From assembly GCF_003261055.1 (NCBI RefSeq), contig NZ_CP030073.1:1302001-1366000 (forward strand): a stretch of 64,000 nt of DNA. The letters run 5' to 3'. Positions 1-64,000 of this stretch are shown here, one piece after another (the stretch's first letter is position 1; the number at the start of each line of letters is the position of its first letter). The notes below the pieces were generated by a model. It did not search any database. It saw only the letters and a program-made list of their open reading frames with translations, and was not told the DNA's origin. Both the position numbers and the translations under genes were made by a program. This DNA comes from Streptomyces cadmiisoli (GTDB taxonomy: Bacteria; Actinomycetota; Actinomycetes; Streptomycetales; Streptomycetaceae).

Positions 1-2
1 TC

Positions 3-356
3 GACGATCTTCCGCGCACCGGTACGGGCCCCGTGCTCCTGGACGGCAGACGACGCGAGATCGGCTTCTTCCTGCCACCAGATCCGGCACCGACCTGGGT
101 GGGCGACGCGAGCCGCTACATCACCCGGGGAGGCTGGATCGCCGCCCCGGCTCCCCACTGCCGGTGGGGCGACCTGCGCTGGCTCGTACCGCCCGACGGA
201 AGCGGCGCGCTGACCACGGCAGACACCATGGAACTCGCCCTGTACCGGGCGACCCAGGAACTGGCCCACTGCCACGGCGCCCCCGCACACGCCTGCCGGC
301 CGCCGCACCGGAGCACACCCGTCACCGCCGGCGCTCCGGTCCTCCGGGAGAGATGA
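3..356 (+). CDS. 3' end of an unrecognised protein (partial)
   Basis: The reading frame is open to the left edge of the window, so only the C-terminal part (about 117 residues) is visible. A GTG at 33 could be an internal start, but the frame continues upstream without a stop. The visible part has several tryptophans and an R-x-I-T-R-G-G-W-I segment. It ends in an arginine- and proline-rich tail. I recognise no catalytic motif, signal or membrane segment and assign no function. The frame looks coding because the residue composition is balanced up to about residue 90; the last 20 residues resemble the low-complexity DNA that follows. Confidence 0.5.
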   Translation, partial: DDLPRTGTGPVLLDGRRREIGFFLPPDPAPTWVGDASRYITRGGWIAAPAPHCRWGDLRWLVPPDGSGALTTADTMELALYRATQELAHCHGAPAHACRPPHRSTPVTAGAPVLRER

Positions 357-427
357 ACCGGCACCGCCGCGACGGCGGAGCCGACAGCGCGACGGGAGCG
401 GTGCACCGCACGTCGTACGACTGGGGA

Positions 428-551
428 ACGGACCACCGCGCACGGCACGACGGCGGACCCAGCAGACCGACCCGAGCGATGCACCGCAGTCCGGACGAGT
501 GAGGGACGGACCACCGCATCCCGGACGAGTGAGTGAGCGACGGACCGCCGC
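428..551. repeat. degenerate direct repeats in intergenic DNA
   Basis: The 13-mer CCGGACGAGTGAG occurs at 491-503 and again at 521-533, a 30-nt period. It is followed in each case by a variant of ACGGACCACCGC. That second element occurs at 428-439, 506-517 and, with one change, 540-551. The copies are imperfect and do not form a CRISPR-like array because the spacers are short and not unique. Confidence 0.6.
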
Positions 552-616
552 GCGCACCGGACGACCGGAGATGACCGCGGTCCCGTGCCACGGGCCCGTC
601 GGCACCGGCGGGTCCT

Positions 617-647
617 GGAGCGGTCGCCGCGCGGTGGCGACCGCTCC
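617..647. terminator. 12-bp perfect hairpin between convergent genes
   Basis: GGAGCGGTCGCC at 617-628 pairs perfectly with GGCGACCGCTCC at 636-647 around a 7-nt loop. It lies in the gap between two converging genes, as expected of a bidirectional factor-independent terminator in a high-G+C actinobacterium. There is no T-tract. Confidence 0.55.
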
Positions 648-1021
648 GGCAAGAGGCTCCCGCCGCCCGCGCCGGCGTCACCGGTCGGGCCCGGCGGGGC
701 GGGGCGGCAGGCCCGGCGGGACGATCCAAGGGGCGGGCGAACCGTTTCCCCACGCCGATGCGCGGGCGATGCCCGCGTCGGCCACCCGCAACTGCGCACA
801 CCGGGGGCAGGTGTCCGCCTCGTGTTCCCGAGGAGCGGGCCCCTGCCCGTGATCACGCCCGTCGTCCCGAGTCGGGCTCGGAACAGGGCCGAAGGCATCC
901 ATGTCCGCCCCAACGACTCCGCCCCCCGTACGGGAACGCCGGTCCGGTCCGGGCAGCCGCATCATCACCCGTTCGCCGCAACGCCGCGGCCTCCGGGCGG
1001 CCCCTCACCGGTTCGCCGGGC

Positions 1022-3490
1022 TCAAGGGATCTCCAGCTCGGCCCAGATGATCTTTCCCTCGGCGGTGTGGCGCGCACCCCAGCGGTGGGCGAGCTGGGCC
1101 ACCAGGAACAGTCCGCGTCCGCCCTCGTCCATGCTGCGGGCATGCCTCAGCCGCGGCGACGCCCTGCCGGCGTCGGCGACCTCGCAGGTCAGCCGGGAGT
1201 CGCGGAGCAGCCGCAGCCGGATCGGCGGTGCGGCGTACCGGATCGCGTTGGTGACCAGCTCGCTCACGATGAGTTCCGTCGTCATGGCCAGTTCGCCCAG
1301 GCCCCAGGCTTCCACGCAGCGCGTCGCACCGGTCCGCACGTCGGCGACCGCGGCGGGGTCGGAGGGAACGTCCCAGGAGGCGACATGGTCGGCGCCCAGC
1401 GAGTGGCAGCGGGCCAGGAGCAGCGCGATGTCGTCCGGCTGCGGCACGGGCACGAGCCGCCGGACCGCGGAGGTGCACAGCGTGCCGAGGTTGCGGCCCT
1501 GCCGGGCCAGCAGGTCGCCGAGCCGGGACATGCCCCGCTCCATGTCGCGGTCGTCGCCCTCCACGAGCCCGTCGGTGTAGAACCCGATCAGACTGTTGTC
1601 GGCGAGTTCGATCTCGGTGGACTCGAACCCCATCCCGCCCAGTCCGAGGGGAGGTCCGGGGGCGAGCTCCGGGAAGTAGAACCGCCCGTCGGGCGGGACG
1701 ACCACGGGCGGCGGATGTCCGGCGCGTGCCATGGTGCAGCGCAGCGTGACGGGATCGTAGACGGCGTACAGGCAGGTCGCCCCGAGCAGGGCGGTCGTGC
1801 TCTGGTCGGCCTCGTCATCGGTCCTCTCCTCGCTGAGCCGCAGCACCAGGTCGTCGAGGTGGGCCAGCAGTTCGTCGGGCGGCAGTTCCATGTCGGCGAG
1901 GGTCTGCACCGCGGTGCGCAGGCGGCCCATCGTCGCCGCCGCGGTGAGGCCGTGGCCGACCACGTCGCCGACGACGAGGCCCATGCGGGCGCCGGACAGG
2001 GGGATCACGTCGAACCAGTCGCCGCCGACCCCTCCGGTCGGGTCGGCCGGCAGGTAGTACGAGACCACCTCCAGCGCGGTCCCTCCGGTCAGGGCCTGCG
2101 GCAGCAGGCTGCGCTGGAGGGTGACCGCCGCCGCGTGTTCGCGGGTGTAGCGGCGGGCGTTGTCCACGCACAGCGCCGCCCGTGCCACCAGTTCCCGCGC
2201 CAGCAGGACGTCGTCGGGCTGGAAGGCGACGGGGTTGAGCGACCGCAGGAACGTGGTGAGGCCCAGCACGGTGTTGCGCGCCCGCATCGGTACCGAGATC
2301 AGGGAGTGCAGTCCGAACTCGCGGATGCTCGCCGCCCGCTCGGGTTCCTCGGCCACCCACAGCTCGTCGGAGGGGTCGAGGACCGGGATGAGGACCGGCT
2401 CGCCGTGGATGAGCAGCGTCGCGTCGTGCGACGGGGGCAGGAAGTCCACCCGGTCCCCCACCCGCGCCACGGCCTCCGGGCAGCCTTCCCGTACGGAGCT
2501 CAGGCCGGCGCGGCGCATCGCCGGCCGGGCGGGGGCCGGCCCCGCGTCGGTCAGCCACGCCCCGTGTCCCTCGGTGCTCAGGACCGGCTCCAGGAGATCG
2601 ACCATGACGAAGTCCGCGAAGCGGGGCACGGAGAAGTCGGCGAGTTCCTGCGCCGTCTCCATGACGTCGAGGGTCCGGCCGATGCTGGTCCCGACCTCGT
2701 TGACCAGGGTCAGCAGCCGGCGGGCGTTCCACCGCTCGGTGACGTCCAGGACCATGTAGCAGACCCCGCTGACCGACTTGCCGGACTGCACCAGGGGGAA
2801 GAAGGAGGTGGAGTAGGCGCGTTGGCGGTGCGGGTCGGCCCAACTCCACCCGACGTACTCGTAGTCGGTGACCGGGACTCCGGTCGCCAGCACCTTGCGC
2901 ATCAGCGCTTCGAGAGCCTCGGCCTGCAACCCGGGCAGCAGCTCGCTCATACGGCGTCCGAGCCGCTGCTCGCGGGGCACACCGCCGAGGCGCTCAAGGG
3001 TGTCGTTCAGCCACACGTACCGCAGGTCCAGGTCGACCACCGCCATCCCCACCGGGGAACGTGTCAGGAACCCGTCGAGAACACTCCGCCCCATCGTCCA
3101 CGGCTGCCGCCGTTCGCGCGCCGAGACCAGGAAGCACTCGTCCGCGCCCATGCGGAAGGCGGCGGACACCCGCAGATCGACCTCCCTGCGGCTGCCGTCG
3201 CGGTGCCGGACGAAGATCAGGCCGTTCCATCCCATGCCGGCGCGGCACCGTTCCGCGATCCGGGCCACCCGCTCCGGGTCCTCCGGCATGTCCAGCAGAC
3301 GCGCCCCTCCGGCACCCATGATCTCCGGCGCCGGGTAGCCGAGGAGATCCTCGGCGCCTCGGGTCCAGCCGACGACCTCTCCGCGGCCGGAGAGCACGGC
3401 CGCCGCGTCGCTGGACGCGTCGAAGACCTCGCGCGGCCCTGCGGACGTGCGCGCGTCGGAGCCCTCTCGCGCGAAATCCATGCGTCCCAT
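1022..3490 (-). CDS. PAS-PAS-GAF-SpoIIE phosphatase with C-terminal HATPase
   Basis: Predicted cytoplasmic sensor phosphatase of 822 residues. Two PAS domains occupy roughly residues 22-130 and 136-255. A GAF domain (about 265-450) and a SpoIIE/PP2C domain (about 475-680) follow. The PP2C acidic metal motifs are visible: GGDWFDVI, VGDVVGHG, YTDGLVE and DDIALLL. The last 130 residues form an RsbW-like HATPase, with an N-box-like SELVTNAIRY and a glycine-rich GGRGLFLV. Proteins of this build dephosphorylate STAS anti-anti-sigma factors, and the kinase-like domain can act as the matching anti-sigma module. The gene is divergent from a paralogue that lacks the HATPase. A second ATG at 3481 could serve as the start instead. 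Confidence 0.9.
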   Translation of the reverse strand: MGRMDFAREGSDARTSAGPREVFDASSDAAAVLSGRGEVVGWTRGAEDLLGYPAPEIMGAGGARLLDMPEDPERVARIAERCRAGMGWNGLIFVRHRDGSRREVDLRVSAAFRMGADECFLVSARERRQPWTMGRSVLDGFLTRSPVGMAVVDLDLRYVWLNDTLERLGGVPREQRLGRRMSELLPGLQAEALEALMRKVLATGVPVTDYEYVGWSWADPHRQRAYSTSFFPLVQSGKSVSGVCYMVLDVTERWNARRLLTLVNEVGTSIGRTLDVMETAQELADFSVPRFADFVMVDLLEPVLSTEGHGAWLTDAGPAPARPAMRRAGLSSVREGCPEAVARVGDRVDFLPPSHDATLLIHGEPVLIPVLDPSDELWVAEEPERAASIREFGLHSLISVPMRARNTVLGLTTFLRSLNPVAFQPDDVLLARELVARAALCVDNARRYTREHAAAVTLQRSLLPQALTGGTALEVVSYYLPADPTGGVGGDWFDVIPLSGARMGLVVGDVVGHGLTAAATMGRLRTAVQTLADMELPPDELLAHLDDLVLRLSEERTDDEADQSTTALLGATCLYAVYDPVTLRCTMARAGHPPPVVVPPDGRFYFPELAPGPPLGLGGMGFESTEIELADNSLIGFYTDGLVEGDDRDMERGMSRLGDLLARQGRNLGTLCTSAVRRLVPVPQPDDIALLLARCHSLGADHVASWDVPSDPAAVADVRTGATRCVEAWGLGELAMTTELIVSELVTNAIRYAAPPIRLRLLRDSRLTCEVADAGRASPRLRHARSMDEGGRGLFLVAQLAHRWGARHTAEGKIIWAELEIP

Positions 3491-3793
3491 CCTCTACAGG
3501 ACCATGTTCCTGCTACTCCGCCCGATGTGCACGGCTCGGCCCGGCGGCGGCCCGTGGCCCGGGGAAGACCGTGGCCGATCGTGCCGGACGCGCCGTCCGC
3601 AGCCGCGCCCGCGCGCCGGGGAGCCGCCCGCGGCGGCCGGGCGCGCCCCGGCGCCGGGGCGTGGGAGACGCTGCTCGCGCGGGCGCAGGCCCGGGGGGAG
3701 CATGGAAGAACCCGCATGCGGAGATCCGGGTGCACGACGGCGCCGGCGAACCCGGGTCGGCCCGTCCTGTCGGCCGGTCGAGGAGGATCAGGG
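3491..3793. promoter_or_regulatory. shared divergent promoter region of two SpoIIE phosphatase genes
   Basis: These 303 bases separate the start codons of the two divergent paralogues, so both promoters should lie here. The 5' part (about 3491-3530) is the least G+C-rich stretch. The remainder encodes only shadow ORFs. I could not pick out convincing -35/-10 pairs. Confidence 0.4.
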
Positions 3794-5902
3794 ATGACAG
3801 CCGAATCCCTCCAGCCCGACGGCGGCGGGTACGAAGCGCGCCCGCCCCGGCGGATCGCTCTGCTGGACATGCTGAGCGTGGCCGCGGTGGTCGTCGACGC
3901 CGAGGGCCGCATCGTGTTCTGGACCCCGCAGGCCGAGGAGCTGTTCGGCTACACCTCTGAGGAAGCCCTCGGCACGTCCGCTGCACGGCTGTTCATCCAT
4001 CCCGAGAACCTCCAGGCCGTGGCGCGTCTGTTCGCGGAAGTGCTGGAGACCGGCCGCAGTTGGGCGGGGGCCTTCCCGATCCGGTGCAAGGACGGCAGCA
4101 CCCGCCTGACCGAGTTCCGCAACATGCGGCTGCTGGACGACGTGGGTGACGTGTACGCCCTGGGGATCGCCGCCGACCACAGCCTGCTCCAGCGGGTAGA
4201 AACCGATCTGGCCCTGTGCGAACGGCTGATCAACCAGTCCCCGATCGGTCTGGCCCTGCTCGACTCGGATCTTCGATATCTCCTGGTCAACCCGGCGCTG
4301 GAGCGGATCGACGGGATACCCGCCGAGGACCACGTCGGGCGGCGTCTGCGGGAGACCATGCCGTTCGCCGACATCGACACCATCGAGTCCGCGTTGCGCC
4401 AGGTGCTCACCACCGGCAGCCCGCTGCTCGACCAGTACCACGTGGGGCGCACACCGGCCGACCCCGACCAGGAGCACGCCTGGTCGCTGTCCTTCTACCG
4501 GCTGGAGGACCCGGGTGGGCGGGTGCTGGGCGCGGTGACGTCGGTCGTGGACGTCACCGAACGGCACCGCGCGGCCGCCGAGGCGGACCGGGCCCGGCGG
4601 CGTCTGGCCCTCGTCGCCGAGGCCTCCACGCGCGTCGGCACCACGCTGGAGGTCGAGCAGACCGCCCACGAACTGGCCGACATCGCCACCGGCGCGCTCG
4701 CCGACGTGGTGGCCGTGGACGTCCTCGACTCCGCCCTGGCCTGCCGCCGTATGCGCAAACCGGACAACGGCCCGGAGCTGTTCCGCTCCCTCGCCCTGAA
4801 GGCGGCCTACCCCAGCGTGGCGCTGCGGGCCGCGGACCGACCCGGCGACCTGGCCGCCTACGACGGTGACCGGCTGGTCACCCTGTGCGTGCACACCGGC
4901 CGGCCGGTCCTCGTGCGCCATGTCGGGGACCGCGATCTGCCCCGTATCGCGCGCGACGCCCAGGGCACCGAGCTGCTCGCGCAGGCGGGCGTCCACTCGT
5001 ATCTCGCCGTGCCGCTGATCGCCCACGGCGAGGTGCTGGGCGCCCTCGACCTCAAGCGCACCCGCAATCCGCTCCCCTTCGACCAGGACGACGTCGTGCT
5101 CGCCGGTGAGCTGGCCAGTCGTGCCGCAGTGGCGATCGACAACGCCCGCTGGTTCCAGAGCGTGCGCAACACCGCCCTCACCCTCCAGCGCAGTCTGCTG
5201 CCGGAGCACTCGCAGCACCACGCCGGTCTGGAACTCGCCTCCCGCTACCAGCCGGCCCAGGCCACCAGCGAGGTGGGCGGCGACTGGTACGACGTCATCG
5301 CGCTGACCGACGACAGGACCGCCCTGGTCGTCGGTGACGTCATGGGCAACGGCATCGACGCGGCCGCCACGATGGGCCGGCTGCGGACCGCCACCTGCGC
5401 GTACGCGGACCTCGATCTGGAGCCGGGCGCCGTGCTCCAGCACCTCGACAAGATCACCTGCGATCTGGAGCACTACATCGTCACCTGCCTGTACGCGGTG
5501 TACGACCCCCGCACCCGGCGGTGCCGTATCGCCAACGCGGGACACATGCCGCCCGCGCTGGTCCGGGCCGGGCGCTCCCCCGCGCTGCTCGACCTGCCTC
5601 CCGCCGCACCGCTCGGCGTCGGCGGCGTCCCCTTCGAGACGACGACGGTCGAGTTCGGCCCCGGTGACCTGCTGGTGCTCTACACCGACGGCCTCGTCGA
5701 GACCAGGCACCACCCCATCGACGACCGGCTGAACGTTCTGCTCGGCTATCTCGACGAACCCCGGCGCCCGCTCGAGGAGACGTGCGACCTCCTGCTGTAC
5801 GGTCTGCGCCACCCGGACGACCACGACGACGTCGCCCTCCTCGTCGCCCGCGCGGTCGAGCGCCGCGGCACAGGCCGCCCGGCGGACCGCCGCGCCGGCT
5901 GA
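3794..5902 (+). CDS. PAS-PAS-GAF-SpoIIE protein phosphatase
   Basis: The frame is open far upstream, but translation most likely starts at ATG 3794, preceded by GAGGAGGA at a normal distance. This gives 702 residues. PAS 1 begins near residue 22 and PAS 2 near residue 145. A GAF domain spans about 270-450. A SpoIIE/PP2C domain follows, with GGDWYDVI, VGDVMGNG, YTDGLVE and a terminal DDVALLV. Predicted role: sensor-controlled serine phosphatase acting on anti-anti-sigma factors in the cytoplasm. The second PAS (NQSPIGLALLDSDLRYLLVN) closely resembles that of the divergent neighbour (TRSPVGMAVVDLDLRYVWLN), so the two are paralogues. This copy has no C-terminal HATPase. Confidence 0.9.
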   Translation: MTAESLQPDGGGYEARPPRRIALLDMLSVAAVVVDAEGRIVFWTPQAEELFGYTSEEALGTSAARLFIHPENLQAVARLFAEVLETGRSWAGAFPIRCKDGSTRLTEFRNMRLLDDVGDVYALGIAADHSLLQRVETDLALCERLINQSPIGLALLDSDLRYLLVNPALERIDGIPAEDHVGRRLRETMPFADIDTIESALRQVLTTGSPLLDQYHVGRTPADPDQEHAWSLSFYRLEDPGGRVLGAVTSVVDVTERHRAAAEADRARRRLALVAEASTRVGTTLEVEQTAHELADIATGALADVVAVDVLDSALACRRMRKPDNGPELFRSLALKAAYPSVALRAADRPGDLAAYDGDRLVTLCVHTGRPVLVRHVGDRDLPRIARDAQGTELLAQAGVHSYLAVPLIAHGEVLGALDLKRTRNPLPFDQDDVVLAGELASRAAVAIDNARWFQSVRNTALTLQRSLLPEHSQHHAGLELASRYQPAQATSEVGGDWYDVIALTDDRTALVVGDVMGNGIDAAATMGRLRTATCAYADLDLEPGAVLQHLDKITCDLEHYIVTCLYAVYDPRTRRCRIANAGHMPPALVRAGRSPALLDLPPAAPLGVGGVPFETTTVEFGPGDLLVLYTDGLVETRHHPIDDRLNVLLGYLDEPRRPLEETCDLLLYGLRHPDDHDDVALLVARAVERRGTGRPADRRAG

Positions 5903-6024
5903 GTGCCGAAGGCCCTGCCGGTCCGTCAGCAACCCTGTGCGACCGCGCAGCAGGGGCGCACATTGTGCTGGATTGAGCCCTGTACGCGCCCCCGGGTACG
6001 CGGTGAGAATGCGCCATGACAGTG

Positions 6025-6034
6025 ATCACGTGAT
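6025..6034. promoter_or_regulatory. short perfect palindrome with CACGTG core
   Basis: ATCACGTGAT is a perfect 10-bp palindrome about 60 nt upstream of the proposed GTG start of the FAD-binding gene. It could be a regulator site. A 10-mer palindrome can also arise by chance, so this is tentative. Confidence 0.25.
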
Positions 6035-6091
6035 TCAGGTGTCGTGGCCCCACACCCGCCGCCGCCTACCGGGGAAAGCAGGTCGGTTGCC

Positions 6092-6814
6092 GTGCAGTTG
6101 CGTTTGCCCACGTCGATATCCGAAGCACAGCAGTGCCTGGCCGACGGGGCCGTACCCATCGGCGGGGCGACGCTCGTGTGGGCCGCCTGGCAGCGGGACG
6201 GCTTCCCCGAGCAGGCGGTGTCCCTGCGCAACCTGCCGGAGGCCAACGTCGTGGAGCCCCGGGCCCTGGGCGCCGCCGTCCTGTTGAACCGCGTCGACCA
6301 GAGCGTGCCCGAGGTGCTGCATCTCGCGGCGGCGAGCGTGGGGACCGGCGCGGTCCGCCGGACGGCCACCGTCGGCGGCAACCTCGTCGGCAGCACACTG
6401 CGCTGCCTGTTGCCCGCGGCGTGCGTCCTGGACGCCCGCGCCACGGTGCTGGAACCGGACGGGGTCTACGAGACCGACCTCGCCGAGGTCGTGGCCAAGC
6501 GCCATCTGCTGCTCAGCCTCCGGTGGAGCGAACCGGTCGTCAGCGGGTACCGCAAGCTGGCGGGCGAGGCCGGCGGACCGCCGCCCTTCGTGATCGCCTC
6601 GGCCGTACACGCCGACGACGACGGGCGCAACCGCTTGCGCGTCGCCGTCCGCGACGGCTACGAGGTCCTCAGCGACAGCACGGTGTGCGAGGGCGACACC
6701 GAACAGGTGCTGGATGCCCTGCGGCGCACGGCCGTCGGCACGGTGGACGCCTCGGACTGGGAAGCGGTGCGCCGGCACGTGAGCGACCTCCTGACCCGCC
6801 TCGCCGACCGGTGA
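6092..6814 (+). CDS. stand-alone CoxM-like FAD-binding domain protein
   Basis: About 240 residues matching the FAD-binding (medium, CoxM-type) subunit of molybdenum hydroxylases. Visible motifs are the N-terminal PIGGATLVWAA and the TVGGNLV segment that bind FAD in this family, and the C-terminal region (about residues 150-235) fits the CO dehydrogenase flavoprotein C-domain. The family normally works with a molybdopterin large subunit and a 2Fe-2S small subunit; neither is encoded nearby. I placed the start at GTG 6092, just before the family-like sequence QLRLPTSISEA; GTG 6044 would add 16 proline-rich residues. It precedes an amidinotransferase gene on the same strand, about 100 nt away. 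The substrate is unknown. Confidence 0.75.
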   Translation: MQLRLPTSISEAQQCLADGAVPIGGATLVWAAWQRDGFPEQAVSLRNLPEANVVEPRALGAAVLLNRVDQSVPEVLHLAAASVGTGAVRRTATVGGNLVGSTLRCLLPAACVLDARATVLEPDGVYETDLAEVVAKRHLLLSLRWSEPVVSGYRKLAGEAGGPPPFVIASAVHADDDGRNRLRVAVRDGYEVLSDSTVCEGDTEQVLDALRRTAVGTVDASDWEAVRRHVSDLLTRLADR

Positions 6815-6945
6815 ACCCGTGAACCCGCCGTCGTGACCGTCGGCTCCTCGGCCACCCGAACGCTCCCGCCGTGCCGCATCGAGACGGAAATGGTTACATT
6901 TGATGACTGGCATCTGTGATCGAAGGAACCCGTGATCGAAAGCGG

Positions 6946-8097
6946 ATGAGCATGGCGGTAGACCAAGGACCCGGCATTCGGCCAGCGACGACGGAGACCG
7001 ACGCCCGTGCGGATCTCCTGGTCTCGCCGGTCAGTTCGCACAACGAGTGGGATCCGCTGGAGGAGATCGTCGTCGGGCGGCTCGACGGCGCGACGATTCC
7101 CTCCGACCATCCGGTCGTCACCTGCAACATCCCGCCGTGGGCGCAGCGGCTCCAAGGCCTCGCCGCCGGGTTCAAGTACCCGCGCAGGCTCATCGAGTCG
7201 GCCCAGCGGGAGCTGGACGAGTTCATCGCACTGCTGGAATCCCTCGACGTCACCGTCAGGCGTCCGGACCCGGTCGACCACAGGCAGCGCTTCGGCACAC
7301 CCGACTGGTCGTCACGCGGCTTCTGCAACACCTGTCCCCGCGACAGCATGCTCGTGATCGGCGACGAGATCATCGAGACCCCGATGGCGTGGCCGTGCCG
7401 GTACTTCGAGACGCACTCCTACCGGGCGCTCCTGAAGGACTACTTCCGGCGCGGTGCGCGCTGGACGGCGGCACCCCGGCCGCAGCTCACCGACGCGCTG
7501 TTCGAGCAGGACTTCAGCATCCCCGGCTCCGGCGAGCCGATGCGCTACATCCTGACCGAGTTCGAGCCGGTCTTCGACGCCGCGGACTTCGTCCGCGCGG
7601 GTCGCGACCTGTTCGTGACGCGGAGCAATGTCACCAACCGGATGGGCATCGACTGGCTGCGCCGCCATCTCGGTCCCGGCTTCCGTGTCCACGAGGTCGA
7701 GAGCAGTTGCCGGACACCGATGCACATCGACACCACGTTCCTCGTGCTGGCCCCCGGCAAGGTCCTGGTCAATCCCGAGTACATCGACGTCGACCGGCTG
7801 CCGGACGTGCTGAGTTCGTGGGACGTGCTCATCGCCCCGGAGCCCGATCCGATCGACGACCGGCTGCTCCGCCTCACCTCGATGTGCGGCAGATGGCTCA
7901 GCATGAACATCCTGATGGTCGACGAGAAGCGGGTGATCGCGGAGCGGCACCACACCGGCATGCTGCGCGCGCTGGAGAAGTGGGGCTTCGAGCCGATCCC
8001 GTGCAACCTGCTGCACTACGCGCCGTTCGGCGGCTCCTTCCACTGCGCGACGCTCGACATCCGACGCCGCGGCACGCTCGAGTCCTACTTCCCCTGA
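6946..8097 (+). CDS. amidinotransferase (StrB/AGAT family)
   Basis: About 383 residues of the arginine:X amidinotransferase family, which includes glycine amidinotransferase and the inosamine-phosphate amidinotransferase StrB. It transfers the amidino group of arginine to an amine acceptor. Hallmarks are SSHNEWDPLEEIVVGR near the N terminus, DAADFVRAGRDLFV with the catalytic aspartate, HIDTTF with the catalytic histidine, and FHCATLDIRR near the C terminus with the nucleophilic cysteine. The core triad is intact. In-frame starts are GTG 6916, ATG 6946 and ATG 6952; none has a strong ribosome site and I use 6946. No aminocyclitol or siderophore genes are adjacent, so the acceptor cannot be inferred. 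The FAD-domain gene upstream may be co-transcribed. Confidence 0.85.
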   Translation: MSMAVDQGPGIRPATTETDARADLLVSPVSSHNEWDPLEEIVVGRLDGATIPSDHPVVTCNIPPWAQRLQGLAAGFKYPRRLIESAQRELDEFIALLESLDVTVRRPDPVDHRQRFGTPDWSSRGFCNTCPRDSMLVIGDEIIETPMAWPCRYFETHSYRALLKDYFRRGARWTAAPRPQLTDALFEQDFSIPGSGEPMRYILTEFEPVFDAADFVRAGRDLFVTRSNVTNRMGIDWLRRHLGPGFRVHEVESSCRTPMHIDTTFLVLAPGKVLVNPEYIDVDRLPDVLSSWDVLIAPEPDPIDDRLLRLTSMCGRWLSMNILMVDEKRVIAERHHTGMLRALEKWGFEPIPCNLLHYAPFGGSFHCATLDIRRRGTLESYFP

Positions 8098-8108
8098 GCG
8101 CGGCAAGG

Positions 8109-8158
8109 CCGTCCCGGGCCCGGTCCCCCGCCGACGCGGAGGCCCGGGCCCGGGACGG
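8109..8158. terminator. 15-bp perfect hairpin, bidirectional terminator
   Basis: CCGTCCCGGGCCCGG at 8109-8123 pairs perfectly with 8144-8158 around a 20-nt loop. It occupies the 69-nt gap between the convergent amidinotransferase and pyruvate carboxylase genes, so it can end both transcripts. Confidence 0.75.
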
Positions 8159-8166
8159 TTGAGGAG

Positions 8167-11100
8167 TCAGGCGATCTCGACGAGGAGGTCTCCGCCCTCC
8201 ACCTGCTGGATCTGATTGATCGCCAGCCTGGCCACCCGCCCCGCCTTCGGCGCCGTGATGGCGGCCTCCATCTTCATCGCCTCGATGGTGGCGACCGTGG
8301 CACCCGCCGCGACCTCGTCGCCCTCGGCGACCACGAGCGTCACCACCCCGCCGAACGGCGCCGCCACATGACCGGGGTCGGACCGGTCCGCCTTCTCGGT
8401 CACCGGGATGTCGGAGGCGGCCGCGGTGTCGCGCACCTGGATCGGACGCAACTGACCGTTCAGCGTGGACATCACGGTGCGCATCCCGCGCTCGTCCGCC
8501 TCGCCCACGGCCTCCAGCTCGATCAGGAGGCGCACCCCGGGTTCGAGGTCGACGGCGTACTCCGTGCCGGGCCGCAGCCCGTAGAAGAAGTCCTTGCTGT
8601 CCAGCACGCTGGTGTCGCCGAAGGCCTGCCGGTGCGCCTCGAAGTCGCGCGTCGGGCCCGGGAACAGCAGCCGGTTGAGCGTCGTACGCCGCTCCTTCGC
8701 CAGCCCCGTACGGTCCTCGGCCGTCAGTTCCTGCGGCGGCCTCGGGTCCGCCCTGCCCTCCAGCGCCCGGCTGCGGAACGGCTCCGGCCATCCGCCGGGC
8801 GGGTTGCCCAACTCACCGCGCAGGAAGCCGATGACGGAGTCGGGGATGTCGAACCTGTTCGGTGTCGCCTCGAAGTCCGTCGGCGACACCCCGGCACCGA
8901 CCAGGTGCAGCGCGAGGTCCCCGACCACCTTCGACGACGGGGTGACCTTCACCAGGCGGCCGAGCATCCGGTCGGCGGCGGCGTACATCGCCTCGATCTC
9001 CTCGAAGCGTTCGCCCAGGCCCAGCGCGATGGCCTGGGTGCGCAGGTTGGAGAGCTGGCCGCCGGGGATCTCGTGGTGGTAGACGCGCCCCGTCGGCGAG
9101 GCCAGGCCCGCCTCGAAGGGGGCGTAGATCTTGCGGACGCTCTCCCAGTACGGTTCTAGGTCCCCGACGGCGCCGAGGTCGAGTCCGGTGGGCCGCTCGG
9201 AGTGGTCGGTCGCGGCCACGAGCGCCGACAGCGACGGCTGCGAGGTGGTGCCCGCCATCGAGGCCACCGCGCCGTCCACCGCGTCGGCGCCCGCCTGGAT
9301 CGCGGCGAGATAGCTGGCGAGCTGGCCGCCGGCCGTGTCGTGGGTGTGCAGGTGCACCGGCAGGTCGAACTCCCGGCGCAGCGCCGACACGAGCGTCGCG
9401 GCGGCCGGCGCCCGCAGCAGGCCCGCCATGTCCTTGACGGCCAGCACGTGGGCGCCGGCGGCCACGATCTGCTCGGCCAGGCGGAGGTAGTAGTCCAGCG
9501 TGTACAACCGCTCGGACGGGTCGGACAGGTCGGAGGTGTAGCACAGGGCCACTTCCGCGACGGCCGTTCCGGTCTCGCGGACCGCGTCGATGGCGGGCCG
9601 CATCTGCGCGACGTCGTTGAGGGCGTCGAAGATGCGGAAGATGTCGATGCCGGTCGCCGCCGCCTCCTGCACGAAGGCGTCGGTCACCTCGGTCGGGTAC
9701 GGCGTGTAGCCCACGGTGTTGCGCCCGCGCAGCAGCATCTGGAGGCAGATGTTCGGCACCGCCTCACGCAGTGCGGCCAGCCGCTCCCACGGATCCTCGG
9801 CGAGGAAGCGCAGCGCGACGTCGTAGGTGGCGCCGCCCCAGCACTCCAGGGACAGCAGCTGCGGCAGGGTGCGGGCCACCACCGGGGCCACGGCGAGCAT
9901 GTCCTTGGTGCGGACCCTGGTGGCGAGCAGCGACTGGTGGGCGTCGCGGAACGTGGTGTCGGTGACGCCGATCGTCGGCGACGTGCGCAGCCATCCGGCG
10001 AATCCCTCCGGACCCAGCTCGGCGAGCCGCTGCCTGGACCCGGCGGGCGGCTCGCCCGCGGGCAGCGCGGGCAGTTTGGTGACCGGGTCGATCACCTCGG
10101 GCCGTTCGCCGTGCGGCCTGTTGACCGTGACGTCGGCGAGGTAGGTGAGCAACTTCGTGCCGCGGTCGGCCGAGTGACGCGACGTCAGCAGATGGGGGCG
10201 TTGCTCGATGAACGCGGTGGTGACCCGTCCGGCCTGGAAGTCCGGGTCGTCCAGTACGGCCTGGAGGAAGGGGATGTTGGTGGCCACCCCGCGGATGCGG
10301 AACTCGGCCACGGCACGCCGGGCCCGCCCGACGGCCGTCGGGAAGTCCCGCCCCCGGCAGGTGAGTTTGACCAGCATGGAATCGAAGTGGGCGCTGACCT
10401 CGGAACCGGCGTGGGTGGTGCCGCCGTCCAGTCGGATGCCCGACCCGCCGGGCGAGCGGTAGGCGCTGATCATGCCGGTGTCCGGGCGGAATCCGTTGGC
10501 CGGGTCCTCGGTGGTGATACGGCACTGGAGCGCGGCTCCCCGCAGGGTGACGGTCTCCTGGGCGAGGCCGAGGTCGGCCAGCGTCTCCCCGGCGGCGATA
10601 CGCATCTGCGCCTGCACGAGGTCGACGTCGGTGACCTCCTCGGTCACCGTGTGCTCGACCTGGATGCGCGGGTTCATCTCGATGAAGACGTGGTTCCCGT
10701 CGCGGTCGAGCAGGAACTCCACGGTGCCCGCGTTGCGGTAGCCGATGTGCCGGGCGAAGCGCACCGCGTCCGCGCAGATCCGGTCCCGCAGCTCCGGATC
10801 GAGGTTCGGCGCGGGCGCCAGCTCGATCACCTTCTGGTGGCGCCGCTGGAGGGAGCAGTCGCGCTCGAACAGGTGGATGACGTGGCCGTCGCCGTCGGCC
10901 AGGATCTGCACCTCGATGTGGCGGGGGTCGACGACGGCCTTCTCCAGGAAGACGGTGGAGTCGCCGAAGGCGGACGCCGCCTCACGGGCGGCCGCCTCGA
11001 TGGCCTCGCGCAGTTGGGCGGGTTCCTCGACCCGGCGCATGCCGCGCCCGCCGCCACCGGCGACCGCCTTGACGAACACCGGGAAGCCGATGTCCCCCGC

Positions 11101-11541
11101 GGCCCGCACCAGTTCGTCCACGTCGGCGGAGGGCGCCGAGGAGCCCAGCACGGGGACGCCGGCCTCGCGGGCGGCGGCCACCGCGCGCGCCTTGTTCCCG
11201 GTCAGTTCGAGGGTGGCCGCGGTCGGGCCGACGAAAGTGATGCCCGCCTCCTCGCAGGCGCGCGCGAGTTCGGGATTCTCGGACAGGAACCCGTAGCCCG
11301 GGTACACGGCGTCCGCTCCCGCCCGGCGCGCCGCGCGGACGATCTCCTCGACGGAGAGGTAGGCCCGCACCGGATGTCCGGGCTCGCCGATCTCGTACGC
11401 CTCGTCGGCCTTCATACGGTGCAGCGAGTTGCGGTCCTCGTAGGGGAAGACCGCGACGGTACGCGCGCCCAGTTCGTAGCCGGCACGAAACGCACGAATC
11501 GCGATCTCACCACGGTTCGCGACCAGCACCTTGCGGAACAT
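8167..11541 (-). CDS. pyc: pyruvate carboxylase
   Basis: A 1124-residue single-chain biotin enzyme that carboxylates pyruvate to oxaloacetate, an anaplerotic step, in the cytoplasm. Domain order is canonical. An ATP-grasp biotin carboxylase fills about residues 1-460 (VANRGEIAIRA start, GGGGRGMR glycine loop). The carboxyltransferase TIM barrel covers about 530-810, with GVTDTTFRDAHQSLLATR and the metal-site HLHTHDT. A pyruvate-carboxylase C-terminal domain follows. The biotinyl domain lies at the C terminus, with biotin attached to the lysine of EAMKMEA. The length equals that of typical bacterial enzymes. The start is supported by GAAGGGA upstream. The gene is monocistronic and convergent with the amidinotransferase. 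Confidence 0.97.
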   Translation of the reverse strand: MFRKVLVANRGEIAIRAFRAGYELGARTVAVFPYEDRNSLHRMKADEAYEIGEPGHPVRAYLSVEEIVRAARRAGADAVYPGYGFLSENPELARACEEAGITFVGPTAATLELTGNKARAVAAAREAGVPVLGSSAPSADVDELVRAAGDIGFPVFVKAVAGGGGRGMRRVEEPAQLREAIEAAAREAASAFGDSTVFLEKAVVDPRHIEVQILADGDGHVIHLFERDCSLQRRHQKVIELAPAPNLDPELRDRICADAVRFARHIGYRNAGTVEFLLDRDGNHVFIEMNPRIQVEHTVTEEVTDVDLVQAQMRIAAGETLADLGLAQETVTLRGAALQCRITTEDPANGFRPDTGMISAYRSPGGSGIRLDGGTTHAGSEVSAHFDSMLVKLTCRGRDFPTAVGRARRAVAEFRIRGVATNIPFLQAVLDDPDFQAGRVTTAFIEQRPHLLTSRHSADRGTKLLTYLADVTVNRPHGERPEVIDPVTKLPALPAGEPPAGSRQRLAELGPEGFAGWLRTSPTIGVTDTTFRDAHQSLLATRVRTKDMLAVAPVVARTLPQLLSLECWGGATYDVALRFLAEDPWERLAALREAVPNICLQMLLRGRNTVGYTPYPTEVTDAFVQEAAATGIDIFRIFDALNDVAQMRPAIDAVRETGTAVAEVALCYTSDLSDPSERLYTLDYYLRLAEQIVAAGAHVLAVKDMAGLLRAPAAATLVSALRREFDLPVHLHTHDTAGGQLASYLAAIQAGADAVDGAVASMAGTTSQPSLSALVAATDHSERPTGLDLGAVGDLEPYWESVRKIYAPFEAGLASPTGRVYHHEIPGGQLSNLRTQAIALGLGERFEEIEAMYAAADRMLGRLVKVTPSSKVVGDLALHLVGAGVSPTDFEATPNRFDIPDSVIGFLRGELGNPPGGWPEPFRSRALEGRADPRPPQELTAEDRTGLAKERRTTLNRLLFPGPTRDFEAHRQAFGDTSVLDSKDFFYGLRPGTEYAVDLEPGVRLLIELEAVGEADERGMRTVMSTLNGQLRPIQVRDTAAASDIPVTEKADRSDPGHVAAPFGGVVTLVVAEGDEVAAGATVATIEAMKMEAAITAPKAGRVARLAINQIQQVEGGDLLVEIA

Positions 11542-11712
11542 GCTCGATCCCTTCAGCCTGCCGGTGGACGCGCTCTATGGTGTCGGCGACGCCTGCGCTG
11601 CGCCATGTGAGCCGGGCCACTCACCCGTCGGCGGATGCGCGCGAAGCGGTACGGCGGCCTCTCGCCGCCCGGAGATGTGCGTCGTCCGACGAACGCGTCC
11701 TCGGCGGGGCCG

Positions 11713-11752
11713 ATGCCGAACGGGCCCCTCTGCCGAGGGGCCCGTTCGGCAT
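11713..11752. terminator. 17-bp perfect hairpin downstream of the P450 operon
   Basis: ATGCCGAACGGGCCCCT at 11713-11729 is perfectly complementary to 11736-11752 with a 6-nt loop. It sits about 75 nt beyond the stop of the P450 gene (minus strand) and upstream of pyc, so it most likely terminates the P450 operon and insulates pyc. Confidence 0.8.
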
Positions 11753-11827
11753 GTCCGCGGGCGGTGGGTCAGCCGTCCGCGCCGGGCTCCACGAACCGCG
11801 CCGCGGTTCCGGAGCCCTCGCGCCCCG

Positions 11828-13069
11828 TCACCCGGCGGGGTCGAGCACGACCGGCAGCTCCGCGAGGCCGCGGAACGCGGGGAACGGAACCGCCATCCAC
11901 TGCGGCCCGCTCGCGGGGTCGGCCAGCGTCAGCCGGGGGAAGCGGCCGAAAAGGGTGCTCAGCGCCAGCTGCGTCTCCAGCCGGGCCAGCGGGGCACCCA
12001 GGCAGTAGTGGCTGCCGTGCCCGAACCCGAGGTGGGCGTTCTGCGTGTTTCCCGGTCGCCGCACGTCGAAGTCGTCCGGGCGCTCGAACTTCTCCGGGTC
12101 GCGGTTGGCCGACGTGAGCGCGATCTGCACCAGGGCGCCCTTCGGGATCCGCGTCCCGCTGTACTCCACGTCCTCGGTGGCGTAGCGGAACGTCGCGCTC
12201 TCCACGGAACCCTCGTAGCGCACCAGTTCCTCCACCGCCGGACCGATCAGTTCCGGTTTCTCCTGCACGGCGCGGAGCTGCGCGGGACGGGCGAGGAAGT
12301 GGTAGACGGCGTTGCCGATGAGGTAGGCCGTCGTCTTGTGACCGGCGAACATCAGCAGGAACGCCGTGGAGACCAGCTCGTTCTCGCTGAGCCCGCCGTC
12401 GGTGTCCCGGACGGCGGTGAGGGCGCTCAGCATGTCGTCGGCCGGTTCCCTGCGCTTGCGCGCGATCAGCTCCGTGAAGTACGCGTGCAGGTCCTCCTCC
12501 GCCTTCTGCTGGGCCCGCTTGGACTCCGCGCTGAAGCCGGTCTGCGCCACCGTGGTGGACAGCTGCTGCATCTTCGAGCGCTCCTGCGGCGGCACCCCGA
12601 GCAGTTCGCAGATCACGGCGATCGGCACCGGGAACGCGAAGGCGGGGAGCAGGTCGAGGGGCTCGCGGGTGGGACAGTCGTCGAGGAGTGTCTCGACGAT
12701 CTCCTGGATCCTCGGCCGCAGCGCCTCCACCCGGCGCGGGGTGAACGCGGTGTTGACCAGCTTGCGCAGCCGCGTGTGCTTGGGCGCGTCGGAGTTGAGC
12801 ATGTTGTCGTCCAGCGCCACGGACGAGTCACCGAAGATCCTCCGGTAGGCGTCCATGGCGCCGTACATGTCCTTGCTCAACCGCGGGTCCGACAGGGCGT
12901 TGCGCGCGTCCTCGTACCGGGTGATCAGGTACGTCTCGTTGCCGTGCGGCGGTCTCATCGGGCAGACCGGAGCCGACTCGCGGAGCTGGGCGTAGACCGG
13001 GTGAGGGTTGCGCCGGTACTCCGGAGTGCACCGCTCGGCGGCGGCGACGGCGTCTTGCGTGGTGGTCAC
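11828..13069 (-). CDS. cytochrome P450
   Basis: A 413-residue soluble class I-type P450. The I-helix motif reads FAGHKTTAYL (normally A-G-x-D/E-T-T). The K-helix E-x-x-R appears in EELVRYEGS. The heme-binding loop FGHGSHYCLGAPLARLE carries the cysteine ligand. The I-helix acid is replaced by histidine-lysine, which departs from the usual proton-relay pair. The start GTG 13069 shares GTGA with the stop of the upstream amidohydrolase and has a GAGGAG ribosome site; the longer open frame upstream is a shadow of that gene. It is the last gene of a coupled four-gene operon. No ferredoxin gene is adjacent, so electrons must come from elsewhere. The substrate is unknown. Confidence 0.92.
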   Translation of the reverse strand: MTTTQDAVAAAERCTPEYRRNPHPVYAQLRESAPVCPMRPPHGNETYLITRYEDARNALSDPRLSKDMYGAMDAYRRIFGDSSVALDDNMLNSDAPKHTRLRKLVNTAFTPRRVEALRPRIQEIVETLLDDCPTREPLDLLPAFAFPVPIAVICELLGVPPQERSKMQQLSTTVAQTGFSAESKRAQQKAEEDLHAYFTELIARKRREPADDMLSALTAVRDTDGGLSENELVSTAFLLMFAGHKTTAYLIGNAVYHFLARPAQLRAVQEKPELIGPAVEELVRYEGSVESATFRYATEDVEYSGTRIPKGALVQIALTSANRDPEKFERPDDFDVRRPGNTQNAHLGFGHGSHYCLGAPLARLETQLALSTLFGRFPRLTLADPASGPQWMAVPFPAFRGLAELPVVLDPAG

Positions 13070-14088
13070 GGACGACTCCTCAGGTCGAAGAGGGCCTCGG
13101 CGTTGCCGCCGAGGATCCGCTGCTGGGACGCCTTGTCCACCGGCAGCTTCTCGATCATGCGGACGAAGTCCTCCAGCGGCGCCGCCATCGGCGGTGAGTC
13201 GGTGCCGAACAGCATCCGTTCGGGCCCGAGGACCTCCGCGTTGAGGCTCAGGTGCGCCGCGCTGAACGGGCTGGTGTCGACGTACATGCGCCGCAGTGCG
13301 GCGATCGGGTCGGCCGACGGCGCCATCGCCCCGTGCGACGCGGGCTTCGCCGCGCCGGCCGCGGGCGGGGCGGTGCCGGGCTTCCGGTCGGCGGGCCGCC
13401 CGGAGGGCGGCGCGCCCCCGGCCCAGTGCCGGGGGCGCGCCGCCGTCTGCAGGCGCTCCGGCAGCAGCGCCATCGCGCCGCCGCCGGTAGCGCCGATCAG
13501 TCGCAGACCGGGGTACTTGTCCAGCCATCCCGCGAACGCGATCATGGCCATGCCGACGGTGAGGTCGCCGAAGCGGCCGATCTGCTCCACGAAGCTGAAG
13601 TCGTCGACCCGTTCCGTGCCGACCGGTTCCGCCGGTGCGTGCACCAGCACCGGCACTCCCGCCTCCGCGGCCAGCGCGAAGAAGGAGTCGGCGCGCGGGG
13701 AGCCGAGCAGCTCCCCGTGGACGCTGGACGTGGTGATCAGGCCGACGAAGGCGGGATCCTGCAGCGTCTCCCGCACACCTTCGAGGTGGTCGTCGTCCCC
13801 GAACGGGTTGGCGTACACATAGCCGCGCAACTGGTCGGGGAACTTGGCGATCAGGCCTGACATCCAGGCGTGGAAGCCGCGCAGCCGGTCCCGTGGCTGC
13901 GCGTAGTTGTCGATGCCCGGGACCCGGGCCATCGCACCGGCGCCGACGGGGCTGCCGATGATGGTGAGATCGATCCCGGCCTGGGCGCGGGCGGCGAGCA
14001 TGCCGTCGACGTCGGTCAGGCTGGGGGGCATGGGGAAGCGTTCGGCCGCTTCCGGTGGGGACAGATGCCCGTGGATGTCGATGATCAT
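13066..14088 (-). CDS. ACMSD-like metal-dependent amidohydrolase
   Basis: A 340-residue amidohydrolase-2 family protein, resembling aminocarboxymuconate semialdehyde decarboxylase and related non-oxidative decarboxylases. The N-terminal metal motif is DIHGHLSP (H-x-H). A second histidine lies in VLVHAPAEP, and the C-terminal aspartate is in LFGTDSPPM. Between about residues 230 and 265 an alanine/proline/glycine-rich insert (GGAPPSGRPADRKP and following) interrupts the barrel where family members usually have a histidine-containing loop. Members hydrolyse or decarboxylate small aromatic or carboxylic acids. The start overlaps the upstream dehydrogenase stop as ATGA. Reaction and substrate are not deducible. 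Confidence 0.82.
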   Translation of the reverse strand: MIIDIHGHLSPPEAAERFPMPPSLTDVDGMLAARAQAGIDLTIIGSPVGAGAMARVPGIDNYAQPRDRLRGFHAWMSGLIAKFPDQLRGYVYANPFGDDDHLEGVRETLQDPAFVGLITTSSVHGELLGSPRADSFFALAAEAGVPVLVHAPAEPVGTERVDDFSFVEQIGRFGDLTVGMAMIAFAGWLDKYPGLRLIGATGGGAMALLPERLQTAARPRHWAGGAPPSGRPADRKPGTAPPAAGAAKPASHGAMAPSADPIAALRRMYVDTSPFSAAHLSLNAEVLGPERMLFGTDSPPMAAPLEDFVRMIEKLPVDKASQQRILGGNAEALFDLRSRP

Positions 14089-14972
14089 GTGCTGCTTCCC
14101 GGTTTCGGTGTGAGTGCACGGGTGACCGCGGCGCAGTCCTCGTCACCCAGTCCCTGCTCGGTGGCACGGACGTGGGTCTCGGCTGCGGCGGTCGCCAGCG
14201 GCAGACTCAGGCCGACCGCAGCAGCCTGCTTCGATGCGAGCATGAGGTCTTTGGCCATCAGCCGCAGCCTGAAGTCCGGCTTGCCGAAGTTGCCGGAGGC
14301 CAGTCGCTTGGACTTGAACGCCATCACCGGGGAGGCGAAGCCGCTGCCCGCGATCGTCTTGAGGACCTGCTGCCGGTTGAGCCCGGTGGCCGACGCCAGC
14401 TCGGTCGCCTCGGCCAGCGCCTGCACCTCGACCCCCATCAGGAGGTTGAGGAGCAGTTTCATCCGCATGCCGGAACCGAGTGCGCCCAGATGGACGACCT
14501 CCTTGCCCAGCATCTCCAGCAGCGGACGGCAGGCGTTGAAGACCCGTTCCTCACCGCCGGCGAACAGCCGCAGCTCGCCCTCGCGGGCGTGGTCGCGGTT
14601 GCCGAGCATGCCGACGTCCAGCACCGAGGGGACGTCGCCGGCGATCTGGACGACCTCTTCGGGAGCGACGGTGCTCGCACAGATCAGGGTGCCGGGGTAG
14701 GGGCCCTTCGTCAGCATTCCGTCGGTCCCGCGCAGCACCTCGCTGAGGGCCTCGCCGTCGGAGACGGTGCAGATGGTGTGGGTCGTGCCCTCGACGGCGT
14801 GGGCGGGACCGGCCGCCGCGAACGCGCCGGACCTGACGAGCGGTTCGGCCCGCTCCGGGGTCCGGTTCCAGACCCGGACGGGTATGCCCTGGTCGAGGAG
14901 GCGGGTGGCCAGCCCGCTGCCCATGAGGCCGAGGCCGAGGACGGCCACGGGGCCGTTGGTCGCACGTGTCAT
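14085..14972 (-). CDS. beta-hydroxyacid dehydrogenase-like NAD(P)-binding protein
   Basis: A 295-residue member of the 6-phosphogluconate/3-hydroxyisobutyrate dehydrogenase superfamily. The N-terminal Rossmann signature is VLGLGLMGSGLATRLL. The arginine in VWNRTPE just after beta-2 suggests NADP(H) preference. The lysine of GSGMRMKLLLNLLMG matches the catalytic lysine, which argues against an imine reductase, where that position is usually changed. A helical C-terminal dimerisation domain covers about residues 165-290. ATG 14972 overlaps the upstream monooxygenase stop by ATGA, and the gene ends in ATGA with the amidohydrolase. The predicted reaction is reversible oxidation of a hydroxy acid or similar carbonyl; the substrate is unknown. 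Confidence 0.88.
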   Translation of the reverse strand: MTRATNGPVAVLGLGLMGSGLATRLLDQGIPVRVWNRTPERAEPLVRSGAFAAAGPAHAVEGTTHTICTVSDGEALSEVLRGTDGMLTKGPYPGTLICASTVAPEEVVQIAGDVPSVLDVGMLGNRDHAREGELRLFAGGEERVFNACRPLLEMLGKEVVHLGALGSGMRMKLLLNLLMGVEVQALAEATELASATGLNRQQVLKTIAGSGFASPVMAFKSKRLASGNFGKPDFRLRLMAKDLMLASKQAAAVGLSLPLATAAAETHVRATEQGLGDEDCAAVTRALTPKPGSST

Positions 14973-15307
14973 GACTTCGCCCCCACGGTCTCCTTGACGA
15001 TCCGGAACCGCAGCGACTGCGTGGAGTCGACCCACTGGCGCAGCGGAGCCACCAGTTCGTTGTGGTCCTCGCTCTGCTGCCAGGCGAAGAAGTGCTCGGG
15101 TGTCTCCCACTCGCTGGTGATCACCCACTGACGTGAGTCGTCCACGGGTGCGCCGAGCTTCTCGACGATGTGGCCGGGGGTCTTGGCGACGGACTTCCGG
15201 ATCTGGTCGTACAGATCCAGGAACCCCTGCTCGCCGCCCTCCTTCACACGGACCGTGAAAACGACGGACAGCTGCTCGGCCGAATGGCCCTTCTGCTTGG
15301 TGCCCAT
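14969..15307 (-). CDS. ABM-domain (antibiotic biosynthesis monooxygenase-like) protein
   Basis: A 112-residue ferredoxin-like dimeric alpha/beta barrel protein. It has the typical ABM core: a first strand VVFTVRVKEG, a helix with the pattern F-x-x-x-Y-x-x-I-R, a central WVITSEWETPEHFFAWQQSE strand-helix, and a last strand LRFRIVKETV. The family includes cofactor-free quinone-forming monooxygenases, but also heme-degrading and non-catalytic members. It is the first gene of the four-gene coupled operon, with a strong GGAGGAG ribosome site before ATG 15307. The context suggests a role in oxidising or binding an aromatic intermediate. This is inference. Confidence 0.82.
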   Translation of the reverse strand: MGTKQKGHSAEQLSVVFTVRVKEGGEQGFLDLYDQIRKSVAKTPGHIVEKLGAPVDDSRQWVITSEWETPEHFFAWQQSEDHNELVAPLRQWVDSTQSLRFRIVKETVGAKS

Positions 15308-15725
15308 GTCTCCTCCTGAAGGTGAGATCCGGCAGGACACGACTCCACCGAGCCATGCCCCCCGTCCGGCCGCAACTCCGAATGGGGGACGGGCCAATGG
15401 GGACAAGGGCTCACGCTGAGTTCTTGGTCTGTTCGGGTGAGTGACGAGACGGTCCCTCGCGGTGCGTCCGGCCGCGCCCGGCGTCACACGAACGGGCCCC
15501 GGCGAACCCGTTGTGGCCGAGCCCCGCGAACGAACCCTCACGGGTGACCGGACGGGGGCCGCGGCGGCGGCACGACACCCGCTCGACGATCCCCCGGCGG
15601 CGGGCCGCGCCCCCGGTGTCGTGGGGGCAGGACCGGGGGCCGGGCGTGAGCGGTGGCGGGCGTTGATAGCGTCGAGGTGTGCCGTGCCGGTCGGCACGGT
15701 GCGCCGCTCGACCGAGAGAGATCTG
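15308..15725. promoter_or_regulatory. divergent intergenic region between the P450 operon and galU
   Basis: 418 bases separate the start of the minus-strand operon from the galU start. All frames here are shadows. I see a widely spaced dyad: CACGACACC at 15571-15579 is perfectly complementary to 15615-15623. A 7-bp inverted repeat, CCCGTCC at 15361-15367 with 15387-15393, lies nearer the operon start. Either could be a regulator site or a leader hairpin. No clear promoter hexamers were identified. Confidence 0.35.
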
Positions 15726-16640
15726 ATGTCCCCGACGATCCGCAGGGCGGTGATCCCCGCCGCCGGGCTCGGTTCCCGCCTGCTGCCCCTGACCAAGGCG
15801 ACACCGAAGGAGATGCTTCCGGTCGGCGACAAGCCGGTCATCGAGCACACCGTGCGCGAGCTGGTGGACTCCGGCATCACCGACATCACCATCGTCGTGT
15901 CCGGCGGCAAGAGCCTCATCCAGGACCACTTCCGCCCCAATCCCGCCCTCGTCGCGCAGCTGCGCGAGGACGGCAAGACGGCGTACGCGGACGCGGTGGA
16001 GGAGGTCGCCGAGCTGGCCCGCAAGGGCCACATCACCTACCTCGACCAGTACGGCCCCTACGGCAACGGCACCCCCGTGCTGAACGCCGCCCGCTCCTTC
16101 GGCGACGAGCCCGTACTGGTGCTGTGGCCCGACGACGTGTTCGTGGCCGAGACCCCCCGGGCCCAGCAGCTGATCCGCGCCTACGAGCAGACCGGCTGCC
16201 CGGTGCTGGCCCTGCTGCCGATGGACCCCGCCCACTCCCAGCGCTACGGCGTGCCCGTCGTCAAGGAGGACCTGGGCGACGGCCAGCTGCGCATCACCGG
16301 CCTGGTCGAGAAGCCGAAACCGCAGGACGCGCCGTCGCCGTACGCGGCCATCGGCGGCTACGTCATCACCCCGGGCATCGTCGACGAACTGCGCGAGCAG
16401 ACCCGCCGCTGGTACGAACACCGGACCGGCGAGGTGTACCTGACCGACGCCATCAACGCCTACGCCGCCACCCGGGCGGTCTACGGCCAGGTCATCCAGG
16501 GCCGTTGGTACGACACCGGCAATCCGGCCGACTACCTCGTCGCCCAGATGGCCTTCGCCCTCTCCCACCCCGAGTACGGGCCCCTGCTGCGCGGCCTGGT
16601 CGGTGAACTCGACGCCAGGGGCGACGACACCGGAGCCTGA
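15726..16640 (+). CDS. galU: UTP--glucose-1-phosphate uridylyltransferase
   Basis: A 304-residue nucleotidyltransferase that makes UDP-glucose from UTP and glucose-1-phosphate for cell-wall glycans, trehalose and glycosylation. The N terminus has the signature AGLGSRLLPLTKATPKEML with the catalytic arginine and lysine. The usual family segments follow: the PDDVFV aspartate motif, LVEKPKP, the AAIGGYVITP strand, GEVYLTDAI and GRWYDTGNP. The length is normal. The frame is open upstream, but ATG 15726 is preceded by a GAGAGAG ribosome site and the residues before it are low-complexity, so I use it. The gene appears monocistronic. Confidence 0.95.
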   Translation: MSPTIRRAVIPAAGLGSRLLPLTKATPKEMLPVGDKPVIEHTVRELVDSGITDITIVVSGGKSLIQDHFRPNPALVAQLREDGKTAYADAVEEVAELARKGHITYLDQYGPYGNGTPVLNAARSFGDEPVLVLWPDDVFVAETPRAQQLIRAYEQTGCPVLALLPMDPAHSQRYGVPVVKEDLGDGQLRITGLVEKPKPQDAPSPYAAIGGYVITPGIVDELREQTRRWYEHRTGEVYLTDAINAYAATRAVYGQVIQGRWYDTGNPADYLVAQMAFALSHPEYGPLLRGLVGELDARGDDTGA

Positions 16641-16751
16641 CGCAGCGGTACCGAGCGGGGAGCGGGAGACCGGCCGTCCGTCGAGGCCGTCACGCTCGGG
16701 GCCGCCGACACGGCCGGCACGAGGCGATCGAACGGCGTCGAGAAGGTGCCC

Positions 16752-16793
16752 CGAAGGACACAACCCTTTGGCTTTCCGGGTTGTCCTCCTTCA
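16752..16793. terminator. imperfect inverted repeat downstream of galU
   Basis: An imperfect stem joins GAAGGACACAACCC (about 16753-16766) with GGGTTGTCCTCCTTC (about 16778-16792). It contains a 6-bp CAACCC/GGGTTG core and a GAAGGA/TCCTTC flank. It lies between galU and the secreted-protein gene and could terminate galU, or form a leader hairpin for the next gene. Confidence 0.35.
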
Positions 16794-16824
16794 TATCAGC
16801 ACTATACGCACCTTGGGGTACACA

Positions 16825-17403
16825 ATGGCGCGAATCAGGACAGTATGGGCTGCGCTCGCTCTCATGGGCACCGTGACAGCGGTGGCGGCCACCCCGGTCC
16901 AGGCCTCCCCGCTCTCCGTCGCACCGGCGACGGCGTGCCCGACAGGCTGGGGCAGCCTGGAGAAGAACGACTCGTCGGCCACGACGGCATCGGTGACGAA
17001 CATCAGGACCGGCCGCCAGACCTGCTACGACCGCATGGTCGTCGACGTCCCGGGAGCGGGCACCGGTCTCGGCTACACCGTCGAGTACGTCGACCGCATC
17101 CGCCAGGACGGATCGGGACGGCCCGTCCCAGTCGGCGGCGGAGCCGTCCTCGAGGTACGGGTGGCGGCGCCCGCCTACGACCACGAGACCGGCGAAGCGA
17201 CCTACCCCGGCCGGGCGGGCCGTCCGCTGCCCGGCGTGGATCTCACCGGATACCGCACCTTCAAGGACGCCAGGTTCGCCGGCAGCTTCGAGGGCGACAC
17301 GCAGATCGGCCTCGGAGTGCGCGCGCGGCTGCCGTTCCGGGTGTTCGTGCTCGACGACCGGGTCGTGGTGGACGTGGCCCACAACTGGACCGGCACCCGC
17401 TGA
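16825..17403 (+). CDS. secreted AMIN-like domain protein
   Basis: A 192-residue predicted exported protein. The first 27 residues form a Sec signal peptide: an arginine-containing n-region, an alanine/leucine-rich core and cleavage near PVQA-S. The mature part has the pattern of actinobacterial AMIN-like proteins: YDRMVVDVPG, then YVDRIRQDGSGRPVPVGG, then LEVRVAAPAYD, then a C-terminal beta-rich part ending in a VVVDVAHNW strand. AMIN-type domains bind peptidoglycan or place proteins in the envelope; this subfamily is uncharacterised. I chose ATG 16825 because it starts the signal peptide; the longer upstream frame is low-complexity. Confidence 0.8.
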   Translation: MARIRTVWAALALMGTVTAVAATPVQASPLSVAPATACPTGWGSLEKNDSSATTASVTNIRTGRQTCYDRMVVDVPGAGTGLGYTVEYVDRIRQDGSGRPVPVGGGAVLEVRVAAPAYDHETGEATYPGRAGRPLPGVDLTGYRTFKDARFAGSFEGDTQIGLGVRARLPFRVFVLDDRVVVDVAHNWTGTR

Positions 17404-17436
17404 GGGCGAGTCCGTCCGGTCGACGCCGTCGAACGC

Positions 17437-17480
17437 CGCGGGGCCCGGCGGGAGCGAGGTGCTCCGCGCCGGGCCCCGCG
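17437..17480. terminator. 14-bp perfect hairpin between convergent genes
   Basis: CGCGGGGCCCGGCG at 17437-17450 pairs perfectly with 17467-17480 around a 16-nt loop. It lies between the convergent AMIN-like and aminopeptidase genes and is a good bidirectional terminator. Confidence 0.75.
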
Positions 17481-17513
17481 ACGTCCGCGGTGGCGTGCGG
17501 CCGGACCGGTCCG

Positions 17514-19022
<1,509 letters not shown>

Positions 19023-19025
19023 TCA

Positions 19026-19055
19026 GCGGACGCCCCGAGGAATCGGGGCGTCCGC
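19026..19055. terminator. 13-bp hairpin downstream of the 105-aa gene
   Basis: GCGGACGCCCCGA at 19026-19038 pairs with TCGGGGCGTCCGC at 19043-19055 around a GGAA tetraloop. Three more pairs follow beyond one mismatch. It lies 70 nt beyond the stop of the minus-strand hypothetical gene. Confidence 0.75.
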
Positions 19056-19124
19056 CGAGTCGTGTCTCTCCCTGTCCCCCCTCGCCCGTCGCCTCCCCGC
19101 CCCCGCTCCCCTCAGCCCCTCGCC

Positions 19125-19442
19125 TCAGAGTTCGGAATCGATGCCGGTGATCGCCGGCGGGCCCAGTGGCGCGCTGCCCTCGTCGAAACCGGCGGCGCGC
19201 AGCGCCGAGTCCGCGAGCAGGCGGGCGTCCGTCTCCGCGCGGGGGCCGCTGTCCGCGACGACGGTCAGGCGCAGGGTGAAGGTGCCGTCGTCGTTGACGG
19301 TGAGGACGTCCAGGTCCTCCTGGCTCCCCATCTGGGTGCGGTGGGGGTCCGCCGGGCGCAGGGCCCGGGCGAGTTCGGCCCGGGCACCGTCGTCGATGCC
19401 GTCGGTGAAGGTGCCCGGCACGGTGATGACGTAGGTGGTCAT
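19125..19442 (-). CDS. conserved small hypothetical protein
   Basis: A 105-residue acidic soluble protein with no signal or membrane segment. The pattern is a first beta strand MTTYVITVPG, a helix rich in alanine and arginine, a strand pair around LDVLTVNDDGTFTLRLTVVA, and a helix LLADSALRAAGF. This alternation suggests a small alpha/beta fold, but I recognise no family. The start ATG 19442 has an excellent GGAGGAG ribosome site; the longer frame upstream is a shadow. It is transcribed divergently from the hydrogenase locus and ends at a clear terminator. Function unknown. Confidence 0.7.
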   Translation of the reverse strand: MTTYVITVPGTFTDGIDDGARAELARALRPADPHRTQMGSQEDLDVLTVNDDGTFTLRLTVVADSGPRAETDARLLADSALRAAGFDEGSAPLGPPAITGIDSEL

Positions 19443-19719
19443 GACGCTCCTCCTTCGGGTGCCCCTTCGCATACCCCCGGTCCGGCCGGGGGATCCGGGG
19501 GATGCGGCCGACCGGACGACCTGCCCGTCCTCGTCGACGACGGCCGCGGCGCTTGCGCACGCCGCCCGACCATGTGGCGGGAACCATGACTCGTACGGGT
19601 GACGAACGGGGTTCGTGCTGACGCCCACGGCCCCTGATGCCCGACGATCTGAGTCGGCGGGTCGCCCCACCACGGACGGCCGTGCCGTCGACCGGCCGAG
19701 GATCCCCGGGAGAGGCGCC
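19443..19719. promoter_or_regulatory. divergent region upstream of the hydrogenase locus
   Basis: 277 bases between the small hypothetical gene and hypX, the only sizeable gap before the long plus-strand hydrogenase cluster, so its main promoter is expected here. A short GC hairpin lies at 19474-19492 (CCCCCGG, loop, CCGGGGG). I could not identify a convincing promoter hexamer pair. Confidence 0.4.
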
Positions 19720-21444
19720 ATGCGCATCCTGCTCATCGCCAGTGCCTACAACAGCCTCACGCAACGCGTCCACGCCGAACTGCGCGAGCGCGGGCACGCC
19801 GTCGCCGTGGAGGTGACCCCCGGCAGCGACGACGTGCGTGCGGCCGTGCAGCGGCACAGGGCCGACCTGATCGTGGCACCCCTGCTCAAGGCGGTCGTGC
19901 CGCGCGAGGTGTGGAGTGCGCGGACCTGCCTGATCGTGCACCCCGGGCCGGTCGGCGACCGTGGGCCCTCCTCGCTGGACTGGGCCATCCACGAGGACGT
20001 CCGCGAGTGGGGTGTCACCGTGCTCCAGGCCGACGAGGAGATGGACGCCGGCCCGGTGTGGGCGACGGCGCGCTTCCCCCTTCCTCCGGTCGGCAAGAGC
20101 GACCTGTACCGCAACGAGCTGTCCGACGCGGCCGTGGAAGCCGTCCTGCTGGCGGTGGAACGATTCGCCTCCGGGCGCTACGTCCCGGTGGACCAGAACT
20201 CCCTGCCCAGGCGCCCCCACGCGCGCACCCGGCCCGTGCTGCGCCAGGAGACGCGCCGGATCTCGTGGGCCGAGGACTCCACCGACACGGTGCTGCGCGC
20301 CCTGCGCGCCGCCGACTCCCAGCCCGGCGTCCTGGACGGACTGCTCGGCGGAGAATGGTTCCTGCACGGCGGCCACCCGGAGCACCGCCTCAGGGGGCGC
20401 CCGGGAGAGCTGCTGGCCACCCGGGCGGGCGCGGTCTGCCGCGCCACGGTGGACGGGGCGGTGTGGATCCCCGAACTGCGGGCGCGCACCGGCCCCGGCG
20501 TGCCCCGCGCCTGCAAACTGCCGGCCGTCACCGCCCTGGCCGGCCGGCTGTCCGGTCTGCCCGAGCGGCCCGCCCCGGCACTCACTGCACTCACTCCGAT
20601 GGACGACACCGCCTGGTCCGACATCAGGTACCTGGAGGAGGGGCCCGTCGGCATACTGTCGTTCTCCTTTCCCGGCGGCGCGATGTCCACCGACCACTGC
20701 CGGAGACTGCTGGCCGCCTACCGCGCGGCCCGCGAACGGCCGACCGAGGTGCTGGTCCTCGGCGGGGCGCGCGACTTCTTCTCCAACGGCATCCACCTCG
20801 GCGTCATCGAGGCGGCGGCCGACCCCGCCGCCGAGTCCTGGGCCAACATCAACGCGATGGACGACCTGGTCGAGGCCGTCCTCGACACCACCGACCGGCT
20901 GGTGGTCGGCGCGATCGGCGGCAACGCCGCGGCCGGCGGGGTGATGCTGGCGCTGGCCGCCGACGAGGTGTGGTGCCGCTCGGGCTCGGTGCTCAACCCG
21001 CACTACCGGCTCATGGGCCTGTACGGCTCCGAGTACTGGACGTACACCCTGCCCCGCCGGGTCGGCCGGACCACCGCCGAGCGGCTCACCGAGGACGCCC
21101 TGCCCGTCACGGCCGCCAGAGCCCGGGACATCGGCCTGGTCGACCGGGTGGTGGAGTGCGCGCCGTCCCGGTTCACCGACGAGGTCCTGCTGCTGGCCGC
21201 CCGGCTGGCGGCCTCCCCGCTCACCCGGACGCGCCTCGCGGCCAAGAAGACCGAGACCGACCGGCGTGAGTCCGACACCCCGCTGGCGGCGGTCCGCGAG
21301 CGCGAACTGGCCAGAATGCGTGCCACCTTCTTCGACCCCGACGCGCCGTACCACGCCCTGCGCCGGGCGTTCGCACGCAAGGAACGCGCAACGGCGCATC
21401 GCGTCGCTGCGGATGCGGCGTCGGTCAGGTTGGCCGACTCTTAG
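19720..21444 (+). CDS. hypX: hydrogenase maturation protein HypX/HoxX
   Basis: A 574-residue fusion protein. The N-terminal formyltransferase-like domain (about 1-270) carries the family segment HPGPVGDRGPSSLDWAI at 74-90. The C-terminal domain (about 305-520) is enoyl-CoA hydratase-like, with GGARDFFSNGIHLG and IGGNAAAGGVMLALAADE. HypX takes formyl from formyl-tetrahydrofolate, via formyl-CoA, and releases CO that becomes the active-site carbonyl of [NiFe]-hydrogenases in oxic conditions. Its place as first gene before hhyS supports this. Start ATG 19720 is internal to a longer frame; the preceding residues are low-complexity and GGGAGAGG lies upstream. Spacing to hhyS is 54 nt with a hairpin in it. 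Confidence 0.93.
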   Translation: MRILLIASAYNSLTQRVHAELRERGHAVAVEVTPGSDDVRAAVQRHRADLIVAPLLKAVVPREVWSARTCLIVHPGPVGDRGPSSLDWAIHEDVREWGVTVLQADEEMDAGPVWATARFPLPPVGKSDLYRNELSDAAVEAVLLAVERFASGRYVPVDQNSLPRRPHARTRPVLRQETRRISWAEDSTDTVLRALRAADSQPGVLDGLLGGEWFLHGGHPEHRLRGRPGELLATRAGAVCRATVDGAVWIPELRARTGPGVPRACKLPAVTALAGRLSGLPERPAPALTALTPMDDTAWSDIRYLEEGPVGILSFSFPGGAMSTDHCRRLLAAYRAARERPTEVLVLGGARDFFSNGIHLGVIEAAADPAAESWANINAMDDLVEAVLDTTDRLVVGAIGGNAAAGGVMLALAADEVWCRSGSVLNPHYRLMGLYGSEYWTYTLPRRVGRTTAERLTEDALPVTAARARDIGLVDRVVECAPSRFTDEVLLLAARLAASPLTRTRLAAKKTETDRRESDTPLAAVRERELARMRATFFDPDAPYHALRRAFARKERATAHRVAADAASVRLADS

Positions 21445-21453
21445 CAGGAACAC

Positions 21454-21469
21454 GGCCGATTCGTCGGCC
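21454..21469 (+). promoter_or_regulatory. TTCG-loop hairpin between hypX and hhyS
   Basis: GGCCGA, TTCG, TCGGCC forms a perfect 6-bp stem with a UUCG-type tetraloop, 17 nt upstream of the AGGAGG ribosome site of hhyS. It could be an mRNA-stabilising or processing hairpin that raises structural-subunit expression relative to hypX, or a weak attenuator. Confidence 0.45.
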
Positions 21470-21498
21470 ATGCCGTTTTCCTCCCCAGGAGGCATGTG

Positions 21499-22587
<1,089 letters not shown>

Positions 22588-22663
22588 CCACCGCGCCCGC
22601 GGCCCGCTGACCGACCCCTCCCCCGCTCGACGACCCGACCGACCGAAGGGCATCACAGACACA

Positions 22664-24445
22664 ATGGCGACCTCGACGACGACCGGTGACGGCACCGGCC
22701 TGGTGGAGATGGCGTGGGACCCGATCACCCGGATCGTGGGCAGCCTCGGCATCCACACGAAGATCGACTTCAAGCAGAAGCGGGTCGCCGAGTGCTACAG
22801 CACCTCGTCGGTCTTCCGCGGCTACAGCGTCTTCATGCGCGGCAAGGACCCGCGGGACGCGCACTTCATCACCAGCCGCATCTGCGGCATCTGCGGTGAC
22901 AACCACGCCACCTGCTCGGTGTACGCGCAGAACATGGCCTACGGGGTGAAGCCGCCGCACCTGGGCGAGTGGATCCTCAACCTCGGCGAGTCCGCCGAGT
23001 ACATGTTCGACCACAACATCTTCCAGGAGAACCTGGTCGGGGTCGACTACTGCGAGAAGATGGTCCGCGAGACCAACCCGGGCGTCCTCGAACTCGCCGA
23101 GCGCACCGAGGCGCCGCACGCCGCCGAGCACGGCTACCGCACGATCGCCGACATCATGCGCTCGCTCAACCCGCTGGAGGGCGAGTTCTACCGCGAGGCC
23201 CTCCAGGTCAGCCGGTACACGCGCGAGATGTTCTGCCTCATGGAGGGCCGCCACGTGCACCCCTCCACGCTCTACCCGGGCGGTGTCGGCACGGTCGCCT
23301 CCGTGCAGCTCTTCACGGACTACATGAGCCGCCTCATGCGGTACGTCGAGTTCATGAAGCGCGTCGTGCCGCTGCACGACGACCTGTTCGACTTCTTCTA
23401 CGAGGCACTGCCCGGCTACGAGGAGGTCGGCCGCCGACGCGTCCTGCTCGGCTGCTGGGGCGCGCTCAACGACCCCGAGTACTGCGACTTCACCTACGCC
23501 AACATGACGGACTGGGGCCGGCGGATGTTCGTCACCCCCGGCGTGATCGTGGACGGCAAGCTGGTCACCAACGACCTGACGCAGATCAACCTCGGCATCC
23601 GCATCCTGCTGGGCAGCTCCTACTACGAGGACTGGGAGGGCCAGGAGCAGTTCGTCACCCACGACCCGCTCGGCAACCCGGTCGACCCGCGCCACCCGTG
23701 GAACCAGCACACCATCCCGGCCCCGCAGAAGCGGGACTTCGACGACAAGTACAGCTGGGTGATGTCCCCGCGCTGGTTCGACGGCAAGGACCACCTCGCC
23801 CTCGACACCGGCGGCGGCCCCATCGCCCGGCTGTGGTCCACGGCCCTGTCCGGTCTCGTCGACGTCGGCTACGTCAAGGCCACCGGCCACAGCGTGGTCA
23901 TCAACCTGCCGCGCACCATGACCAAGCCCGAGACCACCTTCGAGTGGAAGATCCCGCAGTGGTCCAACGCGCTGGAGCGCAACCGGGCCCGCACCTACTT
24001 CCAGGCGTACGCCGCCGCGATCGCCCTGCACTGCGCGGAGAAGGGCCTGGAGGAGGTCCGCGCCGGACGCACCCAGACCTGGGAGAAGTTCGAGGTCCCG
24101 GACGAGAGCATCGGCTGCGGCTTCACCGAGGCCGTCCGCGGCGTCCTCTCCCACCACATGGTGATCCGCGACGGCAAGATCGCCAACTACCACCCGTACC
24201 CGCCGACTCCGTGGAACGCCAGTGTCCGCGACTCCTACGGCACCCCGGGCCCGTACGAGGACGCCGTGCAGAACACCCCCATCTTCGAGGAGAACCCCCC
24301 GGAGAACTTCAAGGGCATCGACATCATGCGCGCCGTGCGCAGCTTCGACCCCTGTCTGCCGTGCGGGGTCCACATGTACGTCGGCGGCGGACGGACGGTG
24401 AAGTCGATGCACGTGCCGACCGGACTGAGCGGCCTCGCCGGATGA
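22664..24445 (+). CDS. hhyL: [NiFe]-hydrogenase large subunit, group 1h
   Basis: A 593-residue catalytic subunit. The L1 motif RICGICGDNH is at about residues 72-81 and the L2 motif DPCLPCGVH at about 562-570, giving the four cysteines that bind the Ni-Fe(CN)2CO centre. A 23-residue tail follows the L2 histidine and should be removed by the maturation protease encoded downstream. It oxidises H2 and passes electrons to HhyS. The sequence is typical of the actinobacterial clade used for H2 scavenging in spores and dormant cells. It lies 76 nt after hhyS, and its stop overlaps the next gene as ATGA, so the accessory genes are translationally coupled to it. Confidence 0.96.
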   Translation: MATSTTTGDGTGLVEMAWDPITRIVGSLGIHTKIDFKQKRVAECYSTSSVFRGYSVFMRGKDPRDAHFITSRICGICGDNHATCSVYAQNMAYGVKPPHLGEWILNLGESAEYMFDHNIFQENLVGVDYCEKMVRETNPGVLELAERTEAPHAAEHGYRTIADIMRSLNPLEGEFYREALQVSRYTREMFCLMEGRHVHPSTLYPGGVGTVASVQLFTDYMSRLMRYVEFMKRVVPLHDDLFDFFYEALPGYEEVGRRRVLLGCWGALNDPEYCDFTYANMTDWGRRMFVTPGVIVDGKLVTNDLTQINLGIRILLGSSYYEDWEGQEQFVTHDPLGNPVDPRHPWNQHTIPAPQKRDFDDKYSWVMSPRWFDGKDHLALDTGGGPIARLWSTALSGLVDVGYVKATGHSVVINLPRTMTKPETTFEWKIPQWSNALERNRARTYFQAYAAAIALHCAEKGLEEVRAGRTQTWEKFEVPDESIGCGFTEAVRGVLSHHMVIRDGKIANYHPYPPTPWNASVRDSYGTPGPYEDAVQNTPIFEENPPENFKGIDIMRAVRSFDPCLPCGVHMYVGGGRTVKSMHVPTGLSGLAG

Positions 24446-25005
24446 GCGGCGGGCACCGAACGCTCGACGCGGAGACGGCCGGCCGGCTGGTCGAGCAGGT
24501 CCTCGACCGGCTGGCCGCCTCCGGCGACCGCGCGGCCTGCGACGCCGCCGAGGAACTCGTCCGGGTGCTCATGGACTTCTACGGCGCCGGCCTCGCCCGC
24601 GCCATGGAGCTGATCGGCCGCGACCCGCAGGCCCCCGCCCGCGACCTCACCGAGGTCCTGCTCGGCGACGAACTCGTGGCCGGACTGCTGGTGCTGCACG
24701 GTCTGCACCCGGACGACGTGCACACCCGGATCGCCCGTGCCCTGCACGGCACCGGACAGTCGTGGCAGGCAGCCGGGTTCGACCCGGCCACCGGTGTGCT
24801 GCGGCTGCGGCTCACCGGCTCCTCGGGGTGCGGCTGCGCCGGCACCCGCGAGGCCCTGGCCCAGACGGCGAAGGACGCCCTGGCGAGTCTCGCGCCCGAG
24901 GTGACGAGCGTGGAAGTGGAGGCCGCCGCGAAGGAACCGGCCCTCCTCCAGATCGGCGCCGCCCCGCACCGCGCGGGCGGCCGTTCACCGGCCACGGCAC
25001 CGTGA
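24442..25005 (+). CDS. hydrogenase-cluster NifU-like accessory protein
   Basis: A 187-residue soluble protein. The N-terminal half is helical. The C-terminal part (about 120-165) has the layout of a NifU C-terminal (Fe-S scaffold) domain: a strand, a cysteine motif, a helix and a final LAPEVTSVEVE strand. The cysteine motif reads SSGCGCAGT, a C-x-C, where typical NifU domains have C-x-x-C. It overlaps hhyL at ATGA and the next gene at GTGA. Likely role, by position and similarity only: Fe-S delivery to, or electron transfer with, HhyS. It could equally be a structural partner of the hydrogenase. Not experimentally assigned as far as I know. Confidence 0.72.
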   Translation: MSGGHRTLDAETAGRLVEQVLDRLAASGDRAACDAAEELVRVLMDFYGAGLARAMELIGRDPQAPARDLTEVLLGDELVAGLLVLHGLHPDDVHTRIARALHGTGQSWQAAGFDPATGVLRLRLTGSSGCGCAGTREALAQTAKDALASLAPEVTSVEVEAAAKEPALLQIGAAPHRAGGRSPATAP

Positions 25006-25667
25006 GCGCGCCGCCGGCCGGTGCGGGGCCCGTCCGGTCCGGCCCCGGTCCCCGGGGCCTGCGCCGCTTCACCGCGCCGCGTCCACCGGCGCAGGAACGC
25101 TGCGAGCTGTGCTCGGCGACGCTCGCCGACGCACGGCACCGGCACCTCGTCGACACCGAGAAGCGCGCCCTGGCGTGCGTATGCGACCCCTGCGCCCTCC
25201 TGCTGGACCGCTCCGGCGGCAGCCGGGGCCGCTTCCGCACGGTCCCGGGCCGCCACCTGAGCGACCCCGACCATCGCATCGACGACCGGGCCTGGGAGCA
25301 GTTGCGCATCCCCGTCGGGGTGGTCTTCTTCTTCCGCAACTCCGCGCTCGGCCGGCCGGTCGCCTTCTACCCCAGCCCCGCTGGGGCGACAGAGAGCGAA
25401 CTCGACCCGCAGGCCTGGCAGTCCGTCCTGGAGCGCACCCGCCTCGCCGGGCTGCTCCAGCCGGACGTCGAGGCACTGCTGCTGCGCCGCCGGGACGACC
25501 GTGTCGAGTGCTTCCTGGTGCCGATCGACATCTGCTACGAACTGGTGGGCCGTATGCGACTGCGCTGGCAGGGCTTCGACGGCGGCGCGGAGGCGCGCGC
25601 CGACCTGGAGGCCTTCTTCACCCACGTCCGCGACCGGGCCGGCGCCACGCCGGGGAGCCGGTCATGA
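25002..25667 (+). CDS. hydrogenase-cluster DUF5947-like protein with two CxxC pairs
   Basis: A 221-residue soluble protein starting at GTG 25002 inside the previous stop (GTGA). Near the N terminus are two cysteine pairs, RCELC and CVCDPC, about 25 residues apart. This is a rubredoxin/zinc-ribbon-like arrangement able to hold Fe or Zn. The rest is alpha/beta: a hydrophobic strand IPVGVVFFFRN, YPSPAG, a leucine-rich helix ALLLRRR and a C-terminal VPIDICYELVGRMRL. Matches the family I know as DUF5947, which recurs beside group 1h hydrogenases; that name is from memory. A rubredoxin-like redox role or complex assembly is plausible but unproven. Confidence 0.7.
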   Translation: MSAPPAGAGPVRSGPGPRGLRRFTAPRPPAQERCELCSATLADARHRHLVDTEKRALACVCDPCALLLDRSGGSRGRFRTVPGRHLSDPDHRIDDRAWEQLRIPVGVVFFFRNSALGRPVAFYPSPAGATESELDPQAWQSVLERTRLAGLLQPDVEALLLRRRDDRVECFLVPIDICYELVGRMRLRWQGFDGGAEARADLEAFFTHVRDRAGATPGSRS

Positions 25668-26302
25668 CCGACTTCGGCTTCACCTGCACCGGGGTGCGGG
25701 CCGACCCGTACTCCGCGGGCCCCACCCTCGTGTTCCGGCTGCGGATCACGGCCACGGCCGGGACCCGGGTCCACGCGCTGGCGCTGCGCTGCCAGATCCG
25801 CGTCGAACCGGCCCGGCGCGGCTACGGCGACGACGAGGCCGAGGCGCTGTCCGACCTGTTCGGCGAGCGGTCCCGCTGGGGCAGCACCCTCAATCCCGTG
25901 CAGTTCGCACAGGTGCAGGCGATGGTCCCGGGCTTCACCGGCGAGGTGGAGACCGACCTGGTGGTGCCCTGCACCTACGACATGGACGTCGCGTCCACGC
26001 GCTACTTCCACGCCCTGGAGGACGGCGAGGTGCCGCTGCTCCTGCTGTTCTCCGGCACCGCCTTCACCGGTGACCGCGGCTTCCATGTGGAGCCGGTCCC
26101 CTGGGACAGGGAGACCACCTTCCGGATGCCGGTGAAGACCTGGCGGGAGATGGTCGACCAGCACTTCCCGGGCGCCGGCTGGATCCGGCTGCCGCGGGAC
26201 ACCATGGACGCCCTGCTCGCCCACCGGTCGCGGCTCGCCCTGCCCTCGTGGCAGGCGGCCGTCGAGGACCTGCTGGACGCGGCCGGGGAGAGGACACCGT
26301 GA
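25664..26302 (+). CDS. hydrogenase-cluster DUF6084-like protein
   Basis: A 212-residue soluble protein, ATG 25664 overlapping the upstream stop by 4 nt. It is beta-rich in the first 130 residues (FTCTGVRADPYSAGPTLVFR, then alternating strands to LLLLFSGTAF). A helical C-terminal part contains TWREMVDQHFPGAGWIRLP. No cofactor motif is visible; the few cysteines are isolated. The family, which I recall as DUF6084, recurs in group 1h hydrogenase loci. Its product may be part of the hydrogenase complex or an assembly factor. Function unknown. Confidence 0.7.
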   Translation: MTDFGFTCTGVRADPYSAGPTLVFRLRITATAGTRVHALALRCQIRVEPARRGYGDDEAEALSDLFGERSRWGSTLNPVQFAQVQAMVPGFTGEVETDLVVPCTYDMDVASTRYFHALEDGEVPLLLLFSGTAFTGDRGFHVEPVPWDRETTFRMPVKTWREMVDQHFPGAGWIRLPRDTMDALLAHRSRLALPSWQAAVEDLLDAAGERTP

Positions 26303-27750
26303 CCACGACGACGTTCACCCCCGGCACCGAGGCCCGGCTGGCGGTCGCGCGGCAGGTCGCCGACGCCGTGCTGTTCGAGGGTTACGTGCTCTACCCCTAC
26401 CGGGCCTCGGCCGCCAAGAACCGGCTGCGCTGGCAGTTCGGGGTCCTCGTACCGCCGGCCTGGACGCCGGTCGCCGAGGAACACGACTTCCAGCACACCG
26501 AGTTGCTGATGGAGCCCCGGCAGGGGGCCACACTCGCCGTCGAGGTGCGCTTCCTGCACAGCCGGCGCCGCACGGTGCAGCGGACCCGCCCGGACGGCGG
26601 GTTCGAGACCGTGGCCGAACTGCGCCTGGAGGACCGGGTGCTGGTTCCCTGGGACGAGGGGCACGAGGAGACGGTCCGGTTCACCGTGCCCGTGGCGGAG
26701 CTGGCGGACACCGGTGTCGTCATGCCCTTCGAGCGCCCCGCGGCCGACACCACCGAAGCGGTCACGGACGACGCCGGACAGGTCGTGGGGCGGCTGGTGC
26801 TGCGGCGCGAGGAGATCCGCGGCGCCGTACGGCTGTCCACCAGCGAACTGGACGGCCCCTACCGCACACAGCGTCTGACCGTCGTCGTGGAGAACACCAG
26901 CGACTGGTCACCGGACGAGTCCGCCGACCGCGACGCGGCCCTCCCCCGGTCGCTCGTCGCCAGCCATACGCTGCTCTGTCTGGACGGCGGCGGCTTCCTG
27001 TCGATGACGGACCCGCCGGAGTGGGCCGCGGGCGCCACCGCGGCGTGCCGCAATCTGCACACCTGGCCCGTGCTCGCGGGTGAGCCCGGCCGCCGCGACC
27101 TGGTGCTGTCCTCGCCGATCATCCTGGAGGACCATCCGGCCATCGCCCCGGAGAGCCCCGGCGCCCTGTACGACGCCACGGAGATCGACGAGATCCTGAC
27201 ACTGCGCACCGCGGCCCTCACCGACGAGGAGAAGCGCGAGGCCAAAGGGACCGATCCACGGGCGGCGGCGGTGATCGACCTGGCCGACTCGATGCCGCCG
27301 GAGATCCTGGAACGTCTGCACGGCGCGGTGCGCGGCCTTCGCGAGGTCGTCGCGCCGAACGCACCCGCGGTGCCCGGCACTCCGGCTGCGGCGCCGCCCG
27401 GCGCACCCGGCGACCCGTTCACCGGGGTCACCCGGCCCGCCACCCCGTGGTGGGACCCCGGCGCGGACGCCTCCGTGGACCCCGCCCACGACCACGTCCA
27501 GGTCGGGGGTCACGCGGTGCGGGCCGGCAGCCGGGTGGTGCTGCGGCCCCGGCTGCGCCACACCGACGCGCAGGACCTGTTCCTGCACGGCCGCAACGCC
27601 CTGGTGGAAGCGGTCCTGCAGGACGTCGACGGAGGCGTGCACATCGCGGTGACCGTCGACGACGACCCCGGCGCAGACCTCAGGCGCGAGCAGGGCCGTT
27701 TCCTCTACTTCCAGCCCGACGAGGTCGAACCCCTCCCGGAGGACGCGTGA
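26299..27750 (+). CDS. hydrogenase-cluster conserved protein of unknown function
   Basis: A 483-residue soluble protein beginning at GTG 26299 within the previous stop (GTGA) and ending in GTGA with the protease. Early residues read FEGYVLYPYRASAAKNRLRW. A long beta-rich region follows, with an immunoglobulin-like strand pattern around residues 75-260 (LLCLDGGGFLSMTDPPEWA). A helical stretch contains ALTDEEKREAKGTDPRAAAVIDL and a proline/alanine linker. A C-terminal small barrel (about 405-483) has VRAGSRVVLRPRLRHTDAQD and VHIAVTVDDDPG. No catalytic or cofactor motif is recognised. Its size and strict coupling argue for a structural or adaptor role in the HhySL complex; this is inference. Confidence 0.68.
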   Translation: MTTTTFTPGTEARLAVARQVADAVLFEGYVLYPYRASAAKNRLRWQFGVLVPPAWTPVAEEHDFQHTELLMEPRQGATLAVEVRFLHSRRRTVQRTRPDGGFETVAELRLEDRVLVPWDEGHEETVRFTVPVAELADTGVVMPFERPAADTTEAVTDDAGQVVGRLVLRREEIRGAVRLSTSELDGPYRTQRLTVVVENTSDWSPDESADRDAALPRSLVASHTLLCLDGGGFLSMTDPPEWAAGATAACRNLHTWPVLAGEPGRRDLVLSSPIILEDHPAIAPESPGALYDATEIDEILTLRTAALTDEEKREAKGTDPRAAAVIDLADSMPPEILERLHGAVRGLREVVAPNAPAVPGTPAAAPPGAPGDPFTGVTRPATPWWDPGADASVDPAHDHVQVGGHAVRAGSRVVLRPRLRHTDAQDLFLHGRNALVEAVLQDVDGGVHIAVTVDDDPGADLRREQGRFLYFQPDEVEPLPEDA

Positions 27751-28259
27751 GCACCGACGCACCGCCCCGCCCCCGCACGCTGGTCGCCGGGGTGGGCAAC
27801 ATCTTCCTCGGCGACGACGGCTTCGGCGTGGAGACCGCGCGCGCCCTGGCGAACCACGAACTGCCCGCCGGCGTCGAGGTCGCCGACATCGGCATCCGCG
27901 GCGTGCATCTGGCCTACCGGCTGCTCGACGGCTACGACACGCTCGTCCTCCTCGACGCGACGGCCCGGGGCGGCGATCCGGGCACGCTGTACGTGATCGA
28001 CGCCACGGACCCCGGCACCCGCCCGCCGTCCGAAAGCGTGCCCCTGGACGGCCACCGCATGACCCCCGACGCGGTGCTGGCGCTCCTGGACACGCTGTGC
28101 GCCGGCACCGGCGCCACGCCTCCGCGCCGGACCCTGGTCGTCGGCTGCGAGCCCGCGCAGGTGGAGGAGGGCATCGGCCTCAGCCCGCAGGTCACCGCCG
28201 CGGTGCCCGAGGCGGTGCGCCTGGTCGCCGAACTGGTCCGTGACGAGGCCGTCGTATGA
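27747..28259 (+). CDS. hydrogenase maturation protease (HyaD/HycI family)
   Basis: A 170-residue cytoplasmic endopeptidase that removes the C-terminal tail of the large subunit once Ni is inserted. The signature is intact: GVGNIFLGDDGFGVE at the N terminus with the first acidic metal ligand, VADIGIRGVHLAYRLLDGYD, then VLLDATARGG with the second acid, and a histidine near LDGHRMTPDAVL. Its target is the 23-residue tail after the L2 histidine of HhyL. GTG 27747 overlaps the preceding stop. Annotated from family and context; high confidence in class, lower in partner. Confidence 0.92.
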   Translation: MSTDAPPRPRTLVAGVGNIFLGDDGFGVETARALANHELPAGVEVADIGIRGVHLAYRLLDGYDTLVLLDATARGGDPGTLYVIDATDPGTRPPSESVPLDGHRMTPDAVLALLDTLCAGTGATPPRRTLVVGCEPAQVEEGIGLSPQVTAAVPEAVRLVAELVRDEAVV

Positions 28260-28318
28260 CGTACCGAGGACTGCCCCGGCGTCTCGCCGAGAAACACACC
28301 ACTCCCAGGGAGACCACC

Positions 28319-28435
28319 ATGAACAAGCGCCTTGTCGGCGGTACGGCCGCCGCCACCACCGCCACCGCGTTCGCGGCGCTCCTCGCGCGCGTCCTGCCCG
28401 ACATCCGCCGCTACTTCCGCATGCGCAGGATGTGA
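28319..28435 (+). CDS. 38-residue membrane microprotein (DUF6893-like)
   Basis: A very short gene with an AGGGAG ribosome site 7 nt before ATG 28319. The product has a basic start (MNKRL), an alanine/threonine/leucine hydrophobic stretch of about 18 residues, and a basic end RRYFRMRRM. This is a single potential membrane or amphipathic helix with positive ends. The position between the protease and hypA, the good ribosome site and the conserved R-x-L-P-D-I-x-R-Y pattern that I recall for the DUF6893 family support it as real. A role in anchoring the hydrogenase to the membrane is possible but not shown. Confidence 0.75.
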   Translation: MNKRLVGGTAAATTATAFAALLARVLPDIRRYFRMRRM

Positions 28436-28568
28436 CGCCCCCTCGCCCGCCCGTGTGCACCGAACGGGCTAGCCGGGCGTGCGACTTCGGCGCGCCACGC
28501 CTGGGGCCGTGGGTCCCCGCCGTGTAATGGACGCCGGAGAGGCATCCGCGCGCCCAGGACGGAGAGCG

Positions 28569-28964
28569 ATGCACGAGATGTCCGTCGCCCTGGCGGTCGT
28601 CGACCAGGTCGAGCGAGCGGCACGCTCCCGCGGAGCGCACGGCGTGCGGGACGTGCACGTCGAGATCGGCGAGCTGGCCGGAGTGGTGCCCGACTCGCTC
28701 GGGTTCTGCTTCGAACTCGCCTGCGCCGGAACCGCCCTGGAGGGCGCCGCCCTCCACACCCGCAGCGTCCCGGGCCGGGCCCGCTGCGCTCCGTGCGGAC
28801 GGAGCTGGGACACCGGGCTGCCCCCGGACATGGTCTGCGCCGGCTGCCGCGGGGCCGCCACCGAGCTGGTGTCGGGCCGGGAACTGCGTATCGCCGAGGT
28901 GCGCTGGGCCGCCGGTCCCGACTCCCCCGAGTACAGCAACGCAACGAACGGCGAGGAGACCTGA
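28569..28964 (+). CDS. hypA: hydrogenase nickel metallochaperone HypA
   Basis: A 131-residue Ni chaperone. The N-terminal MHEMSVA supplies the Met1-His2 nickel site and the following glutamate. A zinc ribbon is formed by RCAPCGRSW and MVCAGCRG, two C-x-x-C pairs. HypA works with HypB to load Ni into the large subunit after Fe(CN)2CO insertion. The C-terminal tail after the zinc domain (PDSPEYSNATNGEET) is longer than in many HypA proteins. A GGAGAG ribosome site precedes ATG 28569, 2 nt separate it from hypB, and 133 nt without a gene lie upstream, which could hold a secondary promoter. Confidence 0.94.
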   Translation: MHEMSVALAVVDQVERAARSRGAHGVRDVHVEIGELAGVVPDSLGFCFELACAGTALEGAALHTRSVPGRARCAPCGRSWDTGLPPDMVCAGCRGAATELVSGRELRIAEVRWAAGPDSPEYSNATNGEET

Positions 28965-28966
28965 CC

Positions 28967-29662
28967 ATGTGCCGTGTAGTCGACCTCCAGCAGGCGGTGC
29001 TCGCCAAGAACGCGATGGCGGCGGACGTCCTGCGCACCGAACTGGCTGCCCGGGGCACGACGGTGGTCAACCTCCTGTCGAGCCCTGGCAGCGGCAAGAC
29101 CGCGCTGCTGGAGCGGGAACTGCTGCTGGCGAGGGAGCGCGGCATCGCCGCCGCCGCCCTGACCGCCGATCTGGCGACCGAGAACGACGCCACGCGTCTG
29201 TCCCGCTCCGGTGTCCCGGTCAAGCAGGTGCTCACCGACGGCCTGTGCCATCTGGAGGCCGACATGCTCGCCGGCCATCTGCACAACTGGCTTCCGCAGG
29301 ACACCCGGCTGCTGTTCGTGGAGAACGTGGGCAACCTCGTCTGCCCCGCCTCCTACGACCTCGGCGAGTCGCTGCGGGTCGTCCTCGCCTCCGTCACCGA
29401 GGGCGAGGACAAGCCACTGAAATACCCCACCGCGTTCGGCCTGGCCCAGCTCGTACTGGTCACCAAGGCCGATCTGGCGGGGCCCGCCGAGTTCGACGAG
29501 ACCGCGTTCCGCAGGAACGTGCAGCAGGTCAACCCGGGCGTCGAGGTGCAGCTCACCTCCGTGCGCAGCGCACGCGGCGCCGGCCTGCTGCTCGACCGGG
29601 CGCTGGCGGCCGCCGAGGGCCGGTCCGTGCACGCGCCGGTGATGGCCAGGGCCCAGGCGTGA
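28967..29662 (+). CDS. hypB: hydrogenase nickel incorporation GTPase HypB
   Basis: A 231-residue SIMIBI-class GTPase. The P-loop is SSPGSGKT at about 38-45. Later motifs are ADLATENDA (switch), LFVENVGNLVCP with the conserved cysteine of the metal site, and the guanine-binding VTKADL. The N terminus is a short MCRVVDLQQAVL without a histidine-rich nickel-storage region, so this HypB is a GTPase-only form. It receives Ni from or with HypA and powers delivery to HhyL. GAGGAG precedes ATG 28967; the gene ends in a GTGA overlap with hypF. Confidence 0.95.
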   Translation: MCRVVDLQQAVLAKNAMAADVLRTELAARGTTVVNLLSSPGSGKTALLERELLLARERGIAAAALTADLATENDATRLSRSGVPVKQVLTDGLCHLEADMLAGHLHNWLPQDTRLLFVENVGNLVCPASYDLGESLRVVLASVTEGEDKPLKYPTAFGLAQLVLVTKADLAGPAEFDETAFRRNVQQVNPGVEVQLTSVRSARGAGLLLDRALAAAEGRSVHAPVMARAQA

Positions 29663-32070
29663 GCACCACCCCCGACGTGAGCGCCCCGCCGCCCGGCGCG
29701 GCGCTCACCGCGCCGCGCCGTCGCGTCCGGGTCACCGTGCGGGGCGTGGTGCAGGGGGTGGGGTTCCGGCCCTTCGTCCACGGTCTGGCGACGGAGCTGT
29801 CGCTGGCCGGTCAGGTGACCAACACCGGTGACGGGGTCGTCGTGGAGGTCGAGGGCCCGCCGGACGCCGTCGACCGGTTCTGCGCACGGGTCGCGCCCGA
29901 CGCCCCGCCGCTCGCCCATGTGGAGTCGGTGGACACCACCGACCTGCCCGCGACGGGCGGCGACGGCTTCACCATCGTGGCGTCGGACCCCACCGGCCCC
30001 GTCCGCACCCTGGTGGCCCCCGACACCGCCACCTGCGCCGACTGTCTGGCCGAACTGGCGGACCCGGCCGACCGGCGCCACCGCCACGCCTTCATCACCT
30101 GCACGCACTGCGGACCGCGCTTCACCATCGTCACCGGCCTGCCGTACGACCGCGCGCACACCACGATGTCGGGGTTCCCGCTGTGTCCGCGCTGCGACCG
30201 GGAGTACCACGACCCCGGCGACCGCCGCTTCCACGCGCAGCCCGTCGCCTGTCCCGACTGCGGCCCCCGGCTGCGGCTGGTCCTGGCGGACGCCGGCGCC
30301 GCCGCGTCCCGGGAGCTCGATCCCGTCGACGAGGCGCGCGCCCTGCTCGCCGCCGGAGCGATCGTCGCCGTCAAGGGAATCGGCGGGTACCACCTGGCCT
30401 GTGACGCCACCCAGCCGGAGGCGGTCGCCGAGCTGCGCCGCCGCAAGGCCCGCGGCGACAAGCCGTTCGCGCTGATGGCCGCGGACGTGGCCGCGGTCGA
30501 GCACCTGGTGCACCTCGACGCCGCCGAACGGGAACTGCTCACCGGCCGCGCGCGACCCGTGGTCCTGCTGCGGCGCCGCCCGCCCGTCCGGCCCGCACCC
30601 GGCAGGCCCGTGCCCGCCGACGCGGTCGCTCCGGGCAGTCCCGACCTCGGCGTCATGCTGCCGTACACACCGGTGCACCACCTGCTGCTCGGGGCGGCCG
30701 ACCGCGGCGCGCGCACCGCGGCGCCCCGCCTGCTCGTGATGACCAGCGGCAACCTCTCCGGGGAGCCCATCGTCACCGACGACGGCGAGGCCCTGGACCG
30801 GCTGGCCGGTCTGGCCGACGCGTGGCTGCTGCACGACCGGCCCGTCCACGTCCCGTGCGACGACTCCGTGGTGCGCGTCTGCGACGGCAGACCGCTCGTG
30901 CTGCGCCGCTCCCGGGGCTACGCCCCGCTGCCGGTCACCCTGCCGGTCCCGGTGGCGCCGGCGCTCGCGGTCGGCGGCGATCTGAAGAACGTCTTCTGTC
31001 TCGGCCGGGGCGACCGGGCCTGGTTGTCCGCGCACGTCGGCGACATGGACGACCTCGCCACGCAGCACGCCTTCGGCCGTGCCGAGCGGCAGCTGGAATC
31101 CATCACGGGCGTACGGCCGGAGCTGCTCGTCACCGACACGCACCCGGCGTACCGGTCGGCAGCGTGGGCGCGGCGCCACGCCGGCGGCCGGCCCGTCGCC
31201 CGGGTCCAGCACCATCACGCGCACATCGCCGCCGTACTGGCGGAACACGGTGTCGAGGACGGCCGCCGGGTCATCGGCGTCGCCTTCGACGGCACCGGGC
31301 ACGGGACGGACGGCACCGTGTGGGGCGGTGAGTTCCTGCTCGCGGACTACGACGGCTTCGACCGGTTCGCGCACCTCGCCCAGGTGCCGCTGCCCGGCGG
31401 TGACGCCGCCGTGCGGCGGCCGTACCGCATGGCGCTCGCGCATCTGCGCGCCGCGGGTGTGGCGGCCGCCGCGGACCTGCCGTGCGTCGCCGCCTGCCCC
31501 GACGGCGAACTCCCGCTGCTGACGCGCCAGTTGGAGCGCGGCCTGAACTGCGTGCCCACCTCCAGCATGGGCCGTCTCTTCGACGCCGTCTCGTCGCTGG
31601 CGGGCGTCTGCCACCACGCGGGCTACGAGGCACAGGCCGCGATCGAACTGGAGGCGGCGGCGGTGTCCGCCGGCTGCGAGGACGACGACCCGCGGTACAC
31701 GTTCCGCCTGACCCGCGGCGAAGGTCCGGGCGACGCGCCGCTGGCCGCCGATCCGGCGCCGCTGCTGGCCGCCGCCGTCGACGACGTCCGGCTCGGGGTC
31801 CCGGCCGCGACCGTCGCCGTCCGCTTCCACCTCGCCGTCGCCCGGCTGGTGCGGACGGTGTGCGGTGCCGCCCGGGAGACGGCCGGCCTGGAGACCGTCG
31901 CCCTGACGGGCGGAGTGTTCGCCAATGTGCTGCTCTCCTCGGCCTGCGCCCGGGGGCTGCGCGCGGACGGCTTCACCGTGCTGCGCCACCAGAGGATTCC
32001 GCCCAACGACGGCGGTCTGGCGCTCGGCCAGTTGGTCGTGGCCGCCCGCACCGCGGCCACGGGACGCTGA
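29659..32070 (+). CDS. hypF: carbamoyltransferase HypF
   Basis: An 803-residue four-domain enzyme that turns carbamoyl phosphate into carbamoyl-adenylate and transfers carbamoyl to the C-terminal cysteine of HypE, the source of the cyanide ligands. The domains follow in order. An acylphosphatase-like domain (about 20-110) has VRGVVQGVGFRPFVHGL. A zinc region with four C-x-x-C motifs (CADC, CTHC, CPRC, CPDC) covers about 125-225. A YrdC-like domain (about 240-430) includes GIGGYHLACDA. A Kae1-like domain with the metal motif QHHHAHIAAV and VAFDGTGHGTDG completes it. GTG 29659 overlaps the hypB stop. The longer open frame upstream is a shadow of hypB. Confidence 0.95.
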   Translation: MSTTPDVSAPPPGAALTAPRRRVRVTVRGVVQGVGFRPFVHGLATELSLAGQVTNTGDGVVVEVEGPPDAVDRFCARVAPDAPPLAHVESVDTTDLPATGGDGFTIVASDPTGPVRTLVAPDTATCADCLAELADPADRRHRHAFITCTHCGPRFTIVTGLPYDRAHTTMSGFPLCPRCDREYHDPGDRRFHAQPVACPDCGPRLRLVLADAGAAASRELDPVDEARALLAAGAIVAVKGIGGYHLACDATQPEAVAELRRRKARGDKPFALMAADVAAVEHLVHLDAAERELLTGRARPVVLLRRRPPVRPAPGRPVPADAVAPGSPDLGVMLPYTPVHHLLLGAADRGARTAAPRLLVMTSGNLSGEPIVTDDGEALDRLAGLADAWLLHDRPVHVPCDDSVVRVCDGRPLVLRRSRGYAPLPVTLPVPVAPALAVGGDLKNVFCLGRGDRAWLSAHVGDMDDLATQHAFGRAERQLESITGVRPELLVTDTHPAYRSAAWARRHAGGRPVARVQHHHAHIAAVLAEHGVEDGRRVIGVAFDGTGHGTDGTVWGGEFLLADYDGFDRFAHLAQVPLPGGDAAVRRPYRMALAHLRAAGVAAAADLPCVAACPDGELPLLTRQLERGLNCVPTSSMGRLFDAVSSLAGVCHHAGYEAQAAIELEAAAVSAGCEDDDPRYTFRLTRGEGPGDAPLAADPAPLLAAAVDDVRLGVPAATVAVRFHLAVARLVRTVCGAARETAGLETVALTGGVFANVLLSSACARGLRADGFTVLRHQRIPPNDGGLALGQLVVAARTAATGR

Positions 32071-32111
32071 CGGGCACCGGCCCGCCGCGCGCGAACAGTG
32101 AGGAGACACAC

Positions 32112-32411
32112 ATGTGCCTGGCGGTACCCGGCCGAGTGCTGGGCATCGAGGAACGGGACGGCACCCGGATGGCCACCGTCGACTTCGGCGGCGTCGTCAA
32201 GGAGGTGTGCCTGGAGTACCTGCCCGATCTGAAGGTCGGTGAGTACGCCATCGTCCATGTCGGTTTCGCCCTCCAACGCGTGGACGAGGAGTCCGCGCTG
32301 AGGACCCTGGAGCTGTTCGAGAACCTGGGCCTGCTCCAGGAGGAGTTCGGGGACCCCTGGGAACAGGCCGCGCAGGCGGATGCCGGTCCGGCCGGGGAGG
32401 TGCGTCGGTGA
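32112..32411 (+). CDS. hypC: hydrogenase assembly chaperone HypC/HybG
   Basis: A 99-residue OB-fold chaperone. The N-terminal MCLAVPGRV includes Cys2, which binds iron, and the family strand [19 protein letters not shown] follows. [18 protein letters not shown] completes the core. HypC holds the Fe(CN)2CO unit together with HypD and then brings it to the large subunit. The C-terminal helix ([14 protein letters not shown]) and tail extend beyond shorter homologues. AGGAG precedes ATG 32112; the end overlaps hypD by GTGA. Confidence 0.95.
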
Positions 32412-33559
32412 AGTACGTCGACGAGTTCCAGGACCCGGATCTGGCGGCCCGGCTGCTGGACGACATCAGGGCCGCGGTGACCAGGCCGTGGGCGCTGATG
32501 GAGGTGTGCGGCGGTCAGACGCACACCATCATCCGGCACGGCATCGACCAACTCCTCCCGGACGAGGTCGAGTTGATCCACGGACCGGGATGCCCGGTGT
32601 GCGTGACGCCGTTGGAGGTGATCGACAAGGCGCTGGAGATCGCCTCCCGCCCCGGCGTGATCTTCTGCTCCTTCGGGGACATGCTCCGGGTCCCGGGCAC
32701 CGGCCGCGACCTCTTCCAGGTGCGCGGCGCAGGCGGCGACGTCCGCGTGGTGTACTCCCCGCTCGACGCGCTGCGGATCGCGCGGGAGAACCCGGACCGC
32801 GAGGTCGTCTTCTTCGGCATCGGCTTCGAGACCACCGCACCGCCCAACGCGATGACCGTGTACCAGGCCCGCAAGCACGACATCCGCAACTTCAGCCTGC
32901 TGGTGTCGCACGTCCGGGTGCCGCCCGCGATCGAGGCGGTCATGCAGTCGCCGGACTGCCGCGTGCAGGGCTTCCTGGCGGCCGGGCACGTGTGCAGCGT
33001 GATGGGGACGCGGGAGTACCCGGCGCTCGCCGAGCGGTACCGGGTGCCCATCGTGGTCACCGGGTTCGAGCCGCTCGACATCCTCGAAGGTGTACGGCGC
33101 ACGGTGCGCCAACTGGAGCGGGGCGAGCACTCGGTGGTCAACGCCTATCCGCGCGCCGTGCGCGACGAGGGCAACCCGGCGGCGCGGGCGATGCTCGACG
33201 ACGTCTTCGAGGTCACCGACCGGGCCTGGCGCGGCATCGGAGTCATCGCCGACAGCGGCTGGCGGCTGTCCGAGCGCTACCGCGCCTACGACGCCGAACA
33301 CCGCTTCCAGGTGGGGGACATCGCCACGCGCGAGCCCGCGGAGTGCCGCAGCGGCGAGGTCCTCCAGGGGCTGCTGAAACCGCACGAGTGCGAGGCCTTC
33401 GGCACCACCTGCACGCCGCGCACGCCGCTCGGGGCCACGATGGTCTCCAGTGAGGGCGCCTGCGCCGCCTACTTCCTGTACCGGCGGCTCGACCTGCCGG
33501 CCCGCCCGACGGCCGCGGCCGTACCCGGCCCGAGCCTGGAGGACAGCACCGTTGGCTGA
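32408..33559 (+). CDS. hypD: hydrogenase formation protein HypD
   Basis: A 383-residue [4Fe-4S] protein that, with HypC, assembles the Fe(CN)2CO moiety. Conserved segments are [14 protein letters not shown] and [11 protein letters not shown], which hold the active thiols, then [10 protein letters not shown], and a C-terminal cysteine-rich part with [18 protein letters not shown], which helps bind the cluster. The length is normal. GTG 32408 lies in the hypC stop; the 3' end overlaps hypE by 8 nt. Confidence 0.95.
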
Positions 33560-34619
33560 CACCGCGGCGACCCCGGACATGCTCTCCTGGACCTGCCCCG
33601 CGCCCCTGCGCGACCGGCCCCGGGTGGTGATGGGCCACGGCGGCGGTGGCGCCCTGTCCGCCGAGCTCGTCGAACAGATCTTCCTGCCCGCCCTCGGCGG
33701 CACCGCACGGGCCGCGCTGACCGATTCCGCCGCCGTCGAACTGGGCGGTGCGCGGCTGGCCTTCTCCACCGACTCGTTCGTGGTGCGGCCGTTGTTCTTC
33801 CCCGGCGGCAGCATCGGGGACCTCGCGGTCAACGGCACGGTCAACGACCTCGCGATGAGCGGGGCGCGCCCCGCCTACCTCTCGTGCGGCGTCATCCTGG
33901 AGGAGGGGGTCGAGCTCGACACCGTCGTCGAGGTGGCCGCCGCGATCGGCGCCGCCGCCCGCACCGCCGGCGTCCGGGTGGTGACGGGCGACACCAAGGT
34001 CGTGGAGGCCGGGCACGGCGACGGCGTGTACCTCAACACGGCCGGCATCGGCCTCATCCCGCCCGGCGTCGACCTGCGCCCGGAGCGGGTGGTGCCCGGC
34101 GACGTCGTCATCGTCAGCGGCGCGATCGGCCTGCACGGCGTGGCCATCCTGAGCGAACGCGAGAACCTGCGGTTCGGCACCGACATCGAGAGCGACTGCG
34201 CGGCGCTCGGCGGGCTCGTCGAGGCGATGCTGGCCGTCACACCGGACCTGCATGTGCTGCGCGACCCGACGCGCGGCGGTCTGGCCGCCTCGCTCAACGA
34301 GATCGCCGTCGGGTCGGGCACCGGGATCGTCGTGCGGGAGCGTTCCGTGCCGGTGCCGCCGCCCGTGGCCAGTGCCTGCGCGATGCTCGGACTCGATCCG
34401 ATGTACGTCGCCAACGAGGGCAAACTCGTCGCCTTCGTGCCGCGGGAGCACGCCGAGGCGGTCCTCGCCGCGATGCGCGGGCACGAGCGGGGCGCCGAGG
34501 CGGTGATCATCGGCGAGGTGGTCGAGGAGCATCCGGGCATGGTCGTGGCGCGCACCGCGCTCGGCGGCACCCGGGTGGTGGACATGCCGCTCGGCGAACA
34601 GCTGCCGAGGATCTGCTGA
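33552..34619 (+). CDS. hypE: hydrogenase expression/formation protein HypE
   Basis: A 355-residue PurM-like ATPase. It dehydrates the thiocarbamate on its own C-terminal cysteine to thiocyanate, donating CN- to the HypCD iron. Seen here: the GHGGGGALS loop near residue 28, [44 protein letters not shown], and the required terminal Cys in PRIC. I start it at TTG 33552, with GGAGG upstream and an 8-nt overlap with hypD. No ATG or GTG fits before the family-like region except ATG 33582, ten codons later. It is the last gene of the locus, followed at once by a strong hairpin. Confidence 0.94.
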
Positions 34620-34647
34620 CCCGCGCCGGACGCACCCCCGCGCGCAC

Positions 34648-34677
34648 GACACCCGGTGCCGTGCGGCGCCGGGTGTC
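34648..34677. terminator. 13-bp hairpin ending the hydrogenase locus
   Basis: GACACCCGGTGCC at 34648-34660 pairs with GGCGCCGGGTGTC at 34665-34677, allowing one G-T wobble, around a GTGC loop. Its right arm runs into the last bases of the minus-strand gene that converges from the other side, so it can serve both. Confidence 0.75.
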
Positions 34678-34906
34678 AGCGGGACCGGTCGCGCCGTCCG
34701 GGGCGGGTGTCCAGGGTCCAGGTGTGTGTGCAGCCGGGGCACTGGAGGTGCACCCGGGCACCCTCGTTCCCTATCAGGTAACGCCAGTGCTGCGGGCAGT
34801 TGCGGCCGTCCAGGCAGGTGGCGCAGTCGCGCGCGTCGTCACAGCCGGGGCAGGGCACCCAGGCCCGCCGGGCCCGGTCGGCCTGGGGGTCAATGGGAAG
34901 TCGCAT
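34676..34906 (-). CDS. small cysteine-rich (zinc-ribbon-like) hypothetical protein
   Basis: A 76-residue basic protein with seven cysteines. It has PCPGCDD, DCATC, a single cysteine in NCPQHWRY, and QCPGC, followed by THTWTLDTRP. The spaced C-x-x-C pairs suggest a double zinc ribbon. The start at 34906 lies inside the upstream gene by 17 nt, so the two are coupled; a longer in-frame start at 34933 is less likely. It converges on the hydrogenase locus and shares its terminator. Function unknown; nucleic-acid or metal binding is possible. Confidence 0.7.
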   Translation of the reverse strand: MRLPIDPQADRARRAWVPCPGCDDARDCATCLDGRNCPQHWRYLIGNEGARVHLQCPGCTHTWTLDTRPGRRDRSR

Positions 34907-35141
34907 CGCCCTCGTCCCGTCCGGGCAGCACACCGGCCGCCACGAGCATGGCGTACGTCCGCTGCTGCTCGGCGTCGAGGCCGGAGTACAGCAGGGCGGT
35001 GGCCTCCTGCTCCGACCGCAGCGCGGCGACGGGATCCCAGTCGGGCCCGAGCGCGGCCATCACCTCGGCCCGTCGCCGGGCCTCCTCCAGAGTGAGGTCC
35101 AGCGAGAAGGTGAACGGGCCGGAGCCGGAGCTGTCAGTCAT
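34890..35141 (-). CDS. small conserved protein (DUF6400-like)
   Basis: An 83-residue acidic protein. Its core reads FSLDLTLEEARRRAEVM, then GPDWDPVAALR, then LYSGLDAEQQRTYAML, then VAAGVLPG: a mostly helical small domain. I recall this pattern as DUF6400 in Streptomyces, which is from memory. No signal, membrane or metal motif is present. It is the first gene of a two-gene unit with the cysteine-rich protein. Function unknown. Confidence 0.68.
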   Translation of the reverse strand: MTDSSGSGPFTFSLDLTLEEARRRAEVMAALGPDWDPVAALRSEQEATALLYSGLDAEQQRTYAMLVAAGVLPGRDEGDATSH

Positions 35142-35275
35142 GGGACCGGTGCTTTCGCGGGGGACGTGCTTTCCGGGCCACGTTTACCAGAGCGAATCGC
35201 GGTCCGTGAAGCGAATGTGACCGACCTCATCGCCGGGCCGCGCCCGCCCGTACCGCCCCGGTCCTCGCGGTGCCG

Positions 35276-36469
35276 CTATCGCACGAGCGCCGGGAGCCCT
35301 GCCGCCGACGTCTGTGCGCGAACGGGAAGCCGGGCTCCGAGCAGAATCATCAGCAGGGCCCGCTCGGTCGCGTCGGTGAGGAGTTCGGAGGCCCGTGCCA
35401 TGGCCTCGGCGAGCGCCATCGGCGCCGGCAGGATGCCGCTGTAGGCGTCCACCCCGGGCACCTCGGCGGCGCCCTCGCCGAGTGTCCCCGCCAGCGCGAG
35501 CACCGGTCGCCCGTGCAGCTTGGCCCGGCGGGCCACCTCGGCGGGGACCTTTCCCCGGGGGGTCTGGCGGTCCAGGGCGCCTTCCGCGGTGACGACCAGA
35601 TCGGCACGGGCGAGACGGGCGTCGAGGTCGAGGTGGCCGAGCAGCACGTCGAAGCGTGGCAGCAGCCGGGCGCCCAGCGCGGCGAGCCCCGCGCCGAGAC
35701 CGCCCGACGCGCCGGTGCCGGGGCCCTGCCGCAGATCGGCGGCGGTACCGGCGAGATCGCGGGTGAGGACGGCCGCCCAGTTCTCCAGCGCGGCCGACAG
35801 CTGCTCGACCTGCGACGGCGTGGCGCCCTTCTGCGGTCCGTAGACGCGGGCCACGCCCCGCTCCCCGCACAGCACGTTGTACGGATTGCAGGCGACGAGC
35901 AGTTCCACCTCCCGCAAGCGGGGGTCGAGTCCGCCCGGGTCGACGCGGCTCAGCCGGGTCAGCTCCCGTCCCCCGGGCGGGAGTTCGCGGCCGTCGGCGT
36001 CGAGCAGCCGCGCGCCGAGGGCCTGGAGCGCGCCGGCGCCGCCGTCGGAGGTTCCGGAGTCGCCGCAGCCGACGAGGACGCGGCGCACACCGGTGTCCAG
36101 CGCGGCGCGGATCAGCTCGCCGACGCCGTACGTCGTGGTGGCGCCGGGATCGCGCAGGGCCTGCGGGACGAGGCTCAGGCCCGCCACCGCGGCCATCTCC
36201 ACGACCGCGGTGTCCCGCGGGCCGAGCAGCGCCCAGTGGGTGTCGACCGGCAGGCCGACGGGTCCCGTGGCGGACCGCGCGACGAGCCGTCCGCCGGTCG
36301 CGGCGGCGAGTGCGGCGGCGGTGCCCTCGCCTCCGTCGACCAGGGGGATCCGGTCGATCCCGGCGTCGGGCAGGACGCGGTGGACACCGGCCGCGATGGC
36401 GTCGGCGGCGGCCTCGGCGGACAGGGACTCCTTGAAGCCACTGGGGGCTACGACGACACGGGTCAGCAT
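35276..36469 (-). CDS. glxK: glycerate kinase (GlxK/GarK family)
   Basis: A 397-residue kinase that phosphorylates D-glycerate to 2- or 3-phosphoglycerate. Family segments are VVVAPSGFKESLSAEAAADA at the start, IPLVDGGEGT, GVGELIRAAL, GCGDSGTSDGGAGALQALG, YGPQKGA, and VTAEGALDRQTPRGKVPAEV. The length is normal. It lies 10 nt downstream of the SLC13 permease gene on the same strand, so the pair probably handles uptake and phosphorylation of glycerate or a related hydroxy acid. The end is followed by a 134-nt gap containing the promoter of the next small gene. Confidence 0.94.
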   Translation of the reverse strand: MLTRVVVAPSGFKESLSAEAAADAIAAGVHRVLPDAGIDRIPLVDGGEGTAAALAAATGGRLVARSATGPVGLPVDTHWALLGPRDTAVVEMAAVAGLSLVPQALRDPGATTTYGVGELIRAALDTGVRRVLVGCGDSGTSDGGAGALQALGARLLDADGRELPPGGRELTRLSRVDPGGLDPRLREVELLVACNPYNVLCGERGVARVYGPQKGATPSQVEQLSAALENWAAVLTRDLAGTAADLRQGPGTGASGGLGAGLAALGARLLPRFDVLLGHLDLDARLARADLVVTAEGALDRQTPRGKVPAEVARRAKLHGRPVLALAGTLGEGAAEVPGVDAYSGILPAPMALAEAMARASELLTDATERALLMILLGARLPVRAQTSAAGLPALVR

Positions 36470-36479
36470 GGGCCGGCTC

Positions 36480-37895
36480 CTAACGTGCGACGGGAACGCC
36501 GAGCAGCGGCCATACCGCGACGGCGAAGATCAGGACCAGCGCGGCGGTCAGCGGCGCCAGGACCGCGGACAGACGCAGCAGGTCGCGGGGGGTGTACGTG
36601 GGGGTGCCGGGGATGTCCGCGAACAGCGTGACCGGCTTGGCGGAGGCCGGCAGCGTGTGGCAGAACCCCGCGGCGGCGGTGGAGGCGAGTGCCGCCGCGA
36701 CCGGGTTGACCCCCGCGCCGACCGCGGCCGCGACGACCAGCGGCACCAGCACCGAGGAACGGGCGGAGCGGGACTGGAGCACCAGATGGGCGGCGGTGCT
36801 GACGACGACCACGACGGTCAGGAACGCCAGCGGGGTGACCTCCGCGGGCAGCCCGCCGACCACCCACCTCGCCGCGCCCGAGTCGGCCAGTGCGACACCC
36901 ATGGCCATGGTGGCCGCCATGAACAGCAGCAGCGACCAGGGCACCGTCTTCAGGGCGTCCTTCAGCCGTACGGTGCCGAGGGCCGGTGAGGAGGCCACGA
37001 CCGCGCCGATCAACGCGACGACGGCCGGAGACACCCGGTGCAGCGGTTCGCTGCACCACAGGAGGACCACCGTGCCCAGCAGCAGGGCGCAGCGCGTCTC
37101 GGACGGGGTCCAGGGCCCGGTGACCGGGCTCTTGCTGTGCTCCTGGATCTGCTCGGCGGTGATGTGCACGGCGCCCCGGCGGTCGGCGCGCCGCGTGGTG
37201 GTCAGCAGGACGAGTTCGGCGGCCAGGTGGGAGGAGGCCACGGCCAGGGGCAGCCCCAGCAGCAGCCACTGGGTGAAGCCGATCCGCTCCCCCGTCTCCT
37301 GCCACAGCACCGACACGGTGATCAGGTGCGCGCCGGCGCCGATCAGCGTCGCGACCGCCGACAGCAGGATCACCGTCGGGAACAGCAGCGCCAGCATCAC
37401 GACCAGGCGCCGGCGGTCGGCGAGGGCCTTGGCGAGGGCGAGGAACACCGGCAGCGCGAGCGCCGCCCGGCCCGATGTGGCCGGCACCGCGAACGCCGTG
37501 ACGACCAGCGCGGCCGTCGTCAGGTGCACCAACTGGCGTACGGTGCGCGCCCCGCCGACCAGGAACGCCGCCGCCCGCCCCGCGAGTCCGGTCCTGGCCA
37601 CCGCGGCGGCCAGGACGAAGGCGCAGATCAGCAGCCACACGGTGGAGTCCCCGAGCGTGCCGAACAGGGTGTCGCTGCTGATCACCCCGGTCACGGTCAG
37701 CGCCAGCCCGGCACCGAGCGCGATGTACGTGTCGTCGACCGGCGTTCCGATCCAGGCGCAGGTCGCGAGGACGAACACGGCCAGGGTGAGGCGGGCCTGC
37801 CCGCTCAGGCCGGGGAAGTTGCCGGGGACCACGAGCAGCGCGCACAGGGACAGCGCCACACAGAGAGCCGCGGTGGCACGGAGGTTCAGGGTCAC
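36480..37895 (-). CDS. SLC13/DASS-family anion permease
   Basis: A 471-residue polytopic membrane protein with about eleven to twelve hydrophobic segments spread over the whole chain. Recognisable points are ISSDTLFGTLGDSTVWLLICAF near residue 72 and ATSGRAALALPVFLALAKAL. A cytoplasmic loop around residue 240 (RADRRGAVHITAEQIQEHSK) is followed by an RSARSSVLVPLVVAAA repeat in the second half. The divalent anion:sodium symporter family carries dicarboxylates, sulfate and hydroxy acids. Pairing with glycerate kinase suggests a hydroxy-acid substrate such as glycerate. The start is GTG 37895. A direct-repeat box 35 nt upstream matches one before the adjacent two-component operon. Confidence 0.85.
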   Translation of the reverse strand: MTLNLRATAALCVALSLCALLVVPGNFPGLSGQARLTLAVFVLATCAWIGTPVDDTYIALGAGLALTVTGVISSDTLFGTLGDSTVWLLICAFVLAAAVARTGLAGRAAAFLVGGARTVRQLVHLTTAALVVTAFAVPATSGRAALALPVFLALAKALADRRRLVVMLALLFPTVILLSAVATLIGAGAHLITVSVLWQETGERIGFTQWLLLGLPLAVASSHLAAELVLLTTTRRADRRGAVHITAEQIQEHSKSPVTGPWTPSETRCALLLGTVVLLWCSEPLHRVSPAVVALIGAVVASSPALGTVRLKDALKTVPWSLLLFMAATMAMGVALADSGAARWVVGGLPAEVTPLAFLTVVVVVSTAAHLVLQSRSARSSVLVPLVVAAAVGAGVNPVAAALASTAAAGFCHTLPASAKPVTLFADIPGTPTYTPRDLLRLSAVLAPLTAALVLIFAVAVWPLLGVPVAR

Positions 37896-37929
37896 GTCAT
37901 CGAGAGTTCACCTGGGCGGTGAGCCCGTT

Positions 37930-37945
37930 ATGAGCCTCAGATGAA
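37930..37945 (-). promoter_or_regulatory. putative response-regulator box upstream of the SLC13 gene
   Basis: ATGAGCCTCAGATGA begins 35 nt upstream of GTG 37895. It differs at two positions from ATGAGCCCCGGATGA at 40408, which begins 36 nt upstream of the acidic-protein gene. The ATGA elements repeat with an 11-nt period, as is usual for OmpR-family sites. Confidence 0.55.
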
Positions 37946-37969
37946 GGAAACCTCACGCACGGCCCTGCC

Positions 37970-38632
37970 TCACACCGGTAGCCGGTACCCCATGCCCCGG
38001 ACGGTCTCCACCTGCTGCGCGCCGAGCTTCTTGCGCAGCGACCGCACGTACACGTCCACGATGTTGGACCCGGGGTCGAAGTCGTAGCCCCACACATGGG
38101 ACAGGATCTGCTCGCGGGACAGCACCTGGCCCGGATGCCTCAGGAACAGCTCCAGCAGGACGAACTCACGGGCCGTGAGGTCGACGGTCCGCTCCCCCGC
38201 CCTGGCCCGCCGGGTGCGCAGGTCCAGGGTGAGCGAGCCCGACCGCAGCACCGTCACCTCGGGAGCCCTGGCCGCCGTGCGCAGCCTCAGCCGCACCCGT
38301 GCCAGCAGTTCCTCGAAGCGGAAGGGCTTGGTCATCCAGTCGTCGGCGCCGCCCTCCAGACCGGCCACGGTGTCGCGTACGCAGTCCCGCGCGGTCAGCA
38401 CGATCACCGGAACCGTCACCCGGGCCTCGCGCAGTTCGCGCAGCACCGTGAAGCCGTCCCGGCCGGGCAGGCCGATGTCGAGGACGACCAGGTCGAAACC
38501 TCCCGTGAGGGCGTACTCGTAGGCCGAGTCGCCGTCGCCGACCACGGTCGTGGTGAAGCCGTTGGCGCGCAGGCCCTTCTCGACGAAGGAGGCGATGCGC
38601 TCCTCGTCCTCGACGATGAGAATCCGGTTCAC
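37970..38632 (-). CDS. OmpR-family response regulator
   Basis: A 220-residue two-domain regulator. The REC domain (about 1-115) has the acidic pocket EDE at 8-10, phospho-acceptor D52 in VLDIGLPG and K102 in WMTKPF. The winged-helix DNA-binding domain (about 130-218) has LTAREFVLLELFLRHPGQVLSREQI and the recognition-helix region NIVDVYVRSLRKKLG. It is translationally coupled to the kinase gene (ATGA at 38629-38632). It probably recognises the ATGAG direct repeats upstream of its own operon and of the neighbouring permease. Confidence 0.94.
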   Translation of the reverse strand: MNRILIVEDEERIASFVEKGLRANGFTTTVVGDGDSAYEYALTGGFDLVVLDIGLPGRDGFTVLRELREARVTVPVIVLTARDCVRDTVAGLEGGADDWMTKPFRFEELLARVRLRLRTAARAPEVTVLRSGSLTLDLRTRRARAGERTVDLTAREFVLLELFLRHPGQVLSREQILSHVWGYDFDPGSNIVDVYVRSLRKKLGAQQVETVRGMGYRLPV

Positions 38633-40149
38633 GTGCGTGCCTCTTCCAGGGTGAGTACGAAGGTGGCGCCGCCGCCTTCGGTGTCGTGCAGGCGGACGCG
38701 GCCGCCGTGCGCCTCGGCGATGGCGCGGACGATCGACAAGCCGAGCCCCGCGCCGGAGCCGCGGGCGCCACGGCGTGCGGTGCCGCGGCGGAACCGTTCG
38801 AAGATGACCTCGGTGTCCTGTGCCTGGACGCCGGGGCCGGAGTCGGCGACGTAGAGCTCCACCTGGGCGGCGTGGGAGCGCGAGCCGATGCGGATGGTCT
38901 GGCCCGGCGCCGTGTGCTGCACGGCGTTCTGCGCGAGCTGCACCATCGCCTGGGTGATGCGCTGGGGGTCCAGCACGGCCTCCCGGTCCGCCACCTCGGC
39001 CAGGTGCCAGTCCCGGTCGCCGAGGGTGCGGGCCTTGACGTAGACGTCGGCGGTCAGTTCGGCGAGCTGGACGGGTTCGGGGGTGACGAAGTCGGGGCGC
39101 TCGGCCTTGGCGAGGAGGAGCAGGTCCTCCACGATGCGGCTCATCCGGTCCAGTTCGTCGGTGACCAGGCGCACGGTCTCCTCGCGCTCGGCCGGGTCGT
39201 CGCCCATGAGTTCCAGGTGCCCGCGCACGATCGTGATGGGGGTGCGCAGTTCGTGTCCGGCGTCGTCGACGAACTCGCGCTGGGCTGCGAAGGCACGCTC
39301 CAGCCGGTCGAGCATCGCGTTGAACGTCTCGGCGAGCGCGGCCACGTCGTCCCGGCCGCGCACCGGGATGCGCCGGGTGAGGTCCTGCTCGGTGAGCTGT
39401 GCCGCGGCGGTGCGCACCAGGCGTACGGGCTTCAGGATCCGTCCGGCGACCACCCAGCCGACGCCGGTGGTCAGGACCAGGGCGACTCCGGAGATGGCGA
39501 GCAGGATGCGGAACACCGCGTCGGCGCCCTGCTGTTCGCGCTCGGGGTGGAAGGCGACGACAAAGGCGGCGTCCGGTTCATCGCCGGGCCGGGAGACGGC
39601 CACTTTGGCCCAGCGGATCTCACCCGAGGGCCGGTGCAGGGTCCCGGTGGAGGCGGACGACTCGAAGACGCGGCGCCGGGCGTCGGCGTCCTCGTAGAGG
39701 GGGACGCGCACGGGGATGTCCCGGGGCTGGAAGATCTGGGCGGGGTCGCGGCCCGCCCGGCCGACCAGGCCGATCAGTTCCTCGTCGCGGTCGGCGTACT
39801 GCCGCTCCAGGAAGACCCGCAGCAGCCGGGCGGGGTCGTCGAAGGGCCGGCCCGTCGCCGGGTCGACGCCGCGCTCGACGAAGTTGGTGAACTCGCCCGC
39901 CTCCTGCGCCAGCAGTCCGTTGATCCGGTGGTGGGCGTCCCGCAGCAGGATCGAGCGGGTGGTCGTGGCGACCGAGCCGAGCGCGACCGCCATCACGAGC
40001 AGCAGCCACAGCAGGATGCGGACGCGGGCGGAGATCCGCCGGCGGGGTGCGTCAGCCGTCGTCGGCTCCGTCGTCCGCTGCGTCGTCGTCGGCGCGGTCG
40101 TCCCCGGTCGGCCGGTCCGTGCCGGGTCGGCCGGAGTCGTCGTCGTCAT
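38629..40149 (-). CDS. sensor histidine kinase (HAMP-HisKA-HATPase)
   Basis: A 506-residue membrane kinase. A threonine/proline-rich N-terminal cytoplasmic tail covers residues 1-40. The first membrane segment is about 44-64, and an extracytoplasmic sensor region of about 150 residues follows. The second membrane segment is about 213-236, followed by HAMP. The HisKA box has phospho-acceptor H299 in DDAGHELRTP. The HATPase has an N box (AQNAVQHTAPG), DSGPGV and GSGAGLGLSIVRAI. Its first 98 nt overlap the upstream acidic-protein gene in another frame. There is no alternative start between 40149 and the first membrane segment that keeps the segment intact. The signal is unknown. Confidence 0.92.
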   Translation of the reverse strand: MTTTTPADPARTGRPGTTAPTTTQRTTEPTTADAPRRRISARVRILLWLLLVMAVALGSVATTTRSILLRDAHHRINGLLAQEAGEFTNFVERGVDPATGRPFDDPARLLRVFLERQYADRDEELIGLVGRAGRDPAQIFQPRDIPVRVPLYEDADARRRVFESSASTGTLHRPSGEIRWAKVAVSRPGDEPDAAFVVAFHPEREQQGADAVFRILLAISGVALVLTTGVGWVVAGRILKPVRLVRTAAAQLTEQDLTRRIPVRGRDDVAALAETFNAMLDRLERAFAAQREFVDDAGHELRTPITIVRGHLELMGDDPAEREETVRLVTDELDRMSRIVEDLLLLAKAERPDFVTPEPVQLAELTADVYVKARTLGDRDWHLAEVADREAVLDPQRITQAMVQLAQNAVQHTAPGQTIRIGSRSHAAQVELYVADSGPGVQAQDTEVIFERFRRGTARRGARGSGAGLGLSIVRAIAEAHGGRVRLHDTEGGGATFVLTLEEART

Positions 40150-40372
40150 CGTCGTCGTCCGAGGAGTTGTCGGTCACCCCGGGCCGGGGGACGGCCTCGT
40201 CGCTCGGTGTCGGCCCGGGACGGCTGGGCGTGGCGGAGCCACTGGGCAGGTCCACCTGCGAGGGCACCTCCGGGGTTTTCGGGCTGTCTGCGAGGGCGAA
40301 GCTGGTCGCGGCGATACCGACGGGAATCACCACGACCGCGGCGAGGGCCGCCAACCGGCGAGAGAAGACCAT
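40052..40372 (-). CDS. small exported aspartate-rich protein
   Basis: 106 residues starting at ATG 40372. A signal peptide (MVFSRRLAALAAVVVIPVGI, cleaved near ALA-D at about 28) is followed by a proline/serine linker. The tail is highly acidic, with a run of eight aspartates and further DD clusters. Such proteins could bind cations at the cell surface. The gene overlaps the kinase gene by 98 nt; the GAC repeats that encode its aspartates are read as ACG, threonine, in the kinase frame. It is the first gene of the operon, so it may act as an accessory sensor for the kinase. Function not known. Confidence 0.65.
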   Translation of the reverse strand: MVFSRRLAALAAVVVIPVGIAATSFALADSPKTPEVPSQVDLPSGSATPSRPGPTPSDEAVPRPGVTDNSSDDDDDDDDSGRPGTDRPTGDDRADDDAADDGADDG

Positions 40373-40407
40373 GGCATCGATCCTGCGCACCGGACCACTG
40401 CGGCAGG

Positions 40408-40425
40408 ATGAGCCCCGGATGAGGA
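40408..40425 (-). promoter_or_regulatory. putative response-regulator box upstream of the acidic-protein/kinase operon
   Basis: ATGAGCCCCGGATGAGGA contains two ATGAG half-sites with an 11-nt period. It begins 36 nt upstream of ATG 40372 and matches the box upstream of the SLC13 gene at 13 of 15 positions. Autoregulation by the adjacent OmpR-type regulator is the simplest explanation. Confidence 0.55.
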
Positions 40426-40640
40426 TTTCTTCATCTGCGGGCCGCACCACCCCGCCGATTCGCCACGATCCTCCGCCTCTTCGTTGCGCACGTCCGCCCA
40501 CCCTATGCGCGCTCCGCGAGTAGCCCGCGCCCGCGCGGTCCGCCAAGAACGCGCCAACCCCTGGCCATGAATTCACCATGCCAGGTCACGATTCAGCAGT
40601 GTGAACTTGACGGTGCGCGCTCGCGCATACGTTCTACCTC

Positions 40641-41378
40641 GTGAATTCTCACTCCACTCCCCACACATCCGCCGCGGTCCCGCCGGCCCGCCGCGCGCTG
40701 CTGCGCACCGCGGTGACCGGAGCGGCCGCCCTCGGTGTCGGCCTGGCCGTCACCTCCCCGGCCTCCGCCGCGCCGTCGGTCTCACGTCCGCGTCCCACCA
40801 CTCCCGCCGAGGCCCTGCGCGAACTGGCCGCCGGCAACCGCCGTTGGCGGGCCCACCACCAGCGGCACCCCCACGAGTCGCCCGCCGTGCGGCAGGCGCT
40901 GACGGCGGGTCAGCACCCGTTCGCGATCGTGCTCGGCTGCGTCGACTCACGCGTCCCTCCGGAGCTGGTCCTCGACCAGGGCCTCGGGGACCTGCTCACC
41001 GTGCGCTCGGCCGGCGAGGTCCTGGACGAAGCCGTGCTCGGCAGCATCGCGTACGGGGTGCTCGAACTCGCCGTCCCGCTGATCCTGGTGCTCGGACACC
41101 AGTCGTGCGGCGCCGTGCGTGCCGCGGTCGAGGCCGACGAGTCCGGCCGGCCGCTGCCCGCCCACATCCAATATCTGGCCGACCGGATACGACCGGCCAT
41201 CGACCACAGCCAGGAGGGTGACGCCCGCGTCGACGCGACGATCGACGCGAACATACGGCTCGTCCGCTCGCAACTCGCGGCGGAGCCCGACCTCGCCGCC
41301 CAGGTGAACGCCGGTCGGCTGGCCGTCGTCGGTGCCCGTTACGAACTCGACAGCCAGCTGGTGCACCACATCGGCTGA
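40641..41378 (+). CDS. exported beta-class carbonic anhydrase
   Basis: A 245-residue enzyme interconverting CO2 and bicarbonate. Zinc ligands and the active-site dyad are visible: C100, D102 and R104 in GCVDSRVPPE, and H153 and C156 in GHQSCGAV. The N terminus (PPARRALLRTAVTGAAALGVGLAV, ending ASA-A near residue 43) looks like a Tat signal with twin arginines. The mature enzyme should therefore act outside the membrane, which is uncommon for this mostly cytoplasmic class. Start is GTG 40641. It is divergent from the acidic-protein operon, with 268 nt between. Confidence 0.9.
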   Translation: MNSHSTPHTSAAVPPARRALLRTAVTGAAALGVGLAVTSPASAAPSVSRPRPTTPAEALRELAAGNRRWRAHHQRHPHESPAVRQALTAGQHPFAIVLGCVDSRVPPELVLDQGLGDLLTVRSAGEVLDEAVLGSIAYGVLELAVPLILVLGHQSCGAVRAAVEADESGRPLPAHIQYLADRIRPAIDHSQEGDARVDATIDANIRLVRSQLAAEPDLAAQVNAGRLAVVGARYELDSQLVHHIG

Positions 41379-41388
41379 ACACGCGAAA

Positions 41389-41420
41389 CGGGGCGCGCGG
41401 GACCGTACCCGCGTGCCCCG
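41389..41420. terminator. 13-bp hairpin between convergent genes
   Basis: CGGGGCGCGCGGG at 41389-41401 pairs with CCCGCGTGCCCCG at 41408-41420, with one G-T wobble and a 6-nt loop. It lies between the convergent carbonic anhydrase and alginate-lyase-like genes. Confidence 0.7.
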
Positions 41421-41465
41421 TCCCCGTGTCCGGCCGGCGCGCCGCCGGGGGACGGCGCCGACGGG

Positions 41466-42686
41466 TCAGGCCGGGTTGTCGCCGTGCGTCAGGGTCTCCC
41501 AGGCGACGAAGAGGTTGTTGGTGCCGGACGGGCGGTTGCGCTCGGTCAGCGCCTGGGTGTTGGTCATGGCGTGCCCCAGGCGGTTGTGCAGCGCGTTGTA
41601 GCCGACCTCGGTCACGGGTCCGAGCCCGAGGTGCAGGGAGCCCCCGCACAGCCAGCTCGGCACGGCGGTGCCCATCTCGTACTTGGCCTGGAAGCCGAGC
41701 GCGTGGCGCAGCCGCTCGCCCACGTCGGTGCCGTAGAGGTCCTGGCCCTGGATGCGGCTGGTCTCGGCGACGTGCGCGATCGCGGAGATGCCGTATCCCG
41801 TGTGGGTCAGGTCGCGGCAGGTCTCCTGGGTGAGGCCGGTGACGAAGGTGGACTGCCCCTGCCAGTAGTTGACTATCTTCTCGCGGGTGTTGAGGTTCTG
41901 GCTGGGGACGGTCTTCGGCAGGGCCCCGTCCGATTCGAGGTAGACGAAGGCGGCCGCGCGGGTGCGGAACTTCGCCATGGCCTTGTCGTACGACGTCCTG
42001 TCCTCCAGGAAGACGGAGATGCCGAGGGCGGCCTCCATCATCGACAACTCCCAGTTCCCGTTGGAGTTGGAGCCGTTGATGATCTCGGGCAGGTAGACGT
42101 CGCGGAGCATGGTGGCGAAGCGGCCGGAATTGGCCCAGGTGCCGGTGTACGTGTACTTGATGATCTCGGCGGCCTTCGGCCAGCTGGAGCCCGCCCAGCC
42201 GGTCTGCAGCGGTGCGTTGCTGTTGGTGTGGTCACGGATCACGGCCGACCAGGCGTCCATCAGCTCGATGGCCTTCCTGGCGTGCCGGTCGTCCCGGGTG
42301 ATGTACCAGGCGAGGGCGTGGGTGTACGCGGCGATCGCGTCCTCGCGCTCGTCGGTGCAGCCGTAGTTGGGGTTGGAGTACGAGCCGCACTCGACGACCG
42401 CGCGGGGTCTGGGCGTGCGGTTCAGATCGGCGTACTTGCTCGCCATCATGCGGTCGAAGGCGAGCTTCCAGGGCTGGGCGCCGGAGTTGACCTTGCTCCG
42501 CGCGAAGTCCAACTGGCCCTGGGAGACGGTCACTCCTGGGTGGACGAAGGTGGCCGGGGCGGCGTCGGCACGGGGCGCGGCGGGTCCGGTGAGCAGTCCC
42601 GCGACGAGGGCGGCGGTGGCGGCGGCTCCCCCGGCGAGAAGGGTGAGCCGGGAACGACGAGGGCGTCTTGCGGGGGCGTGTGACAT
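41466..42686 (-). CDS. secreted alginate lyase family protein
   Basis: A 406-residue exported protein. A signal peptide of about 40 residues has basic residues (ARRPRRSR), a hydrophobic core and cleavage near ADA-A. The mature domain is all-helical, as in the alginate_lyase (PL5-like) alpha/alpha toroid: HPGVTVSQGQLDFARSK, ECGSYSNPNYGC, AYTHALAWYITRDDRHA, NGNWELSMMEAALGISVFLED and YQ-like segments. Asn-His-Tyr type catalytic residues are plausible but cannot be fixed here. Members cleave polyuronates; some of this broad family have unknown substrates. Start ATG 42686 begins the signal peptide; the in-frame ATG at 42731 adds 15 residues. Confidence 0.83.
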   Translation of the reverse strand: MSHAPARRPRRSRLTLLAGGAAATAALVAGLLTGPAAPRADAAPATFVHPGVTVSQGQLDFARSKVNSGAQPWKLAFDRMMASKYADLNRTPRPRAVVECGSYSNPNYGCTDEREDAIAAYTHALAWYITRDDRHARKAIELMDAWSAVIRDHTNSNAPLQTGWAGSSWPKAAEIIKYTYTGTWANSGRFATMLRDVYLPEIINGSNSNGNWELSMMEAALGISVFLEDRTSYDKAMAKFRTRAAAFVYLESDGALPKTVPSQNLNTREKIVNYWQGQSTFVTGLTQETCRDLTHTGYGISAIAHVAETSRIQGQDLYGTDVGERLRHALGFQAKYEMGTAVPSWLCGGSLHLGLGPVTEVGYNALHNRLGHAMTNTQALTERNRPSGTNNLFVAWETLTHGDNPA

Positions 42687-44636
<1,950 letters not shown>

Positions 44637-44664
44637 CGCGCCCGTGTGATCGTCCGGCCCGGGG

Positions 44665-44691
44665 CGGGCCGGGGCCGACGGCCCCGGCCCG
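44665..44691. terminator. 12-bp GC hairpin between convergent genes
   Basis: CGGGCCGGGGCC at 44665-44676 pairs perfectly with GGCCCCGGCCCG at 44680-44691 with a 3-nt loop. It ends the cholesterol oxidase transcript and the converging AhpD-like operon. Confidence 0.7.
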
Positions 44692-44708
44692 TCTCACCCC
44701 GAACCGCC

Positions 44709-45194
44709 TCACCCCCGGGGCAGCACGCACACGCTGTCGAGACCCAGAACGTGGTTGAGCCGTCCGAACGCCAGCCACGACCCGATGCTCATGCTCAGCT
44801 CCACGATCTCCGCCTGGCTGAAACACGCCGTCATCCGGCCCCAGAACTCCTCTTCCAGCCGGTGGTGGTCCACCGCGTAGCGCTCGGCGTACTCGGCGGC
44901 GAGCCGGGTCCGGTCGTCGAAGACGTCCGTGGTGCGCCAGTCGGCGACGGCTTCGGCGAAGCCCTCCTCGACCTTCTGCCCGTCGCGCTCGGTACGCCAG
45001 TCCAGACAGAAGACGCAGCCGTTGATCTGCGCGATGCGCAGCCGGGCGGCCTCGAACTCGCGCAGGCCGAGGCTCGTGTGGGCGTAGACGGCCAGGGAGA
45101 AGTTCGAGGCAGCCATGCCTATCTCCGGGACCATCTCGCCCCACACATAGGGGATCGGGTCCGCTCCGTCGGGGATGTCGATGCGCAGGGTCAC
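44709..45194 (-). CDS. carboxymuconolactone decarboxylase/AhpD-like protein
   Basis: A 161-residue all-helical protein of the CMD/AhpD family. The redox motif reads INGCVFCLDWRTE: the C-x-x-C pair is present, but the histidine usually four residues later is an arginine. The helices around FGRLNHVLGLDSV fit the family. AhpD members reduce peroxide-related partners; others are decarboxylases. GTG 45194 lies 3 nt after the stop of the DapB-like gene, so the two are co-transcribed. The altered motif weakens a peroxidase-type call; the substrate is unknown. Confidence 0.8.
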   Translation of the reverse strand: MTLRIDIPDGADPIPYVWGEMVPEIGMAASNFSLAVYAHTSLGLREFEAARLRIAQINGCVFCLDWRTERDGQKVEEGFAEAVADWRTTDVFDDRTRLAAEYAERYAVDHHRLEEEFWGRMTACFSQAEIVELSMSIGSWLAFGRLNHVLGLDSVCVLPRG

Positions 45195-45197
45195 CGG

Positions 45198-46274
45198 TCA
45201 GGTCCTTCCCAGTCGGCCGGCCGCGGGGCGCAGCGGGACGTCGAGCGCGTCGTAGAGTCCGGGCTTGGCCTCCGCCAGCCAGTCGATGGCGTTCACCAGC
45301 CGGCCGACCGCGGTGGCGTTGCCGCCCGCCGAGCGGTTCCCGCCCTCGTCGGTCGCCTCCACGGTGACCTCGATACGGGGACGCCCCTCGATGATCACGC
45401 GGTGCGCGCCGGCGCCGCCGTCCGGCGGCGCGGGCCAGTCCGGCGCGCAGGACGGGTGGATGCGCGTGACGTGCTCGATGACGATGCGGGCCCGGCCGTC
45501 GACCATCCCCTGCACCTCGAAGCGGACCGCGCCCTGGGTGCCCGCCTCGAACTCCCCCATCGTCGCCGTGGTGACGGTGGTCTCGAGCGCCCGGCGCTGG
45601 AGCGTCTCGCGGATCTCGTCGACCTCCACGCCCAGGGCCCGCGCCATCATGCGGATCTGCCCGCCCCACACCATCGTCGGCACGCCCTCCACGAGCATCA
45701 GGGGCTGGTGGTCCATCGGCCGGCCCATACCGACCAGATCGCGGACGGAGTCCTCCTGTTCGTAGGTGGAGTAGTCGAAGATCTCCTGGCAACGCACCAC
45801 GTCGATGCGCGAGCCCAGTCCGCTGACCAGCAGCGGCAGCGTGTCGTTCGCCCAGCCGGGATCGACCCCGGACACGAACAGCGAACCGCCGCCGGCCGAA
45901 ACGGCCTCCAGCAGCGGATCCCTGATCTCGGGCGGCGCGTTGCGCACGTCGTACAGCCCGTACACCGACGGGGACACGACCACCGCGCCGGCCCGCATCG
46001 CGCGCCCGATGTCCGCCAGCGCGTCATCGGGACGCAGTTCCCCCGACGCCGCGTACACCACCGCGCGCGGCCCCGCGGCCAGCACCGACGCCACATCGTC
46101 GGTCGCGGCCACCCCGAGACGGCGCTCCAGTCCGGCCAGTTCGCCCGCGTCACGGCCGACCTTGGCGCCGTCGGCCACCAGCACGGCGGCAAGGGCCAGT
46201 GCCGGATGCGCGTCCACCGCGCGGATGGCCGCGCGTCCCACATTGCCCGTACCCCACACAACCGTGGAAATCAT
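45198..46274 (-). CDS. DapB-like NAD(P)-dependent dehydrogenase
   Basis: A 358-residue Rossmann protein starting VVWGTGNVGRAAIRAV. It belongs to the dihydrodipicolinate reductase-like N-terminal group found in actinobacteria, which includes 2,4-diaminopentanoate dehydrogenase relatives. It is not the lysine-pathway DapB, which is shorter and has a different C-terminal motif. Other landmarks are VVYAASGELRPDDAL, SGVDPGWANDTLPLL, FDYSTYEQEDSVRDLVGMG and a beta-rich C-terminal domain. The reaction is probably reversible oxidation of an amino- or hydroxy-compound. It forms a two-gene unit with the AhpD-like gene. Confidence 0.8.
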   Translation of the reverse strand: MISTVVWGTGNVGRAAIRAVDAHPALALAAVLVADGAKVGRDAGELAGLERRLGVAATDDVASVLAAGPRAVVYAASGELRPDDALADIGRAMRAGAVVVSPSVYGLYDVRNAPPEIRDPLLEAVSAGGGSLFVSGVDPGWANDTLPLLVSGLGSRIDVVRCQEIFDYSTYEQEDSVRDLVGMGRPMDHQPLMLVEGVPTMVWGGQIRMMARALGVEVDEIRETLQRRALETTVTTATMGEFEAGTQGAVRFEVQGMVDGRARIVIEHVTRIHPSCAPDWPAPPDGGAGAHRVIIEGRPRIEVTVEATDEGGNRSAGGNATAVGRLVNAIDWLAEAKPGLYDALDVPLRPAAGRLGRT

Positions 46275-46348
46275 GGGCGGAGGGTAACGAGGGGGCGCAA
46301 AGGTTCCCAGAGCCGTGCAGGGAGATTCTTTCCGGGCGCCGGATCGTG

Positions 46349-46783
46349 CTACGCCCGCGGCGGCTTGACGGCGACGTCCAGGTAGAACGTGTCGATGCTG
46401 CGGACCGCCTCCTCGAACTCCTCCAGGTTGACCGGCTTGGTCACATAGGCGTTCGCGTGGTGGCGGTACGCCCCGGACACGTCGTCCGGCGCCGACGAGG
46501 TGGTCAGCACCACCACGGGGATGGTGCGCAGTTCGGCGTCCTCCTTGACGACGGCCAGGAACTCACGGCCGTTCATACGGGGCATGTTCAGATCGAGGAC
46601 GATCAGGTCGGGGCGAGGGTTCGCCGGGTCGCGGAGGTACTCCAGGGCCTCGATACCGTCGGCGACCTGGGTGAGGTTGCGGGCGCCGCGATCGGCGAGG
46701 GCGTCCTGGATCAGCATCGCGTCGGCGATGTCGTCCTCGACCAGCAGCACGTCGTGGGGGCGGGTGGTGGCTGAGGCAACCAT
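46349..46783 (-). CDS. single-domain response regulator (Rcp1/CheY-like)
   Basis: A 144-residue receiver with no output domain. The acidic pocket is VEDDIAD at about 15-21, phospho-acceptor D64 is in VLDLNMPRMNG, and the lysine is in YVTKPVN. This subtype typically pairs with phytochrome-like kinases of the kind encoded divergently 198 nt away. It ends in VAVKPPRA. Likely role: phosphate shuttle or protein-protein switch in the cytoplasm. Confidence 0.92.
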   Translation of the reverse strand: MVASATTRPHDVLLVEDDIADAMLIQDALADRGARNLTQVADGIEALEYLRDPANPRPDLIVLDLNMPRMNGREFLAVVKEDAELRTIPVVVLTTSSAPDDVSGAYRHHANAYVTKPVNLEEFEEAVRSIDTFYLDVAVKPPRA

Positions 46784-46981
46784 GACAGTGAACTCCGGAG
46801 GGGCGTGAGGGGCGGCGGGACGGGTGTCAACGTGGGGGCACCGCCACGACCACGACGTCGGTCGTCTCCCCCTGACTCATGTCCCCTTCGTTTATGGGCA
46901 AAGAGAAGTGGGAGGCGAACATGCCATTACCCTAAGGGGCCGCCACATGGCGCGACAACAGGTGAAGGAGCCACGCAGACC

Positions 46982-48562
46982 GTGAGGAGCGAGCGGCCGT
47001 CGGGCCGAGCGGGCGGGATCTCCGGCTGGACCACCCGCCGCTGGCTGCGGGTGAGCGTCGCCCTCACCCTGTCCGTCCTCACCGTGCTCGGCTCCCTGGG
47101 GGTGTGGGCGATGACCCGCACCACCCAGCTGACGGACCAGCTCGTGGAGCGCCGCTCCCCCGCGTTGACGCACGCGGTACGGCTGGAGGCGGCGCTGGTC
47201 AACCAGGAGACCGGGGTGCGCGGATACGGCCTGTCCGGCCGGCGCGACTTCCTCGAGCCCTACGCGCAGGGTGTGACCGACGAGAAGGCGGCGCTGAACC
47301 GCCTCGACGCACTGCTTCAGGACGATACGCGGGGCCGCGCCGAACTGGCCGCCGTACGACGCCTCGCGGACCGCTGGCACGAACGCTTCGCGGCGCCGCT
47401 GGCGAACGCCCCTGCGGACCGGGTGGTGTCGCTGGCGGACTCCCGCGCGCAGGAGGCGAAGAGCACCTTCGACGGACTGCGCCGGGCGATGGACCGGCAG
47501 CAGACGTACCTCGCGCAGGAGCGGGCCGACGCCGCGCAGGAGCTGCGTCGGGCGACGACGCTGCGCAACTGGACCTTCGCCGGGATCGCCCTGTTCATCG
47601 CGCTCGTCGCCACGCTGGTCTTCGAGGCACTGCGACGCGGCATCACCGGTCCGCTCGGGCTGCTCGGGCAGACCGCGCGGGAGGTGGCCGGCGGCCGCTT
47701 CGAGCAGCCCATCGCCATCACCGGCCCGGCCGACCTGCGGCAGTTGGGCTCCGACGTGGAGTCGATGCGCGGACGTCTGCTGAAGGAACTGGAGTTCAGC
47801 GAGCGGTCCCGGCGGCTGCTCGACGAGCAGGCAGCCGACCTCAAGCGCTCCAACGCCGAACTGGAGCAGTTCGCGTACGTCGCCTCCCACGACCTCCAGG
47901 AGCCGCTGCGGAAGGTGTCCAGCTTCACCCAGCTGCTGCAACGCCGCTACGGCGGACAACTGGACGAGCGGGCCGACCAGTACATCGCGTTCGCCGTCGA
48001 CGGCGCCAACCGCATGCAGGTCCTCATCAACGACCTGCTCGCCTTCTCGCGGGTCGGCCGGGTCCACAACGACCACGCGGAGGTGGAACTGGAGGCGGTC
48101 GTCGGCCGCGTGCTGGACAACCTCAGCGTGGTCGTGGACGAGAGCGGTGCCGAGATCACCCGCGATCCGCTGCCCTCGGTGGTCGGTGACGCGACGCAGC
48201 TGGGCATGCTCTGGCAGAACCTGCTGTCGAACTCCGTCAAGTTCCGCCGCACCGACAGGTCCCCGAGGATAGGGGTCACGGTCCGCAGGGACGAGGATCT
48301 GTGGGAGTTCGCGGTCACCGACAACGGCATCGGGATCGAACCGGAGTTCCAGGAGAAGGTCTTCGTCATCTTCCAGCGACTGCACACCAGGGACGCCTAC
48401 CCGGGCACCGGAATCGGCCTGGCCATGTGCAAGAAGGTCGTGGAGTTCCACGGCGGGACCATTCGGATCGACCCTCGGTACACGGCCGGTACCCGTGTCG
48501 TGTTCACCCTTCCCGTTGAGCATTCCGCCGCGGCGGACGGCGCGCGAGAGGCACATACGTGA
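46982..48562 (+). CDS. CHASE3-HAMP sensor histidine kinase
   Basis: A 526-residue membrane kinase. The first membrane segment is about 22-45. A CHASE3 extracytoplasmic domain follows (about 50-190, with NQETGVRGYGLSGRRDFLEPY). The second membrane segment is about 196-216, then HAMP. The HisKA of the phytochrome-associated type has FAYVASHDLQEPLRKVSSF (H303). The HATPase has QNLLSNSVKF, DNGIGI and TGIGLAMCKKVVEFHGG. The start GTG 46982 is preceded by AAGGAG; the frame is open upstream but low-complexity. It overlaps the REC-phosphatase gene by GTGA, giving a kinase-phosphatase signalling pair. Confidence 0.92.
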   Translation: MRSERPSGRAGGISGWTTRRWLRVSVALTLSVLTVLGSLGVWAMTRTTQLTDQLVERRSPALTHAVRLEAALVNQETGVRGYGLSGRRDFLEPYAQGVTDEKAALNRLDALLQDDTRGRAELAAVRRLADRWHERFAAPLANAPADRVVSLADSRAQEAKSTFDGLRRAMDRQQTYLAQERADAAQELRRATTLRNWTFAGIALFIALVATLVFEALRRGITGPLGLLGQTAREVAGGRFEQPIAITGPADLRQLGSDVESMRGRLLKELEFSERSRRLLDEQAADLKRSNAELEQFAYVASHDLQEPLRKVSSFTQLLQRRYGGQLDERADQYIAFAVDGANRMQVLINDLLAFSRVGRVHNDHAEVELEAVVGRVLDNLSVVVDESGAEITRDPLPSVVGDATQLGMLWQNLLSNSVKFRRTDRSPRIGVTVRRDEDLWEFAVTDNGIGIEPEFQEKVFVIFQRLHTRDAYPGTGIGLAMCKKVVEFHGGTIRIDPRYTAGTRVVFTLPVEHSAAADGAREAHT

Positions 48563-49812
48563 CAGAGTCAGCCGCCGGGCAGGCACAGCACTACCACGTC
48601 GCGCTCGTCGAGGACGACGACGGCGACGCGCTGCTGGTCGAGGAGCTGCTGTTCGACACCGACCTTCCGCACACCCTGGTGCGGTGCCGCACGCTAGACG
48701 AGGCGCGCGGCCGGCTGGCGGCACACCACTTCGACTGCGTGCTGCTCGACCTGCATCTGCCGGACGCCTCCGGTCTGGGCACGGTCGAGGCGATCCAGCG
48801 CACCGGCACCCACGCCGCGGTCATCGTGCTCACCGGGCTGGCGGAGTCCTCGGCCGGGGTGGACGCGCTGGCCGCCGGCGCCCAGGACTACCTCGTCAAG
48901 GGGAAGGTCGAACCCGACCTGCTGCAACGGGCCGTGCGCTACGCCGTCCAGCGCAAGCAGGCCGAACGGGCCAACGCGGCGTTGCAGGTCGGCCGGCTGC
49001 GGGCACAGGAGAACGCGCGGCTGGAGCGCGGGCTGCTGCCGACGCCGCTGCTGACCTCGGACTCCGTGACGGTCACCAGCCGCTATCTGCCGGGCCGTGA
49101 GCAGGCCCTGCTCGGCGGTGACTTCCTGGACGTCGTCCAGACCGACGACGGGCAGGTGCACGCGATCATCGGCGACGTCAGCGGTCACGGCCCGGCCGCC
49201 GCGGCGCTCGGGGTCTGTCTGCGGATCGCCTGGCGCGCACTGACGCTCGGCGGGCACCGCGGACACCATCTGCTGCACCTGCTGGAGCAGATCCACATCG
49301 CGGAGCGCACCGGCAGCGACCTGTTCACCACCTGCACCCTGATCGTCCTCGACCCGCACGCGGCGACGGTGACCCTGCATCTCGTGGGCCATCACGAACC
49401 GCTGCTGGTCGGCGGCGCCGGCACCGACGTGCTCGACGCCGCGCACGGCATCGCGCTCGGCATCGTGCCGGGCCTCGGCGACTGGCCGGCCACGACCGTG
49501 CCGCTCCCGCCGAACGGGACGCTGATCGCGTACACCGACGGTCTCATCGAGGGGTACACGGGCAGTGCCGGGGCACGTCTCGGCGTCGAGGGGCTGCTGC
49601 ACATACTCGACGAGACGCGGGAGGTGGATCCGGGCAAGCACCTCGATCGGCTGATCGGCCGGGTCCGGGCGCTGAACGCGGAGCGTCACACCGACGATCT
49701 GGCCATCCTGCGGCTGGACTGGACGGCCCTGTCCGGCTCCCGTCCCCGCCCAATGGGCCACGGCGAGCGGACCGTCCCCCACCAGGCGGACCGGCGCGTC
49801 GGCAGACACTGA
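48559..49812 (+). CDS. response-regulator SpoIIE/PP2C phosphatase
   Basis: A 417-residue fusion. The receiver (about 12-130) has VEDDDGD, phospho-acceptor D64 in VLLDLHLPD and a lysine in YLVKGK. A short coiled-coil linker rich in arginine and glutamate (RKQAERANAALQVGRLRAQE) follows. The SpoIIE phosphatase domain (about 160-395) has LLGGDFLDVV, IGDVSGHG, YTDGLIEG and DDLAILRLD. Such proteins dephosphorylate anti-anti-sigma factors under control of the receiver. It is directly coupled to the CHASE3 kinase, its likely phosphodonor. The last 25 residues are a basic, disordered tail. Confidence 0.93.
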   Translation: MTESAAGQAQHYHVALVEDDDGDALLVEELLFDTDLPHTLVRCRTLDEARGRLAAHHFDCVLLDLHLPDASGLGTVEAIQRTGTHAAVIVLTGLAESSAGVDALAAGAQDYLVKGKVEPDLLQRAVRYAVQRKQAERANAALQVGRLRAQENARLERGLLPTPLLTSDSVTVTSRYLPGREQALLGGDFLDVVQTDDGQVHAIIGDVSGHGPAAAALGVCLRIAWRALTLGGHRGHHLLHLLEQIHIAERTGSDLFTTCTLIVLDPHAATVTLHLVGHHEPLLVGGAGTDVLDAAHGIALGIVPGLGDWPATTVPLPPNGTLIAYTDGLIEGYTGSAGARLGVEGLLHILDETREVDPGKHLDRLIGRVRALNAERHTDDLAILRLDWTALSGSRPRPMGHGERTVPHQADRRVGRH

Positions 49813-50022
49813 CCGGCCTGCCGCCGGTGCCGGGTCGCGGTGGCCGTCCGACCGGGGCGGGAAGGTGACCGGGCGGTAGGCTGCGACTGTGAGCAGCCGG
49901 GCGGAGCGCGGGCCGACGTTCCGGCCGGTGAGCGCGGAGAGGGTCTTCGGTGGCCGGACCCGACGGCGCATCCTGATCGACCTTCGGCCTCCTTCCGCGG
50001 CGAGGGTGCGAGGAGCGGGACG

Positions 50023-50724
50023 ATGAGCACGATGGAGTGGCGTGATTTCGCCGAACAGATGGCCGAGCTCGCCCGGCATCTGCTGGCACAGGACTCCGCT
50101 CAGGACACGCTCGACGAGATCGCGTCGAAGGCGGTCGAGCTGATCGACGGCTGCCAGGCCGCGGGTGTGCTGGCCCTGCGCAAGGGCCGCGCGGTCACGC
50201 TCGCCGCGTGCGGGGACATGGTCGAGGAGTCCGACCGGCTGCAGGGCGAACTCGGTGAGGGTCCCTGCTTCGACGCCGCCCGGCGCACAGACGGGGAGCG
50301 GATGTTCCGCATCCCCGACATGACCGAGCCGCAGCCGGACTTCGAGCGTTTCGCGCCCGCGGCCCGCGACCTGGGCGTCGGCAGCATGATGGGCTTCCTC
50401 CTGTACACCCAGGATGACGACTTCGGCGCCCTGAACTTCTACTCCTCGCGCCCCGGAGCGTTCGGCCCGGAGAGCGAGACCGCCGGCTGGCTGCTCGCCT
50501 CCCATGCCGCCGTCGCCCTGGCCAGTGCCCGGACCGTGGACCAGCTGGAGCACGCCCTGGACACCCGGCACGCCATCGGTGAGGCCATGGGCATCCTGCG
50601 CGAACGCCACCATCTCAGCGAGGACGCGGCCTTCGACGTGCTGCGCCGCATCTCCCAGACCCACAATCTCAAGCTGCGCGACGTGGCCCAGTCCATCCGT
50701 ACCAAGGCCCGCCGGGAAAACTGA
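50023..50724 (+). CDS. GAF-ANTAR transcription antitermination regulator
   Basis: A 233-residue cytoplasmic regulator. The GAF domain (about 15-165) contains ACGDMVEESDRLQGELGEGPC and FYSSRPGAFGPESETAGWLL. The ANTAR RNA-binding domain (about 170-228) has the pattern DTRHAIGEAMGILRERHHLS and AFDVLRRISQTHNLKLRDVA. ANTAR proteins bind paired hexaloop hairpins in mRNA leaders and prevent termination. ATG 50023 has AGGAG at a good distance; the upstream open frame is low-complexity. Its RNA target is not visible next to the gene. Confidence 0.92.
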   Translation: MSTMEWRDFAEQMAELARHLLAQDSAQDTLDEIASKAVELIDGCQAAGVLALRKGRAVTLAACGDMVEESDRLQGELGEGPCFDAARRTDGERMFRIPDMTEPQPDFERFAPAARDLGVGSMMGFLLYTQDDDFGALNFYSSRPGAFGPESETAGWLLASHAAVALASARTVDQLEHALDTRHAIGEAMGILRERHHLSEDAAFDVLRRISQTHNLKLRDVAQSIRTKARREN

Positions 50725-50934
50725 CCGCGGCCGATCAACGACCGTCCATCCGGGGTACCTGGGAAGGACACGGAGCCGGTGCCGCGGAATCGGCTTTGTC
50801 AGGTGTCGTGGTTCGGACCAGGAGCCACGGCACCGCCCCACGCGTCCCGTCACAGGACGCCACGCCCCGTCACGCCCGGCGATCGGTTCCGGAGGGTCCG
50901 AGGCCGGCACGGCGCGCCGGGCAGCCCTGGTCGC

Positions 50935-50968
50935 GGCCGGGGCCGCGATCGGCGGCGCGGCCCCGGCC
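50935..50968. terminator. 13-bp perfect hairpin downstream of tctA
   Basis: GGCCGGGGCCGCG at 50935-50947 pairs perfectly with CGCGGCCCCGGCC at 50956-50968 around an 8-nt loop. It abuts the tctA stop and should terminate tctCBA and the converging GAF-ANTAR transcript. The remainder of the 248-nt gap holds nothing I recognise. Confidence 0.75.
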
Positions 50969-50972
50969 CGTC

Positions 50973-52463
50973 TCAGGACACACCCGGACGGCGTACGAGG
51001 CGCCTCAGCAGCGGCCACGCCAGCAGCACGGCGATCACCGCGTACACGGTCACCGCGAACGGCGTGTCGACCAGCCCGACGACGCTGCCGTCGCTGATCT
51101 GAAGGGCACGGCGGAGCTGCTGTTCCGCGTTGGGGCCGAGGATCACCCCGATGACGGCGGGCAGCACGGGCAGGCCGTAGCGGCGCATCCCGAACCCGAT
51201 CAGACCGATGACCAGCAGGATCACCAGGTCGACGACCTCGCCGCCTACGGCGTAGGCACCGACCGCCGCGAAGAAGAGGATCCCCGCGTAGAGGTAGGGC
51301 CGCGGGATGCGCAGCAGCTTGGCCCACAGCGGCGCGAGCGGCAGGTTGAGGGCGAGCAGCAGCACCATGCCGATGAACAGGGACGCGATCAGGCCCCAGA
51401 CGAGTTCCGGTTCGCGTTCGAACAGCAGGGGACCGGGCTGGATGCCGTACTGCTGGAACGCCGCCAGCATGACCGCCGCGACCGCCGTCGTGGGCAGGCC
51501 CAGGGTGAGCATCGACACCAGGGTGCCCGCCGCCGAGGCCGACGCCGCGGACTCCGGTCCGGCGACGCCCTCGATCGCGCCCTTGCCCCACTCGTCCCGG
51601 TGCTTGGACAGCCGCTTCTCGGTGACGTACGACAGGAAGGTGGGGATCTCCGCGCCGCCCGCCGGGACGGCGCCGAAGGGGAAGCCGATGAACGGGCCGC
51701 GCAGCCAGGACTTCCAGGTCCGGCGCAGGTCGCCGCGGCCCAGCCAGGGGCGGCCGACCGGGATGGGCTCGGCGGGCGCGCGCCGCAGATGGGCGGCGAC
51801 CCACAGGGCCTCGCCGATCGCGAACAGACCGACCGCGACGATCACCACGTCGATGCCGTCCGCGAGTTGCAGCGATCCGAAGGTGAGCCGCTGCTGACCG
51901 GTCATCTGGTCGAGGCCGACCAGACCGACGGTGAGGCCGATCAGCAGTGAGGCCATACCGCGGATACGGGACGAGCCGAGCACGGAGGTCACCGCGATGA
52001 ACGCGAGGACCATGATGGCGAAGTAGTCCGGCGCGCCGATGTCCACGGCGAGTTCGGCGACCGTCGGGGCGAGCGCGACCAGCAGGATCGTGCCGATCAT
52101 GCCGCCGGCGAAGTGGCCGATGGCGGCGGCGGCCAGTGCCTGCGCCCCGCGGCCGGACTTGGCCATCGGGTTGCCCTCCATGGCGGCGACCACCGCGGCG
52201 CTCTCACCGGGGGTGTTGAGCAGGATCGAGGTCGTGGAACCGCCGAACATGGCGCCGTAGTAGATGCTGGCGAACATGATGAAGGCCCCGACGGGATCCA
52301 GTCCGTACGTCACGGGCAGCAGCAGCGCCACCGCCATGGCCGGGCCGATGCCGGGCAGGACGCCGATCGCGGTGCCGAGCAGCACGCCGAGCGCGGCCCA
52401 CAGCAGATTGATCGGGGTCAGTGCCGTACCGAAGCCGTCCAGCAGGGAGTCGAGGGCGTTCAT
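50973..52463 (-). CDS. tctA: tripartite tricarboxylate transporter, large membrane subunit TctA
   Basis: A 496-residue polytopic permease with about twelve membrane segments. Family signatures are [52 protein letters not shown] and GILGF-like repeats. It forms the channel of the TctABC system, which imports citrate or other carboxylates using the membrane potential and a periplasm-type binding protein. It is one base downstream of tctB. The substrate is not given by the sequence. Confidence 0.94.
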
Positions 52464-52464
52464 C

Positions 52465-53004
52465 TCACAGCGCTCCCATCAGCGGGCCGCCGGGCAGCGG
52501 CACTCCGAGCAGGTTGTTGAACACGGCGTAGGTGATCAGGGACAGGACGGCCGCGACGAGCGGATCGCGGTCCGTGCGCCGGCTGCCGAGCGCGAAGGCG
52601 GCTCCCCAGAAGAGCAGGGCACCCGCGAGGGGGAAGCCGAGCGGTTCGATCAGCACGGCGGCGCCCAGGAACACCCCGGCGAGCAGCAGCACGGTGCGCC
52701 AGTCGGCGGGTTCGGAAAGGTCGACGTCCTCCCCGGTCTCGGCCTGGCCGCGGCCGCCGCGCAGCACGTCCACGGCGAGCAGCGCGGCCACGAGCAGCAG
52801 CCCGCAGCTGACCACGACCGGCACGGTCCTCGGCCCGACGGGGCCGCGCCGGCCGATGTCGACGTCCATGGTCAGCGCGTCGGTCAGCACGAGCACACCG
52901 AGCGCCAGCAGCAGGACGCACACGCCCAGTTCGGAGTGGTCGCGCAGCCAGGAACGGCGGGGCGTCGGGGCCGCCGGACGGGTGTCGGTGGTCTGCTCGG
53001 TCAC
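52465..53004 (-). CDS. tctB: tripartite tricarboxylate transporter, small membrane subunit TctB
   Basis: A 179-residue membrane protein with four hydrophobic segments ([16 protein letters not shown], a segment from [35 protein letters not shown], and [17 protein letters not shown] with a C-terminal segment). A short cytoplasmic N terminus is rich in threonine and proline. It fits the poorly conserved TctB/DUF1468 family. Start GTG 53004 shares GTGA with the tctC stop; the longer frame upstream is a shadow of tctC. Confidence 0.9.
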
Positions 53005-53984
53005 AGTCCCAGCTCCTTCAGCACGGAGGTCACGCGCTTGTCCTGGGCCTCCAGGTAGTCGCCGAACTCCTCGCCCGTGAGGAAGGCGTCGTCCCAGCCG
53101 TTCTGCTCGAGGGAGGCCCGCCACTGCGGGGAGTCGTGGAGTTCCTCGAAGAGGCGCACGAGTTTGTCGCGTTCGATGTCGGACAGGCCGGGTGGTGCGA
53201 CGATGCCGCGCCAGTTGGTGAAGTTCACGTCGTAGCCCGCCTCCCGGAGCGTGGGCGCGTCGAGGCCGTCGACGCGCTCGGGCCCGGTGACCGCGAGCAG
53301 CCGCAGCTCACCCGCCTTGATCTGGTCCAGGTACTCGCCGACGCCGGAGACGCCGAAGGCGACCTTGTTGCCGAGGATCGAGGCGAGCAGTTCGCCGCCG
53401 CCGTCGAAGGGCACGTAGTTGACCTGCTTCGGGGCGATGCCGGCGGCCCGCGCCATCAGCATCGGCGCGAGGTGGTCGGGGCCGCCCGGTGAGGATCCCC
53501 CGCCGACGGGCAGCTTGCCGGGGTCGGCCTTCCAGGCGTCGACGAGTTGACCGATCGAGCGGTACGGGGAGTCCTTGGCGACCACGACGACGTCCTGCTC
53601 CTCGGTGAGCCGGGCGATCGGTGTGGTGTCGGCGAGCGTCTTCGGCGCGTCGTTGGAGCGTACGGCGCCGACCACGCCGAGTCCCATCGACATCGCGAGC
53701 TTGCCGTTGCCGTGTTCGCTCACCAGGCGGGTCAGACCGACGGTGCCGCCGGCGCCCGGCAGGTTGAACACCTCGACATCGGGGGTGAGTCCGGCGTCCT
53801 CGGCGTTCTTCGCCGCCGTACGGGCCGTGATGTCGTAGCCGCCGCCCGGCGTGTTGGGGACCATGAAACGCAGGCCCGGGATCTGCGTGCCGGTCGCGGT
53901 GCCGCTGCCGGTGCTCAGCAGAGGCGGCCCCAGGAGCAGGAGCACGGCGGCCCCGAGCAGGGCGAGGGGGGTGCGCAGGCGCAC
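53001..53984 (-). CDS. tctC: TctC-type solute-binding protein
   Basis: About 327 residues: an extracytoplasmic receptor of the Bug/TctC family delivering a carboxylate to TctAB. A signal sequence (PLALLGAAVLLLLGPPLL) precedes the mature start. The mature protein begins LRFMVPNTPGGGYDITAR, the typical beta-strand plus glycine loop that holds the ligand carboxylate, followed by FNLPGAGGTVGL and SPYRSIGQLV. GVSGVGEYLDQIKAGELRLLAVTGPER and NWRGIVAPPGL come later. The start is uncertain among GTG 53984, 53996 and 53999; an AGGTGG lies upstream of 53984. It is the first gene of tctCBA, divergent from its sensor kinase. Confidence 0.9.
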   Translation of the reverse strand: MRLRTPLALLGAAVLLLLGPPLLSTGSGTATGTQIPGLRFMVPNTPGGGYDITARTAAKNAEDAGLTPDVEVFNLPGAGGTVGLTRLVSEHGNGKLAMSMGLGVVGAVRSNDAPKTLADTTPIARLTEEQDVVVVAKDSPYRSIGQLVDAWKADPGKLPVGGGSSPGGPDHLAPMLMARAAGIAPKQVNYVPFDGGGELLASILGNKVAFGVSGVGEYLDQIKAGELRLLAVTGPERVDGLDAPTLREAGYDVNFTNWRGIVAPPGLSDIERDKLVRLFEELHDSPQWRASLEQNGWDDAFLTGEEFGDYLEAQDKRVTSVLKELGL

Positions 53985-54218
53985 GTGTGCCACCACCTGT
54001 CGGTCTGTGGATGCGGTTTCGGGAGGGCCCTGCGGGCAGGGTGAGGTGGGCCACATCGTGCCCGCGGCCCGGCGGTGTGTCTCCTTTCCGGAACCAACGG
54101 AGGTTGTGGTCTTTGTGTCAGCGAACGATGCGCCGACCGATCTCTTCTCCCGGGCCCGGACCGAGGCCATGATGGGGCGATCCGCGCGTCAGCCCCCTCG
54201 GTCACAGATTGAGTCCTC

Positions 54219-55868
54219 GTGGTCGCCTCCTTCCGTCGCCAGACCCTCGCGGGCGAGATGCTGGTGCTCCAGCTCGCCATCGTCGTGATGGTGCTGCTGG
54301 CGGTCGCGGCGGTCTCGCTCGCCCAGTCGGAGGCGACCTTCGACCGGGTCGAGGGCCGCCGGGTGAGCGCTCTGGCCGAGCAGGTGGCCGCCAACCCCCT
54401 GGTGCGCAGCCAGCTCGTGGCGCCGCTGCCCCGCGAAGCGCTGGCGCCGTTGGTGAACTCCACGCAGTCGCAGTCGGGGGTGACCTCGGTGACCGTCGCC
54501 GACGCGGAAGGCCGGATCGTCTCCTCCACCGACCCGACGGTCATCGGTGACGCACTGCCGCTGGGCGAGGGCGCCGCCGCGGGGCGCGGCTGGTCCGGGG
54601 AGCTGACGCTGGACGGCACCCTGGAACTGGTGGCCCAGGTGCCGGTGATCGGGGCGGGCCGGGACAATCTGGGCCGGCGACTGGGCACGGTGATGATCGG
54701 TGCGGCCTCGCCGACGATGTGGCAGCGCCTGAGCGGCGCCTCGTCCTACCTGCTCGCCTATCTCGGCATCGCCAGCGGTCTGGGCCTGGCCGGTTCGCTG
54801 CTGCTGGCCCGCCGGGTCAAGCGGCAGACCCTCGGTCTGGAGCCGCGAGAGATCGCCGGTCTGGCCGAGCACCGTGAGGCGCTGCTGTACGGGATCGCGG
54901 AGGGCGTCGTCGCCCTGGACCCGCAGCACCGGCTCACCCTGGTGAACGAGATGGGCCGGCGCCTGCTGGCGCTGCCCGCGGACTGCGTCGGCCGGAACCT
55001 GGCCGACCTCGGGATCGAGGGACGGCTGCGGGACGTGCTGACCGGCGACCGGGAGGGGCCGGCCGAGGAGCGCGACGAGGTCGTGATCCGCGACGACCGG
55101 ATCCTGGTCATGAACCGGATGACGGTCGTCAAGGACGGCCGGCTCCTCGGCTCGGTCACCACCCTGCGGGACCGCACCGAACTGGCGCGGCTGGAGCGGG
55201 AGATCGGCTCGTTCCGCAGTTCCTCGGAGCTGCTGCGGGCGCAGGCGCACGAGTTCGCCAACCAGTTGCACACCATCTCGGGGCTGATCCAGATCGGCGA
55301 GCAGGAGGAGGTGGTGCGCTACATCCGCGCGCTGCACCGGCGCCGCCAGTCGCTGGACGTCACGCTGAGCCGTCGTGTGCGTGACACGGCCGTGGCCGCG
55401 CTGCTGATGGCCAAGTCCTCCCAGGCCGCCGAACGCAGGGTCCGGCTGCGCATCTCGGACGACACCGCGCTCGACCGGCTGACCCCCGAGGACGCCGCCG
55501 ACGTGGCGACCGTCGTCGGCAACCTCGTCGACAACGCCGTGGACGCGGCCGCCGCGGGCGAACCGGTCGACGGCGGTGCCTGGGTCGAGGTCGAGCTGCG
55601 GCAGGACGCGGCCACCGTCGAGATCGCGGTCCGTGACTCCGGCCCCGGCGTGGCCCCCGACCTGGCGCGGGAGGTGTTCTCGCACGGTTTCACCACCAAG
55701 GCCGCCCGGAAGGGCGAGCGCGGTATCGGTCTCGCCCTGACGCGGCTGGTCTGCGAGCGGCACGGGGGCGAGATCTCGGTGACGAACACCCCGGACGGTG
55801 CCCTGTTCACCGCTCGCATGACCGTCAGCCACCTCGCCGACGCGGTGGCGGAAGGAGCAGGCCGATGA
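54219..55868 (+). CDS. CitA/DcuS-type sensor histidine kinase
   Basis: A 549-residue membrane kinase. A first membrane segment (LQLAIVVMVLLAVAAVSL) is followed by an extracytoplasmic PDC-like sensor domain (about 40-170), which in this family binds citrate or dicarboxylates. A second membrane segment is near 175-195. A cytoplasmic PAS follows (about 215-320, ALLYGIAEGVVALDPQHRLTLVN). The histidine box AQAHEFANQLHTISGL is characteristic of the CitA class. The HATPase has GNLVDNAVDAA, DSGPGVAPD and GERGIGLALTRLV. It overlaps the response regulator by ATGA and is divergent from tctC, so it likely senses the transported carboxylate. Confidence 0.93.
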   Translation: MVASFRRQTLAGEMLVLQLAIVVMVLLAVAAVSLAQSEATFDRVEGRRVSALAEQVAANPLVRSQLVAPLPREALAPLVNSTQSQSGVTSVTVADAEGRIVSSTDPTVIGDALPLGEGAAAGRGWSGELTLDGTLELVAQVPVIGAGRDNLGRRLGTVMIGAASPTMWQRLSGASSYLLAYLGIASGLGLAGSLLLARRVKRQTLGLEPREIAGLAEHREALLYGIAEGVVALDPQHRLTLVNEMGRRLLALPADCVGRNLADLGIEGRLRDVLTGDREGPAEERDEVVIRDDRILVMNRMTVVKDGRLLGSVTTLRDRTELARLEREIGSFRSSSELLRAQAHEFANQLHTISGLIQIGEQEEVVRYIRALHRRRQSLDVTLSRRVRDTAVAALLMAKSSQAAERRVRLRISDDTALDRLTPEDAADVATVVGNLVDNAVDAAAAGEPVDGGAWVEVELRQDAATVEIAVRDSGPGVAPDLAREVFSHGFTTKAARKGERGIGLALTRLVCERHGGEISVTNTPDGALFTARMTVSHLADAVAEGAGR

Positions 55869-56578
55869 CCGGTACGACGGACACCACGGGCGCGGCGGAC
55901 GCCATCGACGTACTGGTCGTCGACGACGACTTCATGGTGGCCAGGGTCCACCGCGCCTTCGTCGAACGGGTGCCCGCGTTCCGGGTCGTCGGCGTCGCCA
56001 GCAGCGGCGGACAGGCCGTCGAGGCCGTGGACCGGCTGCGGCCGGACCTGGTGCTGCTCGACCTGTATCTGCCGGACGTCTTCGGCCTCGACGTCATTCC
56101 GCGGCTGCGCACCGCGGGCCACGACTGCGACGTCATGGTGATCAGCGCGGCCCGCGAGACGGACGCGGTGCGCGGCGCCGTACGCCACGGTGTCGTCGAC
56201 TACCTCCTCAAGCCCTTCGAGTTCGAGGACCTGCGGGCCCGGCTGGAGCGCTACGCCGCCCAGCGCGGCCGGCTGCTGGCCACCGTCGTACGCGGTCAGG
56301 CCGATGTGGACCGTGTGCTGGCCGGGGCGTCCACACCGGCGACGGCGGGTGCGGCACTGCCGAAGGGGATGAGCGTGGAGACCGCCGAGTTGGTCGAACG
56401 CGCCCTGCGCGGCGCCGACGGCACCCTGTCCGCCACCGAGTGCGCCACCCTGACGGGCGTCTCCCGGGTGAGCGCCCGCCGGTACCTGGAGTACTTCCAC
56501 ACGACCGGCAACGCCGAGGTGTCGCTGCGCTACGGGGCGGCCGGGCGGCCGGAGCGGCGGTACGGCTGGCGGGCCTGA
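55865..56578 (+). CDS. CitB/DcuR-type response regulator
   Basis: A 237-residue regulator. The receiver (about 14-130) has VVDDDFM, the phospho-acceptor aspartate in VLLDLYLPDVFG and the lysine in YLLKPF. The C-terminal helix-turn-helix (about 180-235) reads ATECATLTGVSRVSARRYLEYF and GNAEVSLRYGAAGRPER, as in CitB-family activators. It is coupled to the CitA-type kinase and is the predicted activator of tctCBA. Confidence 0.93.
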   Translation: MTGTTDTTGAADAIDVLVVDDDFMVARVHRAFVERVPAFRVVGVASSGGQAVEAVDRLRPDLVLLDLYLPDVFGLDVIPRLRTAGHDCDVMVISAARETDAVRGAVRHGVVDYLLKPFEFEDLRARLERYAAQRGRLLATVVRGQADVDRVLAGASTPATAGAALPKGMSVETAELVERALRGADGTLSATECATLTGVSRVSARRYLEYFHTTGNAEVSLRYGAAGRPERRYGWRA

Positions 56579-56721
56579 CGGCGCGGCTCCGGACCGGGGT
56601 CACGCGGTCGCCGCGTCCGGGTGGCGGGGCACGGGGGGTGGCCTTACGAATGGGACGGTAGAACGCGTGTCGCGTCCGGCCCAAGCGCGGGGGCGACCGC
56701 ACCACTGCCATGGAGACCAGG

Positions 56722-58053
56722 ATGAATTCCCGCTCCTCACCCGCACAGTCGAATCAGCCCGCCATAGCCTTCACCGAGGCGATACCCGTGGCCGAGCCGT
56801 TGCCCGGCATCGTCCCGGGTGGCGGCCCGGCCTGCCCCGCCGGTACGGGCCCCCGGCCGGACCCGGCGTCCGCCCGCCCCACGGCACCGGCCGACGGCGC
56901 GGCTCCCCCGCCCCCCACGGCCCCGCCGCCGCCCCCCGCACCGCCACCAGCACCGGCCGCCGGCACGGCTCCCTCCGTGCCCCCCATTCCCTCCATGCCC
57001 CCTGCTCCCCCCGCGCCGCAGCCCGAGGAGAGCGAGGACGGCGATGTGTGGGGCGACCCGGCCTTCGACCTCATCCACGCCGCCGTCAGCGACAGGCCGC
57101 TGGACGAAGTCGTCCGCCTCGTCACGCTGATGGAGGAGTCGCCCGAGCACGCCCAGACGGTGGCCGCCGTGCTGAGGGCCGTGGCGGTCAACCGCCCGGT
57201 CGACGACGTCGCCCTGCTGGTCGCCGAGCTGACCCGGCCGCCGCGCGGCGCCGACAGCGCGGACGAGACCATCCGCGCGGCCATCGAGGGCCGGTGCGTC
57301 GAGGACGTCACACGTCTGATGGAGCTGCTGCACCGGACCCCGCTGCAACCGCACTGCGGTCAGGAAGCGGTACGGGCGGCCGCCACCGTCCGGCCGGTCG
57401 AGGAGCTCATGGAACTCATCGGGCAACTGGCCCTGGAGCAGCGCCTGCACCCGCGCCGGATCCGGACGGCGCGGCCGACCGGGTCCACGGCCCTCGCGGA
57501 GGCGGACCCGTCCGCCGCACCGGCGCCCGGGTCCGAAGCGCTGTACCAGGCCGGCTCCGAGGTTCCCCCCGCCGGACGGCGGCGGCGCACCCTCCGCGTG
57601 CGCCGCGAACAGCCCCCGGCCCTGCCCAGGAAGCCCGTCTTCTGGCCGAGTTGGCTCGCCGCGGCGACCCTCGTCGTGTGCGGTGCCGCCCACTTCCCGC
57701 TGCATCGCGAGGGCGCCCCCCTCACCGTCTACGCGGCCGCTCTCGGCGCGTCCGGCCTCTGCGTGCTGCTGGCCGTCGTGCTGGTGCTGCGCAGCAGCGT
57801 GACCACGCTGGGTGCGGGGATGCTGCTGCCTGCGGCGCTGGCGGGGGCCGAACTGCTGGAGAACAGGATCCGTTCGTCCGGACTGACCCGTGCGCTGGAC
57901 ATCACGGTGGCCCCGCACTGGAGCGCGGGCCTGACCTCGGTGTGCGCGTCACTGGCGTCGCTGGCGGCCCTGCTGCTGCTGTTGATGATGCAGATGGCGC
58001 TCCGGCACCCGGCACCGCGGCCGATGGCCGAGGTGGGCCGGGTCGCGGACTGA
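56722..58053 (+). CDS. membrane protein with proline-rich N terminus and four 33-residue repeats
   Basis: About 443 residues. Residues about 20-105 are proline/alanine-rich and disordered. Four tandem helical repeats of exactly 33 residues follow (about 115-245). Their first 20 residues read IHAAVSDRPLDEVVRLVTLM, LRAVAVNRPVDDVALLVAEL, IRAAIEGRCVEDVTRLMELL and VRAAATVRPVEELMELIGQL. A basic linker leads to four predicted membrane helices (about 310-430), ending in a short cytoplasmic tail. I place the start at ATG 56722, which has GGAG 6 nt upstream, rather than ATG 56710. The fold resembles alpha-solenoid interaction repeats. No function is known to me. Confidence 0.75.
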   Translation: MNSRSSPAQSNQPAIAFTEAIPVAEPLPGIVPGGGPACPAGTGPRPDPASARPTAPADGAAPPPPTAPPPPPAPPPAPAAGTAPSVPPIPSMPPAPPAPQPEESEDGDVWGDPAFDLIHAAVSDRPLDEVVRLVTLMEESPEHAQTVAAVLRAVAVNRPVDDVALLVAELTRPPRGADSADETIRAAIEGRCVEDVTRLMELLHRTPLQPHCGQEAVRAAATVRPVEELMELIGQLALEQRLHPRRIRTARPTGSTALAEADPSAAPAPGSEALYQAGSEVPPAGRRRRTLRVRREQPPALPRKPVFWPSWLAAATLVVCGAAHFPLHREGAPLTVYAAALGASGLCVLLAVVLVLRSSVTTLGAGMLLPAALAGAELLENRIRSSGLTRALDITVAPHWSAGLTSVCASLASLAALLLLLMMQMALRHPAPRPMAEVGRVAD

Positions 58054-58090
58054 TCCGGGCGGGCCGGGGCGTCGGGCGGACCGCCGAGCG

Positions 58091-58546
58091 TCACCCCTCC
58101 ATGAGGCCGGCGGCCACCGTCGCCCCCAGCTCCCAGCACGCCTCGACGCTCTTGCGATCCGGCTCGCCCGTCACGGTCACCGCCTCCGCGGCACGCCGCC
58201 AGCCCAGGCCGGTCGTGATCGCCTCGATACCGCGCACCGCTCCCGTGACGTCGCTGCCGCCGTGCACGTAGTAGCCGAAGGGCCTGCCCCGCGTCTCGTC
58301 GAGACAGGGGTAGTAGACCTGGTCGAAGAAGTGCTTGAGGGCACCGGACATGTACCCGAGGTTCGCCGGCGTGCCCAGCAGGTATCCGTCGGCGGCGAGC
58401 ACGTCGGACGCCGTGGCGGACAACGCGGCGCGCCGTTCGACGCGGACCCCGTCGATCTCCGGTGTCGTCGCCCCGGAGACGACTGCCTCCAGCATCGCCT
58501 GGCAGTTGGGCGACGGCGTGTGATGCACGATCAGCAAGGTGGCCAC
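58091..58546 (-). CDS. flavodoxin-like NAD(P)H oxidoreductase
   Basis: A 151-residue flavoprotein with a flavodoxin fold. The phosphate-binding loop is HHTPSPNCQAMLEAV, and the FMN-contacting region is LLGTPANLGYMSGALKHFFDQ. A WrbA-like YYVHGGSD strand follows. It should reduce quinones, nitro compounds or similar with FMN. I use GTG 58546 as start because the fold begins right after it; an in-frame TTG at 58582 would add 12 basic residues. It converges with the repeat protein gene and is divergent from the methyltransferase gene. Confidence 0.85.
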   Translation of the reverse strand: MATLLIVHHTPSPNCQAMLEAVVSGATTPEIDGVRVERRAALSATASDVLAADGYLLGTPANLGYMSGALKHFFDQVYYPCLDETRGRPFGYYVHGGSDVTGAVRGIEAITTGLGWRRAAEAVTVTGEPDRKSVEACWELGATVAAGLMEG

Positions 58547-58693
58547 GCCCGAACCCTGCCGTGACGCCCGGCACGGCCGCAAGCCGGGACGGGGCCCGGC
58601 GCGGCCCCGGCCCCGTTGTCACCGCCGGTGCCGGATGCGACGATGCCGACCGCCGGAACCGGATCCGGCGCACCCGCGACGAAGGGCGGCACC

Positions 58694-59386
58694 GTGACCG
58701 AGGGCGACCAGCGGCCGAGCGCCGCAGCGGTGTTCGACGCGATCGGGGTGGCGTACGAGGAGGCGTTCGCGGGATCCGAGTCCCACCGGGCGTCCCTCGA
58801 CTGGCTGCTCCACCGTCTGGAGCCGCGCGCCCGGGTGCTGGACGTCGGCAGCGGGACGGGCCGGCCCACGGCCCGGACCCTCGCCGCCGCGGGTCACGAC
58901 GTGCTCGGGGTCGATGTCTCCCCCGTGATGGTCGACCTCGCGGCCCGGCAGGTGCCCGACGCGACGTTCCGGTGCGTCGACATCCGCGAGGAGCCGCTCA
59001 CGGAGGCGTCGTTCGACGCGGTGTGCGTGTACTTCTCGCTGCTTCAGATGTCCCGCGACGAGCAGGCCGCGCTGGTCCGCCGGCTGGCCCTCGCGCTGCG
59101 TCCGGGCGGCCACGCGGTCATCGCCACGGTTCCCCTCGACCTGGACGGCGTCGAGGGTGTCTTCATGGGGCAGCCGGTGCGGGTGACCAGCTTCGCGGCG
59201 GACGCCTTCACGGCCCTGGTGCGCGAGGCGGGTCTGACGGTGCTGCGGCAGGAGGAGACCCTCTTCACCCCGGCGCGCGCCGACGCGGTGCCGGAGCCCC
59301 AGTTGTTCCTGTACTGCCGGCGCGGCGCAACCGATGAGTACGGTGCGGACGACGGGGACGATGGCGACGGTACGGGCGCCGACTGA
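58694..59386 (+). CDS. class I SAM-dependent methyltransferase
   Basis: A 230-residue Rossmann-fold methyltransferase. Motif I is VLDVGSGTGRPTARTLAA, motif II includes VLGVDVSPVMVDLA, and motif III VCVYFSLLQM is followed by LALRPGGHAVIATV (post III). A cap with VRVTSFAADAF and a C-terminal strand QLFLYCRRG complete it. The acidic tail (GADDGDDGDGTGAD) is low-complexity. I use GTG 58694, with GAAGGG upstream; ATG 58643 and GTG 58616 would add low-complexity residues. The methyl acceptor is unknown. Confidence 0.88.
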   Translation: MTEGDQRPSAAAVFDAIGVAYEEAFAGSESHRASLDWLLHRLEPRARVLDVGSGTGRPTARTLAAAGHDVLGVDVSPVMVDLAARQVPDATFRCVDIREEPLTEASFDAVCVYFSLLQMSRDEQAALVRRLALALRPGGHAVIATVPLDLDGVEGVFMGQPVRVTSFAADAFTALVREAGLTVLRQEETLFTPARADAVPEPQLFLYCRRGATDEYGADDGDDGDGTGAD

Positions 59387-59463
59387 CCGTCGGCCGGGCG
59401 CGGGCCCGCGTTCCGCGCGACGATGGTGGCAGGAGTCGCACGGGTCGGCGAAAGGGCTGTGAC

Positions 59464-60360
59464 GTGCGGGAACCGGCGATCATCGAGGCGCCGTCCGTGC
59501 TGGGACTGCGGCCGTCCGGCGTCCAGGACCTGCCGGCCGCCCTGTCGGCGGCCGGACTGCTCCGGGCCGACCCGCCGGTGGCACGAGCCGCCCGGGTCGA
59601 GCCGCCGGCCTACGACCCGAGGCGGGACCCGGTCACCGGCGTCCTCAACTCCGACGCGCTCGCGCGGTACTCGGTGCGGCTCGCCGACGCCGTCGGTGAC
59701 GTCCTGGACTCCGGCCGTTTCCCGGTCGTCCTCGGCGGCGACTGCAGCATTCTGCTGGGCAACCTCCTCGCCCTGGCCCGCCGCGGACGCCACGGCCTGC
59801 TGTTCCTCGACGGCCACACCGACTTCTACCAGCCCTCCGCGGAGCCGACGGGTGAGGCGGCCTCGATGGAGCTCGCCCTGGTCACGGGCCGCGGCCCGCG
59901 GCCGCTCACCGATCTCGAAGGGCGCGGGCCCCTGGTGCGGGACGAGGACGTGGCCGCTCTGGGCTTCCGGGACACGGCCGAGTCCGCCCGGGCCGGGATG
60001 CAGCCGCTGCCGCCGGAGCTGTACACCCTCGATCTGGACGGCGTACGAGCGATGGGTGCCGGCCGCGCGGCCCGCCGGGCGGTCGACCGGCTGGCCGGCG
60101 CGCCCGGCGGGTACTGGGTGCACCTGGACGTCGACGTGCTGGACGACGCGGTCATGCCCGCCGTCGACTACCGCGCGCCGGGCGGGCTGAGCTGGGCGGA
60201 GCTGGAGCGGATGCTGCGCGTCGCACTGACCGGGGACCGGGTCACCGGATTCGACGTCACGATCTTCAACCCCCGCCTGGATCCCGACGGAAGCATCGCG
60301 TCCGCGCTGGTCCGGTGCCTGAACCGGGGGTTGTCGGCGCTCACCTCCGAGGTCGCCTGA
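59464..60360 (+). CDS. arginase-family (ureohydrolase fold) protein with altered metal motif
   Basis: A 298-residue ureohydrolase-fold protein. Metal motifs are GGDCS at 91-95, DGHTDF at about 116-121 and DVDVLDD near 222-228. In arginase and agmatinase the first motif is GGDH, with the histidine binding Mn(A); here it is Cys94. The second motif has glycine where arginases have alanine (D-A-H-x-D). The last motif and FDVTIFNPRLDPDGS agree with the family. It probably binds one or two metals and hydrolyses a guanidino, amidino or formimino compound, but not necessarily arginine. Start GTG 59464. It is monocistronic and convergent with the DJ-1 gene. Confidence 0.85.
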   Translation: MREPAIIEAPSVLGLRPSGVQDLPAALSAAGLLRADPPVARAARVEPPAYDPRRDPVTGVLNSDALARYSVRLADAVGDVLDSGRFPVVLGGDCSILLGNLLALARRGRHGLLFLDGHTDFYQPSAEPTGEAASMELALVTGRGPRPLTDLEGRGPLVRDEDVAALGFRDTAESARAGMQPLPPELYTLDLDGVRAMGAGRAARRAVDRLAGAPGGYWVHLDVDVLDDAVMPAVDYRAPGGLSWAELERMLRVALTGDRVTGFDVTIFNPRLDPDGSIASALVRCLNRGLSALTSEVA

Positions 60361-60370
60361 GGCCGACCCT

Positions 60371-60420
60371 GCCGGGACGGGATCGGCCGTCGTCGGCCGG
60401 GACGAGACCGGCCGTCGTCG
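60371..60420. repeat. 25-bp tandem duplication between convergent genes
   Basis: The 25-mer at 60371-60395 is repeated immediately at 60396-60420 with two mismatches. It lies in the 101-nt gap between the arginase-like and DJ-1 genes and includes CGGCCG cores that can pair, so it may act in termination. Confidence 0.75.
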
Positions 60421-60461
60421 GCGGACAAGGCCGGACCGGCGGAAGGGGCGGCGCGGCCCGG

Positions 60462-61172
60462 TCAGCCCGTGAGGTCCTTGAGGTTCTTCAGCACGGCCTC
60501 GGCGGTGGCCCTGCTGGACTGCGGGTTCTGACCGGTGATCAGGTTGCCGTCCTGGACGACCGTGCTGCTCCACGCGGGTCCGGACCGGATCACGGCCCCG
60601 CGCTCACGCAGCCGGCTCTCCAGGTAGTACGGCGTGTTGTCGCCCAGCCCGCCCTGGCGCTCCTCCTCGTCGGTGAAGGACGTCAGGGTGCGTCCCGCGA
60701 AGGTGAAGCCGGCGTCCTGCCGGTCCGCGCTGAGCAGCGCGGCGACCCCGTGGCACAGGGCCGCCACGGTCCGGCCCGAGGCGTCGGCCTCGCCGAGCAG
60801 CCGTCCGAGGGCGGCGTCCGTGGCGAGGTCGGCCATCGGCGCGTGGCCACCGGGGACGAGGACGGCGTCGTAGTCGTCCGCCCGCGCCTCGGCGAGGGCG
60901 AGCGGCGCGGACAGCTGGTCGGCGATGCCGTCGAGGTAGGCGCGGTGGCGCCGGGCGTCCGCCTCGGCGACGCCGCCGCGCTCGTCCAGGCTGAGGGCGT
61001 CGACGGTCGGCCGGACGCCGCCCGGCGTGGCGATCACCACCTGCGCCCCGGCTCCGGTGAGCACCTCGTGGGAGACGGCCACCTCCTCCGCCCAGTAGCC
61101 GGTGGGGTGGGTGGTGCCGTCGGCCAGCCGCATGCTGTCCGCGCCGGAGACGACCATCAGAATCTTCGCCAT
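60462..61172 (-). CDS. DJ-1/PfpI (Hsp31-like) family protein
   Basis: A 236-residue class I glutamine amidotransferase-like protein. The nucleophile elbow is VAALCHGVAALL with Cys140-His141, and the preceding DAVLVPGGHAPMADL matches the family. Glu30 of GYWAEE occupies the usual acidic position near the cysteine in Hsp31/YhbO-type proteins. Members are glyoxalases or deglycases and stress chaperones. It is divergent from the TetR gene across a 193-nt region containing a palindrome, so regulation by stress is plausible. Confidence 0.9.
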   Translation of the reverse strand: MAKILMVVSGADSMRLADGTTHPTGYWAEEVAVSHEVLTGAGAQVVIATPGGVRPTVDALSLDERGGVAEADARRHRAYLDGIADQLSAPLALAEARADDYDAVLVPGGHAPMADLATDAALGRLLGEADASGRTVAALCHGVAALLSADRQDAGFTFAGRTLTSFTDEEERQGGLGDNTPYYLESRLRERGAVIRSGPAWSSTVVQDGNLITGQNPQSSRATAEAVLKNLKDLTG

Positions 61173-61268
61173 GGGAGTGCCTGCCCTTCGTGATCGGGGT
61201 CCTCGGGCGCCGGGGCGCCCTTCGGGTCAACGCCAGCTTCCATCAGGGAACTTCCGAAGCCGTACTGC

Positions 61269-61292
61269 GAGCCATAAGCCTCCTTATGGTTC
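61269..61292. promoter_or_regulatory. palindrome upstream of the DJ-1 gene
   Basis: GAGCCATAAG, CCTC, CTTATGGTTC: arms of 10 bp with one G-T pairing (7 bp perfect, CCATAAG/CTTATGG). It lies about 100 nt upstream of the DJ-1 start and 75 nt upstream of the TetR start, in the less G+C-rich part of the divergent region. It may be an operator for a regulator other than the adjacent TetR, whose site differs. Confidence 0.45.
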
Positions 61293-61345
61293 CGGAGTTG
61301 CCCCGCCAGGACGTGTTCGGCTACGGGTGTTGACGCCTCACAAGA

Positions 61346-61365
61346 GTGAGTGGTTGAGTACTCAC
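61346..61365. promoter_or_regulatory. TetR operator, copy 1 (directly before the TetR start codon)
   Basis: GTGAGTGGTTGAGTACTCAC ends exactly at the base before ATG 61366. Its outer GTGAG/CTCAC arms are symmetrical. Compared with the reverse complement of the site at 61996-62015 it matches at 16 of 20 positions. It is the presumed autoregulatory operator. Confidence 0.7.
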
Positions 61366-61929
61366 ATGAATACGGAACAGCGCAGACTCTCCACCGCCGA
61401 GGAGCGTCGCGAGACGGTCCTGCGCACGGCCATCGGCGCGTTCGCGGCCCGCGGCTACTTCGGCACCACCACCACGGAGGTGGCCAAGGCGGCCGGCATC
61501 TCGCAGGCGTACGTCTACCGCCTCTTCCCCAACAAGGAGGCGCTGTTCACCGCGGTCGTCAAGCACTGCTTCGTGCAGGTGCGCGCCGCCCTCGAACGCG
61601 GCGCGGCCGCGGCCACGAGCAGCGCACCGGAGGCCGTGCTCCGCTCCATGGGCGATGCCTACGCCCGGCTGATCAGCGACAACGATCTGCTGCTGGTGCA
61701 GCTGCACGCCCAGGCGGCGGCCGTCTCCGAGCCCGCGGTGCGCGAGGCGGTCAGGGCGGGGTACGCCCGCGCGGTCGAATACGTCCGCGGCGCCTCCGGC
61801 GGCGGCGAGGAGCAGGTCCAGCAGTTCTTCGCCACCGGCATGCTCTGCCATCTGATCGTCTCCATCGACGCCGACACCGTCGACGCGCCATGGACCCGCA
61901 CCCTGGCCGCGGGCATCAGGCACTACTGA
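61366..61929 (+). CDS. TetR-family transcriptional repressor
   Basis: A 187-residue regulator. The N-terminal helix-turn-helix (about 18-62) contains VLRTAIGAFAARGYFGTTTTEVAKAAGISQAYVYRLF, in pieces: IGAFAARGYFGTTTTEVA, then KAAGISQAYVYRLFPNKEAL, the classical TetR signature. The C-terminal helices form the ligand-binding and dimer domain. ATG 61366 directly follows a 20-bp palindrome and has no Shine-Dalgarno sequence, so the mRNA may be leaderless or translated from the operator-proximal start. The second palindrome before the oxidoreductase gene marks its likely target. Confidence 0.93.
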   Translation: MNTEQRRLSTAEERRETVLRTAIGAFAARGYFGTTTTEVAKAAGISQAYVYRLFPNKEALFTAVVKHCFVQVRAALERGAAAATSSAPEAVLRSMGDAYARLISDNDLLLVQLHAQAAAVSEPAVREAVRAGYARAVEYVRGASGGGEEQVQQFFATGMLCHLIVSIDADTVDAPWTRTLAAGIRHY

Positions 61930-61995
61930 CCGACCCGCGCCCGGGCGGCCGTCCGGTTCCGACGAACCGGCGCCGCCCTCTCTCGGACCCGAAGA

Positions 61996-62015
61996 GTGAG
62001 TGATGAACCACTCAC
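61996..62015. promoter_or_regulatory. TetR operator, copy 2 (before the oxidoreductase gene)
   Basis: GTGAGTGATGAACCACTCAC has perfect 7-bp arms (GTGAGTG/CACTCAC) and a 6-nt centre. It lies 51 nt upstream of ATG 62067, a position suited to blocking the promoter. A smaller TTCTC/GAGAA dyad follows at about 62020-62037. Confidence 0.75.
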
Positions 62016-62066
62016 CTCATTCTCATTACAACGAGAACCGCACCGCCCCGACCACAAGGAGCTGTC

Positions 62067-63125
62067 ATGCGAACCACCGAAGTCGTCCTGCCGGCCGTCG
62101 GAGAGCCCGAGATCCTCGCCCTCCGGTCCAGGGACCTACCCGAACCGGGACCCGGCCAGGCACTGGTCCGCGTGGAGGCGAGCGGAGTGACCTTCGCCGA
62201 GCAGCAGATGCGGCGCGGCAGGTACTACGACATGCCGGCCTTCCCCTTCGTCCCCGGCTACGACCTGGTGGGCGTCGTCGAGCGGACCGGCCCGTCCGGG
62301 CCCGACGCGCCCGCGCTGCCGGTCGGACAGCGGGTCGCCGCGCTGACCAAGACCGGCGGCTGGGCCGAGCACGTCGTGATCGACGCGGCGGATCTGGTGC
62401 CGGTGCCCGACGGGGTGGACGCCGTACGGGCCGAGACCCTGATCACCAACGGCGCCACGGCCTGGCGCATGCTGCACCGCACCGCGAAGGTCCGCCCGGG
62501 TGACACGGTCGTGGTGCACGGCGCCAACGGCGGCGTCGGCAGCGTGCTGGTCCAGCTCGCCCGCAGCCACGGCGCCAGGGTCATCGGCACCGCCTCGGCC
62601 CGCAACCAGCAGGCCGTCGCCGACCTGGGCGCCGTCCCCGTGGACTATCGCGGTGACGTCCCCGCACGGGTGCGCGAATTGGCGCCCGGCGGAGTGGCCG
62701 CCGTCTTCGACCACGTGGGCGGCGAGGGCATCAAGGACTCGTGGCGGATGCTCGCGCCGGGCGGCACGCTCGTCTCCTACGGCAGCGCCTCCACCCGCGA
62801 CCGGGCCGGCAGCGGCACCGTCACCGTGCTGAAGCTCGTCGCGCGGCTCGCCGTGTGGAACATCCTGCCGAACGGCCGCGGCGCCCACTTCTTCAACCTG
62901 TGGGCGGGCAAGGCGCGCCGTCCACAGCGGTTCCGGGCGGAGCTGCGCGCGGACCTCGAGCGGATCTTCGGCCTGCTGCGGTCGGGGACGATCGAGGCCA
63001 GGGTCGACCGGGTCTACCCCCTGGAGCAGGCGGCCGAGGCCATGCGGCACGCCGAGTCCGGCACCGTCGTCGGCAAGGTCGTCATCGCCCCCGGCGCCGA
63101 GCCGGTCGAGCAGCGCTCACAGTGA
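62067..63125 (+). CDS. quinone-oxidoreductase-like MDR dehydrogenase
   Basis: A 352-residue medium-chain dehydrogenase/reductase of the zinc-independent quinone reductase type. The N-terminal GroES-like fold has VRVEASGVTFAEQQMRRGRYY and PFVPGYDLVGVVE. The cofactor motif is VVVHGANGGVGSVLVQLA, AxxGxxG-like and NADPH-binding. The C-terminal VDRVYPLEQAAEAMRHAESG is typical. No catalytic-zinc cysteine appears at the expected position. It probably reduces enones or quinones and is repressed by the adjacent TetR protein. Its stop overlaps the converging LysR gene by 9 nt. Confidence 0.9.
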   Translation: MRTTEVVLPAVGEPEILALRSRDLPEPGPGQALVRVEASGVTFAEQQMRRGRYYDMPAFPFVPGYDLVGVVERTGPSGPDAPALPVGQRVAALTKTGGWAEHVVIDAADLVPVPDGVDAVRAETLITNGATAWRMLHRTAKVRPGDTVVVHGANGGVGSVLVQLARSHGARVIGTASARNQQAVADLGAVPVDYRGDVPARVRELAPGGVAAVFDHVGGEGIKDSWRMLAPGGTLVSYGSASTRDRAGSGTVTVLKLVARLAVWNILPNGRGAHFFNLWAGKARRPQRFRAELRADLERIFGLLRSGTIEARVDRVYPLEQAAEAMRHAESGTVVGKVVIAPGAEPVEQRSQ

Positions 63126-64000
63126 GCTCCACCCGCGCGCGGCCTGCTGCAGACGGTCGCGCACGACGGTGACGGCGGGACCGGCGGCACCGCCCCGCCG
63201 CACCGCCGTGTACAGGGTGTTCAGCGGCGCCACCTCGGGCCGGTGCAGCTGCACGACCTCCCCGGCGGCGAGGGCCGGGGCCGCGATGTACCGGGGCAGG
63301 ACGGAGATCCCCGCACCGGCCGCCACCGCCGCCAGGACCGCCCTGAGGTCGGCGACCACCAGGGCCACCGGATTCGGCGGGCGCCGTCCGAACTCACCGC
63401 GCCAGTAGCGGCGCACGATCGGCAGTTCCTCCGCGTACGCGACCAGCGGCAGATGGGCCAGCGCCGCCACCGGCTCGCTGCGAAGCCGGTCCGCGTCGAC
63501 GGTGTGGGCCAGCGCGGGCGGCGCGACCAGGACGAACTCCTCGTCCACCAGCGGAGCCGCAAGAAGTCCCGTACGGGAGGGCCTCACCGCCGAGACGACC
63601 AGGTCGAGGCGGTCGTCGGCCAGCTGGGACAGCAGGTCGTCGGCGAGCCCGAGGGTCACATGGACGGTCAGACCGCGGCCGGTCAGCCCGGCCAGCGCCG
63701 GCAGCACCCGCAGCGCCATCACCTCGGCCGCCCCGCCGATCCGCACCGTGCCGCGCAGCGGCGGCTCGTCGGCCGGGTCCAGCGCCCCGCGCAGCCCGTC
63801 CACGTGAGCGCCGACGCGCGCCGCCAGCAGGGCCGCGCGCCGCGTCGGCGTGACGCCCCTGCTGCCGCGGACGAACAGCGGCTCACCGATCCGCTCCTCC
63901 AGCCGGGCCAGCTGACCGCTGACGGCCGGCTGTGTCACCCCGAGCCGCTGGGCGGCCGCGGACAGCGACCCCGCCCGGTAGACCTCCAGGAAGGTGGACA
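63117..64000 (-). CDS. LysR-family transcriptional regulator (partial, 5' end outside window)
   Basis: The frame runs to the right edge, so the N terminus is missing. The visible helix-turn-helix reads STFLEVYRAGSLSAAAQRLG, then VTQPAVSGQLARLEERIGEP, and then FVRGSRGVTPTRRAALL. The substrate-binding domain (about residues 110-290) includes TVRIGGAAEVMALRVLPAL and ISVLPRYIAAPALAAGEVV. GTG 63938 is internal, not a real start. Typical LysR regulators have an effector-binding domain and control a divergent gene, which would lie beyond the window. Confidence 0.9.
   Translation of the reverse strand, partial: STFLEVYRAGSLSAAAQRLGVTQPAVSGQLARLEERIGEPLFVRGSRGVTPTRRAALLAARVGAHVDGLRGALDPADEPPLRGTVRIGGAAEVMALRVLPALAGLTGRGLTVHVTLGLADDLLSQLADDRLDLVVSAVRPSRTGLLAAPLVDEEFVLVAPPALAHTVDADRLRSEPVAALAHLPLVAYAEELPIVRRYWRGEFGRRPPNPVALVVADLRAVLAAVAAGAGISVLPRYIAAPALAAGEVVQLHRPEVAPLNTLYTAVRRGGAAGPAVTVVRDRLQQAARGWSSL

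Follow-up and report, generated by a model that had tools for sequence, protein, structure and literature searches.

A conserved accessory cassette of the group 1h [NiFe]-hydrogenase in Streptomyces cadmiisoli and its possible role in assembly and docking

Group 1h hydrogenases draw on the H2 of air, which they oxidise; how the electrons then reach the respiratory chain is described in print as unresolved (PMC6883350, PMC13332983). In the window, a 64,000-nucleotide stretch of S. cadmiisoli contig NZ_CP030073.1, hhyL and the gene of the maturation protease are separated by four genes. What are these genes, and do they form an electron-transfer chain or serve the hydrogenase in another way? The locus is laid out as follows.

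21496..22587, + strand: hhyS, hydrogenase small subunit (Pfam NiFe_hyd_SSU_C and Oxidored_q6; PDB 5aa5 HofK, 555.9 bits)
22664..24445, + strand: hhyL, group 1h-type hydrogenase large subunit (Pfam PF00374; PDB 5aa5 HofG, 1094 bits)
24442..25005, + strand: gene 1, short-form HhyE, NifU-like family by homology and position (187 aa, ATG start)
25002..25667, + strand: gene 2, DUF5947 of the PHG067/MSMEG_2717 type (221 aa, GTG start; PF19372, 245.8 bits, cut-off 25)
25664..26302, + strand: gene 3, DUF6084 of the PHG068 type (212 aa, ATG start; PF19562, 320.7 bits, cut-off 25)
26299..27750, + strand: gene 4, PHG069 type (483 aa, GTG start)
27747..28259, + strand: hydrogenase maturation protease (170 aa, GTG start; PF01750, TIGR00072)

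The four genes are almost certainly the accessory cassette that normally accompanies the [NiFe]-hydrogenase of group 1h (Hhy, the 'actinobacterial' type), here in a streptomycete. The large and small subunits both match PDB 5aa5 (1094 and 556 bits), HhyL is 77-78% identical to its counterparts in C. necator and M. intracellulare, and the NifU-like gene, DUF5947, DUF6084, gene 4 and the protease are all found downstream of hhyL. The same gene order occurs in C. necator (PHG064-070), M. intracellulare, Methylocystis and Kitasatospora. The preliminary description took the system to be a candidate for an undescribed one, but the gene set is already in print (PMC4377017, PMC6883350, PMC13332983), including four ORFs of unknown function at the C. 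necator locus (PMC4377017) and four ORFs in Rhodococcus equi (PMC13332983). A functional study of genes 2-4 was not found in the open-licence literature.

That the genes partner this type of hydrogenase specifically, as had been proposed, is supported at the genome level, where counts cover DUF5947, DUF6084 and gene 4. These are present in 25, 24 and 25 of the 27 group 1h actinobacterial genomes, respectively, and in 1, 3 and 3 of the 269 other genomes. The gene set tracks the group 1h hydrogenase only, which is a new result. It is likewise new that the cassette is not a fixed unit: in three loci of streptomycetes DUF6084 is absent and gene 4 stands upstream. The contig scan for loci kept the best 80 of 575 relatives, mostly Streptomyces, so that the whole loci from outside Actinomycetota are those of C. 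necator and Methylocystis. L001-L003 and L089 (own genome) were left out of the HMM counts.

The sequence and the ORF list confirm that all five joints from hhyL to the protease are 4-nt overlaps (in order ATGA, GTGA, ATGA, GTGA and GTGA), as well as the CxxC of gene 2 and the 212 and 483 residues of genes 3 and 4. These overlaps show one operon, not the stoichiometric synthesis that had been read from them. GTGA is uninformative because any final codon with G in its third position produces it before a TGA stop. Of the 97 loci scanned, 79 have GTGA where hhyS stops, although hhyS and hhyL of the window are 76 nt apart, and it also occurs at the window's maturation-gene positions 29659 (hypB/hypF) and 32408 (hypC/hypD). 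In relatives, the equivalent joints include overlaps of 8 nt at one extreme and, at the other, gaps of 62, 69 and 126 nt.

Gene 1 encodes the NifU-like protein HhyE (PMC6883350). It shares 34-35% identity with the NifU-family genes that occupy the corresponding place in C. necator and M. intracellulare, follows hhyL, and scores 249 bits against a profile whose model includes the window protein itself. The NifU-like label holds through the homologues and not through the window protein, for which the Pfam NifU model was not matched at E<=1. This result comes from a repeated Pfam scan with the correct end of gene 1; in the Pfam and NCBIfam scans, genes 1 and 2 had been queried with provisional ends, gene 2 from 10 codons upstream of its GTG. 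Against the Pfam NifU cut-off of 27 bits, the M. intracellulare (74.2) and C. necator (45.7) proteins pass, and that of Kitasatospora (19.0) falls below. Two sites characterise the protein.

24694..24711, + strand: LHGLHP motif in the N-terminal part of gene 1 (first His in 107/107 loci, second in 101/107)
24829..24837, + strand: CxC replacing the NifU CxxC site of gene 1 (from the sequence)

The window HhyE is a short form with CxC and without the Rieske-type C-terminal domain of the long forms, which is a new observation; the C-terminal domain with two CxxC motifs is absent from it, and truncated HhyE forms have been noted before (PMC6883350). Among 107 loci, the NifU site is CxC in 70, CxxC in 26, a single Cys in 10 and without Cys in 1, and one Cys column is retained in 102. 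CxxC is retained in 21/21 long forms versus 5/86 short forms (L096, scored short, is an ORF running into DUF6084 at a contig end), and long forms with CxxC also occur in Streptomyces (L080-L082, L091). The C-terminal segments excised from the long forms exceeded the Pfam Rieske cut-off in all four cases tested out of 21, and the full-length M. intracellulare HhyE gave no Rieske match at E<=1 in the Pfam scan. On the HhyL tree, where 46 rows have both traits, HhyE length changes 8 times and the Cys state 6 times. Starred branches give six independent pairs, of which about 4 agree, 0 oppose and 2 show no difference (median p 0.125); this is suggestive of a link between the absence of the C-terminal domain and the change of CxxC but does not establish it. 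The 'Fe-S-like scaffold' once proposed for gene 1 does not fit a protein that has CxC and is missed by Pfam NifU, and yet the CxC form of HhyE could bind metal. This possibility, together with the retained Cys column and the Streptomyces long forms, speaks against a role in assembly and docking. Since the Cys sites vary and the Rieske-type domain is often absent, HhyE has only a weak claim to be a universal relay, though it is essential in M. smegmatis, where hhyE deletion abolishes Hhy activity (PMC6883350).

DUF5947 offers a more constant site.

25101..25193, + strand: metal-type site CxxC-HxH-CxCxxC of gene 2 (seven positions invariant in 101/101 loci and 93 alignment rows, A7)

The invariance of these five Cys and two His residues is a new result. 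A 'rubredoxin-type centre' is too simple a term for them, and the Pfam scan of gene 2 at E<=1 gave DUF5947 alone, with no match to a rubredoxin profile. Small alignments gave no support for homology between genes 1 and 2 or between genes 3 and 4. The invariant residues favour an electron relay through DUF5947, held in place by gene 4 and DUF6084, as do the Rieske matches of the long HhyE forms. It also counts for the relay that the window cluster showed no cytochrome b gene, as is stated for M. smegmatis (PMC6883350). That paper prefers an electron transfer role, naming PHG067 as the proposed acceptor and calling HhyE a likely acceptor too; it also gives 9.5% as the share of hydrogenase-positive species without HucE and HhyE, and both points count against assembly and docking. 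We regard the relay as possible but rather unlikely. The location of the set between structural and hyp genes is also that of hupGHIJK, for which O2 protection was proposed (PMC3126725). A set that only shields the small-subunit Fe-S clusters during assembly, like HupGHIJ/HoxOQ, and has no role in the finished enzyme is nevertheless very improbable here; DUF5947 and DUF6084 are the only Pfam models over cut-off in genes 1-4.

No model in Pfam, NCBIfam, PADLOC or PHROGs covers the family of gene 4 (for PADLOC, nothing was matched at E<=1), in which 7998 of 7998 scored candidates lie at E<=0.001. It divides as follows.

26380..27123, + strand: gene 4 residues 28-275, helix and large beta domain, DrmA-chassis-like in the predicted model
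27124..27333, + strand: gene 4 residues 276-345, most conserved segment (mean identity 0.68; block pLDDT 45-82, low to moderate model confidence)
27481..27738, + strand: gene 4 residues 395-480, SH3-like barrel in the predicted model

Sequence and model indicate two separable modules without a metal motif. The predicted pairing of a DrmA-like beta domain with an SH3-like barrel is new, and the earlier term 'large beta-rich adaptor' fits this model. The resemblance to the N-terminal chassis of DrmA (DISARM) is in predicted fold only: identity is 8%, and gene 4 differs in lacking helicase domains and a PADLOC match and in its context. The modelled barrel can be called SH3-like but not assigned to one subtype, since among its fold matches the SH3-like domains of PetP, PsaE and nitrile hydratase beta are tied with BAH, L21e and KOW-type barrels within about 1 Z unit. 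That these fold matches come from a predicted model at 8% identity weighs against the docking role considered below.

The scaffold-like modules of the model would also suit a membrane scaffold, in which gene 4 and DUF6084 would be the group 1h counterpart of HucM and would anchor the hydrogenase for quinone access. Group 1h activity is termed membrane-associated in the literature, and no HucM-like gene was identified in the window cluster. However, none of the four proteins has a transmembrane-like stretch, leaving the idea that they hold the enzyme at the membrane without direct support. Gene 4 is strongly acidic (charge -30) and has no sequence match among PDB chains at E<=10, HucM entries included, and DUF6084 is missing from the three streptomycete loci. 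We consider this scaffold quite improbable.

With the identity of the gene set established, we infer its function, and lean towards assembly and docking as the main one. This reading rests on the gene order kept across relatives and the association with group 1h only. Without hhyE, no Hhy activity appears on gels even when an artificial acceptor is supplied (PMC6883350), which is what a failure to make active enzyme would give. Huc as purified consists of HucS, HucL and HucM and reduces menadione, and 'HucE' does not occur in the text of that paper (PMC10017518). For ORFs adjoining cyanobacterial hupSL, a NifU-like one among them, a role in maturing the small subunit was proposed (PMC3126725). 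The reading is also consistent with the variable Cys site of HhyE beside its retained N-terminal motif, with the two metal-free modules of gene 4, and with the C. necator group 1h entry 5aa5, which is matched by the large and small subunits only. On the other hand, the co-localisation of HhyL, HhyS and HhyE on native gels, as cited in PMC6883350, fits a lasting partner. Overall, the comparison points to an assembly/docking module more than a new electron-transfer chain.

In such a module, the four proteins would be dedicated assembly and docking factors for HhySL. The conserved N-terminal part of HhyE may receive or stabilise the small subunit during Fe-S cluster making, and, because the NifU site is altered and the Rieske-type domain absent, HhyE in this organism would be a chaperone or adaptor and not a redox relay. 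DUF5947 may be a metal-bearing hub, with zinc likelier than iron. Gene 4 would be a soluble scaffold of a large beta domain and conserved segments, which probably take up their fold on a partner, its SH3-like barrel docking the enzyme to a quinone-side or respiratory partner, and DUF6084 an adaptor dispensable in some lineages. Electrons could then go straight from HhyS to quinone, a route reported for the related enzyme Huc. A more specific version is tentative and, taken whole, unlikely: the gene 4 scaffold, with a DrmA-chassis-type beta domain and an SH3-like barrel as on cytochrome b6f/photosystem I, and the DUF5947 metal-type site would form a hub docking HhySL to quinone, and HhyE, long regarded as the probable electron relay, would be a maturation factor with redox domains that can be lost, as in this organism, whose C-terminal domain, where kept, would be a Rieske-type fold with two His ligands changed to Cys.

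The comparison re-ranks the candidates. HhyE ranks low as a candidate for the universal relay, the invariant metal-type site belongs to DUF5947, one lineage of streptomycetes is without DUF6084, and the modelled architecture of gene 4 suggests docking. This ranking tells which single-gene deletions deserve priority.

Compared with known systems, Huc (group 2a) has HucE as a homologue of HhyE (PMC6883350). In 9 genomes, the best match to the HhyL profile belongs to a different type that scores 517-560 bits. In this putatively Huc-like group, defined by that score, DUF5947 is found in 0/9, and 8/9 have no DUF6084 or gene 4. In M. smegmatis, as in the window, the NifU-like gene (HhyE, MSMEG_2718; with MSMEG_2717) follows hhyL, and it is needed for Hhy activity (PMC6883350); its product has a C-terminal domain with two CxxC motifs, unlike the window short form. 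Gene 1 of C. necator passes Pfam NifU although Cys is absent from its NifU site, whereas the window gene 1 has CxC and fails it. The joint lengths of C. necator H16 also differ from the 4-nt overlaps of the window, but the seven genes of its locus (hofK, hofG, PHG066-069 and PHG070) stand in identical order.

The gene set between hhyL and the maturation protease is real, correctly read and specific, and the cassette is already known; the novelty lies in the comparative constraints on it and in a fold-level hypothesis for gene 4. The ORF list and the sequence bear out the coordinates and gene sizes of the preliminary description, with exactly four genes between hhyL and the protease:

19615-21444: gene encoding a formyl transferase and an enoyl-CoA hydratase domain, upstream of hhyS
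22664-24445: hhyL, directly 5' of gene 1
24442-25005: gene 1 (HhyE), first of the four
25002-25667: gene 2, DUF5947 (Pfam match 245.8 bits)
25664-26302: gene 3, DUF6084 (Pfam match 320.7 bits)
26299-27750: gene 4, last of the four
27747-28259: maturation protease, directly 3' of gene 4

The 4-nt overlaps described from hhyL through the protease are present in the window sequence at all five joints. The ORF list places the hyp genes downstream of the protease (hypC and hypD named by profile, the remainder by reading translations), and the gene at 19615-21444 is presumably HypX-like. In the S. avermitilis cluster, a section of PMC4767420 reports hypX as a separate unit. The host genome (10.2 Mb, two contigs) is actinobacterial, and the closest hhyL sequences come from Streptomyces, both among the best 80 of 575 relatives in the contig scan and in the HhyL tree.

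In the C. necator structure 5aa5, HofK is the match to the window hhyS and HofG the match to hhyL. Gene 1 itself had no Pfam NifU match at E<=1; its counterparts exceed the cut-off of 27 bits in M. intracellulare (74.2 bits) and C. necator (45.7 bits), and the Kitasatospora counterpart falls below it (19.0 bits). No family was found for gene 4 in Pfam, NCBIfam, PADLOC or PHROGs, and all 7998 of its 7998 scored candidate homologues lie at E<=0.001. Annotations of C. necator pHG1, M. intracellulare, Methylocystis parvus and one Kitasatospora plasmid give the order hhyS-hhyL-gene 1-DUF5947-DUF6084-gene 4-protease. Gene 4 is also present in each of the 12 plasmid records in which HhyL scores E<=1e-60, three species being counted twice. 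The system had been proposed as undescribed, but the four-ORF set is already in print for other bacteria: passages in these papers treat HhyE (PMC6883350), four hypothetical proteins in a Rhodococcus cluster (PMC13332983), conserved hypothetical proteins in Acidobacteria (PMC5900883) and four CDS of unknown function adjoining hhyL in methanotrophs (PMC12319191). No paper reporting functional work on genes 2-4 turned up in searches of the open-licence literature.

Among 296 Actinomycetota genomes, 35 had an HhyL-profile match at E<=1e-150. Group 1h was assigned by a full-length score >1000 bits, or a fragment with a similar score per residue (a threshold of our own), which yielded 27 genomes: 26 of the 35 plus G270, counted for its hhyL fragment of group 1h type. 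The best scores of the remaining nine were 517-560 bits. DUF5947 and gene 4 each occur in 25 of the 27 (both missing from G042 and G184) and DUF6084 in 24 (missing from G128, G171 and G184). Among the other 269 genomes, DUF5947 was found in one (G189) and DUF6084 with gene 4 in three (G189, G216 and G290), G216 being one of the nine. The cassette genes of these three lie near contig ends: the DUF5947 match of G189 stops 2 nt before the contig end, and DUF6084 starts 310 nt from the contig start in G216 and 941 nt in G290, where no DUF5947 was found though such a gene would fit. On contig 264 of G184 (L134), the hhyL frame breaks off at position 322 of the profile, with no cassette genes after it in the stretch read; either the gene is truly broken or the assembly is at fault. 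In the G042 MAG, DUF5947 was not found anywhere; its contig (L121) ends inside DUF6084, and NifU-like and DUF6084 matches share one ORF, representing a fusion or an assembly fault. Separately, G140, G289, G141 and G081 each have two or three HhyL-profile matches, which include a distinct type (~512-578 bits); downstream of this type in loci L115 and L118 come a protease and a CxxC-bearing NifU-like protein.

The four genes do not always occur as one block. In three loci of streptomycetes (L007 of Streptantibioticus cattleyicolor, L119 of G128 and L120 of G171), whose HhyL sequences form a single clade (support 100/100), the order is gene 4-hhyS-hhyL-NifU-like-DUF5947; DUF6084 was not found in these loci as read, nor anywhere in G128 and G171, each listed as 100% complete. 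In L007, a hemerythrin-family protein (7273-7815; PF01814, 60.6 bits) lies between gene 4 and hhyS; it is absent from that place in L119 and L120, where no gap is big enough. Gene 4 was matched in two pieces in all seven family f18 genomes having it, and in L128, L132 and L133 it forms two consecutive ORFs, broken between profile positions ~337 and ~365, which separates the helical segment from the SH3-like barrel of the predicted model. In L081 (Streptomyces aureus NRRL B-1941) and L135 (G182), the gene 4 match ends at profile position ~248-260, and no maturation protease was found in either locus, unlike in the near relative L082.

A final sense codon with G in third position, followed by a TGA stop, always gives GTGA. 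This sequence is present at the stop of hhyS in 79 of 97 loci (+ strand), although the window hhyS does not overlap hhyL, and two joints among the window's maturation genes have it as well. Joints range from 8-nt overlaps to gaps of 62, 69 or 126 nt in C. necator, M. intracellulare and Methylocystis. Since GTGA is common at the hhyS stop and joint lengths vary in relatives, the stoichiometric synthesis previously read from the overlaps does not follow; they show one operon, not stoichiometry.

DUF5947 carries a CxxC-HxH-CxCxxC site (five Cys, two His) in all 101 loci and in 93 of 93 rows of its alignment A7. HhyE is more variable. Across 107 loci, mostly Streptomyces-like and counted as sequences, not events, 26 have CxxC at the NifU site: 21 of them are long forms that carry a four-Cys domain at the C-terminus, and five are short. 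CxC stands there in 70, all short; ten keep one Cys and one (C. necator) none. As 102 of the 107 retain one Cys column, the CxC form could still bind metal. The LHxLHP motif in the N-terminal part is better kept than the Cys site, its first His being invariant (107/107).

We lean towards a division of labor in which HhyE and DUF5947 would assemble or stabilize HhyS, while gene 4, together with DUF6084 where present, would dock the hydrogenase. Sections of PMC6883350 report that hhyE deletion lowered whole-cell H2 oxidation 8.4-fold and abolished Hhy gel activity, that Hhy activity needs HhyE even with an artificial acceptor, and, citing earlier work, that HhyE, HhyS and HhyL co-localize on native gels. 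For a group of ORFs adjoining cyanobacterial hupSL, one of them NifU-like, a role in maturation of the small subunit has been put forward (PMC3126725). The invariant DUF5947 site could instead serve an electron relay, which we consider unlikely; MSMEG_2717/PHG067 is named as a further electron acceptor candidate (PMC6883350). No transmembrane-like stretch was found in the products of genes 1-4, and a membrane scaffold appears improbable. Oxygen protection alone is very improbable.

The related Huc is purified as HucS, HucL and HucM, and it reduces a menaquinone analogue (PMC10017518). Both HhyE forms occur in Streptomyces (L080-L082 are long), and the window HhyE has the altered CxC site and lacks the C-terminal domain; truncated forms are mentioned in PMC6883350. 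When excised, this domain exceeded the Pfam Rieske cut-off (20.3 bits) in four of four segments (e.g. L084, L098, L103 and L109; 24.8-36.4 bits), and full-length M. intracellulare HhyE gave no Rieske match in the Pfam scan. From sequence, the four Cys are the likely ligands of a Rieske-like domain. The C-terminal motifs are termed rubredoxin-like in a passage of PMC6883350; by the HucE motif given there, the counterparts of HucE's CxH and CxxC in long HhyE are CxxC pairs.
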